37,186 bases of DNA, from the IMG/VR virus record IMGVR_UViG_3300046004_000632, positions 1 through 37,186 of that record; one strand, 5' to 3'. Positions 1-37,186 of the stretch are shown here, piece by piece. The notes beneath the pieces were generated by a model. It saw only the letters and a list, made by a program, of their open reading frames with translations, was not told the origin of the DNA and searched no databases. A program made the translations under genes and the position numbers. Every line of letters starts with the position of its first letter. The stretch's first letter is position 1. Source of the stretch: a virus.

Positions 1-256
1 ATCCGCCGCATCCGCAACGGGATACCGATCCGCCGCATCCGCAACGGGATACCAATCCGCCGCATCCGCAACGGGCGCCCAATCCGCCGCGTCCGCAACG
101 GGCGACCAATCCGCCGCATCCGCAACGGGATACCGATCCGCCGCATCCGCAACGGGATACCAATCCGCCGCATCCGCAACGGGCGCCCAATCCGCCGCGT
201 CCGCAACGGGCGACCAATCCGCCGCATCCGCAACGGGATACCGATCCGCCGCATTG
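1..256 (+). repeat. 27-bp coding tandem repeat with 108-bp higher-order unit
   Basis: Units of 27 bases start at 1, 28, 55, 82, 109, 136, 163, 190 and 217. Most differ only in the codons for the two variable residues (YR, YQ, AQ, DQ); the fourth and eighth units also share a silent change. The order YR-YQ-AQ-DQ is repeated twice, so bases 1-108 equal 109-216. Bases 1-127 also equal 37060-37186, which makes this the assembly junction. Array length here is therefore not reliable. Confidence 0.95.
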
Positions 257-427
257 GGCGCTGGATATGGAAACAAAGTCATGGGAAAAAACGGGTGCGC
301 TTTATTTCTGGTGGAACGTGACAACACCTACAATATCATCAACGCGCGGGCTGGCATCGTCGGACGCGATCTGGTTGAGGGTGTTTGGTATTCGCTAATC
401 GGTGGTGAATTTGTGGAGGTGAAATGA
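1..427 (+). CDS. C-terminal part of DUF7666-like nonapeptide-repeat protein (gene continues from 36485)
   Basis: This is an open frame without its own start; codons begin at base 2 and it ends with TGA at 425-427. It reads about nine repeats of the pattern A-T-G-x-x-S-A-A-S, then a non-repetitive tail of about 55 residues beginning GYGNKVMGKNG and ending GGEFVEVK. The frame matches the open end of the gene starting at 36485 if the identical 127-base contig ends are overlaid; the joined product would be about 333 residues. The tail is a compact, mixed beta-type sequence that follows such repeats in related phage proteins (my recollection of the family, not tested). The next gene starts inside its stop (ATGA), so it heads a translationally coupled operon. 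Function is unknown. Confidence 0.8.
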   Translation, partial: SAASATGYRSAASATGYQSAASATGAQSAASATGDQSAASATGYRSAASATGYQSAASATGAQSAASATGDQSAASATGYRSAALGAGYGNKVMGKNGCALFLVERDNTYNIINARAGIVGRDLVEGVWYSLIGGEFVEVK

Positions 428-672
428 TGTTTTACTTCACGCGCACGGTTGATCTGCCCGACGGATCGGAAGTCGATGTTGATTTCACTGCCGATGATGA
501 CGGAAATGTTGAGTTTGATGGCGAAAGCGGACTTCCAGACGATATTGAAGCCCGCGCATTGGATGCAGCAAATGACTGGTGGCAGGTTGATGGATGGGGC
601 CAAGCATTGCAGGACGAAGCCGACGAAGCCGCCGACGCAAAATATGAACGCATGAGGGAGGACAGAGAATGA
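424..672 (+). CDS. Small acidic hypothetical protein
   Basis: This 82-residue protein is very acidic, with Asp/Glu throughout (for example VDVDFTADDDG) and a short basic C-terminus. It starts with two Met codons; the first overlaps the stop of the repeat gene as ATGA, which implies translational coupling. A GGAG-type ribosome site lies in the end of the previous gene (GTGGAGGTG). No family was recognised. Such acidic small early proteins can be DNA mimics, but nothing beyond composition supports that here. Confidence 0.75.
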   Translation: MMFYFTRTVDLPDGSEVDVDFTADDDGNVEFDGESGLPDDIEARALDAANDWWQVDGWGQALQDEADEAADAKYERMREDRE

Positions 673-866
673 CACCATCGGAAATCGGCATCATCCAATC
701 GTATGCCGGAACCGCATCGAACCGCGCCGCAGCTTGGATCTGGGCTAATCAGCCAAACCGCGAAATTCTAGAGCGCATGATGATCGACGATCTGCGCGCC
801 GCCGTTGCTGCTGCTGGATACATCATGGTAGCGATTGAAACACTGGCACAGGAGGCCACAGAATGA
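669..866 (+). CDS. Small hypothetical protein
   Basis: This 65-residue protein overlaps the previous gene by an ATGA junction and the next by another, so its start is well fixed. The sequence is mostly helical, with an amphipathic stretch around residues 35-60 that is rich in Ala, Ile and Met. There is no signal peptide and no recognisable motif. It belongs to the coupled operon beginning at 36485; function unknown. Confidence 0.7.
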   Translation: MTPSEIGIIQSYAGTASNRAAAWIWANQPNREILERMMIDDLRAAVAAAGYIMVAIETLAQEATE

Positions 867-1108
867 AACTCACAGAACTCAAAATTGCCCCAAAGAGTAG
901 CTGGTCGGCCGTTAGCAACAGCAACCCCATGATCTGCACGGTGAAACTGTCCAGCGAGACGGCGACAGTCGAAACTGTTTTGACCGACGATGAAATCCAT
1001 CGCGTGTTGGATCTGGTGCAGCACATCGTTGCCGATGCTGCGCGCCGGAATGTTGCGGAGTTTGTTGCATCCGTTCGCCAGATTGAAGCGCCGCAGGTGA
1101 TCGAATGA
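863..1108 (+). CDS. Small hypothetical protein
   Basis: This protein of 81 residues starts at an ATGA overlap after a GGAGG-like site (CAGGAGGCCACAGA). The N-terminal half looks beta-rich (TVKLSSETATVETV) and the C-terminal half looks helical (DDEIHRVLDLVQHIVADAARR). No family was recognised. It lies in the middle of the small-gene operon; function unknown. Confidence 0.72.
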   Translation: MKLTELKIAPKSSWSAVSNSNPMICTVKLSSETATVETVLTDDEIHRVLDLVQHIVADAARRNVAEFVASVRQIEAPQVIE

Positions 1109-1332
1109 CCCGCCATCCCGACACACACAAGGCACTAGGCCAGGCACTGCAAGACGCCCATGCTCGCTTCGGTCAAGACCTGCCCAGCCGCGACAACCGC
1201 TTTAACCTCATCAGCGAAACCGATGATGGCAATGAATTCCGCACCGTGTTTTGGATGGTGGTGGCTGTTATTGCGGCAACGTCTCTGATTATCTGGGCAT
1301 TCGAGCGGTTTTTGATCGGAGGTGTGGCATGA
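1105..1332 (+). CDS. Small single-pass membrane protein
   Basis: This 75-residue protein has a soluble, charged N-terminal half and one hydrophobic segment at about residues 48-68 (VFWMVVAVIAATSLIIWAF), followed by a short tail. There is no signal-peptide cleavage pattern, so it is probably anchored in the inner membrane. ATGA overlaps on both sides fix its start and stop. Function unknown; an accessory role such as exclusion is possible but unsupported. Confidence 0.72.
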   Translation: MTRHPDTHKALGQALQDAHARFGQDLPSRDNRFNLISETDDGNEFRTVFWMVVAVIAATSLIIWAFERFLIGGVA

Positions 1333-1709
1333 GCGAAGATCTGAAAGATCGGCTGCGTGAAATTGCGGCATCAAATATCAATGGCTGGGGGTATGCCGTG
1401 CAGGCCATCGACCGCATCGAAGCGATCGAACTCGCCCTGACCCAATCCAGCGCCGAGACCGCTGCGGCGTATGAGCGGGCGGCGGAGCGGTTTGAGAAAA
1501 TCCGTGCGCCCCTGACGTATGGCGAAATCTCTAGCATGATCCGCGCCCTAGCCACCCCAGACCAATCTGCCGCACTGGACGCTGTGCGGGCAGAGGCGCG
1601 AGCGCAGGGGATGCGTGAGGCGGCGGAGATTGCTGGAAACTCCAACTATGAGACGTGGGAAACCGCGCCTGACGCCATCCTCGCCGCCATCAAAGGAGCC
1701 AAAGCATGA
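1329..1709 (+). CDS. Hypothetical helical protein, copy 1 of a duplicated pair
   Basis: This 126-residue protein starts at the ATGA overlap with the previous gene; an upstream in-frame start would overlap that gene by 80 bases and was rejected. The core at about residues 35-105 (ALTQSSAETAAAYERAAERF, then IRAPLTYGEISSMIRALATPDQ) is nearly identical to the protein at 34479-34895, while the first 30 residues differ. It is predicted to be helical, with no catalytic motif. In both copies it directly precedes a Lar-like gene, which suggests that the two genes work or move together. Confidence 0.75.
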   Translation: MSEDLKDRLREIAASNINGWGYAVQAIDRIEAIELALTQSSAETAAAYERAAERFEKIRAPLTYGEISSMIRALATPDQSAALDAVRAEARAQGMREAAEIAGNSNYETWETAPDAILAAIKGAKA

Positions 1710-1743
1710 CCGCGCCAGAACTGAAACCCTGCCCGTTTTGTGG
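1437..1743 (+). repeat. Duplicated segment, copy 1 (partner 34588-34926)
   Basis: The DNA here matches 34588-34926 closely over most of its length, with scattered, mainly third-position changes. There is one unmatched stretch just before the Lar-like gene. The join of the two genes (from GACGCCATCCTCGCC through the first CPFCG codons) is identical in both. This indicates a duplication within the genome or repeated acquisition of the same two-gene cassette. Confidence 0.85.
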
Positions 1744-2002
1744 CGAGAAGATTTACGACTGCACCTATGCGAATGGGAAAACACGGTGGGCGCATGGCCA
1801 TAGTAATTGCGTGATTTCCAAGGCGTTCATTTACGACGCTACCGCATGGAACACCCGCGCCGACCTGCACGACGCCACCAAGGCGCAACTGGCGATGGCG
1901 GTGGATGCGCTGCGGGAAATTTCCGCTGCATACGCCAATCATTGGCTTGCAGGAAGGGTGTCCCGCGCCGTGCTGGCCGAGATTGAGAAAGGTGGGGTGT
2001 GA
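1706..2002 (+). CDS. Lar-like restriction alleviation protein, copy 1
   Basis: This 98-residue protein has an N-terminus (MTAPELKPCPFCGEK) and an AWNTRA segment near residue 50 that fit the Lar_restr_allev family, small zinc-binding phage proteins related to Rac prophage Lar, which modulates host type I restriction-modification. Here the first CxxC pair is intact; a Cys occurs near residue 35, so a complete zinc site is less obvious than in the copy at 34892. The C-terminal 45 residues are helical (DATKAQLAMAVDALREI). The start is fixed by the ATGA overlap. The anti-restriction function is inferred from the family. Confidence 0.75.
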   Translation: MTAPELKPCPFCGEKIYDCTYANGKTRWAHGHSNCVISKAFIYDATAWNTRADLHDATKAQLAMAVDALREISAAYANHWLAGRVSRAVLAEIEKGGV

Positions 2003-2484
2003 TGCCTGAATCTATGATTGAAAACTGCTACTTCTGCAAAAATCCGATTGATAGCGGATACACATATCATTGGGGCAACCCATGCCACATTGCGTGCGCC
2101 ATCCCCACCGTTGCCGCCAGCCAGACCGCCGATCCTGTCACCAACGCGGATAGCCGTCAGCGGGTGACGGTCAAGCCGCTGGTGTTTGACGACCTCGGTA
2201 TTGCGTCTGACGACCTACTCAATGTGACCATCGTCTATAGCAATCCGGCAGATCAAGATCGGCACAACGCAGAACGTGCCGCCCGCATCCTCGCCGCCCT
2301 CGACGTGCAGCCCGATCCCCGTGACGCGCAGATCGCGGCGCTGGTGGAGGCGGCGGAACATCTCTTGCTGAACTATTTGCAGGATGAGTTTGACGAGCCT
2401 GACCTGTGCGTGGATGAGAAACATTGGCTGGCGATCAGCGACCTCCGCGCCGCCATTGCCGCCGCGAAAGGCGGTGACGCATGA
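2002..2484 (+). CDS. Hypothetical protein with N-terminal zinc-ribbon-like motif
   Basis: This 160-residue protein starts at the ATG that overlaps the preceding stop (TGATG). The N-terminus has CYFC at about residues 9-12 and CHIAC about 20 residues later, a likely four-ligand zinc site. A Pro/Ala-rich linker leads to a helical C-terminal half (AERAARILAAL, AQIAALVEAAEHLL) ending AIAAAKGGDA. A similar ending occurs in the gene at 30734-31129 (AIAAVKGGDA), so the two share a tail module. No known enzyme family was recognised. Confidence 0.72.
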   Translation: MPESMIENCYFCKNPIDSGYTYHWGNPCHIACAIPTVAASQTADPVTNADSRQRVTVKPLVFDDLGIASDDLLNVTIVYSNPADQDRHNAERAARILAALDVQPDPRDAQIAALVEAAEHLLLNYLQDEFDEPDLCVDEKHWLAISDLRAAIAAAKGGDA

Positions 2485-2651
2485 TACCGATGATGTTTGC
2501 GATCTGGATATTTGCGAGGCATGGCGCACAGGCGGCGATCATCGTTGCGTTGGTTTGGGGCGTTCTGGATGCAGCCGACATGATTATCAGGGTCGCAACT
2601 GGATCGACAATTGTAGAACACGTTCTCGACCAGATCGGCGGTGACGCATGA
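2481..2651 (+). CDS. Small membrane protein (56 residues)
   Basis: ATG at 2481 overlaps the previous stop (ATGA), and its own TGA at 2649-2651 overlaps the next ATG at 2648. This double coupling is strong evidence for a real gene despite its size. The product starts MIPMMFAIWIFARHG and has a hydrophobic segment (AAIIVALVWGVLDAADMII) that could span the membrane, then a polar tail ending LDQIGGDA. Function unknown. Confidence 0.72.
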   Translation: MIPMMFAIWIFARHGAQAAIIVALVWGVLDAADMIIRVATGSTIVEHVLDQIGGDA

Positions 2652-2872
2652 GCGCCCTAACACGGCTGGCCGAGAAGGTGGAGGCGGGGGCGTGCGAAAT
2701 TTGCAATGGAGACGGCAAGGTGAAAGTTGGATGGAGCCAAGTCATGGGGTCCACATACAAAATCAAGATCGAATATGACCCATGCCCAAACTGCCAACCC
2801 TCCCCACATAGTTTCCACGCATTGCAGGTTATGCATCAAATCCGCGCTTTGGCTGCGGAGGAAACGCCATGA
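2648..2872 (+). CDS. Small protein with two CxxC zinc motifs
   Basis: This 74-residue protein has CEICNGDGKV near residue 16 and CPNCQ near residue 46, the spacing of a treble-clef or DnaJ-type zinc ribbon. The C-terminal 25 residues are helical. An ATGA start overlap with the preceding small gene fixes the N-terminus. Proteins like this are common in alphaproteobacterial phage early regions; a nucleic-acid or protein-binding role is inferred only from the zinc motif. Confidence 0.75.
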   Translation: MSALTRLAEKVEAGACEICNGDGKVKVGWSQVMGSTYKIKIEYDPCPNCQPSPHSFHALQVMHQIRALAAEETP

Positions 2873-2904
2873 CAGACGCTATTGCTATGCAATCCGCAAC
2901 GTGA
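2869..2904 (+). CDS. Possible 11-residue peptide (MTDAIAMQSAT)
   Basis: ATG at 2869 overlaps the previous stop as ATGA, and a stop follows after 11 codons. The coupling is the same as for the surrounding genes, but the peptide is so short that it may be chance or the stub of a gene lost before the helicase. About 120 bases without another gene follow. Confidence 0.25.
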   Translation: MTDAIAMQSAT

Positions 2905-2918
2905 CATACTGTCGGAAA

Positions 2919-2948
2919 GCGGGGGCGGACCTGACCGAACGCCCCCGC
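2919..2948 (+). terminator. Perfect GC-rich hairpin between operon segments
   Basis: GCGGGGGCG at 2919-2927 pairs fully with CGCCCCCGC at 2940-2948 around a 12-base loop. No T-run follows, so this is not a canonical intrinsic terminator. It could be an attenuator, an RNA-processing site or a mark of segment exchange. It sits in the 121-base gap between the small-gene operon and the helicase gene. A weak promoter-like pair (TTGCGC, 16 bases, CATACA) lies at about 2973-3000. Confidence 0.4.
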
Positions 2949-3025
2949 GTCCTCATCATAACGCAGGGAGATTGCGCATTGACTGACATCAATCATACAA
3001 CGGAGAACAACGTGGGGCAAGCGCG

Positions 3026-4414
3026 ATGGGCCTAACGGAATACCGCGACTTCATCGCAGGACGCGCGCCTGCATCGCAACGGTTTGGATTTGACCCGCAT
3101 CCGATCAATCAAGCCGCTAAAACCCACCAGGCGAATGTTCTGAAGTTTGCGCTTGAACGTGGGAAGTCGGCTGCGTTTCTGGATACTGGCCTTGGTAAGT
3201 CGTTCATCGAATTGGAGTTTGCCCGCCAGTGCGCAGAGGAAACTGGCAAGCCTTCTCTGATCCTGACACCGCTTGCCGTTGCAGCCCAGATGGTGCGTGA
3301 AGGCCAGAAGTTTGGCATCGATGCGCGCCAGATCCGCGAACAGCATGAAGTTGGGGCGGGCGTGATGGTGGCAAACTATGAACGGCTTACCAAACTTGAT
3401 CCATCGTCGTTTGGCGCTGTGATCTTGGATGAAAGCAGCATCCTAAAAAGCTACGCCAGCAAGACGCGGGTCATGTTGCAGGATGCGTTCATCGACACGC
3501 CTTACAAGCTTGCTGCAACGGCAACACCATCGCCAAACGACCATACCGAACTTGGAAACCATGCCGAGTTTCTTGGCATCATGCGGCAGCAGGAAATGCT
3601 GTCGAAATGGTTTATCAATGACACCGCGACAGCATCGCAAGACTGGCGTTTGAAGGGACACGCCACTGGTGACTTCTGGTCATTTGTCGCGTCATGGTCG
3701 CGGTGCGCTACGTTGCCTTCCGATCTTGGCGGTGATGATACTGGATACGTTTTGCCCGACATTGATCTGCATATGCACACGGTAGCGGCTGACCGCATGG
3801 AAAACATCGGACAAGGCATGCTGTTTCGCATTCCTGAAATGAGCGCGACAAGTTTTCACGAGGAAAAGCGCCTAACGATCAAGCATCGGTGCGAATTGGC
3901 GGCTGAACTGGCAAGCCATGACAAGCCAGTTACCGTATGGTGCGAAACCAATGATGAAAGCGCCATGCTATCGAAAATGATCGACGGTGCGATTGAAGTG
4001 CGTGGCGATCTGGATGCCGACGAAAAAGAACGCCGTCTGCTTGGGTTTGCGGATGGTGAATATCGCGTGATGGTCACAAAGCCAAAGCTGGCTGGGTTTG
4101 GGGTGAATTGGCAGCATTGCGCGCATGCCGTGTTTGCATCGATCAGCTTTAGCTATGAGCAGCACTATCAGGCTAAGCGCCGCAGCCATCGATTTGGCCA
4201 GTCTGAAACCGTTAGGAACGATATCGTAATCAGCGACACCGAGGCATCGATCTGGAACATTATCAACGTGAAGTCTGAAAAGCACGACGAAATGAAGCGA
4301 GCAATGGCAGACGCCATGCGGTCGTTGCAGTCTGAAACATCAACCCGCGTCAAATATGAACGCCCGCTGGATTTGGCATTTCCAGCATGGATCAAATCGG
4401 AGAAAGCAGCATGA
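3026..4414 (+). CDS. SNF2/DEAD-like superfamily 2 helicase
   Basis: This 462-residue protein carries superfamily 2 helicase motifs in order: DTGLGKS (Walker A, residues 53-59), LTPLAVAAQ (motif Ia, about 80), DESS (Walker B, 135-138), TATPSPND (motif III, 165-172), and RRSHRFGQ (motif VI, 385-392). SHRFGQ is typical of SNF2-like proteins. No large insertion or nuclease domain is visible. It should couple ATP hydrolysis to movement on double-stranded DNA. The methyltransferase gene starts inside its stop codon, so the two are probably made together and may act together, for example in epigenetic or anti-restriction protection of phage DNA (inference). Confidence 0.88.
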   Translation: MGLTEYRDFIAGRAPASQRFGFDPHPINQAAKTHQANVLKFALERGKSAAFLDTGLGKSFIELEFARQCAEETGKPSLILTPLAVAAQMVREGQKFGIDARQIREQHEVGAGVMVANYERLTKLDPSSFGAVILDESSILKSYASKTRVMLQDAFIDTPYKLAATATPSPNDHTELGNHAEFLGIMRQQEMLSKWFINDTATASQDWRLKGHATGDFWSFVASWSRCATLPSDLGGDDTGYVLPDIDLHMHTVAADRMENIGQGMLFRIPEMSATSFHEEKRLTIKHRCELAAELASHDKPVTVWCETNDESAMLSKMIDGAIEVRGDLDADEKERRLLGFADGEYRVMVTKPKLAGFGVNWQHCAHAVFASISFSYEQHYQAKRRSHRFGQSETVRNDIVISDTEASIWNIINVKSEKHDEMKRAMADAMRSLQSETSTRVKYERPLDLAFPAWIKSEKAA

Positions 4415-5400
4415 AGAAACCAGAATATAGCGGTGATGGATGGGCTATTCATAATAGCGACTGCATCGAAGGCATGTGGGCAATGCCTGAACATTCGGTT
4501 GATATGTCTTGCTTCTCTCCTCCGTTCGGCGACCTTTTTGTATACTCAGACAGCGAGCGTGACCTTGGCAACGCTGGCACAGGTCAGGCGTTTATCAATC
4601 AATACTCGTTTTTCGCCGAGGCGCTGACCCGCGTGATGAAGCCTGGGCGCATGACGTGCGTTCACTGCACTGATTTGCCGATGCGTAAGGGGCGCGATGG
4701 TGCTATCGGGCTGCAAGACTTCAGCGGAGATCTGATCAAGGCACATACGGCGGCGGGCATGATCTATCACGGGCGGGTGACGATCTGGAAAGATCCAGTG
4801 GTTGAAATGCAGCGCACGAAAGCATTGGGCCTGCTGTATAAGCAGATCCGCAAGGACAGCACGATGAACCGCGTCGGGATGCCTGACTACATGCTATTTT
4901 TCCGCGCGCCGGGTGACAATCCTGACCGCGTGGAACACTGCGCGCCGGGTGACGGAAAAGAGCGGGTGCGGATTGCAAAAGCATGGCTGACGGAAATGCA
5001 CCGCAACGGCCTTGCGTCGAAAGTGCCAGACGATGCGATGATTGCAGAGCTGATCAAACATGCGGAGTTTGACGTTTACGAATGGCAAAAACTTGCATCG
5101 CCTGTGTGGATGAATATCCAGCAAGGCAATGTGTTGAACCGCATGAAAGGTGCGAATGACGAGCGCCACGTCTGCCCGCTGCAACTGGATACCATTGAGA
5201 ACTGCCTCCGGCTTTACAGCAAGCCGGGTGATGTGGTTATGGACCCGTTCAATGGTATCGGATCGACTGGCTATCAGGCGGTGAAGATGTTCCGGCGATA
5301 TCTCGGTTTTGAGTTGAAGCCTGAGTATGCAAAGCAGGCTGACAAAAACCTGAAAGAAGCCGCTGCATCTGTTGGCGATCTTTTTGCGGTGGCATCATGA
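4411..5400 (+). CDS. DNA methyltransferase (N4-cytosine/N6-adenine, class beta order)
   Basis: This 329-residue protein starts at ATG 4411 (MKKPEYSG), coupled to the helicase stop and preceded by GGAG at 4399; an in-frame start at 4387 would give 8 more residues. The catalytic motif IV is SPPF at residues 36-39, and the S-adenosylmethionine site is near the C-terminus: DPFNGIGSTG (278-287) and FELKPEY (about 300). Motif IV before motif I is the beta-class order, and Ser in SPP(Y/F) is more typical of N4-cytosine enzymes. No restriction endonuclease gene is adjacent, so it is an orphan modification enzyme. The target sequence cannot be told from sequence alone. Confidence 0.88.
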   Translation: MKKPEYSGDGWAIHNSDCIEGMWAMPEHSVDMSCFSPPFGDLFVYSDSERDLGNAGTGQAFINQYSFFAEALTRVMKPGRMTCVHCTDLPMRKGRDGAIGLQDFSGDLIKAHTAAGMIYHGRVTIWKDPVVEMQRTKALGLLYKQIRKDSTMNRVGMPDYMLFFRAPGDNPDRVEHCAPGDGKERVRIAKAWLTEMHRNGLASKVPDDAMIAELIKHAEFDVYEWQKLASPVWMNIQQGNVLNRMKGANDERHVCPLQLDTIENCLRLYSKPGDVVMDPFNGIGSTGYQAVKMFRRYLGFELKPEYAKQADKNLKEAAASVGDLFAVAS

Positions 5401-5669
5401 AAGGCATAATCCTATCCATCATCGCCACGCAGGCCAGCGCATCAGACTGCTATCCGCGCACAGATCTGATTGCGCTACTGGCCGATAACTATGGCGAGGC
5501 TCAGATGATCCGCGCAATGGAGGACCGTGGCGGAATGATGGAGGTTTATGTGTCACCGTCCGGCGGCTGGACGATGGTTGTCGTTCCGCCCGTCACGGGT
5601 GAAATACATGCCTGCATTGTGGCGACGGGGACCAACTGGATGATGGTTCCGCAAGGGGAGTTGAATTGA
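5397..5669 (+). CDS. Small secreted-looking hypothetical protein
   Basis: This 90-residue protein overlaps the methyltransferase stop by ATGA. The N-terminus (MKGIILSIIATQASASD) resembles a short signal peptide with a possible cleavage after ASA. The rest has a beta-type pattern with Gly/Met-rich segments (GGMMEVYVSPSGGWTMVVVPP). Similar small proteins with this EV-x-x-S-P-x-G-x-W-T pattern are frequent in Rhodobacteraceae and their phages, as far as I recall; function unknown. A non-exported cytosolic form remains possible. Confidence 0.7.
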   Translation: MKGIILSIIATQASASDCYPRTDLIALLADNYGEAQMIRAMEDRGGMMEVYVSPSGGWTMVVVPPVTGEIHACIVATGTNWMMVPQGELN

Positions 5670-5887
5670 TGGAATGGCAACCGATTGAGACTGCGCCGAA
5701 GGGTGAAAAAAGGCAATATGGCATTGGGCCATACATTATTGGCATATGCCAAGGCAGTAATTGGTATGTGATTGAAGTCATGCATTGGTCATATCATAAG
5801 AGCGTAGAAAAGGGCTCTTGGAAGGCCTGTGGTCGATCATTTGCGCCAACTCACTGGATGCCGCTACCACCGCCGCCGAAGGGTTGA
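5669..5887 (+). CDS. DUF551-like small protein
   Basis: This 72-residue protein starts at ATG 5669 (TGATG junction with the previous stop), with GGGGAG about 8 bases upstream. It starts MEWQPIETAPKG and ends with PTHWMPLPPPPKG, the pattern of the DUF551 family of small phage and prophage proteins with conserved W-x-P-I at the start and THW-x-P-L-P-x-P-P at the end. The biochemical role is unknown. It is the last gene of the plus-strand accessory operon, followed by a terminator. Confidence 0.75.
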   Translation: MEWQPIETAPKGEKRQYGIGPYIIGICQGSNWYVIEVMHWSYHKSVEKGSWKACGRSFAPTHWMPLPPPPKG

Positions 5888-5949
5888 CAACCTTTCATAC
5901 GGTGATATCGTCACCGCAGTTGGTTAACCTTGGTGTCAGCCCGCGCTAG

Positions 5950-5987
5950 GCCGTTTCTCTGGGCAATGGAGAAACGGCTTTTTATTT
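5950..5987 (+). terminator. Rho-independent terminator of the accessory operon
   Basis: GCCGTTTCTC (5950-5959) pairs perfectly with GAGAAACGGC (5969-5978) around a 9-base loop and is followed by TTTTTATTT. It lies 60 bases after the last plus-strand gene and before the convergent lysis genes. The preceding bases 5882-5940 hold several short palindromes (GGTTGACAACC, CGGTGA-N5-TCACCG, GGTTAACC) but no gene. Confidence 0.92.
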
Positions 5988-6015
5988 AGCCCGCACCACT
6001 ACCACCGCCGCCAGC

Positions 6016-6210
6016 CTAACCACATGCAGCATCGATCTGGCGGATTAACCGCGCGCCTGTGACCACCGATTTAGGCCCGCCATCATCCGCCAGAGCCGCC
6101 GCATGTTGCGTCCGCGTCGCATCGGTCCCGTCGCAAATCGCCCGCTCACTGACCGCGCTCACGCAACCAGTCCCGAAGCAAAGCGGGATCATCAGTGCCA
6201 GTTTCCGCAT
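6016..6210 (-). CDS. Rz1-like outer-membrane spanin (putative)
   Basis: This 64-residue protein starts MRKLALMIPLCFGTGC, a short basic and hydrophobic leader with a Cys at residue 16 that could be lipidated; the residue at -3 is Gly rather than Leu, so the lipobox is weak. The gene starts within the preceding Rz-like gene in another frame (65-base overlap), the usual Rz/Rz1 architecture, and has a strong site AAGGAAG eight bases upstream. It would pair with the inner-membrane spanin to fuse the membranes in the last lysis step. Last gene of the late minus-strand operon. Confidence 0.6.
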   Translation of the reverse strand: MRKLALMIPLCFGTGCVSAVSERAICDGTDATRTQHAAALADDGGPKSVVTGARLIRQIDAACG

Positions 6211-6373
6211 CGTCTATCTTCCTTCTTGTTTTGGCGTATCGTTCCGCTGCCTGTAGCGCCGTTTCCTGCCGCGCCTGACGCTTTGCCAGCCCCCAGGCAG
6301 CCAAGAATGCTAGAAGGCCTGCTAGCGCCCATCCAGCGGCTTTGCGTATTGGTGATAGGATTAGCGTCAGCAT
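6146..6373 (-). CDS. Rz-like inner-membrane spanin (putative)
   Basis: This 75-residue protein has one N-terminal membrane segment (about residues 10-29, AAGWALAGLLAFLAAWGLAK) followed by a charged helical domain (RQARQETALQAAERYAKTRR) suited to a periplasmic coiled coil. It lies downstream of the endolysin and overlaps a candidate Rz1 gene. These features are those of i-spanins. It is shorter than lambda Rz (153 residues) but within the range of small phage spanins. Confidence 0.65.
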   Translation of the reverse strand: MLTLILSPIRKAAGWALAGLLAFLAAWGLAKRQARQETALQAAERYAKTRRKIDDAETGTDDPALLRDWLRERGQ

Positions 6374-6519
6374 TGCGTCACCTCGTTATCTGTGGCATGT
6401 TTCGCGCAACCCGTCCGTTGGCCCGTGGCGGTATAGCAAGTCCGGTGTAACTGCGTAGCGGGCGCATCGGGGTCATTGTCTAGGATCCAATCTGGATAGG
6501 CTAACGGGCCGCCAATCAT
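6367..6519 (-). CDS. Small hypothetical protein in lysis cassette
   Basis: This 50-residue protein starts at ATG 6519, which overlaps the upstream stop (ATGA); a longer frame reaching 6555 would overlap the upstream gene by 40 bases. Its stop overlaps the Rz-like start by 7 bases. It starts MIGGPLAYPDWILDND, contains three Cys in the C-terminal half, and has no membrane segment. Position and coupling support a real gene; function unknown. Confidence 0.62.
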   Translation of the reverse strand: MIGGPLAYPDWILDNDPDAPATQLHRTCYTATGQRTGCAKHATDNEVTQC

Positions 6520-6719
6520 ACCGCGCCACGAAGGCCGATAAGGCCCGCGCCCCACCCGATCATCACGGCGGCAGACATATCGCCCGACATGGCGTTGATA
6601 AACGATGCCAGAGGCGACAGCGCTGGGCTGATGGTATCACCAGCCGCGACAATCACGCCGCCGATCAGAGGCACAAGCCCCGCCCACCACGTTACAGATT
6701 TTGGCTTGAGGTATTTCAT
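6516..6719 (-). CDS. Small membrane protein, possible holin
   Basis: This 67-residue protein has two hydrophobic segments (about residues 11-27, WWAGLVPLIGGVIVAAG, and 45-65, MSAAVMIGWGAGLIGLRGA) separated by a short polar loop. This resembles small class II holin-type or phage-membrane proteins. It lies directly after the endolysin gene, overlapping its stop by 4 bases. Holin is the best guess from location; the other small membrane proteins at 7456-8248 are rivals. Confidence 0.6.
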   Translation of the reverse strand: MKYLKPKSVTWWAGLVPLIGGVIVAAGDTISPALSPLASFINAMSGDMSAAVMIGWGAGLIGLRGAV

Positions 6720-7459
6720 TTCTTCAGCCCTTTCAGGATTGCAACAATCGCCGCGATGATCTGCGCCAAGATCGACGGTCTTTCCTGTGAAATTTTCGGC
6801 GCTGTTTCTTTCACAGTCTGTTTCGCTTGTGGATCACTTTTCGGCGGTTTGCTAACATCAACCTGCGTTGACGACAGTTTCTCGCCTGATCCTGCAGCCA
6901 AAGCATCTTCAAACACCTTGGCATAGCTGGCGATCAATTCCGCCCGATCGGTTCCGTTCACCACGCGCCGCGCCTGTTGATAGGCATCAGCCTTGCCGCT
7001 AGGGATGTAGTCTGACAACTTCTTTCCAGTAAACCATCCTTCAGAACATCCGCGAACCAGGATGCGCGCCGCTACAGTTGGATTTAGCGCCGCGTCAGGA
7101 TTTGAAAGCAGATCCAGCCCCAGCTTGTCACCAGCCTTGGCGTAATTCGCGCGCCCCGTGATCTGGACATAGCCCCGCCCGCGATACAGATAGCCGTCGC
7201 CGTCTTTGTCCGGCGTATTGCCCAACGCCTTTGCCAGCTTGCCAGTGTCATATTTGTCGAAGTATTTGCGCCCGCCATATTCGGTGATTGGCTGCATGGT
7301 GTCGGCTGTCTCATGGCGCGCCGTGGCCAGCATATACGCGCGATGCGAGATCGGAAGGCCGGAAGATGCGGCAAGGATAGCCTCGATCCCATCTACCTGC
7401 CTTTGCGATAGTTCGCCGCCGAACAATTTCCGCACTATCGCCCAGAACTCTGCGTTCAT
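6716..7459 (-). CDS. Endolysin, glycoside hydrolase 19 (chitinase-like) family
   Basis: This 247-residue protein has a GH19-type catalytic core: ATARHETADTMQPITEYGG (residues 46-63; Glu50 is the likely catalytic acid) and the conserved YRGRGYVQITGRANY (92-106). It should cut the glycan strand of peptidoglycan. After about residue 190 there is a Ser/Thr/Lys-rich linker and then a hydrophobic C-terminal helix (230-247, ILAQIIAAIVAILKGLKK), which could attach the enzyme to the membrane or help it reach the periplasm. No N-terminal signal peptide is seen, so release probably depends on a holin. Confidence 0.88.
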   Translation of the reverse strand: MNAEFWAIVRKLFGGELSQRQVDGIEAILAASSGLPISHRAYMLATARHETADTMQPITEYGGRKYFDKYDTGKLAKALGNTPDKDGDGYLYRGRGYVQITGRANYAKAGDKLGLDLLSNPDAALNPTVAARILVRGCSEGWFTGKKLSDYIPSGKADAYQQARRVVNGTDRAELIASYAKVFEDALAAGSGEKLSSTQVDVSKPPKSDPQAKQTVKETAPKISQERPSILAQIIAAIVAILKGLKK

Positions 7460-7560
7460 TTGCCAACCTCATGTTGCGGGGGCGGAAGATGCCCGAATAC
7501 CCCCGTGATTGCATTTGCAGCGGCCAAGGCGATGAATATGGATGCGGCAAGCTTTGTCAT
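7456..7560 (-). CDS. Very small membrane protein (34 residues)
   Basis: ATG at 7560 overlaps the upstream gene's stop (ATGA), and its stop overlaps the endolysin ATG. The product (MTKLAASIFIALAAANAITG, then a polar tail) is a single hydrophobic helix that could also be a signal sequence. A longer frame starting at 7644 would lie within the upstream gene and is not favoured. It may be a pinholin-like or lysis-regulator peptide, judged only from place and shape. Confidence 0.55.
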   Translation of the reverse strand: MTKLAASIFIALAAANAITGVFGHLPPPQHEVGK

Positions 7561-7757
7561 TTCAGCGCACCGCCGGAACTGATGAAATTCCACAGTTGCA
7601 GGGCGAGATATCCCGCCGCTGCCCAAATCGTTCTGACGCCCCATGTGATTACAGCCTGCATTTTGCCCAACTCGCCCTCTAGGTTTTTCAACCTGTTCTC
7701 AAGGTTCGCCTCCGATCTGGCATCCGCTGCAATGCGCGCGCGCTCATCGTCAGTCAT
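7557..7757 (-). CDS. Small protein with coiled coil and C-terminal membrane helix
   Basis: This 66-residue protein has a charged helical N-terminus (residues 1-33, ARIAADARSEANLENRLKNL) followed by one membrane segment (about 36-58, VITWGVRTIWAAAGYLALQLW). This layout resembles phage lysis-cassette proteins such as tail-anchored holins or hemolysin XhlA-type proteins. It overlaps both neighbours by 4 bases. A role in lysis is inferred from context. Confidence 0.62.
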   Translation of the reverse strand: MTDDERARIAADARSEANLENRLKNLEGELGKMQAVITWGVRTIWAAAGYLALQLWNFISSGGALK

Positions 7758-8248
7758 TCTGCCACCCCATCGCCGCGAGAAACCAACGCCACGCTGACAC
7801 CAGCCAAGCCATCGTCTCTGCGCGATATTGGACCAGAAACAGCAGAAGCGCCAAATCTACGGCGATTGCGATAACCATTATCACCGCCTGATCCAATCGT
7901 CAGCACCCCTAATTGAGCAAAGCATATGACGTATACTAGCGCAAAAGTTGTATCTAAGGAAACCGCCAGAATGATATTTAGGCTATACAGGCACACAGTT
8001 GCAGCGTATCCCCATGCCAGCGCCCGCGATACACCGCCGCGCAGGGCCAGAACCACGCCTGAAACCAGATCTACAAGCATGATAAACAGCGTGGCATCGG
8101 ATCTGACAAGGACGCCAATATCCATCAGGCCGCAAATTGCCAGCATTGCCAGCATGTTTGCCAGCACCACCCACATTGCAAAAACTGGTCGGAATGCGAT
8201 AAACACCCCGGCCAGCCATAGCGCGTAGATGATCTGTAGATCGCTCAC
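7754..8248 (-). CDS. Multi-pass membrane protein
   Basis: This 164-residue protein has at least four hydrophobic segments in its first 115 residues (starting YALWLAGVFIAFRPVFAMWV and ending FALVYVICFAQLGVLTIG). The last 45 residues are Arg/Gly/Ser-rich (GGDNGYRNRRRFGAS) and look unlike the rest. ATGA overlaps exist at both ends. Membrane proteins of this kind occur between tail and lysis genes of alphaproteobacterial phages; holin or accessory function is possible but unproven. Confidence 0.62.
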   Translation of the reverse strand: MSDLQIIYALWLAGVFIAFRPVFAMWVVLANMLAMLAICGLMDIGVLVRSDATLFIMLVDLVSGVVLALRGGVSRALAWGYAATVCLYSLNIILAVSLDTTFALVYVICFAQLGVLTIGSGGDNGYRNRRRFGASAVSGPISRRDDGLAGVSVALVSRGDGVAE

Positions 8249-8529
8249 CGACCCGGCCCCATTGCGACGATCTCGCCGCCGTTGTCGAACCCGCGAATGA
8301 GGGCATGCGATGCGGTGCCGTGGGCTTGCATGATCTTGCCGTGGGCCTCCATAATTGCGCCAGCCCAGATCATCGCATCATTCGCCTGCTCAAGACGGCC
8401 TGCGTCTGTGTTGATCTTCATCAGATCAAGAGCGCAGGTCCGCATCCGGCGCAACAGTGCTTTCGCATCCGCAACATCGCGCTGCATCGTGGCAATAAGT
8501 TGGTGTTCGTCGTCTGTCGTTTTAACCAT
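8245..8529 (-). CDS. Hypothetical helical protein
   Basis: This 94-residue protein starts MVKTTDDEHQ and is mainly helical (VADAKALLRRMRTCALDLMK; AIMEAHGKIMQAHGTASHAL). No signal peptide, membrane segment or known motif is seen. It overlaps the next gene by 4 bases and follows the tailspike gene after 24 bases. Function unknown. Confidence 0.68.
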   Translation of the reverse strand: MVKTTDDEHQLIATMQRDVADAKALLRRMRTCALDLMKINTDAGRLEQANDAMIWAGAIMEAHGKIMQAHGTASHALIRGFDNGGEIVAMGPGR

Positions 8530-8553
8530 GTCATCCGTCCTTTGATTTAATAA

Positions 8554-10080
8554 TCACAGCAGGCCCGCCGCAAACGTGGCGATGCCCTCGCCCATTTCGT
8601 TCAGGCCGGTCTGGCTGTAATGCACGTTGTCGACCATTTTGCTCTCGGAGACGAAATACTGCGCGCGGTCAAAAGCAATGTGCGTGTCAGCCCGCGCCGT
8701 GGCTACATTGACCTGCGCCGTGCGGATTTCCGTGTGGCCCGCGTCATATGTGCCGTCAACCAACTTCCCAAGAGATGAAATCAGGAACCCGTTAACCTGC
8801 GGAATGTTTACATCCAGATAGTCGAACAATCCGCCAAGCGACGTTTCATACGCTGCCCCAGTGATCGTCGTGCCATTGATCGCAATGGCCTCCTGCTCAC
8901 CCTGCGCCCAAACGACATAGCATTTGCCGAGCGTCAAACCACGCGCGGAAATCCAATCCTGAATGTCTGTTGTCACAGCAGCAGCACAGGTGCGGAGAGA
9001 ACCAGTAGTCCAGTTTGTGGTGCCACTCACCCCAGAGATGAGGCCCGAACCACCATATGCAGCCTCATAGACCAGCGCCGTGCGGCCCGTCAGGTCATGC
9101 CATTTCTGCGCTAGCGACGGCCACGCGGAGCCGTTCGTTGCCCCGCCAACAGGATCAGCAATTGACCGCACCGCACCGCCGTCAATCTCGTATCCAATGC
9201 CCGTTGCCACAGCAGGCCCTCCAGTGCCACGGCCCTCAGCGTTGGACTGCCCAGCAATCACAAACAGATCAACCGTGCCAGCGATAATGGGGCTGACAGG
9301 CAACCATTTTGCGGCCAAATAGTTATGGATTTGCTCGACCGTCCCGTCAGCAATAGCCCCCGCCCGCACGATCACCTCGCCAAAACGACAGGCAGCATGA
9401 TTTGCAACTGTCGTCCGCCCCAGCGCCCCCAGGGTGAACTTGTCGACAGACATGGGGCCAATGGGGGCCGCAATAGCCGTTTCGACTTTGACCCCATTGA
9501 CCCACATATCGACGGTTGAGCCATTGCTCACCAGAGAAACGATCTGCTCAAACAGCCCGATGCGATGCGTCGCGATGCCGGTATTGACCTCCGAAGTTGT
9601 GTCGAACCCCCACTGTGATTTCAGATTGGTGCCGATCACAGCGACCAGCCAGAGAAACGTTGCTGTGGTGGTGGAGTTGCCAGCGCTAAACACGGTTCCA
9701 AATCCGACCGATTGCTGGGACACGACCATATGCACAGACCAAGCCGTGCCGGTCCCGGCGAACACCGCCGCCAGAGCGTCACAGGTCAGATGCGTCGGAC
9801 TGCCAGTGGTGCGGATCATTTTCCGCCCGTTCACCGTGGCCACAACGCCACGGTTTGCACTGGTTGCCTGCACCAAATGGTTGCCGTTGCCGGACAGGTC
9901 AGTGACGCCGCCAAGTGGGTCGCCAGACGCTGCGGCAGTTGTCCGCGCGCTGTCCTGAAACAGAGTGTTGGTAGACGCCTGCGCGTCCCACCATGCGCCC
10001 GCGACACCACCAACAAATAAGTTTGCTGGATTGAACCCGCCCGTAGGCCGCGTGATGGGAAGTCCAAGACCGATCTGCAT
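8554..10080 (-). CDS. Tailspike/tail protein with SGNH-type carbohydrate esterase domain
   Basis: This 508-residue protein is read from ATG 10080, which overlaps the fibre stop (TGATG); GTG at 10083 is an alternative. Residues 1-20 are a short head-binding segment. A LamG/concanavalin-like sandwich follows at about 25-240 (VNGRKMIRTTGSPTHLT, VDMWVNGVKV). The C-terminal half is an SGNH hydrolase of the sialate O-acetylesterase type: VIAGQSNAEGRG (nucleophile about Ser279), VVWAQGEQEA (about 390-400), and VDNVHYSQTG with Asp and His at about 484 and 487. It probably removes acetyl groups from capsule or lipopolysaccharide during adsorption (inference from family). Confidence 0.83.
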   Translation of the reverse strand: MQIGLGLPITRPTGGFNPANLFVGGVAGAWWDAQASTNTLFQDSARTTAAASGDPLGGVTDLSGNGNHLVQATSANRGVVATVNGRKMIRTTGSPTHLTCDALAAVFAGTGTAWSVHMVVSQQSVGFGTVFSAGNSTTTATFLWLVAVIGTNLKSQWGFDTTSEVNTGIATHRIGLFEQIVSLVSNGSTVDMWVNGVKVETAIAAPIGPMSVDKFTLGALGRTTVANHAACRFGEVIVRAGAIADGTVEQIHNYLAAKWLPVSPIIAGTVDLFVIAGQSNAEGRGTGGPAVATGIGYEIDGGAVRSIADPVGGATNGSAWPSLAQKWHDLTGRTALVYEAAYGGSGLISGVSGTTNWTTGSLRTCAAAVTTDIQDWISARGLTLGKCYVVWAQGEQEAIAINGTTITGAAYETSLGGLFDYLDVNIPQVNGFLISSLGKLVDGTYDAGHTEIRTAQVNVATARADTHIAFDRAQYFVSESKMVDNVHYSQTGLNEMGEGIATFAAGLL

Positions 10081-11054
10081 CACTTCACCCCATAGACAGC
10101 GATAGAGCCTGCGTCGAAGTTCCCGCCCGACGTTGTGAATGTAATTGTCGTGGTAGCGGTGCTATATCCGCTTATACCGCCGTAGGCAGATCCACTGCCG
10201 TTAGGGCTAAGGCCAACTCCGACCATTGATCCCCAAATGCCAGACGCCAAATCAAGTTCTAGAACGCCATAGGCGCGCTTGGATGCGTCGGTGGCATTAC
10301 TTTCGCAGCATTGTTGCCCATCAAACCGAATGGAGTTTGTCGTTGACGAAAGCGAAACGCCATTTAGGTAGCATTTCAGCGATTTGTAATCCGTCAGCGT
10401 CAGCCCAGACAGCGATTGCGTTGACCCGCTCGTGGTCGTGATGGTCCCTAGCAGCGTCACACCGACCGTTGCGCTGATGGTAGGGTTTCCCGCCACGCCA
10501 TCGCCATTGGTGACGCTGACGCCAGTCCCAGCCGTGATGGTGCGGCCCGTGAACGTATCCGCCGCAGTCTGCGTCAACAGCCCTGCGGTGTTATACGCCG
10601 CCAGCGCGGTCAAGGTCGCATCGCTGGCCTGCTTTGCGTCCAGTTGCGTTTGGATCGCAGAAGTCACGCCATCAACGTAATTCAACTCAGCGACAGTCAA
10701 TGTTGCGCCGTCGAGGATGTTCAGCTCGGTGACGGTCAGCGTTGCGCCGTCCAGAATGTTCAATTCCGCTGCCGTCGCAGTCACCCCGTCAAGGATGTTC
10801 AACTCAGCAGCCGTGGCAGTAACACCGTCGAGGATGTTCAATTCCGCTGCCGTCGCGGTAAGGCCAAGGTTCACCAACGCACCCGCAGCCGTGGATGCAC
10901 CAGTGCCGCCAGCCACAACGGGACGCGCAATGTTCAAATCCGCTGCGATGTCCGCAATCGGCGTGTTAATGTCAGAGGCATCGCTGGTATCGCCATTCGA
11001 TACCGTCGATCCTGCGGGTAGACTGTAAACTCCGGCACCATTGCGTGACATCAT
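10080..11054 (-). CDS. Tail fibre protein with 13-residue repeats
   Basis: This 324-residue protein starts with two Met codons after an AAAGGA site. Residues 65-130 are five 13-residue repeats of the form [13 protein letters not shown], a motif common in phage fibre shafts. The C-terminal 120 residues are Ser/Thr/Gly-rich beta sequence ([40 protein letters not shown]) likely to be the distal domain that contacts the host. It lies next to the esterase tailspike, so the phage may carry both receptor-binding and polysaccharide-modifying parts. The upstream 243 bases hold no minus-strand gene. Confidence 0.8.
10673..10868 (-). repeat. 39-bp coding tandem repeats in tail fibre gene
   Basis: Five direct repeats of 39 bases encode the AELNILDG-type units. 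The inner copies are more alike at DNA level than the outer ones (TLTVTELN and TLTVAELN variants on one side). They are a likely site for recombination that lengthens or shortens the fibre shaft. Confidence 0.85.
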
Positions 11055-11073
11055 CGATCCTTTCGGCTATATT
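11045..11073 (+). promoter_or_regulatory. Sigma-70-like promoter for the antisense membrane protein gene
   Basis: GTGACA (11045-11050; five of six match TTGACA), a 17-base spacer, then TATATT (11068-11073). The -35 box overlaps the start codons of the minus-strand fibre gene. The plus-strand gene begins 28 bases after the -10 box. Inferred by eye from consensus only. Confidence 0.5.
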
Positions 11074-11100
11074 ATTACAACATCACATGGAGCGTGTCGC

Positions 11101-11304
11101 GTGAAATTTGAGTTGTTCTTGGGCGTTCTTGGGGCAGTCATGGTAGGCAACGGGCTAATCGCGGCGTATCTGTATGCGCTTTTTTGGGGCGACTGGATGC
11201 GGAAACAAAAAGGCGAGAATTCACCGCTACCTGCATGGTGGTTTGCTGGTGCAGGTATCCCTCCGATCATCGCTGCCGCATCCTTATACATCGCGCTCTA
11301 TTGA
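11101..11304 (+). CDS. Two-helix membrane protein on the opposite strand (moron-like)
   Basis: A GTG start at 11101, with GGAG at 11089, gives 67 residues. Two hydrophobic segments are seen: about residues 3-29 (FLGVLGAVMVGNGLIAAYLYALFW) and 45-66 (WWFAGAGIPPIIAAASLYIAL), joined by a basic loop (DWMRKQKGE). It is the only plus-strand gene within the 24-kb late region and fills the only sizeable gap there. Its last 7 bases overlap the end of the convergent internal virion protein gene. An own promoter, opposite orientation and membrane topology suit a moron, for example one expressed in a lysogen or for superinfection exclusion (inference). Confidence 0.68.
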   Translation: MKFELFLGVLGAVMVGNGLIAAYLYALFWGDWMRKQKGENSPLPAWWFAGAGIPPIIAAASLYIALY

Positions 11305-13325
11305 CCCAGCCGCAACGCAGACGACCGCGCCAAAGCCGATGCAATATCATTGATCCGCCCAATGCTTGCTGCCCTATTTTGAGCCGGAAGGATTGCCGCG
11401 CGCGGGTCTTGTGACATCAGCGCTCGCGCAATCAATTCGCGCGTTGCGGGGTTTGACCCCGTAGCCCCAGCCAATAGCCGATCCAGCGCTTGCCCACCAA
11501 CAGCACCCCACCTACCCGTTAGCAAGTTAGTGATCAGCGATGCAGACAGCGCCTTCGTGTCTTCCATGTCGGCCAAATTGTCAGCGGTCTTTGATCCGCC
11601 AAGCGCCGCGTTTGACGTTTCGAACATCGTGTTTTCACGCGCGATCTGCCGCTTGAGCAATTCAGGGTCTTTTGCCATTGCGGTAAGTTCAGCCGCTGTC
11701 TTTTCATTGCGAAGCGGGCGCGCTTTATTCACGCCCGGAGCTGCGCTTTCAATCCTCGCAATTGTCGGATCAGCATATCCAGCGCGGAATGCTGCCTGTT
11801 GCTCTGGCGTCATGTTCGCAAATGCTGCGGTTGTGTCTGCCTGACGCGACCGCGCCGATGTTGCCGCCTTTCCTGTGTCCACAGCCTCAATCACCCGCGA
11901 AGCCTTGGCGAACTCATCATTCGCCGCGCGATACGGTGCGCTTGCAGCCTCAAGAGCCGCGTCCAATTCTTTCTGGACTTTCAAAAGTTCACGGGCTTCA
12001 TTGTTCCGCCCCGCCCGCTGCGCCGCGCCAATATCGTCGCCGATCTGTTGCTTCAGGCCAAGCACCCTATCAAAGTCAGACAGTTCTCGCGCCGTTTCTC
12101 CGGGCTTCAATGCCGCCGCAGGTGCTGCGAGTTTTGCCTTGTATCCAGCTAGTTTTGCATCAATACCATCACCTACAACGCCGTTGCCCTGCATACCGCC
12201 GATACGGTCGTCAATGACGGCAATAGCCCCGCGCACGTCAACAGGACCAGCGCCTTTCCGTGCCGCTTCATATGCCAGATCAGCCGCAGAACCACGCGCA
12301 CCAGTGAGTGCAGCCGCGCGCGCAGCCGCCGTATCAGGCGCATCAAGCGCATCTGCCATGAATGAGCCAAGACGGTTTCCTTGGCTGTCTTGGCGACCGA
12401 TTAGCGCGTTTGCGATTTCCTCACGCGCCGATCCCGGCTGGCGCGCAATACCTGCCAACGCCCGCTGCCCAGTTAGACCAAGGGCATCTGCCGCCATGAA
12501 TTGAGGCTGACCTTCTGCCGCTGCGCGCTGCGTTGCCGCCGCTACATCATCAGCCGTCAGCCCTGCGCGGCCCATGTATGTTTCAAGCGCCCGCCCAGCG
12601 CGAACATTGCTCGGAATGTTCAAAGCCGATGCTACTGGATTGGCAACTGCCCGCGCGCCCATTCCTGCCGCTGCAATAGCGGCAGGCGCTATGGCCCCAA
12701 CCGCGCCACCGATTGCGGCCGATTTAGCCGCATTTTCGGCGCGGTTTGCAACGCCACCTTCACCAGTGCCAAAACCGTATGCGCCACCCTCTATAGCGCC
12801 AGACAGTGCGCCAAGGCCAGCCTTTCCTGCAAGCGTCTTGCCAGCACCCAAGACAGCCCCAGTCGTTCCCATGCTGGCCGTAGCCCCGCCAATGATTTGC
12901 CCTGCCAACTCTGTTTTGGGCCGTGCGAATGCAGCGTTTTCGCTCATGCCGCGCGCTGTCTGCAACGCCTGATCATAGGTGATGGACGGGGCAATGGACG
13001 CCAACCCGGCTGCGATTTCATCACCAAATCCGAAGGTAGCGCCCTGCGTTACGCCAGATGCCAGAGCAGCCATAGCCCCCGGATCGCGCAAGTCTTGCTC
13101 CACTGGACGATCAATCGCGCCCTGACCTTGCGTGGGTTGCAGCATTCCAGCCCGTGCCGCCTCGGCTTTCATCCGCTTCCATTCAGCAGGGTCTTGGCCT
13201 TCGAATGGGCGATTGGATGCGGCAACCGCTTTCAGGTGCGCGTCTTTAGCCGCATTAGCCACGACTTCGGGCGGGGTATCATCTGGAAACTCAACATTTC
13301 CAACGCCGGGGATTTCAACAATCAT
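11298..13325 (-). CDS. Large internal virion / DNA ejection protein
   Basis: This 675-residue protein starts at ATG 13325, five bases past the upstream stop. The N-terminal 70 residues resemble a domain found in phage internal proteins (IVEIPGVGNVEFPDDTPPEV). Residues 140-240 are Ala/Gly-rich with hydrophobic stretches (GQIIGGATASMGTTGAVLG; AIGGAVGAIAPAAIAAAG), and the rest is long helix. This composition and its place after the transglycosylase protein fit ejected inner proteins of podoviruses (like T7 gp16 or P22 gp16 in role) that form a channel across the envelope. No enzymatic motif was seen. Confidence 0.68.
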   Translation of the reverse strand: MIVEIPGVGNVEFPDDTPPEVVANAAKDAHLKAVAASNRPFEGQDPAEWKRMKAEAARAGMLQPTQGQGAIDRPVEQDLRDPGAMAALASGVTQGATFGFGDEIAAGLASIAPSITYDQALQTARGMSENAAFARPKTELAGQIIGGATASMGTTGAVLGAGKTLAGKAGLGALSGAIEGGAYGFGTGEGGVANRAENAAKSAAIGGAVGAIAPAAIAAAGMGARAVANPVASALNIPSNVRAGRALETYMGRAGLTADDVAAATQRAAAEGQPQFMAADALGLTGQRALAGIARQPGSAREEIANALIGRQDSQGNRLGSFMADALDAPDTAAARAAALTGARGSAADLAYEAARKGAGPVDVRGAIAVIDDRIGGMQGNGVVGDGIDAKLAGYKAKLAAPAAALKPGETARELSDFDRVLGLKQQIGDDIGAAQRAGRNNEARELLKVQKELDAALEAASAPYRAANDEFAKASRVIEAVDTGKAATSARSRQADTTAAFANMTPEQQAAFRAGYADPTIARIESAAPGVNKARPLRNEKTAAELTAMAKDPELLKRQIARENTMFETSNAALGGSKTADNLADMEDTKALSASLITNLLTGRWGAVGGQALDRLLAGATGSNPATRELIARALMSQDPRAAILPAQNRAASIGRINDIASALARSSALRLGQ

Positions 13326-13327
13326 GG

Positions 13328-15040
13328 TCAACCGCCGTTCTGTTCAATTTGGCCCGTTGCAGGGTTGAATTTGTGCGTTGCGGCTTTGCCGTTGCCACCA
13401 GTAGGGGCTTGCCCCCGTGCTTGCGCTTCCAGTTTGGCAACGCCTTGCTGCACGAAATAGTTGAATTCATCCAGAGCCGCCTTGAAATCTTCCGGCTTTT
13501 GCGCGGCGTTCATGCGGACAAACGCGGCTTCTGCCTTTTGGCCCTCAAAGTCGGTAATTGCACCGCCGCCCTTCAGCAGTTGACGGGCTTGCAGGAATGC
13601 CCCACCTTGCAATTGATCCATCATGCCTTGAACACGGGCTGCATCCTCCGAAGTGTTCGGAAGCCTGCTATCAATTGGCCCCAACATGCTGTCAAGATAT
13701 GGGTCGTTTTTCAGTGCGTTGATCTGGCTCGAAACCTGTTCAGCAAGCCCAGCCGCACCTGGCAACGCGACTTGCGCCCCAATCTGTGCTTCACCAGCAC
13801 CCTTGCCCAATGCGGTCCCTTGTGCAGCCTCAAACGCTTTCAGCCCAATATCAGGCGTCACACCTTCCGGCAGTTTGGTGGCGACGGCAGTGCCGTCTTT
13901 GCCAAGCTGCATGACGACAATGTTGCCATCTGCATCGCGGCCAAGCACGGGGTTCAAACCAAACTCAGCGCCTCCGTTTGGCGTAGTCAGGTTCCCCGTT
14001 GCGATATATGCCTGATATTCCGGAGTCCCCGGCTGCAAGCCAGCTTCGGCAGCAAGTGCTTTGCGCTCGGTCAGTGTTTTCGGAACCTCAACCTGTGGGT
14101 TTTGCATCCGCTCCAACTCAAGCTGCGCGCGCTGCAACTCAATCTGTTGCATCGGGTCTTGCGCGTTCATCTGCTGTCCAATGAGAGCCTCAAGAACAGC
14201 CTTCTGGCCCGGTGATGCCATCGGGTTGGATGCAAGGTCTGCAAGCGTTGCCATATCCATCTGAGGCGCTGCCTGACCCTGAGGCTGACCGCCAAACTTA
14301 CCAAGCCAGAGGTTCGCAAACTCGCCAGCCGTCATATTGGCGTTTCCGCCGTTCAGCCTAACGGCGTCAGCCCCGACGATATCAACCGCAGGCGCGTTGG
14401 GGTTGCCAAGCAATGCCGCGGCGCCTCCACCACCCTGCTGATGCGCTAGATACAGTTCAGCCGCCGTAGGATCGCGCCCAAGCACCCCCCGAAGCGCCGC
14501 CGCGTTATCCCGCGCTAGACGTGCCGCAGCATCAGCCGACGCTGCAAGGTTGTTCTTGTCGGTCAGCCCATAGGCCTTTGCCGTGCTGTCGATAAACTGG
14601 AACCCGCCGCCTGCGCTGGAATTCGGGTTTTGTGCGGTTGGGTTGCCGCCGCTCTCGATCTGGTATGTCCGACCCAAATAGCCTTCAGGCAGCCCATACT
14701 GGCTTTCCAGCGTCCCGAAGTTCCCAAGCGCCGCCATTGTGTCATTGGCGACAGCATCGCCTTCACTCATCGGCGCGGAATATGCAGGCTGCGCGCTTGT
14801 GTCAGCCCCCCCGAATACGCCGCTGAACTGCGTGTTGAAATCGCCACGCAGCTTGTCTTCGGCCTTCTGCGCGCGCTTTTCAATGGCCTTGTATGCCAGA
14901 GCGTTGCCAATCGCCGCCAGACCTTCGCCCACGTTGCGCGGCGTCTTGCTGTTTTCCGCAAGCAAGGCCTCCGCGACCTTGCGCTGCCGCTGGATGCCTT
15001 CGTATGTGTTGCCCGTATTTCCGCCGAAGATGAAAGCCAT
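13328..15040 (-). CDS. Internal virion protein with lytic transglycosylase domain
   Basis: This 570-residue protein has an SLT-type domain at about residues 115-215: RTYQIESGGNP with catalytic Glu129, GGGFQFIDSTAKAYGL (about 145), and LYLAHQQGGGGAAALL (about 197). The C-terminal half is helical and Gln/Ala-rich. It should open peptidoglycan locally during DNA entry. It is in line with the internal/ejection genes on either side and starts at a TGATG junction with the gene before it. Confidence 0.85.
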   Translation of the reverse strand: MAFIFGGNTGNTYEGIQRQRKVAEALLAENSKTPRNVGEGLAAIGNALAYKAIEKRAQKAEDKLRGDFNTQFSGVFGGADTSAQPAYSAPMSEGDAVANDTMAALGNFGTLESQYGLPEGYLGRTYQIESGGNPTAQNPNSSAGGGFQFIDSTAKAYGLTDKNNLAASADAAARLARDNAAALRGVLGRDPTAAELYLAHQQGGGGAAALLGNPNAPAVDIVGADAVRLNGGNANMTAGEFANLWLGKFGGQPQGQAAPQMDMATLADLASNPMASPGQKAVLEALIGQQMNAQDPMQQIELQRAQLELERMQNPQVEVPKTLTERKALAAEAGLQPGTPEYQAYIATGNLTTPNGGAEFGLNPVLGRDADGNIVVMQLGKDGTAVATKLPEGVTPDIGLKAFEAAQGTALGKGAGEAQIGAQVALPGAAGLAEQVSSQINALKNDPYLDSMLGPIDSRLPNTSEDAARVQGMMDQLQGGAFLQARQLLKGGGAITDFEGQKAEAAFVRMNAAQKPEDFKAALDEFNYFVQQGVAKLEAQARGQAPTGGNGKAATHKFNPATGQIEQNGG

Positions 15041-16029
15041 CAGTTCAGCCTCCCATAGTCAACATGCTTGATGCCGTTGATCTCCACAACCGCATCAGGA
15101 TACACAGCCTCGACATCCTGCGCCATAACGCCAATCTGTCGCGGCCCGCCCCAGACGTAATCGAATGAATAAACCGTAAGGCCATCATCGCGCGTGTAGA
15201 TTGGCTTCAGGTTCTCCTTGACACGAATGTCTGAAGCCATGATTGCAGACGAACCAAGGCCAAACAATCCGCCAAGAAGGGATTGGCCTGATGCCTGCTG
15301 CGTCTGCCAGTTTTGCAGCCGCTGGTTATAGTTGCTGTTAATCAGGCCCGCTACGTCGGTTGTTGCGGCCCCTTGCGGCTGCGAACCTTGGACATTCGGA
15401 TTTTGCACCTGTGATCCGCTCAACAGCGCCGTGATCTCATTGATCGGCTGATTTCGCATGGCAGACAGCTCATCAAACGCCTGCCCGCGACCCGTCAGAT
15501 ACAGCGAGTTGTAAGCATCGTTTTTGCTCTGGCCCAGCGCTTGCATTTCGCGGTTATACGCCTCAGAACCCGGCGTGATGCCTTGGTTTGCCAGCCGCGT
15601 CCGCATCAGGTCTTCTTCTTTCGCAAAGCGCGGATCAAGGCGTGACGCCCCAAGTTCGTTCAGCCGACCCTCAATAGCCGAAGTGTCGAAGTTTGCGGGC
15701 TGTGCAAGGTAGTCTTTCAGGAACTCAGACTGATTTGCGCCAGTCTGTGCCAGATTTGTCCGCGCAGTGGTGTTTGCGTCAAGAATGCCCTGTTCACCCG
15801 CAGAAAGAGTGGTGTTCTGCGTGTATTGCGGCAGTTCATACGTCTTGCCCGTATATGGGTCTGTGTAGCTATATGTCCCGGTCTGCGTATTGGTCAAAGA
15901 CCCGTAGGGCGTGTTTTGGTTCACCATGCTCATGGTGTTATTGGCGATTGCGGTGCCAATGTTTGTGCCAGTTTGCGCGGCGGCGGTATCTTTCGGATCT
16001 GGCGGCGTCGGGGCTTTGGGGGCGCACAT
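15040..16029 (-). CDS. Structural protein with C-terminal S74-type chaperone domain
   Basis: This 329-residue protein has a Thr/Asn/Gln-rich N-terminus, a helical middle, and an end (from about residue 265) with SDIRVKENLKPI and IGVMAQDVEAVYPDAV. That ending is the signature of the Peptidase_S74 intramolecular chaperone found on tail spikes and fibres, where a Ser at the domain start self-cleaves. Here it sits on a protein in the internal-protein cluster, which is also known in podoviruses. It starts MCAPKAPTPPDPK; an N-terminal Cys-Ala-Pro is common in this group. Confidence 0.78.
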   Translation of the reverse strand: MCAPKAPTPPDPKDTAAAQTGTNIGTAIANNTMSMVNQNTPYGSLTNTQTGTYSYTDPYTGKTYELPQYTQNTTLSAGEQGILDANTTARTNLAQTGANQSEFLKDYLAQPANFDTSAIEGRLNELGASRLDPRFAKEEDLMRTRLANQGITPGSEAYNREMQALGQSKNDAYNSLYLTGRGQAFDELSAMRNQPINEITALLSGSQVQNPNVQGSQPQGAATTDVAGLINSNYNQRLQNWQTQQASGQSLLGGLFGLGSSAIMASDIRVKENLKPIYTRDDGLTVYSFDYVWGGPRQIGVMAQDVEAVYPDAVVEINGIKHVDYGRLN

Positions 16030-16039
16030 GGCGAACCTC

Positions 16040-16501
16040 CTAGAAAGAATACATCAGTTGTGCAGCTACGTCCTTGAAGCCTAGTCTTTTGCAGAGCAAG
16101 CCCGTTCTAAGGTCCGTTTGTGTCGTCACGAAAGCCCGTTTAACACCGCGCTGCCGCAAATCATCCAAGATGAATTTGACAAACTTCCTGCCAGTTCCGT
16201 TCCGATGGTCTGGCAAAAAATAGATCGTATCCTCTTGGGCGATTAGTTCTCCATTGTGCATGTCTTGGGTAATATACACGTTACTATAGCCAACCGCTAC
16301 ACCTTCGATGCGCGCGATATAGTTAATCAGCCAACCGCCAACCCAAGACTTGATATACTCATCCCATCGCGGGTTATAGTCGCCAATCGAAACGCCGTCA
16401 GCCGCAAGCCTGTCCTGCATTTCGCCATAGTGCTGACGATACAACGGCACAATCTCCGGAAGGTTCTGTTCGCCGCGCTCGATAGCAAAGCTATATTGCA
16501 T
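16040..16501 (-). CDS. GNAT-family N-acetyltransferase within the structural operon
   Basis: This 153-residue protein is read from ATG 16501, which has TGAGG six bases before it; ATG at 16513 is an alternative lacking a ribosome site. The pattern DTIYFLPDHRNGTGRKFVKF includes the RNGTG acetyl-CoA loop (about residues 105-120), followed by FVTTQTDLRTGLLCKRLGFK, typical of GNAT enzymes. It overlaps the tail hub gene by 11 bases. GNAT genes at this site recur in podoviruses of several hosts, suggesting modification of a virion or host protein; the substrate is unknown. Confidence 0.8.
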   Translation of the reverse strand: MQYSFAIERGEQNLPEIVPLYRQHYGEMQDRLAADGVSIGDYNPRWDEYIKSWVGGWLINYIARIEGVAVGYSNVYITQDMHNGELIAQEDTIYFLPDHRNGTGRKFVKFILDDLRQRGVKRAFVTTQTDLRTGLLCKRLGFKDVAAQLMYSF

Positions 16502-18275
16502 TGGAAACCTCATAACGCAGCCGCGTTGCAAGGATTTCAAACGCCGGAAGCGTGGTCTGGTTTGACGTTACTACGACGGCAGGCGACAGAGAAAACCCAG
16601 AGGCCCTGACAACCTTCCAAACCGTAAAGGCATACTCTGCCGATCCCGGACCCCATACAAAGGTCCCCCAAACCCCGGAACCCCAAGTGTCAGCGCTTTC
16701 GGCGCGCAATGGATCAGACGTTGGATAGGTTCCAATCGCGTAATTCGAAAACGCGGCCATGCGGAATGCTGGCGATACGTTTGACTTTACCGTCAACCCC
16801 GCATGGTTTGCGACCTTGTATCCAGTGTTTCCGCCATCGGTGAACTTCGGCACATAATAGCCGGAATATGCCACGCCAGCATCAGACCCTCCGTCCTGGC
16901 CCAACATCACCAAGCCTGCGTTGGTTCCAAAATACAGCCGATCCGAAGCCACCGCGCCGCATCTCACATCCCAACCCGTATATCTGCACCAAGCCCCCGT
17001 GCGCGCATTGGCGACATAGGTTACGCCGGAAGCCCCGCCCGGGACACCGATCATCAACAACGCCTGCGATTGCCATAGCGTCGGGGTGATCGGGAAGTCC
17101 GTTGTCCGATTTGCAATTGCGGCTTTCCATGCGTCTTCAATCGGGTAAGTAATCGCCACAGCCTGAAGCGCCGCCCGATCCTTTTGCAGAGCCTCTGAAA
17201 TCGGAATAATCCCATCCTCAGTCAGGATTGCCAGATCTCCGCCAGCCTTGAAATACGAATGCTTATTCAGCGGTCGGCTGATCTCATAGACCCCGCGTAA
17301 TGCCCAGTCTGCCGCGCTGGATGGATCGTTGCCCTCGTAAACGGCAATCTCGCCATTGGTCGAAACAAACACGCAAACATCGTCAATTCCAGATCCGCTA
17401 TCCAGCGACCACGTTGCGCCGAATAGCACATTGCCGCCCTTGCGGAAAATCTGACCTAGCGGGATTTCCACTGCCGCCCCACCGATCGATGCGACTGGCA
17501 AATACCAGACAGACTGGCTGTCTTTCTCGGTGAAGAAAAGCCGCGTCTTGTAGAGCCATACCTGATTGAGCGTCGATGTCGTCACGCCCGTGATTGTAAC
17601 GGCTGACCCAGCTACGCTATCGCCATTCGCCGTTGCCGCGCCGCTGGCAGAGCTGATCGCCTCATTATCATGGAACCCACCAGCGGTGACGTTGATAACG
17701 CGCAAGGTTCCAGCTGTGGCGCTGTCCTGCACAATGCTGACGATGGTGGCGGTTTCGCCGTGCGGGGTGCAGGTGACAACCTCACCAACCGCAAAGGCCG
17801 AAGTCAGAGCGTCATATCCAACATTGCTGATCGCGGATGCGACAATCGGATACCAGTCAGACCCGTTGTAATAGTGCGCCGGATCAACCCCGTTCACAGC
17901 GACCATGAATTGACCGCCAGACGTGCTTATCTGCGTTACTGACCAATCCCCGCCTGACAGCCCGTAAACGTCTGCAAAGGCCGCGCCACCGCCGTTAATG
18001 CGGCCAGCGTCATAGATGCCTGATGCCGTCGATGCAAACAGCGTATCGGTATTGGATGAGTAGACCATCATCCTAACAACTGCCGCGCCAATGTCAGCAT
18101 ATGACGATGATCCGCCACGCAGCCGCGCGCCCTGCGCCGTTGGGAAGAAGTTATCCAGCACCTCGGCCTGATCCATCCCCGCCGTGGTGATGTTTCCAGA
18201 CTGCACCCAGCCTTTAGTCGGGGCGGGGAAAACCACGTCCCGCGTCCCTCGAACCCTGACTTCTTGCTGAAACAT
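16491..18275 (-). CDS. Tail hub / nozzle protein (P22 gp10-like)
   Basis: This 594-residue protein has a repeating beta pattern (WVQSGNITTAGMDQAEVLDN, LFFTEKDSQSVWYLP, LYFGTNAGLVMLGQDGG) consistent with a propeller-like tail hub. It lies directly after the gp4-like adaptor, three bases apart, as in P22-like and related podoviruses where gp10 or T7 gp12 closes the channel. There is no close motif to name; assignment is from size, order and beta content. Confidence 0.7.
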   Translation of the reverse strand: MFQQEVRVRGTRDVVFPAPTKGWVQSGNITTAGMDQAEVLDNFFPTAQGARLRGGSSSYADIGAAVVRMMVYSSNTDTLFASTASGIYDAGRINGGGAAFADVYGLSGGDWSVTQISTSGGQFMVAVNGVDPAHYYNGSDWYPIVASAISNVGYDALTSAFAVGEVVTCTPHGETATIVSIVQDSATAGTLRVINVTAGGFHDNEAISSASGAATANGDSVAGSAVTITGVTTSTLNQVWLYKTRLFFTEKDSQSVWYLPVASIGGAAVEIPLGQIFRKGGNVLFGATWSLDSGSGIDDVCVFVSTNGEIAVYEGNDPSSAADWALRGVYEISRPLNKHSYFKAGGDLAILTEDGIIPISEALQKDRAALQAVAITYPIEDAWKAAIANRTTDFPITPTLWQSQALLMIGVPGGASGVTYVANARTGAWCRYTGWDVRCGAVASDRLYFGTNAGLVMLGQDGGSDAGVAYSGYYVPKFTDGGNTGYKVANHAGLTVKSNVSPAFRMAAFSNYAIGTYPTSDPLRAESADTWGSGVWGTFVWGPGSAEYAFTVWKVVRASGFSLSPAVVVTSNQTTLPAFEILATRLRYEVSNAI

Positions 18276-18277
18276 GC

Positions 18278-18985
18278 TTAACTCGCCGGAATGAATGCGG
18301 GGATCTGATCTTGCCAGCGCACAAGCTTCTGCGCCCCAAAGTTGACAGTCCGAAGACCCTTTGCGTCATTGCTGAACCGCGACAGAAGCGCCTCATGCTC
18401 GGAATACACATCCGAGAACGGAAGGCCACGCCGCGCGCGCCACCGCCAAACAATGCCAGTGACAATCACACGCTCAGGGATAAGCAGAACATCAGTCGCG
18501 GATGTAAACTCATGCCCAGCCGTTCCGCCAGCAGTAGCCATCCAGTTTGTCGAGACATACGACACGGTAATGTCGGTCGAAGGCTCGGATAGGAATGAAA
18601 TCGAGAAATTCCCATCATACCCAGACAGCCGATAATACCGCGATGCGCCCGCGATGCCGTTGCTGCTTAGGTATGTCCAGTCGCCATCGCTGGTAATCGG
18701 GATAGCGGCCTGATCAAGCTGCACATCATAGACAGACAGCGGAACCCGTTGTAGCCGCTTGAAGTCGGATGGTAGGGCGTATGTCTCAACGCCCGTCCCC
18801 GTAATGGTAGTTTGCTTGCCAATCGGGCTTGGCAGGTCAAACCGCTCAAGAATATCGTCAACGCACTCTGCAAGGAAGTCGTCGCGGATTTCCACATACT
18901 CATCATCCGTTGCGGTAATCCATGACGAAGGCGCGGTCAAAGACACATGCCGCGCCACCCTGCTTAGTGCGTCAACGATCAGCAT
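18278..18985 (-). CDS. Head-to-tail adaptor protein (P22 gp4-like)
   Basis: This 235-residue protein is read from ATG 18985 at a TGATG junction. The N-terminus is helical (LIVDALSRVARHVSL, DDFLAECVDDILERFDLP), the middle is beta (TITGTGVETYALPSDFKRLQRV), and the C-terminus has AQKLVRWQDQIPAFIPAS. The YALPSDF-K-R element after a helical start is typical of adaptor proteins under the portal. Position between capsid and hub genes supports this. Confidence 0.72.
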   Translation of the reverse strand: MLIVDALSRVARHVSLTAPSSWITATDDEYVEIRDDFLAECVDDILERFDLPSPIGKQTTITGTGVETYALPSDFKRLQRVPLSVYDVQLDQAAIPITSDGDWTYLSSNGIAGASRYYRLSGYDGNFSISFLSEPSTDITVSYVSTNWMATAGGTAGHEFTSATDVLLIPERVIVTGIVWRWRARRGLPFSDVYSEHEALLSRFSNDAKGLRTVNFGAQKLVRWQDQIPAFIPAS

Positions 18986-19548
18986 CACGCGGCCTCTGCT
19001 TCCTTGCGCGGACGACCAGGCCCACGCTTCTCAGGCGTTGCGTCCATGCGCTCGGCCAGCATTTCTTCCATTGCCGCCATGCGCTCAGCCATGTCAGCAA
19101 TCACACGGTCTTTATCCGCCGTATCACGGCCTGACAGATAGTCAGCGGCCAGCTTCGGAAGTTGCCGCGCATTGGGCCAAGGCAGGCGCGCAGCCGTGGT
19201 GTCCGTCATGTCTCGAACCGCCTCAATCGTGCGGATTCCCATGCGGATCATGAATTGCACCTGATCCGGCGTCACGCCAGCCCATGCTGCAAGCGGGGTG
19301 CCATCGGAAGGCACTTCATTGCCGGATTTCCACGCTTCATAGGCGGGGCCGATCACCTGCCACCGCGCCACCATCGCCACATGCGATTGATTTTCCATGT
19401 CTGGAAACGCGGGCGGCGTGATGTCCTTGATCCGCAGCACAGACTTGGTGCGCTCGAATGCCTCGCCCTTGGGCGCAATCTCAACGTAATCAATCGCCTT
19501 ATCGGCGCGATATTCCGTCTTAAACCCGACAATAACAAATTCAGCCAT
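18985..19548 (-). CDS. Hypothetical virion-region protein with C-terminal AT-hook-like motif
   Basis: This 187-residue protein starts MAEFVIVGFKTEYRADKAIDY. A helical region at about 145-170 (VIADMAERMAAMEEMLAERM) could form a coiled coil. The end has KRGPGRPRKEAEAA, a GRP-core AT-hook that may bind DNA in the minor groove. It lies between the decoration and adaptor genes and may be a minor head protein. Function unknown. Confidence 0.7.
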   Translation of the reverse strand: MAEFVIVGFKTEYRADKAIDYVEIAPKGEAFERTKSVLRIKDITPPAFPDMENQSHVAMVARWQVIGPAYEAWKSGNEVPSDGTPLAAWAGVTPDQVQFMIRMGIRTIEAVRDMTDTTAARLPWPNARQLPKLAADYLSGRDTADKDRVIADMAERMAAMEEMLAERMDATPEKRGPGRPRKEAEAA

Positions 19549-19580
19549 TTTCCGTCTTTCTTACAGAGGGATGAAAGGAA

Positions 19581-19600
19581 GGGGCGACCGAAGCCGCCCC
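19581..19600 (-). terminator. Hairpin with UUCG tetraloop after the capsid genes
   Basis: On the minus strand GGGGCGGC pairs with GTCGCCCC (one G-T pair) around the very stable TTCG loop, followed by TTCCTTTC. It sits in the 58-base gap after the decoration protein gene. It is probably a partial terminator or an mRNA-stabilising end that raises capsid output relative to downstream genes. Confidence 0.6.
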
Positions 19601-19606
19601 ATCACG

Positions 19607-20083
19607 TTACCAAGGGAAGTCGCACATGACGATCTTGGCGGATGCGTCAATGGCGTAGGCCACCACAGCATCAGTAACCAATGCCGACACATCCAAGGTG
19701 CCGTCAGTTGCGCCAACGGCAGTCAGAGCGTTGCCATCAGCACCAGCGGTCAGAGCCGTGGTGAGGGTGGCTGGGCCTTTGGTCTGGACCCAGCCATATT
19801 CACCAGTTGCAATGACAGCCTGCAACACGCCGGCGCCCACGCCAGCGCTATCGGACAGGTCAGAGGTAACAACGGTAGTCGCCCCCGCCGAAGTCCCCGA
19901 AGGCGCGTAGTAGTAGCAGACATTGCCCGCAGCGGCAGCGACGGTGCCAGCGCCGCTGTTGTATTGCACGAACTTGTAAACCTTGCCACCCGTTCCGAAG
20001 AACACGTCACCGACTTTGGGCGTATTGCCTTCAGTCGTTGCCGAATAGGTCTGGGTGAGGTTCGCGCCAGAAAGAATGCTCAT
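19607..20083 (-). CDS. Probable capsid decoration protein
   Basis: This 158-residue protein is rich in Ala, Gly, Thr and Val with few charges (NSGAGTVAAAAGNVCYYYAP; TTALTAGADGNALTAVGATDG) and is predicted to be all beta. It follows the major capsid gene by 12 bases and precedes a strong hairpin, the usual place for a decoration or head-stabilising protein. No specific motif was seen. Confidence 0.65.
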   Translation of the reverse strand: MSILSGANLTQTYSATTEGNTPKVGDVFFGTGGKVYKFVQYNSGAGTVAAAAGNVCYYYAPSGTSAGATTVVTSDLSDSAGVGAGVLQAVIATGEYGWVQTKGPATLTTALTAGADGNALTAVGATDGTLDVSALVTDAVVAYAIDASAKIVMCDFPW

Positions 20084-20095
20084 TTCTTTTGCTCC

Positions 20096-21079
20096 TTATG
20101 CGGCATCGAACAGGACGCCTTGCAGCGACCGTTGGGTGCAGACCATGTTCCCCATCCAATACATCGGGATAACCACCGCGTCTTGGTTTGTCGGGGTTTT
20201 CTCGCTGTCCATCGTCCATTGCGCCTCGCGGTGCTGGACCAGATAGAGGTAGTCGGTGTTGAGGAAGTATGCCTTTTCCCCAGTGGTGGCGAAGTTGGTG
20301 TTGTCGTCGAAAATGACATCAGCCGACTTGTATTTCAGGCTGGTAAAGCCTGCCTTCGCCAATTCGCCGTCAGCGTAACGCTGCAACTGCTGCTCGCCCA
20401 GTTCAAAGAGCGAATAGAAGTCGTGCGTCATCACGATCAGATCGGGCTTGTCGGTGCCGCGATTAAGCGACAGCCACAGCGCGTTCATGTCGGCTTTCAT
20501 GCTGGCCGCGTTTGCAACAGACGGTGACGCCGCAGTGTTGGTGCCAGTCATCTCGCGGAACTTGTTTTTCCAGAAGGTCCACGTCGAAGCATTGATGCCG
20601 CCCACGGTGCCAGTGCCGTCGGTCTGGATCAGGTTTGCCAAGCCGTTGATCTGGTTGGTCAGCGCGCCATCCGAGTAGATGTCGATTGCGAAGTTGTTCG
20701 CAGCCGTGCGGAGTGCGTTTTGCTTGCGGGTTTCGACCAGATTAATCATCTGCTCTTTGCCGCTGTTGATCCGCAACTCACGGCCCGATGCGGTGACGTG
20801 CAGGGCGATTTGCTGCCACGGGTATTTCACCGAAGACAGAACGTCAGAAGCCGACGTATTCAGGCCTTCATAGCCGGAATAACGCTGGTAAGTGCCGTTC
20901 TCTGCGTAGTCAATCGGCTCGGCGATTTCAGTGCCGCCCGAAACGGTTTTGATCTTGCCCTTGGACTTCATGCGGTTCAAGAGGCCGTTGTGGTCGCTCA
21001 CGTTGTCGGTAACTTTCCGGCCCCAAGCGCGGTCCGTCGAGGTTACCAGTTCCGTGAACACGGTCGATGGCGTAGCCAT
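20096..21079 (-). CDS. Major capsid protein
   Basis: This 327-residue protein starts MATPSTVFTELVTSTDRAWG. It has an early beta/loop region (GGTEIAEPIDYAENGTYQRY), a long middle, and an end with NQDAVVIPMYWMGNMVCTQRSLQG, consistent with an HK97-fold capsid protein. It follows the scaffold-like gene by 9 bases. Order (portal, scaffold, capsid) and size support the call. Confidence 0.82.
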   Translation of the reverse strand: MATPSTVFTELVTSTDRAWGRKVTDNVSDHNGLLNRMKSKGKIKTVSGGTEIAEPIDYAENGTYQRYSGYEGLNTSASDVLSSVKYPWQQIALHVTASGRELRINSGKEQMINLVETRKQNALRTAANNFAIDIYSDGALTNQINGLANLIQTDGTGTVGGINASTWTFWKNKFREMTGTNTAASPSVANAASMKADMNALWLSLNRGTDKPDLIVMTHDFYSLFELGEQQLQRYADGELAKAGFTSLKYKSADVIFDDNTNFATTGEKAYFLNTDYLYLVQHREAQWTMDSEKTPTNQDAVVIPMYWMGNMVCTQRSLQGVLFDAA

Positions 21080-21088
21080 GGTGTGTCC

Positions 21089-22084
21089 TTACTTTCTCAT
21101 CAGCCTGTCATATGTAGCGCTCATGCGTTCCCTTTCGGACAATTCGCGTGTAGCGCCTGACGGTCGGCCTGTGACGTTTACGGATTTGGCTCTGATCGCT
21201 GCGTCGGCTTTCTTAGGGTCTGCGACAAGTGGGGCCTCTTCGGCGGCTTGCGGCGTTGCCTTTGCGTCGGGCAAGTAGATAGAGAGCGCGATATTGTAGG
21301 CTTTGGCCAATACGTCCTGCGCGGAGGCATCTGGCCCTAGTTGCTCTTTTACCATAGGAATGATCTTAGGTAAATGCGGTTCAACATCTGCCCAATGTTC
21401 CGCCGATCCGGCAAAAGATTGGACATCGCCAAGCACCCGTTCTTGCGAGTTTACGGCGAAAACCTGCTCCCTGAAATACTCAGGATCGGTGACGCGCTGC
21501 AATTGCTGCTTTAGCGTGGTGATTTCATTGCGAAGCGCGACTTCGCTTTGCGCGGTGGGTGAAACGGCCTGTCCGCCAAGGAATTGCGCCAGATCTCCTT
21601 CGATGCCGTGGATTTTGGCAAGCCGCGCCAATGTTTCGACAGGCTTTGCCGCAAGTTCCTGCCCGATGCCGACTAGCTTCACAACCTCGCCAGCGACTTG
21701 CGCCGATGTCATGGCGGTCAAATGCGGGGCAAGCTTTGCAGCCTCGACCATAGCATCACGAATAGGGCTGATGCCTTGCACAAGCCGCCCTTGCTCTGCC
21801 AGCTTTTGCGACATATCACGATGTGACTTCGCAACGGCATCGCGCGCTGATGCAGGAATGTCCTTCCACGCATCTTTGACCGCCAAAGGAAGATCAGTCG
21901 GAGCCGGATCAACAATCTCTGCGACGGTTTCAGGCTCAGGCTCAGCCTCTTGCGCCTCTTCCTCAACAGGATTTCCAGCCGTAATCCGATCATACGCTGC
22001 GGAAAGGTCTTCGCTTGCGTCTGTAGCTTCAGTTGCGATTTCTTCTGTCTCAGGCGCTGGCGCGGCTGCGGTTTCGAAGTCCAT
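21089..22084 (-). CDS. Scaffolding protein
   Basis: This 331-residue protein is rich in Glu and Ala at the N-terminus (APAPETEEIATEATDASEDL; EEEAQEAEPEPETVAEI) and helical after that (SEVALRNEITTLKQQLQRVT). The basic C-terminal tail (ELSERERMSATYDRLMRK) is the kind of end that binds capsid protein in P22-like scaffolds. It lies just before the capsid gene. The acidic start and basic end match scaffolds in general. Confidence 0.8.
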   Translation of the reverse strand: MDFETAAAPAPETEEIATEATDASEDLSAAYDRITAGNPVEEEAQEAEPEPETVAEIVDPAPTDLPLAVKDAWKDIPASARDAVAKSHRDMSQKLAEQGRLVQGISPIRDAMVEAAKLAPHLTAMTSAQVAGEVVKLVGIGQELAAKPVETLARLAKIHGIEGDLAQFLGGQAVSPTAQSEVALRNEITTLKQQLQRVTDPEYFREQVFAVNSQERVLGDVQSFAGSAEHWADVEPHLPKIIPMVKEQLGPDASAQDVLAKAYNIALSIYLPDAKATPQAAEEAPLVADPKKADAAIRAKSVNVTGRPSGATRELSERERMSATYDRLMRK

Positions 22085-22099
22085 GCAATGTGTCCTTTG

Positions 22100-22387
22100 C
22101 TATTTGTTGACCAAGTGCGAAACACCATGCTTCGCGGCAAATTCTGAATTCCTGAACCCACGCGGCTTGGCTGGCATATCACCAGCCTCAACGCATCCAT
22201 TTGACTGCAAATCATAGGCCCGCGCCCTGCGGCCCTCAATCCATTTGCCGTCAATTGGGCTGCGGTATCCCGGCAGGTCTCCATACGTCATTGGCGTAGA
22301 CAGCGGCCCATCGTCCGCGTTCATAGGCTCGCGGGTTTGCTTGTCCACCATGCGGCCAGTCTCGCGGCAGTAGACATAGGTCGCCAT
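22100..22387 (-). CDS. Small hypothetical protein in head gene cluster
   Basis: This protein of 95 residues starts at ATG 22387 (MATYVYCRETGRMVDKQT), adjacent to the upstream stop; an upstream start at 22405 would overlap. It contains PMTYGDLPGYRSPIDGKWIEGRRAR, a pattern resembling small proteins next to phage portal genes that carry 'SPI-x-G' segments. Function unknown. Confidence 0.7.
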   Translation of the reverse strand: MATYVYCRETGRMVDKQTREPMNADDGPLSTPMTYGDLPGYRSPIDGKWIEGRRARAYDLQSNGCVEAGDMPAKPRGFRNSEFAAKHGVSHLVNK

Positions 22388-22388
22388 G

Positions 22389-22625
22389 TCAGTAGATCGC
22401 CACAATGTTCGTTGCGGTCGTCGCTGCCATCACGCGGGTAACGCGGATCGGCAGAATAGACCCACCCGGAACTGCCGTAAAAGTAACGGTTGTTCCAGAC
22501 GAATTGATGCATCGCACAGCGACATCACCGCCGCCGCCGATGTAAAGCGCCCGCGCACCTGTCAAATCGGTTGCATCGCTTGCGGTAACTGCGGCGACCT
22601 TATCGCCTGGGTTTGCATAAGTCAT
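22389..22625 (-). CDS. Small beta-rich head protein (putative)
   Basis: This 78-residue protein is read from ATG 22625 with AGGAG five bases upstream, overlapping the portal stop region; GTG at 22631 was rejected because it would touch the ribosome site. Sequence: MTYANPGDKVAAVTASDATDL, then LYIGGGGDVAVRCINSSGTTV and SILPIRVTRV. The IGGGGDV-(A/R)-V pattern occurs in small proteins encoded beside portal and capsid genes of many phages and may be a head-surface protein. Confidence 0.7.
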   Translation of the reverse strand: MTYANPGDKVAAVTASDATDLTGARALYIGGGGDVAVRCINSSGTTVTFTAVPGGSILPIRVTRVMAATTATNIVAIY

Positions 22626-22633
22626 GGTCACTC

Positions 22634-24592
22634 CTATTGCTGCCCAAACGCTACGGGGCGCTGTTGTTCGTCTTCCATTTCAATCTCGACCATGCGCGCG
22701 GCGGCGTCAGTGGTCGCAATTGCCTCTTTCAATTCAAGCTCGCGGTTTTTAAGCGCAAGATCAGCCTGCTTCAGTTGCACGTCGAGCTTGGCCTTTTCAA
22801 CATCAAGGCCCATCTTCTGCTGATCCATTTGCAAGCGAGATTGCATGTCCTGCTGTTTCAACGCCATTTCGGCTTTCATGGCCTCTTGCGCTGGGTCTGG
22901 GCCTTTAGGCTGTTGTGCCGCTTGTTCCGCCATTTTCACGAATTGATCCAGAGCATCCTCGGCTTGCTTTCCAAGGTTGAACTGCCGAGCAAAAGCCGAA
23001 TACATCTCGACAATCGGACCTGCCGCTTGCGGAGCCTGTGCAATGACAGGAGCCATGACCTGAAAGAATTGCGCCGTGCCTTGCAGGAATTGCGCCATTT
23101 CCTGACGACCCTGCGTCAAGTCGGATCGGACGGTGCTGTCGCTCTCCACATCGATCCGATAGTGATCCAATGGCGATTGCAGCAACTGGGCAAGGTCTGG
23201 CGTGATCTGGATGCCAGTCATCTTTTGCAGAGTTTCCGGCGTGAAATGCTGGGCGATGATTTCCGCGCTGATGATGAAAATCCCGCGCACTTGACGTTCA
23301 ATCGCCCGCTGCATCTTTTTGATACGCAGGCTTCCCCATTGCGTCTTGATGTTCTGTGCAGTCGCTGTTTCAGACGCAGCGCCTTGGCCGCGAATGATGT
23401 CTGAAATCCCCGTGATTTCATAGATAGCCTGCTTAGTCTGTTCGCGCTGGGCGTAAAGCTCACGCACCACCATAATGGCAGTCTCCAAAGGCCACCACAT
23501 GATTGCCTTATCAAGACCGCCTGCCGACACAAGCCCTTCAAGGTTGGATGCCGTGACAAGCTCGTTATCTCCAGCATTTGCCAGATTGGCGATGTCATCT
23601 GCCCCGCCAGCAATAAGCCCGCGAACCTTCAGACCTTCGATGATCTTGCGAATGCGCCGTGTGAGTGTGTCCAACTCCTCTGCCAGCGTCTTGTAAACCG
23701 CATACGGGCAAACGGGGGTTCTGGCATTGGTTGGGGTGATCGGCTGCACAGGCTCAGGCTGCGGAAAGAACCCAGACAGCCCAAGCGGATCTTCGGCAAT
23801 ACGCAAGACGCGGCCAGTGTCCGCTGTGATGAAATACACGCGGCCCGTGGTTTTGCACCAGATTTCCCAAACTGGCGTCTCAACCTCGCCTTCTTCCTCG
23901 GTCTCGGCATCGCCCTGCAACTCCGTAAGGGCTTCATCCTCCAGATCGTCAACAGCCTCTTCCGAGAGGTAGTGCTTGTAGGACACCCACGGCACGTCAG
24001 ACCAGCGCTTTGCCGGACCCTCTCGATAATCGCACCACGGCACAACCTCGTAGATAATCCGCTCATTGGAAACCACGGGCCGCGAACCGATCACCTCAGG
24101 CGCGCCAGTCAGAGGGTTCACCATGATGATAGGCTGATCTGTCACGTCAGCATCGAATTTCAGGCGGACAACGCCCCGTCCTGCCAGAAACGCATCCTGC
24201 GCTGATTTCTCCACCTCTGCATCCAATCGGCTATCATCGATCATGGATGAAATGGCGCGCTCGTAAATGTCCGAAACCTGCTTTCCAGCCTCGTCCTTGT
24301 TGTTGTGGCGCGGGCGAATGTCAGGCTTTGGCGTAGAGTTATAGATTGCGGGAACAATGGTTTCGATATTGCTGTGCAGGATGTTGAATTCCGGCATGTC
24401 GCCAGAAACCTCATCGCTTTCGTCGGCAAGGTAGGACTTCTGTGCCGATGATGCGGCCTTGAACCATGCGCTTTCACGCTTTTCAGCACGGGAAATACGC
24501 TCAAGCCATTTCGAGCCAAGACGCTCCAAATCAGAGCCGTTCATTCCCGCTTCCTGAGCGTCGTCTTCGATCTCTTCGATTTCGTCACTCAT
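22634..24592 (-). CDS. Portal protein
   Basis: This 652-residue protein starts MSDEIEEIEDDAQEAG. A portal core is suggested by EFNILHSNIETIVPAIYNST (about residue 68), VPWCDYREGPAKRWSDVPWV, KTLAEELDTLTRRIRKIIEG and EITGISDIIRGQGAASETATAQ. The last 100 residues are Gln/Ala/Lys-rich coiled coil (about 560-640, EKAKLDVQLKQADLALKNREL), like the barrel of P22-type portals. It forms the dodecameric DNA channel. It overlaps the small upstream gene by 4 bases. Confidence 0.87.
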   Translation of the reverse strand: MSDEIEEIEDDAQEAGMNGSDLERLGSKWLERISRAEKRESAWFKAASSAQKSYLADESDEVSGDMPEFNILHSNIETIVPAIYNSTPKPDIRPRHNNKDEAGKQVSDIYERAISSMIDDSRLDAEVEKSAQDAFLAGRGVVRLKFDADVTDQPIIMVNPLTGAPEVIGSRPVVSNERIIYEVVPWCDYREGPAKRWSDVPWVSYKHYLSEEAVDDLEDEALTELQGDAETEEEGEVETPVWEIWCKTTGRVYFITADTGRVLRIAEDPLGLSGFFPQPEPVQPITPTNARTPVCPYAVYKTLAEELDTLTRRIRKIIEGLKVRGLIAGGADDIANLANAGDNELVTASNLEGLVSAGGLDKAIMWWPLETAIMVVRELYAQREQTKQAIYEITGISDIIRGQGAASETATAQNIKTQWGSLRIKKMQRAIERQVRGIFIISAEIIAQHFTPETLQKMTGIQITPDLAQLLQSPLDHYRIDVESDSTVRSDLTQGRQEMAQFLQGTAQFFQVMAPVIAQAPQAAGPIVEMYSAFARQFNLGKQAEDALDQFVKMAEQAAQQPKGPDPAQEAMKAEMALKQQDMQSRLQMDQQKMGLDVEKAKLDVQLKQADLALKNRELELKEAIATTDAAARMVEIEMEDEQQRPVAFGQQ

Positions 24593-24837
24593 GCGTAAGC
24601 TCTATCATATGATGCGCGGGCAGTTGATACCTTTCGCGCAGCCAAGCCTGAAATATCATGCGCCATAGACGATAGCTCTTTTTGCGTAGCGGTCACATGC
24701 ACCATTTCGCCATCAGTCTTGATGCCGATGACAACAGCCCCATCATTGAAAGGGCCGATGGTATAATACTTAACGCCATCAAAGGCGCGCTTGATTTCCT
24801 TGCATGCAGCTTCAATAAACATATCTCTGTCGCTCAT
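24589..24837 (-). CDS. Small hypothetical protein between terminase and portal
   Basis: This 82-residue protein overlaps both neighbours by ATGA (start 24837 inside the terminase end, stop inside the portal start). It has a mixed alpha/beta pattern (AACKEIKRAFDGVKYYTIGP; AVVIGIKTDGEMVHVTATQ). Conserved position suggests a packaging accessory role, but no family was recognised. Confidence 0.7.
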   Translation of the reverse strand: MSDRDMFIEAACKEIKRAFDGVKYYTIGPFNDGAVVIGIKTDGEMVHVTATQKELSSMAHDISGLAARKVSTARASYDRAYA

Positions 24838-26240
24838 CTGCTATCCTTCCGGCGCTTTACCATTGCCGCAACTGCGGCCTTTACGTCCATATTCCCGACA
24901 ACTCGACCATCTGGCCGAACCTCATATGTCAGCTTCTCAGGCGGCTTTGGTGGCATGATTATAGGCGAAACATCACGCCAAGCCAAGCCTAGATACCGAA
25001 ACGACGACCCGATGTGTTCTGACCAGTCTTTGAATGGCGTATCATGGAACTTCTTGCGGGCGTCATCCCATTCGCGGCGATAGTTTTTAAGCCCGTCTAT
25101 GCCAGCCTGAACGCGCGGCGTATCCATGAACATGGCGCGGTTGATCGTCTCGCGGCCCGCCTGTAGGCCATCAGCAACGGAAACCATAGGCAGGCGCTTT
25201 GGCCGTCTTCCCATGCTGGTGAGCGTCTCAAGGCGTGTGCGCTTGCTGCCCCATTCCGTCACAAGGATATCGTGCGGAACGTAGTCATTGCCCTTGTAGC
25301 CTTTATCGTCAAGCCATCGCACCCAGTCAGCCAGGTCGTCACTTTCCGGCTGGTAGAAGTCCACAATCTTTGGCTTTCCGCCAATCACCTGAAAGCACCA
25401 GATCGGGTTATTCGTCGCCTTCCCCAAGTCCCAAGCGGTATGAACGGGCTGCGTCCAATCAATATCGAACTCGCATATCCGGCCCTCGCGCTCTGCCTTG
25501 TTGACCTCTGCCCCCCAATATGCACCGATCATAGCGCCAGAGAAGCTGCACAGATATTCCTGCTCGAACATTGCGCGGCCAAAGTCGATGCCATAGATCG
25601 CCTGATATTCTGCCAGTGCGTCATCTTGCATTTCTTGGGTTAGCGCACCTGTATCATTTACAGTTGATATCTCGGCAAACCATTTTGGATTTTTGCGCGC
25701 CATGTCATACATGGACTTGGCATGGTTATTCCCGCGCGGCGTGGTGATAAACGCGGCCCACCCTTGGTTTTCCTCAACCATTGGCCTGATGTAGCCCCAT
25801 GATGACGGATTGGCCAATGCCCACTCCGAAAACACCACTCCAGCTACGCCAGCGCCCACCAGACTGTCAAACCGATCAGATCCAACGATCTGCCATGTTG
25901 AACCCCACTTGAACCGCAGGAACATCGATTGCTCATCGCGGCTTTCAATTGTCTCCGGCGGGAAGGCCTCATCGATCCGGCGCTTTCCCGTGTGCGGGTT
26001 TACTGCTGACCATAGGGCTTTGCGCCCTTGCGCGTATTCCGGCAGTAGATGCCAGTAAGACGCGGGGCGCTGCTGTGATTTGATCAGTGTTGCGCGTAGG
26101 GCGATTTCATCCTTGCCCCATCGACGATGGGCAATCTCGATCAGGCGATCTATCTGCTTGACCTTTGCGCCACCCTTACCAATGCCAGTCCATGATGAAA
26201 AAAACGGCTGCTGGTATTTTCGGATTAGGAACTCATTCAA
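24834..26240 (-). CDS. Terminase large subunit
   Basis: This 468-residue protein has the packaging ATPase motifs: KYQQPFF near residue 8, HRRWGKD (Walker A, 38-44), GVVFSEW (Walker B with Ser-Glu, 134-140) and TTPRG (coupling motif, 166-170). The RuvC-like nuclease part starts with TAWDLG (Asp about 271), with DILVTEWGSKRTRLE further on. The start appears to be TTG at 26240, overlapping the small-subunit gene by 8 bases; the first in-frame ATG is after the Walker A motif (about residue 106), so an ATG start is not possible. It pumps DNA into the head and cuts it. Confidence 0.87.
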   Translation of the reverse strand: MNEFLIRKYQQPFFSSWTGIGKGGAKVKQIDRLIEIAHRRWGKDEIALRATLIKSQQRPASYWHLLPEYAQGRKALWSAVNPHTGKRRIDEAFPPETIESRDEQSMFLRFKWGSTWQIVGSDRFDSLVGAGVAGVVFSEWALANPSSWGYIRPMVEENQGWAAFITTPRGNNHAKSMYDMARKNPKWFAEISTVNDTGALTQEMQDDALAEYQAIYGIDFGRAMFEQEYLCSFSGAMIGAYWGAEVNKAEREGRICEFDIDWTQPVHTAWDLGKATNNPIWCFQVIGGKPKIVDFYQPESDDLADWVRWLDDKGYKGNDYVPHDILVTEWGSKRTRLETLTSMGRRPKRLPMVSVADGLQAGRETINRAMFMDTPRVQAGIDGLKNYRREWDDARKKFHDTPFKDWSEHIGSSFRYLGLAWRDVSPIIMPPKPPEKLTYEVRPDGRVVGNMDVKAAVAAMVKRRKDSR

Positions 26241-26499
26241 ACTTGAACGCCATCACGAATGCGCCGTTCTCGCCTGGGCCTTGAACCTGCAACGGTAGAA
26301 GCTTCGGGAACACCGTCCCCCAGAACACCCGTTCATTCTCAGGTGCTTCCCTTGCCCACGCAACAAGCCGTGCCGTTCCGCCCAATTGATCTGCTGCTTG
26401 CTCAATCATTGCCTTTGCGGCGGCGGTTGTTTTGTTAACGCTGCCCTTCGGTCGGCCTGCGCGGTTAGGAATATTGCCATTCTTTATTTTATCGGCCAT
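26233..26499 (-). CDS. Terminase small subunit-like DNA-binding protein
   Basis: This 88-residue protein starts MADKIKNGN and has RAGRPKGSVNKTTAAAKAM (about residues 13-31), a basic motif typical of small proteins next to large terminase genes, and then a helical domain ending FWGTVFPKLLPLQVQG. It is shorter than classical small subunits but in the right place and is coupled to the large subunit. It probably recognises phage DNA for packaging. Confidence 0.7.
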   Translation of the reverse strand: MADKIKNGNIPNRAGRPKGSVNKTTAAAKAMIEQAADQLGGTARLVAWAREAPENERVFWGTVFPKLLPLQVQGPGENGAFVMAFKFE

Positions 26500-26541
26500 T
26501 GACTTTTCCCCATGCGCTTGCGCGGTGGTGCTGGTTTGATG

Positions 26542-26565
26542 CGGGGCGGCTGTTACACCGCCCCG
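26542..26565 (-). terminator. GC-rich hairpin before the terminase genes
   Basis: CGGGGCGG (26542-26549) pairs with CCGCCCCG (26558-26565) around an 8-base loop, starting 7 bases after the stop of the secreted protein gene on the minus strand. No T-run follows, so it may only partially stop transcription. The 72-base gap 26500-26571 contains nothing else seen. Confidence 0.45.
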
Positions 26566-26571
26566 ATAATG

Positions 26572-26775
26572 TTATTCGCTCTTCGGTTCGTCGGGCAGAT
26601 CGCGTTCAGGTTTCACGCAGGTAGCGTTGTTCCAGTAGAGAACCGTTGCGCCATCTGCGGACATGATCGGCGTCCATGCGTCGATGTTGCAGGGCAGCGA
26701 TGCGGACCCAACTGGCGCGTCTGCGTATGCGGTAGATGCGGCAAGGATTGCTGCGAGTGCGATGGTATATTTCAT
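26572..26775 (-). CDS. Small exported protein
   Basis: This 67-residue protein starts at ATG 26775 with GGAG nine bases upstream. The N-terminus MKYTIALAAILAASTAYADA is a clear signal peptide with a cleavage site after AYA. The mature part has two Cys (SLPCNIDAW; NNATCVKPE) that could form a disulfide in the periplasm. It lies between regulators and terminase, separated from both by untranslated gaps. Function unknown; a host-envelope role is possible. Confidence 0.72.
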   Translation of the reverse strand: MKYTIALAAILAASTAYADAPVGSASLPCNIDAWTPIMSADGATVLYWNNATCVKPERDLPDEPKSE

Positions 26776-26818
26776 GGTCAAGTCTCCGTTTGATACGCAT
26801 AACCCATGCGCGGGGATT

Positions 26819-27085
26819 TCATTCATCCGCAATCATTGCGTAGCGAGATTGGATCATAGCATGCCCGATGTCATCAGCCAAGGCCACCGGCGAGATGTCA
26901 TTACTGAAGCGGTCTTTTTGCACAAACCGATCCTGCCAGTTTTTCGCGCGCATGATCGATGCTACCCGCTGCGATGATACGTCAAGCGCCTGCGCCACGT
27001 CTGCACATGTCTGCCCCCATCCTAGTGGTTTGCAATAGCCCCAAATGCGATATGCCAGGGTTTCAGATGCTGGTGATAGGTTCAC
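26819..27085 (-). CDS. Helix-turn-helix DNA-binding protein
   Basis: This 88-residue protein uses a GTG start at 27085 overlapping the upstream stop (GTGA); a longer frame to 27166 runs antisense-like through the upstream gene and was rejected. TCADVAQALDVSSQRVASIMR (about residues 26-46) is a convincing helix-turn-helix. It is the last of four small regulators in a row, probably tuning late or replication gene expression. Confidence 0.68.
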   Translation of the reverse strand: MNLSPASETLAYRIWGYCKPLGWGQTCADVAQALDVSSQRVASIMRAKNWQDRFVQKDRFSNDISPVALADDIGHAMIQSRYAMIADE

Positions 27086-27369
27086 AACACACCCCCGATC
27101 TGAACGCCGGGGACAGCCACCAGAGACACGCGGTTGACGTGTCCGAATGGTTCCCGCCGTTCCCACGTTACGACGCCTTGGCGCGGCTGTTTAGTGGGCC
27201 TCATTACGGGGTTGACGAACACCAGCCCAGCGAATGGGATCTTGTTGATGCGCGCGTAGGTTCTGACGGTTGCCTCCTGAATGCCCATAGCGGCGGCGGC
27301 CTGTTTGCATGTCAGGCCAGCGTTGCTGTGCTGCATGTAGATATCGCGTTTGCTGTTTGGCTCAGTCAT
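27082..27369 (-). CDS. Helix-turn-helix protein
   Basis: This 95-residue protein has GLTCKQAAAAMGIQEATVRTYARI (about residues 18-41), a helix-turn-helix of the kind that senses repeated motifs upstream of a promoter. The C-terminal half is less structured and has PFGHVNRVSLV. Start overlaps the upstream stop by ATGA. A gene-expression or DNA-metabolism regulator, by motif only. Confidence 0.7.
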   Translation of the reverse strand: MTEPNSKRDIYMQHSNAGLTCKQAAAAMGIQEATVRTYARINKIPFAGLVFVNPVMRPTKQPRQGVVTWERREPFGHVNRVSLVAVPGVQIGGVL

Positions 27370-27878
27370 TTGCCGTCCTCCATTTCATCGACCACATCGC
27401 GGACCACGCCGCGTAGCCAGTCTGCCACGGTGCAGCCTGCGGGAATTTCCTTGATGATCATCATGATTTGATCCGATGTTAGCCCATCAAATGCGCTGAT
27501 CAGTTTCCCGAGTTCAATCCCGCTGCGGTAGAACATGAACGCTGGGGCTAGAACCTTGCGCCGTGGTATTGGCCTGCCACCGTCCCTCATCACCTTGGCG
27601 ATAGTGCAGATCGTCGTGGCGCCCACACCGAAATGCCTTGCGATGCTTGCGCGTGACCGCCCAGCCTCTAGCATGTCAAAAATCTGATGCTTTTGGTCTT
27701 GGCTCAGTTTCGATGGACGGCCCGTATATTGCGAAACAAGCCCTTTCCGTGACATCTCCTCATAGATACGGCGCGCGGCATTGTATTTTGCCCCTGCGGC
27801 TTCCGATGCCGCCCGCGTCGTCATCCCGCCGAGGATGAGTTCGCGCAGGAATGCCTCCTTGTCGGTTGTGGCGTTCAT
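27366..27878 (-). CDS. DNA-binding protein with two helix-turn-helix motifs
   Basis: This 170-residue protein has an N-terminal winged-helix-like segment (ELILGGMTTRAASEAAGAKY, residues 13-32) and a second, resolvase-like helix-turn-helix (IFDMLEAGRSRASIARHFGV, about 66-85, preceding GATTICTIAK). The C-terminal third is helical. It lacks a resolvase catalytic domain, so it is a regulator and not a recombinase. Coupled to both neighbours. Confidence 0.7.
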   Translation of the reverse strand: MNATTDKEAFLRELILGGMTTRAASEAAGAKYNAARRIYEEMSRKGLVSQYTGRPSKLSQDQKHQIFDMLEAGRSRASIARHFGVGATTICTIAKVMRDGGRPIPRRKVLAPAFMFYRSGIELGKLISAFDGLTSDQIMMIIKEIPAGCTVADWLRGVVRDVVDEMEDGK

Positions 27879-28303
27879 GGCTGGGCCTTGCGATACATTG
27901 CGCCGATCGATCCGCGACTTGCGCTGTATTCCAACTTGCCCTGATCAATCAGCACCCGCAACGCATCACGCATGGTGGTTCGACGCCCGCCGACTTTTTC
28001 CATGATTGATTTTGCGCTTTCCCAATCGTCGCCCATGCAATCCATGACGCGCATTCCCACCGTGGGTTTTGCGGGGTCTGGTTGATCGTTTTTCGGATAT
28101 TGCAGGTCGATGATCGATTGCGGCGATCCGCCAAAGTTCCCTTCTTTGCGGGCGGATTTTATCATGCGCTCTGCGATGATGGATTGCAGCGTTTCGCTGT
28201 CAAACCGTGCGCGGGCTTGGTCTGTCAGCCTGCCGTAGTCGATTGCGAATGGCTTGGCGATCAATGCTGCCGATGGAATGTCGAATTTGGTTTGAGTGTT
28301 CAT
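27875..28303 (-). CDS. Winged-helix-like DNA-binding protein
   Basis: This 142-residue protein starts MNTQTKFDIPSAALIAKP. The C-terminal part (about 95-140) has SAKSIMEKVGGRRTTMRDALRVLI, then QGKLEYSASRGSIGAMYR, the helix-turn-helix plus wing pattern. It overlaps the downstream regulator by 4 bases. Likely transcription regulator, target unknown. Confidence 0.68.
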   Translation of the reverse strand: MNTQTKFDIPSAALIAKPFAIDYGRLTDQARARFDSETLQSIIAERMIKSARKEGNFGGSPQSIIDLQYPKNDQPDPAKPTVGMRVMDCMGDDWESAKSIMEKVGGRRTTMRDALRVLIDQGKLEYSASRGSIGAMYRKAQP

Positions 28304-28345
28304 GTCAGGTCTCCGGTTTGGTGGTAGATCGGATTTATTTGAGCG

Positions 28346-28495
28346 TCACACTGCCCACGCGGCCAGATACCATCCAATCTGATTTGTGTTTGGCATCGTG
28401 CCATAAAAATGAACCTCGCCGCCTTTGGTGATGCGATATTTAACACCGATGCTAGAGGCTTCAGTTTTGGCTTGGGCGCGCGTCATATTTTCCAT
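28346..28495 (-). CDS. Small hypothetical protein
   Basis: This 49-residue protein is read from ATG 28495 (MENMTRAQAKTEASSIG) with GGGAGA about 8 bases before it; ATG at 28501 and a longer frame to 28537 are less well placed. The rest (KYRITKGGEVHFYGTMPN) is compact and beta-like. It stands between the replication genes and the regulators. Its upstream gap (28496-28559) has a promoter-like pair (TTGCAT, 16 bases, TATGGA) on the minus strand and a direct repeat ACTAGCA at 28540 and 28559. Confidence 0.55.
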   Translation of the reverse strand: MENMTRAQAKTEASSIGVKYRITKGGEVHFYGTMPNTNQIGWYLAAWAV

Positions 28496-28559
28496 CTTCA
28501 TTCTCCCGTATGAGCGTTTGCTCGTTTCCATACACAAACACTAGCACTATGCAAAATGA

Positions 28560-29033
28560 CTAGCAAGGGGGATTTTCACTTGGCATTAGTTTTGCTGCAA
28601 ATCCAGCGGCCCGCATGATCTCAGCCGCAGCCTCGGCGCTGATGCGGTCGCGCGGCGGTTCTGATTGCAATTCAATCCTAGTGCGCGATGATACCAGCAA
28701 TCGCCGTGCTGATATGATATTCGCTACAATATGCCCCTCGTTTGGCATGTGCCTAGGGTCGGCCAAAACCGCCGCACGACATGCTGACCTAATCTCATCC
28801 AATGGATAATCCTGTAGCGCGTCCATCCAGTCCACCAGCAGCCGATCCTGAGCCATTGACCCTCGATCACGATCCCAGCCGAAACGGTCGAACTTCTTCG
28901 CCAAAACCTCCAGTTCCACCGCGATCATCGCCCGATGTTTGCTCAACTCCTGCGAGCCTAAGAATGTTCGCAAGGGCAGGATCAACCCCGTTGCCGCGTC
29001 CCTGTGCTGATCTGTGATGGTCAAATCCGTCAT
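28560..29033 (-). CDS. Helicase-loader-like replication protein
   Basis: This 157-residue protein is read from ATG 29033; ATG 29045 and 29072 are longer alternatives. The pattern PLRTFLGSQELSKHRAMIAV and VDWMDALQDYPLDEIRSACR (about residues 67-86), followed by PRHMPNEGHIVANIISARRL, resembles phage helicase loader/G39P-like proteins in which an aromatic W-x-x-A-L and the (M/P)-P-x-x-G segment recur. It lies right after the initiator gene in transcription order, as in lambda O-P. It would deliver the host helicase to the origin. About 167 bases overlap the end of the initiator gene in another frame. Confidence 0.62.
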   Translation of the reverse strand: MTDLTITDQHRDAATGLILPLRTFLGSQELSKHRAMIAVELEVLAKKFDRFGWDRDRGSMAQDRLLVDWMDALQDYPLDEIRSACRAAVLADPRHMPNEGHIVANIISARRLLVSSRTRIELQSEPPRDRISAEAAAEIMRAAGFAAKLMPSENPPC

Positions 29034-29715
29034 ATCGTTTCCCATTCTGCTTAGAAGTTGGTGCGCGTTCAATCGCTGCCCTGATCCAGTTTCGCCACGT
29101 TGCCTGCCAGTCCAGCTTCGCGGCTGATGCCCCAGCTTTAGAATGCCAGTAGTCGCGGAACTTGTCGGCCTCTGATCGGATTAGATCCACGCTGCATCCT
29201 TCTGATACCGCCCATTCGCCCCAGTCCTTCGGAAGAAACCAGTCAGGCGAAAGCCGCGAAGCGCGTTGTTTAGGTAAAGAAGCTTTAGCTTCTTCTTCCT
29301 TACCTTCTTTCATCCTTCTTTCACCCTTCTTATAGTTTGCGTCGGTGGTGCGTCGGTGGTGCGTCGGTGGTGCGTCGGATGCTTGATCTGATCCCTGATA
29401 TGTGCTGTAATTACATATACTTACGACAGTCACACCTGCGTCGGTTTTTGCCAAAATCATTTCAAGTTTTTCTAGGCGTTTTAGGTATCTTCTAACCTTG
29501 CTATCTGTCCAACCCCATGATGACGCCGCAAATCTAGATGACAAAGCAAGATCACCACGCGCAAGATCGACTATCAGGTCTCCAACGCGCTTGCGCCTAT
29601 CGGCAAAAGACGCCTCACTGATCATCCAAATCCACGCCTCTCGCTCAGAGAAAACCTCATGAGCGAAGGCTGTGCTTTCCCAAATCTGACGATTGATTTT
29701 TATAAATCCGCTCAT
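28867..29715 (-). CDS. Replication initiator (lambda O-like, winged-helix)
   Basis: This 282-residue protein has TGAGG five bases before its start. The N-terminal 110 residues are a winged-helix domain (FIKINRQIWESTAFAHEVFS; DSKVRRYLKRLEKLEMILAK). A charged linker follows (residues 110-160, rich in Lys/Glu/Arg) and then a C-terminal helical domain with WQATWRNWIRAAIE (about 215-230), typical of phage O/DnaD-like initiators that contact the helicase loader. The middle of the gene contains 11-bp direct repeats (29339-29378), as lambda's origin lies inside O. Codon use is somewhat AT-richer in the linker. Confidence 0.75.
   Translation of the reverse strand: MSGFIKINRQIWESTAFAHEVFSEREAWIWMISEASFADRRKRVGDLIVDLARGDLALSSRFAASSWGWTDSKVRRYLKRLEKLEMILAKTDAGVTVVSICNYSTYQGSDQASDAPPTHHRRTTDANYKKGERRMKEGKEEEAKASLPKQRASRLSPDWFLPKDWGEWAVSEGCSVDLIRSEADKFRDYWHSKAGASAAKLDWQATWRNWIRAAIERAPTSKQNGKRYDGFDHHRSAQGRGNGVDPALANILRLAGVEQTSGDDRGGTGGFGEEVRPFRLGS
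29339..29378 (-). repeat. 11-bp direct repeats inside the initiator gene, candidate origin iterons
   Basis: GCGTCGGTGGT is repeated three times without a gap (29339-29349, 29350-29360, 29361-29371) and then partially (29372-29378). Since 11 is not a multiple of 3, each copy is read in a different frame (DAPP, THHR, RTTDA), so selection for protein repeats is unlikely. The adjoining 29265-29338 is AT-rich and pyrimidine-biased, and 29395-29430 is also AT-rich. This layout resembles the lambda ori inside O. Confidence 0.55.
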
Positions 29716-29739
29716 GTTGCCTCAATGGCAAGGCCTTGC

Positions 29740-29760
29740 TAACAGCCCCCCGGCGTGTTA
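29740..29760 (-). promoter_or_regulatory. Inverted repeat TAACA-N11-TGTTA upstream of the initiator gene
   Basis: The dyad spans 29740-29760, right after a possible minus-strand promoter (TTGTGG at 29784-29789, 16 bases, GAAAAT at 29762-29767). A second perfect palindrome, GCAAGGCCTTGC, lies at 29728-29739. This is a likely operator controlling the replication and late block. Its regulator is unknown. Confidence 0.4.
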
Positions 29761-29811
29761 GATTTTCCCTGCGTTTCACACCGCCACAATAGCCGCGACC
29801 CACGGCAAAAG

Positions 29812-29841
29812 CAAGGCCAGCACATCACCCTGCTGGCCTTG
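29812..29841 (-). terminator. Perfect 11-bp hairpin, bidirectional terminator
   Basis: CAAGGCCAGCA (29812-29822) pairs fully with TGCTGGCCTTG (29831-29841). On the plus strand it is followed by TGTTTTT, on the minus strand by CTTTTG, so it can stop transcription both ways. It separates the early minus-strand operon from the initiator operon; the stop codon of the 56-residue gene lies in its loop. Confidence 0.82.
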
Positions 29842-29995
29842 TGTTTTTCTCAGCCCACACCCGCGCCTGAAAGTCCGCCCAGTCTGCAAACCCATGCAGC
29901 CGCGCGGCGTGGTTCTCGGCAATCTGTCGGCTGCATTTCTCACCCTCTTGGATGATAGCGGCGCGCTCTTCCACGGCATCGATCAGGTCGCGCAT
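29825..29995 (-). CDS. Small hypothetical protein (56 residues)
   Basis: ATG at 29995 (GGAAA six bases before) gives MRDLIDAVEERAAIIQEG, then CSRQIAENHAARLHGFADWA and a charged end; ATG at 30001 adds two residues. It overlaps the upstream gene by 11 to 19 bases. The product is helical with one Cys. It is the last gene of the early minus-strand operon and ends inside the terminator hairpin. Function unknown. Confidence 0.6.
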   Translation of the reverse strand: MRDLIDAVEERAAIIQEGEKCSRQIAENHAARLHGFADWADFQARVWAEKNTRPAG

Positions 29996-30342
29996 TGCCA
30001 TTTCCGAATGCCGTGGCTGACGCTCGAATGATCACGGTTCATTGCCCTGCCTATCTCAGTTGCGGTAAACCCGCGCGAATGCGCCATGCCGAAGCATTCA
30101 TGCCTAGCCCTGACGATATGCGCGAACCTTCCGAAGCCTAGGATTTCATCGTGCGACACTCCGCGCGCCTGAGATACCGCATCGATGATGGTTAGTATTT
30201 CCGCCCGTGTGCTGTCGTCGGCTTTGTGTGCGGCTGATATTGGCGACAGCCGACCTATCGCCGCTCTCAGGTCGAGAATTTGCGCCTCCAGCCGTTCCAC
30301 GCGCCTTCGTAGAACTTCGGTTTCATTGGTCACGATGTTCAT
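29983..30342 (-). CDS. DnaA domain IV-like DNA-binding protein
   Basis: This 119-residue protein starts at ATG 30342 (ATGA overlap). Residues 6-32 form a coiled coil (EVLRRRVERLEAQILDLR). Residues 46-116 look like the C-terminal DNA-binding domain of DnaA: ARHECFGMAHSRGFTATEIG then NRDHSSVSHGIRKW (102-115), close to the family signature with R-D-H-S-T-V. There is no ATPase domain. It could bind DnaA boxes in the host or phage origin, thereby helping phage or blocking host initiation (inference). Confidence 0.78.
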   Translation of the reverse strand: MNIVTNETEVLRRRVERLEAQILDLRAAIGRLSPISAAHKADDSTRAEILTIIDAVSQARGVSHDEILGFGRFAHIVRARHECFGMAHSRGFTATEIGRAMNRDHSSVSHGIRKWQCAT

Positions 30343-30737
30343 GTGATCTGACCAACAATCGACAGGCGGACCATGCTTCCGGCCTCTTTCGTCGGCACCC
30401 CCCATTCACATAGCCGCCCGCGAACATCGTCTATCGACCGCACAACCGCGCATCGATAGCCCAGATCCGATAGCCGTTTGATCATCGCGGCTTGCTCTCT
30501 GGACACACTGCCAGTGCTGGATTTGACCTCGAAAAACATGGCTGGAATGTGATGTCCTGCAAGAACCTGAATATCTGGAAATCCCGCAAGCTGACCCATG
30601 CCCTTCTTGCGCGCACCATCCAGCATGCCCGCCTTTCCGCCGCGCACACCCTCATTGGCGCTGTGGTGGACGATAGCGTCAGGCATGACCACGCGCAGCC
30701 ATGTGATGATTGATCGGTGTATCTGCGCCTCGCTCAT
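30339..30737 (-). CDS. VRR-NUC domain nuclease
   Basis: This 132-residue protein contains a stand-alone VRR-NUC domain: ANEGVRGGKAG (about 28), GFPDIQVL with Asp55, FFEVKSSTG with Glu70 and Lys72, and SREQAAMIKRL with Gln82, followed by YRCAVVRSIDDV. This is the PD-(D/E)XK-type active site, common in small phage proteins thought to act as structure-specific or Holliday-junction nucleases. It starts at ATG 30737, coupled to the gene before it. Confidence 0.85.
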   Translation of the reverse strand: MSEAQIHRSIITWLRVVMPDAIVHHSANEGVRGGKAGMLDGARKKGMGQLAGFPDIQVLAGHHIPAMFFEVKSSTGSVSREQAAMIKRLSDLGYRCAVVRSIDDVRGRLCEWGVPTKEAGSMVRLSIVGQIT

Positions 30738-31129
30738 GCGTCACCGCCTTTCACGGCGGCAATGGCGGCGCGGGCTTTGACGATAGCCAAGTGTGCGTAG
30801 TGTTTCCCCATGTCTACTGGTGCATGACCACACGACATGGGATCGGAATGCCCGTCCATGTTATCACCGCAACAGCATACGCCATCACTCATGTCAGCGT
30901 GTTCGATATTTGCTATGCACGCATCCAGTGCATCCACCAGCGCCGCGATCTGCGCGGTCGAGGCGCGTTCCAGCACGGTTTGGCTGGCGGCAACGGCGGG
31001 GAGGGCTGCGATGGCGTCCAGCTTGACAAAAACCTTATGGTCAAATATTCCGGACGGATCGCCATCGCTGTCATATGGAGGCAACGCCATCACGTCACCG
31101 CGCCGGATCAGGTCGTTTTCGTTGGTCAT
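30734..31129 (-). CDS. Hypothetical protein with Cys-rich segment
   Basis: This 131-residue protein starts MTNENDLIRRGDVMALPP, a start found in many phage hypothetical proteins. Residues 80-105 have GVCCCGDNMDGHSDPMSCGH, possibly a metal site. It ends AIAAVKGGDA, like the protein at 2002-2484. Start is fixed by ATGA. Function unknown. Confidence 0.68.
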   Translation of the reverse strand: MTNENDLIRRGDVMALPPYDSDGDPSGIFDHKVFVKLDAIAALPAVAASQTVLERASTAQIAALVDALDACIANIEHADMSDGVCCCGDNMDGHSDPMSCGHAPVDMGKHYAHLAIVKARAAIAAVKGGDA

Positions 31130-31416
31130 TTCTTCACCATCTGGTTAGAAAACATATCGAGTGTCTTATCGCAGCGCGGCTCTGGTGGTAGATCGGCGGC
31201 AAAAGAGGTGCATTGCGGAACGCCGCCGTTTGTCAGGTTCCATTCTGCCGGATACTCTGGATCACCGATGCTGTGCGCGAGGGCGCTAAGCTGGATCATG
31301 CAGCCGTCGCCATCGTAGTCAGCCAGCGCACACCTCTCGCACCACTCGGCCATGAAGATGTCGCCCTCGGTGCCATTGCTGGGCCTGTATGGCCGGAAAA
31401 TTCCTGCATTGGTCAC
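31126..31416 (-). CDS. Conserved phage protein with Cys motifs
   Basis: This 96-residue protein uses a GTG start at 31416 (GTGA overlap with the gene before). It has GTEGDIFMAEWCERCAL (about 15-31), then GCMIQLSALAHSIGDPEYPAEW and PQCTSFAADLPP. The EGD-x-F-x-x-x-WC-x-x-C and PQC-T-x-F pattern recurs in phages of many bacteria. The Cys residues probably bind zinc; function unknown. Confidence 0.72.
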   Translation of the reverse strand: MTNAGIFRPYRPSNGTEGDIFMAEWCERCALADYDGDGCMIQLSALAHSIGDPEYPAEWNLTNGGVPQCTSFAADLPPEPRCDKTLDMFSNQMVKK

Positions 31417-31577
31417 TTCCGCACCCCCTCAGATAAGATCGAGTTGACCGTCTGCCGCGCCATGCTTTCCAGCTTTGCGCGCGTCGGGTCGTTTTTGTGT
31501 GTCGCCACGATCTGCGCCCGCAGGCTTTGCAGGCGTTCCAGTCGCCCGATCTCGTCGCGCAACTGCATCCGCCTCAT
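31413..31577 (-). CDS. Small helical protein overlapping the zinc-motif frame
   Basis: Read from ATG 31577, this gives 54 residues (MRRMQLRDEIGRLERLQSL, then IVATHKNDPTRAKLESMARQ). The sequence is a convincing charged helix, better than the same stretch in the other frame. The frame stays open back to ATG 31694, but that N-terminal part looks non-coding. It may be the displaced C-terminal half of the zinc-motif gene at 31429-31689 after a frameshift, or a truly overlapping gene. Its stop overlaps the next GTG start. Confidence 0.5.
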   Translation of the reverse strand: MRRMQLRDEIGRLERLQSLRAQIVATHKNDPTRAKLESMARQTVNSILSEGVRK

Positions 31578-31689
31578 GGTCACGGCAGTAGGGCAGGCGA
31601 CCGCGTTTGTCTGGCGGTAGCTTGCTGTAGAGACCTGGCAGTCGGAGCGCCAAAGGCGTTTCCACACCGCACAAAAAGCATTTGCCCAT
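31429..31689 (-). CDS. Small zinc-motif protein, possibly frameshifted
   Basis: The open frame gives 86 residues. The first 42 (MGKCFLCGVETPLALRLPG, then KLPPDKRGRLPYCRDHEAD) form a clean zinc-binding motif with C-x-x-C and C-x-x-H. Beyond about residue 43 the protein turns into low-quality Arg/Ala/Gly/Asp sequence, while the overlapping frame becomes good. The ATG lies 2 bases after the stop of the ribbon-helix-helix gene. Confidence 0.5.
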   Translation of the reverse strand: MGKCFLCGVETPLALRLPGLYSKLPPDKRGRLPYCRDHEADAVARRDRATGTPAKPAGADRGDTQKRPDARKAGKHGAADGQLDLI

Positions 31690-31690
31690 G

Positions 31691-31840
31691 TCATTTTTCC
31701 GCCCTCACGGCTTTGATGCCAGCCCAGCGGAAAAACTGCGACAGGCTCATCCCGTCCAGCTTCGCCCGCGCTTTGGCGTCGTCATACTCATCTTGAGACA
31801 GCAGGACGTTAACTCGCTTGGTTTTCATGTCGTCAGGCAT
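31691..31840 (-). CDS. Ribbon-helix-helix regulator (49 residues)
   Basis: ATG at 31840, six bases after GAGG, gives MPDDMKTKRVNVLLSQDEYD, then AKARAKLDGMSLSQFFRWAG. The pattern of a short basic beta strand (TKRVNVLLS) followed by two helices is that of ribbon-helix-helix repressors and antitoxins. It is the first gene of the early minus-strand operon and faces the ERF operon, so it is a good candidate for controlling both overlapping promoters. No toxin partner was seen. Confidence 0.75.
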   Translation of the reverse strand: MPDDMKTKRVNVLLSQDEYDDAKARAKLDGMSLSQFFRWAGIKAVRAEK

Positions 31841-31865
31841 TCCGCACCTCATGTTGAAATTATCG

Positions 31866-31898
31866 GTTGATCATGCGGCAAACATGCGCTATCGTCAA
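31866..31898. promoter_or_regulatory. Two face-to-face overlapping early promoters
   Basis: Plus strand: TTGATC (31867-31872), 17 bases, TATCGT (31890-31895), with GGAGG at 31908 serving the ERF gene. Minus strand: TTGACG (31898-31893), 17 bases, CATGAT (31875-31870), serving the ribbon-helix-helix gene. The boxes occupy the same 33 bases, so polymerase cannot use both at once. CATGCG occurs twice within (direct repeat), a possible operator half-site. Confidence 0.55.
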
Positions 31899-31918
31899 GA
31901 AAGAAATGGAGGCGAACA

Positions 31919-32533
31919 ATGACAGACCTGACCAGTCACAAGAACATCTACACCGCCCTAGCCGCCGCGCAGGCTGGCATGGGAACCGTCGTCAAGGGCG
32001 CGGTGAACCCAGCATTCAAGGCGAAATATGCCGACCTTGCAGACGTTATCGCCGTTGTCGTTCCGGCGCTGTCATCGCACGGCGTGGCGATATATCACGC
32101 GATGATGCGCGATGACCACGGCCTGATTATGCGAACCACGCTGGCGCATGGCGCATCCGAGACGTTCATTCACTGCGATGTTCCGCTGATTGTAGATCGG
32201 CAGAACATGCAGGGCATGAAATCAGCCACCACCTACGCGAAGCGGATTGGGGTTGAAAGCCTCACTGGCATTGCGCCGGAAGACGATGACGGGAACGCCG
32301 CCGCGAAGGCCGCACCAAAGGCAAAAGAGCCGGACGGAACGCATGAGGTTGCAGTTGGGTCCGCATGCGTGATGCTATCCATCGCGGAAAGCCTGGACGA
32401 TCTCGCTGGCGTATGGCGCGGACTGACCAAGCCCGTGCAGGCGGATCAGCGCGTGGTGGCAGAGAAGGACCGCCGCAAGGCCGAACTGCAATCGAAACCC
32501 GCCGACATGGGCGGGGATCAGATCCCATATTGA
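31919..32533 (+). CDS. ERF-family single-strand annealing recombinase
   Basis: This 204-residue protein has a strong GGAGG site six bases before ATG. The ERF core is at about residues 8-125: IYTALAAAQAGMGTVVKGA, NPAFKAKYADLADVIAVV, and MKSATTYAKRIGVESLTGIA ending with PEDDDGN. A Lys/Ala-rich linker and a helical C-terminus follow. ERF proteins anneal single strands and promote recombination or circularisation of phage DNA, in line with the SSB two genes downstream. Confidence 0.87.
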   Translation: MTDLTSHKNIYTALAAAQAGMGTVVKGAVNPAFKAKYADLADVIAVVVPALSSHGVAIYHAMMRDDHGLIMRTTLAHGASETFIHCDVPLIVDRQNMQGMKSATTYAKRIGVESLTGIAPEDDDGNAAAKAAPKAKEPDGTHEVAVGSACVMLSIAESLDDLAGVWRGLTKPVQADQRVVAEKDRRKAELQSKPADMGGDQIPY

Positions 32534-32541
32534 GGCGCAAA

Positions 32542-33231
32542 ATGGATAACCCCCCCCCCCGCAATCATAACAACCCGCCGGACGTGATCGAAGAAACCGT
32601 TGCCGCGTTTGGCGACATTCTGGCGGAAACCGACAACTGGCTAGATGGAACCCGCGTCGAAACCGAAGCGCAGATGAAGGCAGTCGATACGCTCATCAAG
32701 GGCGTAAAGGCCGCGCGCAAGGCTGTTGACGATGCCCGCGATGCCGAAACCAAGCCGCTGCATGACGCATGGAAATCTGGAATTGCACGGTGGAAGCCGA
32801 CGCAGGACGATCTGGACATGCGCGTGAAAGGGCTTGTCGCTCTGGTCGATACGTTCAAGCGCCAGCTAGCGGCGGAAAAGGAAGCCGCGCGCAAGAAGGC
32901 CGAGGCTGAGGCATGGGAAGCCACCCGCAAAGCGCAGGAAGCCGCGCGGATGGCCGACGTTGCCAACATTGAAGCGCAACATGCTGCACAGGCTGCAATG
33001 CGTGAGGCAGAAGAAAAGCAAACCGCCGCCAAGGCTGCGGAACGCGATACGGTTAAAGGATTGAGGACTGTTCAGCGCTATGAAATCACCGATCCCCGCG
33101 CCGCGCTGCATTGGATTGCGCGCAATCATAAGGACGCCGTGACGCAGTTTGTTGAAGCGTTTGTGGCGTCAAACTTCAAGAAAATGGAAATCGACGGCGT
33201 GACCGTCACAACGGACAAGGAGGCTTTCTAG
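32542..33231 (+). CDS. Coiled-coil protein between ERF and SSB
   Basis: This 229-residue protein starts at ATG 32542 (TGAGG seven bases upstream). After a Pro/Asn-rich start (from an 11-base C run) come GDILAETDNWLDG and helical segments; about 110-185 are a long coiled coil (LAAEKEAARKKAEAEAWEA; HAAQAAMREAEEKQTAAKAA). The last 45 residues (YEITDPRAALHWIARNHKD) form a small globular end. Similar proteins accompany recombination genes in alphaproteobacterial phages; their role is not known. Frame depends on the C run at 32550-32560. Confidence 0.78.
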   Translation: MDNPPPRNHNNPPDVIEETVAAFGDILAETDNWLDGTRVETEAQMKAVDTLIKGVKAARKAVDDARDAETKPLHDAWKSGIARWKPTQDDLDMRVKGLVALVDTFKRQLAAEKEAARKKAEAEAWEATRKAQEAARMADVANIEAQHAAQAAMREAEEKQTAAKAAERDTVKGLRTVQRYEITDPRAALHWIARNHKDAVTQFVEAFVASNFKKMEIDGVTVTTDKEAF

Positions 33232-33593
33232 TGAAAACCATCACAATCGCAGGCAATATAGGCAAGGATGCCGTAATCCGATCCACGCAAAACGGCGACA
33301 AGGTGACAAGCTGGACTATCGCCGTGGAAGACCGCAAGGGCAGCGAGAAATCTACGTTGTGGTTTTCCGCATCGATGTGGGGCAAGCGCGGAGAAAGTCT
33401 GGCGCAATTTCTGACAAAGGGGACAAAGGTTGTGGTGTCCGGCGATCTGTCCACCCGTGAACATGACGGGAAAACCTATCTGGAGGTGCGGGCCGATCAG
33501 GTAACGCTGATGGGTGGCGGTGACCGATCCGAACCGCGCCAAGAGCAACAGACGACGCGCCGCGATGATGACACAGATTCAATTCCGTTCTGA
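33231..33593 (+). CDS. ssb: Single-stranded DNA-binding protein
   Basis: This 120-residue protein has a GTG start overlapping the previous TAG, with AAGGAGG at 33217-33223. The OB-fold is clear (TITIAGNIGKDAVIR, TSWTIAVEDRKG, STLWFSASMWGKRGESLAQF, GTKVVVSGDLSTREHDGKTY). It ends DDDTDSIPF, the acidic tip that binds host replication and repair proteins. Shorter than E. coli SSB (178) by its linker. It is for replication and ERF-mediated recombination. Confidence 0.93.
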   Translation: MKTITIAGNIGKDAVIRSTQNGDKVTSWTIAVEDRKGSEKSTLWFSASMWGKRGESLAQFLTKGTKVVVSGDLSTREHDGKTYLEVRADQVTLMGGGDRSEPRQEQQTTRRDDDTDSIPF

Positions 33594-33603
33594 GGAGAAC
33601 ACC

Positions 33604-33639
33604 ATGACCGAAGTAAACGTGACCGCTGTTGGAAGTTGA
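33604..33639 (+). CDS. Possible 11-residue stub (MTEVNVTAVGS)
   Basis: ATG 33604 follows GAGGAG by 5 bases, a strong site, but a TGA ends it after 11 codons. The composition changes to AT-rich at the same place. It may be the 5' end of a gene cut by insertion of the HNH element, or a chance leader peptide. Confidence 0.35.
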   Translation: MTEVNVTAVGS

Positions 33640-33667
33640 TATAAATAAAAAAATATGATAAAAAAAC

Positions 33668-33696
33668 GGGCCGGAGGTCTTCACACCTACCGGCCC
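33668..33696 (-). terminator. Hairpin with T-run on the minus strand
   Basis: GGGCCGGAGGT pairs with ACCT-A-CCGGCCC (one bulged base) around a 6-base loop. On the minus strand the stem is followed by GTTTTTT, which is a terminator; on the plus strand it is preceded by that A-run and followed by no T-run. Since no minus-strand gene is nearby, it may have arrived with the inserted element or block antisense RNA. Confidence 0.55.
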
Positions 33697-33719
33697 ACAC
33701 CAGCGGAAGGAGCCGCCAG

Positions 33720-34295
33720 ATGGTTAAATCATTACCACCATATGATATATTGCGTCAACTGCTTCGGTATGAAGCAGAAACAGGAAAATTATTTTGGCTG
33801 GAGCGCAAGGATCATCATTTTGACAATAACATGTCGCAAAAAAGTTCATTGATAAGGGCAAAAATGTGGAATTCAAAAAATGCTAATAACGAAGCATTTA
33901 CTTGTTTTTCCAGAAAACATAGCGCTGGAAAAGTTTATAAAACTGGAGCAATATTTGGGATAACATATATGGCGCATAGAGTTGCGTGGTCGCTGCACTA
34001 TGGGCGCGAACCTGAGTTGTTTATAGACCACATTGACGGTAACGGCTTGAACAATAGGATCAGTAATTTAAGATCAGTTAGTCATATTCAAAATATGAAA
34101 AATCAAAAGTTACGTGAAACAAATACTAGTGGCGTTTGTGGGGTTTCGTGGTCAAACGGCAGAAAAAATGGGTTTTGGGTTGCTAGAATTGGCAATAAGC
34201 ATATAGGTTGCTATTCTAAATTTGAAGATGCCGTAAAAGCTAGGCATGAAGCTAGCATTGCATCTGGATATCACCAAAATCATGGAAGTATGTAA
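33720..34295 (+). CDS. HNH homing endonuclease with AP2 DNA-binding domain
   Basis: This 191-residue protein has AAGGAG seven bases before ATG. MAHRVAWSLHYGREPELFIDHIDGN with NRISNLRSVSHIQNMKNQ (about 84-130) is the HNH_3 motif with Asp103-His104 and the Asn residues; the C-terminal GVCGVSWSNGRKNGFWVARI, then HIGCYSKFEDAVKARHEA (138-180) is an AP2 DNA-binding domain. Codon use is AT-rich, unlike all neighbours, so it is a recent arrival. Free-standing homing endonucleases cut homologous DNA lacking the insert. Confidence 0.88.
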   Translation: MVKSLPPYDILRQLLRYEAETGKLFWLERKDHHFDNNMSQKSSLIRAKMWNSKNANNEAFTCFSRKHSAGKVYKTGAIFGITYMAHRVAWSLHYGREPELFIDHIDGNGLNNRISNLRSVSHIQNMKNQKLRETNTSGVCGVSWSNGRKNGFWVARIGNKHIGCYSKFEDAVKARHEASIASGYHQNHGSM

Positions 34296-34296
34296 A

Positions 34297-34479
34297 ATGA
34301 CACGCAAACATGACGAAACCCGCGCACTGAACACCATGCGAAACCTGACCGCGCAGGGATGGCATGATGAATGCCTGTTGGTCGATACCGCCGCGCAGGT
34401 GATTGGCGGGGATGAGGCGGCAAAGTTGACCGCCCAGCGCGTGTTTGATCGGCATTACAAAATCATGGGTGCGAATTGA
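34297..34479 (+). CDS. Small hypothetical protein
   Basis: This 60-residue protein starts right after the HNH stop (MTRKHDETRALNTMRNLTAQG) and returns to GC-rich codons. It is helical, ending FDRHYKIMGAN. An in-frame start at 34282 inside the HNH gene is possible. A gene downstream of an insertion may have been shortened; nothing else is known. Confidence 0.62.
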   Translation: MTRKHDETRALNTMRNLTAQGWHDECLLVDTAAQVIGGDEAAKLTAQRVFDRHYKIMGAN

Positions 34480-34895
34480 TGGATAACGATATGGAAGCCG
34501 TCAAAATTTCCAAAGAAAGCTACGCATGGCAACAGCTTGAAGCGAACCCTATTGGCACGGCAGCGGAGCTGGCGGAACTGAAAGCCGCCCTGACCCAATC
34601 CCGCGCCGAAACCGCTGCGGCGTATGAGCGGGCGGCGGATCAGTTTGAGAAAATCCGTGCCCCCCTGACGTATGGCGAAATCTCCAGCATGATCCGCGCC
34701 CTCGCCACCCCCGACCAAACCGCCGCGCTGGACGCTGTGCGGGCAGAGGCACGGGCGCAGGGGATGCGTGATGCGGCGCAGGAGTGCCAGACCCTCGCCG
34801 ATAAAGCCAATGGCTATGGCATCCAACAAATGACAATGGGCGCAAATATATGCCGCGACGCCATCCTCGCCGCCATCAAAGGAGCCAAAGCATGA
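34479..34895 (+). CDS. Hypothetical helical protein, copy 2 of a duplicated pair
   Basis: This 138-residue protein is read from ATG 34479 (TGATG junction). Residues 36-100 match the protein at 1329-1709 almost exactly, while the N-terminus (MDNDMEAVKISKESYAWQQL) and the segment ahead of the C-terminus (CQTLADKANGYGIQQMTMG) differ. It overlaps the following Lar-like gene by 4 bases, as in the other copy. Function unknown. Confidence 0.75.
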   Translation: MDNDMEAVKISKESYAWQQLEANPIGTAAELAELKAALTQSRAETAAAYERAADQFEKIRAPLTYGEISSMIRALATPDQTAALDAVRAEARAQGMRDAAQECQTLADKANGYGIQQMTMGANICRDAILAAIKGAKA

Positions 34896-34926
34896 CCGCG
34901 CCAGAACTGAAACCCTGCCCGTTTTG
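34588..34926 (+). repeat. Duplicated segment, copy 2 (partner 1437-1743)
   Basis: This is the counterpart of the segment at 1437-1743. It includes the same core of the helical protein and the identical join to the Lar-like gene. Matches fall off in the zinc-finger variable parts and upstream of the core. Confidence 0.85.
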
Positions 34927-35233
34927 TGGTGGTGCCGCTGAACTTTCGTGTGGTTACGCAGAATGTGGTTTTTGTTTGTGTGCTATGCCAAGTAGTATTG
35001 GGTATGATGGTGAGAAAGTTGGTTTTGATACGGAAACAGAAGCAATCACCGCATGGAACACCCGCGCCGACATGCACGACGCCACCAAGGCCCAACTGGC
35101 GAAGGCGGTAGAGGCTCTGCGGGAAATCGAACGCAACTATGCAAATCCAGACATGACGCATCTCGATTATCGGGTTGGTGCTATGCAATCGGCTTTTGCC
35201 GTGCTGGCCGAGATTGAGAAGGGCACAAGTTGA
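34892..35233 (+). CDS. Lar-like restriction alleviation protein, copy 2
   Basis: This 113-residue protein begins MTAPELKPCPFCGGAAELSC with CPFCGG and a further group of Cys residues (CGYAECGFCLC), a fuller zinc site than in copy 1, and has ITAWNTRADMHDATKAQLAK after it. That is the Lar_restr_allev pattern. The frame is open to 34850, but the start is set by the ATGA overlap. The middle differs from copy 1 while both ends agree, as if the zinc region had been exchanged. Anti-restriction is inferred from family. Confidence 0.78.
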   Translation: MTAPELKPCPFCGGAAELSCGYAECGFCLCAMPSSIGYDGEKVGFDTETEAITAWNTRADMHDATKAQLAKAVEALREIERNYANPDMTHLDYRVGAMQSAFAVLAEIEKGTS

Positions 35234-35643
35234 AAGACAAAGCGCCGACACCAATGGTAAAGCTGGCGGGGGGTAAACTCTCGCCAGTCACCGCGTTTGA
35301 CGCCGAAGAACTTGCATCGTATCCAAACGGAACAGAGTTTGACCTAAAGCCGCGTAACAAGCGTAGCCTGCCGCATCATCGGCTTTACTGGCAGGCTCTT
35401 ACACGCGCTGTAGAGGCCACAGGACGCTGGCAATCGCGCGAAGCACTCCACACCGCTCTAAAGGTTCGGATGGGCCTTGTTGAGCCTATTTTCGACCTGC
35501 GCGGCAATGTTACCGGCATGATGCCGCATAGCACGGCCTTTGCAGCGATGGGGCAGAAGGAATTCCGCGAATATTTTGACCGCGCTATGGCGATGCTATC
35601 GGAAGCGGTGGGGTTTGACGTGCTGGCGTTTACAGATGGCTGA
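35230..35643 (+). CDS. Conserved phage protein, NinB-like recombination candidate
   Basis: This 137-residue protein appears to use TTG 35230 (TTGA overlap, GAAGGG upstream); ATG 35254 lacks a ribosome site. Sequence LSPVTAFDAEELASYPNGTE, FDLKPRNKRSLPHHRLYWQA and FREYFDRAMAMLSEAVGFDV. The KPR-x-K-R-S-L-x-x-H-R-x-Y-W element recurs in phage early genes located near HNH/NinG-like nucleases. Link to recombination is from context and is weak. Confidence 0.6.
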   Translation: MKDKAPTPMVKLAGGKLSPVTAFDAEELASYPNGTEFDLKPRNKRSLPHHRLYWQALTRAVEATGRWQSREALHTALKVRMGLVEPIFDLRGNVTGMMPHSTAFAAMGQKEFREYFDRAMAMLSEAVGFDVLAFTDG

Positions 35644-35974
35644 TCTAATGGGGCGCGGCGCGTTAGGTCAAAAGCCGCCGAAACCATCACGCGGAACATC
35701 GGCAGGAAAAGCCCACATGGCGCGCGTCAAGGAATTGCCGTGCGTCATTTGCCATGCAACGCCATGCGATGCCCACCATGTTTTCCACGGGCGCTATGGA
35801 TCACGCAAAGCAAGCGATTTTGACACAATCCCGCTATGCAAGGCACATCATCAGGTCGGGCCGGATGCAATCCACAATGACAAAGCTGGATGGTTGGATC
35901 GGCATGGTCCAGATCACGGATATCTGGATCTAGTTGCAGAGATGTTAGGTTGCCCCCGACGGTCTGAAATGTAG
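35636..35974 (+). CDS. HNH nuclease (Ref/NinG-like)
   Basis: This 112-residue protein is read from ATG 35636, overlapping the gene before by 8 bases; ATG 35648 is an alternative. Residues 36-72 have CVICHATPCDAHHVFHGRYG, then KASDFDTIPLCKAHHQ: a Cys-pair zinc knuckle and HH/H ligands of an HNH fold, similar to RecA-dependent nuclease Ref and other phage recombination HNH proteins. Last plus-strand gene before the gap at 35975-36155. Confidence 0.76.
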   Translation: MADLMGRGALGQKPPKPSRGTSAGKAHMARVKELPCVICHATPCDAHHVFHGRYGSRKASDFDTIPLCKAHHQVGPDAIHNDKAGWLDRHGPDHGYLDLVAEMLGCPRRSEM

Positions 35975-35997
35975 CGCATTTGGTTAGCGCCGGGGGC
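35952..35997 (+). terminator. Branched hairpin at the end of the early plus operon
   Basis: GCCCCCG (35952-35958) pairs with CGGGGGC (35991-35997), enclosing a smaller stem AAATG/CATTT (35967-35981) that contains the HNH stop codon. No T-run follows. It could slow polymerase or protect the mRNA end. The gap up to 36155 also contains the minus-strand terminator at 36079-36105 and no gene. Confidence 0.4.
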
Positions 35998-36078
35998 TGT
36001 CTGTAACCGAACTGCTCTTGGGCATTGGATTGCGGCTGGCACCTGCCAAACCGATCCGGCAACAGCGCCGAATAAAAG

Positions 36079-36105
36079 CCCCTGCGGCTGAGGGAACCGC
36101 AGGGG
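36079..36105 (-). terminator. Rho-independent terminator of the Cro-like gene
   Basis: CCCCTGCGG (36079-36087) pairs fully with CCGCAGGGG (36097-36105). On the minus strand it is followed by CTTTTATT. It lies 50 bases after the stop of the Cro-like gene and also faces transcription from the plus operon. Confidence 0.82.
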
Positions 36106-36155
36106 AGTTGGCTGCGCGCGTGGAGGCAAACGCGCAGCATGGCAGTGGGGAGAAA

Positions 36156-36368
36156 TCACCGCCGATTGGTAACGCGGCCAGGCCTAGCCTTTGCAAGCTG
36201 CTCATATGTCAGCACTGCATTTCTGCGCGCGGCGGCGTCGATGATCGCGCCGTCGTTTTCGGCTGGAATGCGGTTGCGCCGTTTCCAAGCCGCCACGGTC
36301 TGATATGGCAAGCCCAGATCAGAGGCGAGATCGGACATTCTGGGCCAGATGTGTTTGATGTGTTCCAT
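36156..36368 (-). CDS. Cro-like helix-turn-helix regulator
   Basis: This 70-residue protein is read from ATG 36368 (MEHIKHIWPRMSDLASDLGL); the frame is open to 36443 and ATG 36389 is another candidate, but the shorter form matches the usual start of these proteins. MSDLASDLGLPYQTVAAWKRR (about 11-31) is a helix-turn-helix of the Cro/YdaS type, and IPAENDGAIIDAAARRNAVL follows it. It is divergent to the repeat-protein gene at 36485 and has its own terminator, so it probably controls that operon and itself. Confidence 0.78.
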   Translation of the reverse strand: MEHIKHIWPRMSDLASDLGLPYQTVAAWKRRNRIPAENDGAIIDAAARRNAVLTYEQLAKARPGRVTNRR

Positions 36369-36415
36369 ATCTGCACAATGCACATTCATCGGCGCGGCGT
36401 CAATATGCGTTTCGC

Positions 36416-36445
36416 CATTGACGCTATGCAGAATATATAGCAATG
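36416..36445. promoter_or_regulatory. Imperfect dyad between Cro-like and repeat-protein genes
   Basis: The 30 bases begin CATTG and end CAATG, with GCTAT and ATAGC inside, offset by two bases. On the minus strand the centre reads TATATATT, a good -10 element (a TTCGGC -35 is 16-18 bases upstream). On the plus strand TTGACG at 36418 could serve as a -35. It is a likely operator/promoter for both divergent genes. Confidence 0.45.
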
Positions 36446-36484
36446 TGAACGCATGGCCGAACGCATCGGCTGGGAGAAATGACC

Positions 36485-37186
36485 ATGACCAAAGATCACA
36501 AAATCACCGCATACAAGGGCTTCAACGCAGACTGGACCTGTCGCGGGTTCCAGTATGAGGTCGGGAAAACCTACGCGCATGAGGGAGATGTGGGCGTGTG
36601 CAACGCTGGATTTCACGCCTGCGAAAACCCTCTGGAGGTTTTTCAACACTATGCGCCGACGGGTAAGTTTGCTGTAGTCGAAATGTCCGGCAACATCAGC
36701 AAATCGACCGATGGTGATACAAAGCTGGCATCGGCATGGATCAGCGTGACTGTTGAATTGTCGCTGCACGATTTCATCGGTCGCGCAATTGCGTGGTTGA
36801 CTGTTAATGCAAAGTCTAAAGAAAAACACGCAACGGGCGACCAATCCGCCGCATCCGCAACGGGCGACCAATCCGCCGCGTCCGCAACGGGCGACCGATC
36901 CGCCGCGTCCGCAACGGGCGACCAATCCGCAGCATCCGCAACGGGATACCGATCCGCCGCATCCGCAACGGGCGACCGATCCGCCGCATCCGCAACGGGA
37001 TACCGATCCGCAGCATCCGCAACGGGATACCGATCCGCCGCATCCGCAACGGGCGACCGATCCGCCGCATCCGCAACGGGATACCGATCCGCCGCATCCG
37101 CAACGGGATACCAATCCGCCGCATCCGCAACGGGCGCCCAATCCGCCGCGTCCGCAACGGGCGACCAATCCGCCGCATCCGCAACG
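36485..37186 (+). CDS. DUF7666-like protein with nonapeptide repeats, N-terminal part (continues at 1)
   Basis: ATG 36485 lies 8 bases after GGGAG; ATG 36479 is in frame but too close. The first 115 residues are globular: MTKDHKITAYKGFNADWTCR, GFQYEVGKTYAHEGDV, CNAGFHACENPLEVFQHY, the pattern K-G-F-n-x-D-x-x-C-R-G-F-Q-Y-x-V-G of DUF7666 as I recall it. From base 36830, nine-residue units A-T-G-x-x-S-A-A-S follow to the window's end with DQ, DR, YR, YQ or AQ at the variable pair. Joined to 1-427 the protein has about 18 repeats and 333 residues. Regular Gly and Ser spacing suggests a beta-solenoid rod. No signal peptide. Role unknown. Confidence 0.85.
   Translation, partial: MTKDHKITAYKGFNADWTCRGFQYEVGKTYAHEGDVGVCNAGFHACENPLEVFQHYAPTGKFAVVEMSGNISKSTDGDTKLASAWISVTVELSLHDFIGRAIAWLTVNAKSKEKHATGDQSAASATGDQSAASATGDRSAASATGDQSAASATGYRSAASATGDRSAASATGYRSAASATGYRSAASATGDRSAASATGYRSAASATGYQSAASATGAQSAASATGDQSAASAT
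36830..37186 (+). repeat. 27-bp coding tandem repeat, right end
   Basis: Thirteen full units and the start of a fourteenth run to the end of the window. The last four (YR, YQ, AQ, DQ) equal the 108-base higher-order unit at 1-108, and the last 127 bases equal the first 127 of the window. The earlier nine units mix DQ, DR and YR without that order. Confidence 0.95.

What the first reader, a model, noticed from the sequence alone, without database searches (positions are those of the whole stretch)
36485..37186. Phage protein with about 18 nonapeptide repeats in a higher-order pattern, likely length-variable
The A-T-G-x-x-S-A-A-S units are almost identical at DNA level, and two successive 108-base blocks (YR-YQ-AQ-DQ) are exact copies. 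That indicates very recent expansion by recombination or slippage. Variation is confined to two residues per unit (D/Y/A followed by Q/R), which would line up on one face of a beta-solenoid. It heads the accessory operon next to a Cro-like regulator. It could be a ligand-binding rod or decoy whose length changes.
Basis: partly seen in the sequence, partly recalled or inferred. Interest (0 to 1): 0.7.

Follow-up and report, generated by a model that had tools for sequence, protein, structure and literature searches.

The report
Hypervariable two-residue repeat array in phages
A small early gene found in many temperate phages carries a string of near-identical nine-residue repeats that differ only in two adjacent residues, and the length and order of that string are completely different even between otherwise near-identical phages, which suggests a rapidly changing recognition surface whose target is unknown.

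Summary
Once the 127-bp contig overlap is removed, the gene runs 36485(or 36479)..37186 + 128..427 and encodes DUF7666 (PF24703, 8e-32), 18 nominal ATGxxSAAS units and a C-terminal cap. The contig was cut inside the array, and an overlap of 19 fits as well as 127, so the count may be 18 or 22.

P. aeruginosa phages Flu_PA14_4 and YA3 are 97-100% identical around the array but carry 27 versus 28 units in unrelated order. Two otherwise identical Dyella-type loci differ by one unit. Thirty of 30 complete Pseudomonas-type arrays differ.

Neutral slippage does not predict this. It resembles TALE repeat-variable diresidues, without homology. The window's own array shows the contrast only weakly.

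AlphaFold predicts a beta-solenoid with the variable pair at the turns. The gene lies in early/lysogeny regions; T4 RIIB's C-terminus looks like a distant DUF7666 relative. The target is unknown. My best guess is a modular intracellular binding rod used in phage-host or phage-phage conflict.

The parts
36485..37186 (+). 5' part of the DUF7666/nonapeptide gene (first possible ATG 36479; 36485 fits the GGGAG better); continues across the contig junction
   Evidence: Pfam PF24703 7.9e-32, PHROG 4433 1.6e-83
1..427 (+). 3' part of the same gene (reading frame starts at base 2; bases 1-127 repeat 37060-37186)
   Evidence: exact 127-bp terminal overlap, frame continues; PHROG 4433 and 27197
36503..36778 (+). 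DUF7666 domain, residues 9-100
   Evidence: PF24703; AlphaFold pLDDT mostly 92-98
36830..37186 (+). nonapeptide array ATGxxSAAS, units 1-13 plus part of 14
1..256 (+). end of the array at the contig start; last unit ATGYRSAAL at 230-256
1..254 (+). exact period-108 run (YR-YQ-AQ-DQ blocks); block number unresolved
   Evidence: TRF 100% match; alternative overlaps 19 and 127
257..427 (+). C-terminal cap (GAGYGNKVMGKNGCALFLVERD...GGEFVEVK) and stop
   Evidence: homologous cap in relatives
36156..36368 (-). divergently transcribed HTH gene (CI/Cro-like); listed ORF extends to 36443, probable ATG at 36368
   Evidence: PF07022 22.3 bits against a cut-off of 22; sequence
424..672 (+). next gene, start codon overlaps the stop (ATGATG), unknown function
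   Evidence: no family match

Best explanation
The gene encodes an intracellular, early-expressed phage accessory protein: an N-terminal DUF7666 adaptor domain, a rigid beta-solenoid of near-identical short repeats, and a C-terminal cap. The two residues after each invariant Gly lie at the turns and are displayed as a ladder along the edges; their order along the rod is what varies and, I infer, what determines binding. Arrays are rebuilt quickly by gain, loss and exchange of units and blocks, while the framework is homogenised and the two-residue letters are kept diverse, most likely by selection for different or changing targets. The likeliest setting is conflict: the rod engages a polymorphic intracellular partner (host defence or takeover target, or rival phage/prophage factor). 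Shown here: architecture, array turnover, restriction of variation to two codons, early/lysogeny location. Predicted: the fold. Inferred: selection, binding and the conflict setting.
For: Turnover: Flu_PA14_4 versus YA3, N-part 99.5%, C-part 100%, upstream 1 kb 100%, arrays 27 versus 28 units in unrelated order; L103 versus L111, gene ends and downstream 1.5 kb 100% identical, 27 versus 18 units sharing only the first eight; L014 versus L172, 3 kb either side identical, one extra unit; 30 of 30 complete Pseudomonas-type arrays distinct. Same-strain replicates carry the same array (Flu=Komp, 5371=5399), so differences are not just noise. Two-codon variation: 120 arrays, per-site difference between units with different letters 0.387 at the letter codons versus 0.012 in the framework (9-mers), 60 arrays with one framework haplotype and at least 3 letters. 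Alphabet shared across 5-, 8- and 9-residue frameworks: x1 is D/N/Y in 87% of 1,500 units, x2 mostly Y/R/Q/S/C/W. Letters not clustered at short lags. Fold: strands with turns at G-x-x. Location: next to ral, N/24, cIII, kil, erf, CI in lambdoid and Pseudomonas phages; HTH repressor relatives near 26 of 123 loci; window also has a Lar restriction-alleviation gene at 34850-35233. DUF7666-like C-terminus in T4 RIIB; T4 rII mutants are excluded by lambda RexAB (PMC11077077).
Against: No partner, phenotype or expression data. The window's own array shows the two-codon contrast only weakly: letters 1.57/6 versus framework 1.28/21 differences, with 5 framework haplotypes, and no isogenic relative of this phage was found. 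pTM is only 0.51 and the five models ranged from 64 to 85 mean pLDDT; the full-length relative's array scored about 50. No conserved gene partner and no defence-family match (that library covers defence systems, not counter-defence). Short arrays from draft genomes may be collapsed assemblies.
Confidence: 0.42

Rival explanations
1. Neutral or purely structural array: the rod only needs a solenoid of roughly the right length, the letters are interchangeable polar residues, and variation reflects unequal crossing-over and slippage at tandem repeats.
For: Tandem 24/27-bp repeats are expected to be unstable; exact block duplications exist (window period 108; lag-11 excess in Pseudomonas-type arrays). 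In the window itself synonymous framework differences are not much rarer than letter differences. The letters are restricted to a few polar or aromatic residues, as for a solvent-exposed turn.
Against: Units share one linked genealogy, so neutral homogenisation should flatten letters and synonymous sites alike; instead many arrays have one framework haplotype with 3-9 letters. No lag-1 or lag-2 excess.
Confidence: 0.25
2. Nucleic-acid-reading rod: each unit's diresidue contacts a base or base step, in the manner of TALE RVDs or PUF/PPR codes, so the array reads a specific sequence.
For: Same evolutionary signature as TALE arrays (homogeneous framework, variable diresidue, variable number, conserved ends; the TALE side is from general knowledge). 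The alphabet N/D/Y/H and R/Q/S/W contains residues typical of base contacts and stacking. Early genes beside repressors.
Against: No homology or fold match to any nucleic-acid-binding repeat. The same residues are equally typical of protein-binding surfaces. Coil geometry was not compared with nucleic acid.
Confidence: 0.12
3. ADP-ribosyltransferase with a targeting array: DUF7666 is a divergent ART domain that modifies what the array binds.
For: Annotators of Acinetobacter phages call the homologue a putative ADP-ribosyltransferase resembling rifampin Arr. Chance-level Foldseek matches include diphtheria toxin and PARP16.
Against: Profile comparison with Arr gives Prob 1.3, a 14-column match; Foldseek against PDB has no match at E<=0.001; no Pfam ART family at E<=5.
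Confidence: 0.06
4. Targeted diversification, for example a diversity-generating retroelement or other directed mutator, rewrites the letter codons.
For: Letters vary while codons a few bases away do not; x1 codons are NAY in 89% of units, and NAY codons are what first-base mutation of AAY gives.
Against: The letter set is small and fixed (D/Y/N with Y/R/Q in Pseudomonas); intermediates such as TGC or CAC are rare. x2 uses CAA, CAG, CGC and TGG, not only adenine-derived NNY codons. No reverse transcriptase among the 20 window ORFs scanned, though not all ORFs were scanned.
Confidence: 0.06
5. Assembly artefact: repeat numbers and order are errors of short-read assembly.
For: The window and 67 of 157 relatives from the two viral-contig searches end inside the gene; the window's unit number is formally ambiguous. 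Some arrays are frameshifted.
Against: Independent complete phage records from different sources agree exactly (Flu_PA14_4 and Komp_PA14_gP; 5371 and 5399), while phages with near-identical flanks differ in every part of the array. Reading frames and alphabets are preserved.
Confidence: 0.05

Closest known systems
DUF7666 (Pfam PF24703) / PHROG 4433, e.g. gp53 of Salmonella phage ES18
   Same: Same N-terminal domain, repeats and C-terminal cap; member by profile.
   Different: The databases describe no function and no array behaviour; hypervariability of the diresidue was not found in the papers searched.
TALE effectors (repeat-variable diresidues)
   Same: Works alike in anatomy and evolution: conserved ends, variable number of near-identical repeats, variation confined to two adjacent residues (TALE side from general knowledge).
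   Different: 9-residue beta repeats instead of about 34-residue alpha-helical ones; no sequence relation; DNA binding not shown.
Pentapeptide-repeat proteins (Pentapeptide_2, PF01469)
   Same: Some DUF7666 proteins carry NSGxx pentapeptide arrays that match PF01469 (L079, 1.8e-35), with the same two variable positions.
   Different: The window's nonapeptides do not match it.
T4 RIIB and giant-virus ankyrin-repeat / DUF4116 proteins
   Same: A domain resembling DUF7666 (Foldseek prob 1.00; RIIB profile score 27-29 against 20.9 for the best of 118 unrelated proteins).
   Different: Other partner domains (HTH-type N-terminus in RIIB, ankyrin repeats); relation is distant and not in Pfam.
RTX nonapeptide beta-roll
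   Same: Nine-residue repeats, two per predicted turn.
   Different: No GGxGxDxUx calcium motif; intracellular phage early gene rather than a secreted protein.
Diversity-generating retroelement targets
   Same: Variation confined to chosen codons in a constant framework.
   Different: No template repeat or reverse transcriptase seen; small fixed alphabet; tandem array.

Membership tests
DUF7666 (PF24703) | Profile match above the gathering score (27 bits) | tested here: met
   110.1 bits, residues 9-100
DUF7666 (PF24703) | Conserved core K13, C21, Q25, G29, G44, H46 (invariant in 32 diverse members) | tested here: met
PHROG 4433 | Profile match over domain, array and cap | tested here: met
   1.6e-83 and 5.7e-25 for the two halves
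TALE repeats | About 34-residue alpha-helical repeats | tested here: not met
   9-residue beta units
TALE repeats | Variation confined to an adjacent residue pair in a homogeneous framework | tested here: met
   (strong in relatives, weak in the window's own array)
TALE repeats | Sequence-specific DNA binding | not testable with these tools
   needs SELEX, EMSA or a structure
RTX nonapeptide beta-roll | GGxGxDxUx calcium-binding motif | tested here: not met
   unit is ATGxxSAAS; no such Pfam match
Pentapeptide repeat | PF00805/PF01469 profile match | tested here: not met
   none for the window; met by some relatives
ADP-ribosyltransferase | ART fold or profile relation | tested here: not met
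   hhalign against Arr Prob 1.3; no significant PDB match; no ART family
DGR variable protein | Reverse transcriptase and template repeat nearby | tested here: inconclusive
   none among 20 window ORFs scanned; template repeat not searched
Collagen-like / tail-fibre protein | G-X-Y triplets or virion role | tested here: not met
   hits to collagen and tail-fibre profiles confined to the low-complexity array; gene lies in the early region, not among structural genes

The most novel reading that the evidence does not exclude
A modular recognition code: DUF7666 proteins are programmable binding rods in which each repeat's diresidue contributes one element of specificity, and temperate phages across several phyla reshuffle these arrays to track changing intracellular targets, a phage counterpart of TALE or variable-lymphocyte-receptor diversification.
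Probability: 0.22. Interest if true: 0.93.

Novelty: new variant of a known kind. Interest (0 to 1): 0.72.

Why it matters
The family is widespread (Pseudomonas, Salmonella, Vibrio, Acinetobacter, Bacteroidetes and Firmicutes phages and prophages), sits in early control regions and has no known function. Finding that its arrays turn over faster than 1% flank divergence, with change confined to two codons per unit, makes it a natural experiment on recognition: isolates such as YA3 and Flu_PA14_4 differ at this locus with near-identical flanks, so the role of the array can be tested directly. It also identifies a systematic cause of broken phage contigs and of misannotation (CRISPR, C-type lectin, ATPase, ADP-ribosyltransferase). 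The possible link to T4 RIIB would give Benzer's rII locus a domain relative.

Tried and rejected
ADP-ribosyltransferase: hhalign of 146 DUF7666 domains against eight Arr sequences found nothing. PDB sequence search with the domain profile: no match; with the full profile only collagen-type composition hits. PDB fold search: nothing significant. PADLOC: none. Parity of repeat number as a test of two units per coil: 20 even, 10 odd in Pseudomonas, and single-unit and 11-unit changes occur, so no constraint. Lag analysis for slippage: no lag-1 or lag-2 enrichment; only lag 11 (z 4.5), which I could not explain and which may reflect shared ancestry. E. coli genomes searched with the ES18 gp53 5' part: no match. 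Recurrent neighbour genes: only generic early genes (repressors, helicase, SSB, DnaB, integrase, methylases). Literature: DUF7666 in no paper; repeat motif strings gave only unrelated hits; other searches unproductive (passages checked). The first ORF list and several repeat-profile hits (SclB, YdhT, tail fibre) are compositional.

Full report
What is there. The window is a 37,186-base virus record whose first and last 127 bases are identical. The array straddles that junction. With the overlap removed, one reading frame continues from the tail into the head and gives a 335-residue protein from 36479, or 333 from 36485. It consists of DUF7666 (PF24703, 7.9e-32, residues 9-100), a helical linker, 18 units of ATGxxSAAS and a 56-residue cap. 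PHROG 4433 matches both halves (1.6e-83 and 5.7e-25); its function is unknown. The last units form an exact period-108 run over bases 1-254. Because of that period an overlap of 19 bases fits as well as 127, so 18 and 22 units are equally consistent and more cannot be excluded. That 127 is an assembler k-mer length is my inference.

Context. A CI/Cro-like HTH gene is transcribed divergently at 36156-36368 (PF07022 just at its cut-off). Downstream genes start by overlapping the stop codon and are of unknown function; a Lar-like profile appears at 1706-2002 (2e-7), then a helicase and a methyltransferase. Upstream on the same strand are an Erf-like protein, an exonuclease, an HNH nuclease, a Lar restriction-alleviation protein at 34850-35233 (1.3e-9) and NinB. 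Portal, major head, terminase and lysis genes are on the other strand. So the gene belongs to the early/accessory part, not to the virion genes. In known phages the homologue is in the same sort of place: gp53 of ES18 between the gene-24-like antiterminator and cIII/kil/erf, next to ral in UPF_BP1, after N in S135, S107 and Emek, near CI in Pseudomonas phages, beside an Xre regulator in Acinetobacter phages. Across 123 loci no specific neighbour recurs except generic early genes, HTH repressors being commonest (26 loci).

Length variation. It is not constant. A search with the N-part of a Pseudomonas homologue gave 80 loci. Thirty complete Pseudomonas-type arrays range from 2 to 27 units and all 30 differ; some of the shortest come from draft genomes and may be collapsed. 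The cleanest cases are these. Phages Flu_PA14_4 and YA3: N-part 99.5%, C-part 100%, upstream 1 kb 100%, downstream 97%, but 27 versus 28 units with unrelated order. L103 and L111: both gene ends, 300 bases upstream and 1.5 kb downstream 100% identical, 27 versus 18 units, only the first eight shared. L014 and L172: 3 kb on either side identical, one extra unit. L198 and L201: N-part identical, about 8 versus 36 pentapeptide units. Independent records of what is evidently one phage carry the same array (Flu_PA14_4 and Komp_PA14_gP; 5371 and 5399), so arrays are stable on short time scales. Several arrays are frameshifted (TC7, L134, Emek, fEg-Aba01); whether this is biology or sequencing error is open.

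Two codons vary, the rest does not. In Pseudomonas arrays the framework synonymous haplotype is nearly the same in all units of an array (all type a, all b or all d), while the pair takes the values DY, YQ, NR, YR, NY, DR, NQ in near-random order. Over 120 arrays with 5-, 8- or 9-residue periods, units with different letters differ at 0.387 per site in the letter codons and 0.012 per site in the framework (9-mers; the framework value counts synonymous changes only over all 21 sites, so roughly 0.036 per synonymous site). Sixty arrays have a single framework haplotype and at least three letters. Mean amino-acid heterozygosity is 0.63 and 0.61 at the two positions against 0-0.24 elsewhere; the IGSSG class has a third variable position (Q/K). 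The alphabet is shared across frameworks: x1 is D, N or Y in 87% of 1,500 units and its codon is NAY in 89%; x2 is mostly Y, R, Q, S, C or W. Letters show no lag-1 or lag-2 excess. Since a letter and its neighbouring synonymous sites are linked within 27 bases, neutral homogenisation would affect both. Either selection keeps letters diverse while short-tract exchange homogenises the framework, or the letters change by a targeted process. I prefer selection, because the letter set is small and intermediates are rare. For the window itself the contrast is weak (letters 1.57/6, framework 1.28/21, five framework haplotypes); its nearest relative L236, also 18 units, is stronger (1.53/6 against 0.37/21). 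The argument therefore rests on the relatives.

Fold. AlphaFold with a 35-row alignment gives DUF7666 at pLDDT mostly above 92 and the array at about 83, with strands (x)SAASAT and turns at G-x-x; the first half shows an 18-residue period, that is two units per coil. Mean pLDDT of the five models was 64-85 and pTM 0.51; in the full-length relative L020 the array scored about 50. I read this as support for a solenoid, not proof. I did not have coordinates, so the statement that the pair lies on the edges is inferred from DSSP. PDB has no significant match. The viral library matches other DUF7666 proteins, a pentapeptide protein and, for the domain alone, RIIB and giant-virus ankyrin and DUF4116 proteins. 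Profile comparison with T4 RIIB scored 27-28.9, against 20.9 for the best of 118 unrelated proteins and 16.9 for the reversed sequence, aligning TCSRGLHVC with the C-x-x-GFHAC core. RIIB is needed on lambda lysogens because RexAB excludes rII mutants (PMC11077077). This suggests, weakly, that the domain family serves in phage conflict.

Verdict. The gene is a member of DUF7666/PHROG 4433. Its array works like a modular recognition rod whose specificity is rewritten by rearranging units; homology to TALEs, RTX proteins, ADP-ribosyltransferases or DGR targets was tested or considered and is not supported. Function and partner remain to be found.

Noticed in passing
L228:1166-2104 (T4 rIIB), residues about 209-308: C-terminal region of T4 RIIB looks like a distant DUF7666 domain by profile score and by Foldseek to other RIIBs.
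   Followed up: partly
L278:727-1809, L310:655-1809: An extra N-terminal domain (PHROG 2072, unknown function, 2.2e-33) is fused in front of DUF7666 and the array.
   Followed up: partly
L217 (Vibrio phage 1.185.O): The repeat array of the homologue was annotated as CRISPR spacers, evidently a false call.
   Followed up: no
L206, L212, L218, L134: Arrays with frameshifts inside the repeats; possible on/off switching or sequencing error.
   Followed up: no
Pseudomonas-type arrays: Letters match at a distance of 11 units more often than shuffled (z 4.5), also weakly in two other repeat classes; unexplained.
   Followed up: partly
viral-contig loci L003-L167: 67 of 157 homologous genes run off a contig end (24 of 77 and 43 of 80), so the array seems to break assemblies systematically.
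   Followed up: partly
window 10681-10861: A 39-base imperfect tandem repeat, about 2-3 copies, within the 10080-11054 minus-strand ORF.
   Followed up: no
window 29303-29378: Two short 11-base tandem repeats (CCTTCTTTCAC and TGCGTCGGTGG) in the 28867-29715 minus-strand replication-type ORF.
   Followed up: no
window 34850-35233 (+): Lar-type restriction alleviation protein (PF14354, 1.3e-9).
   Followed up: partly
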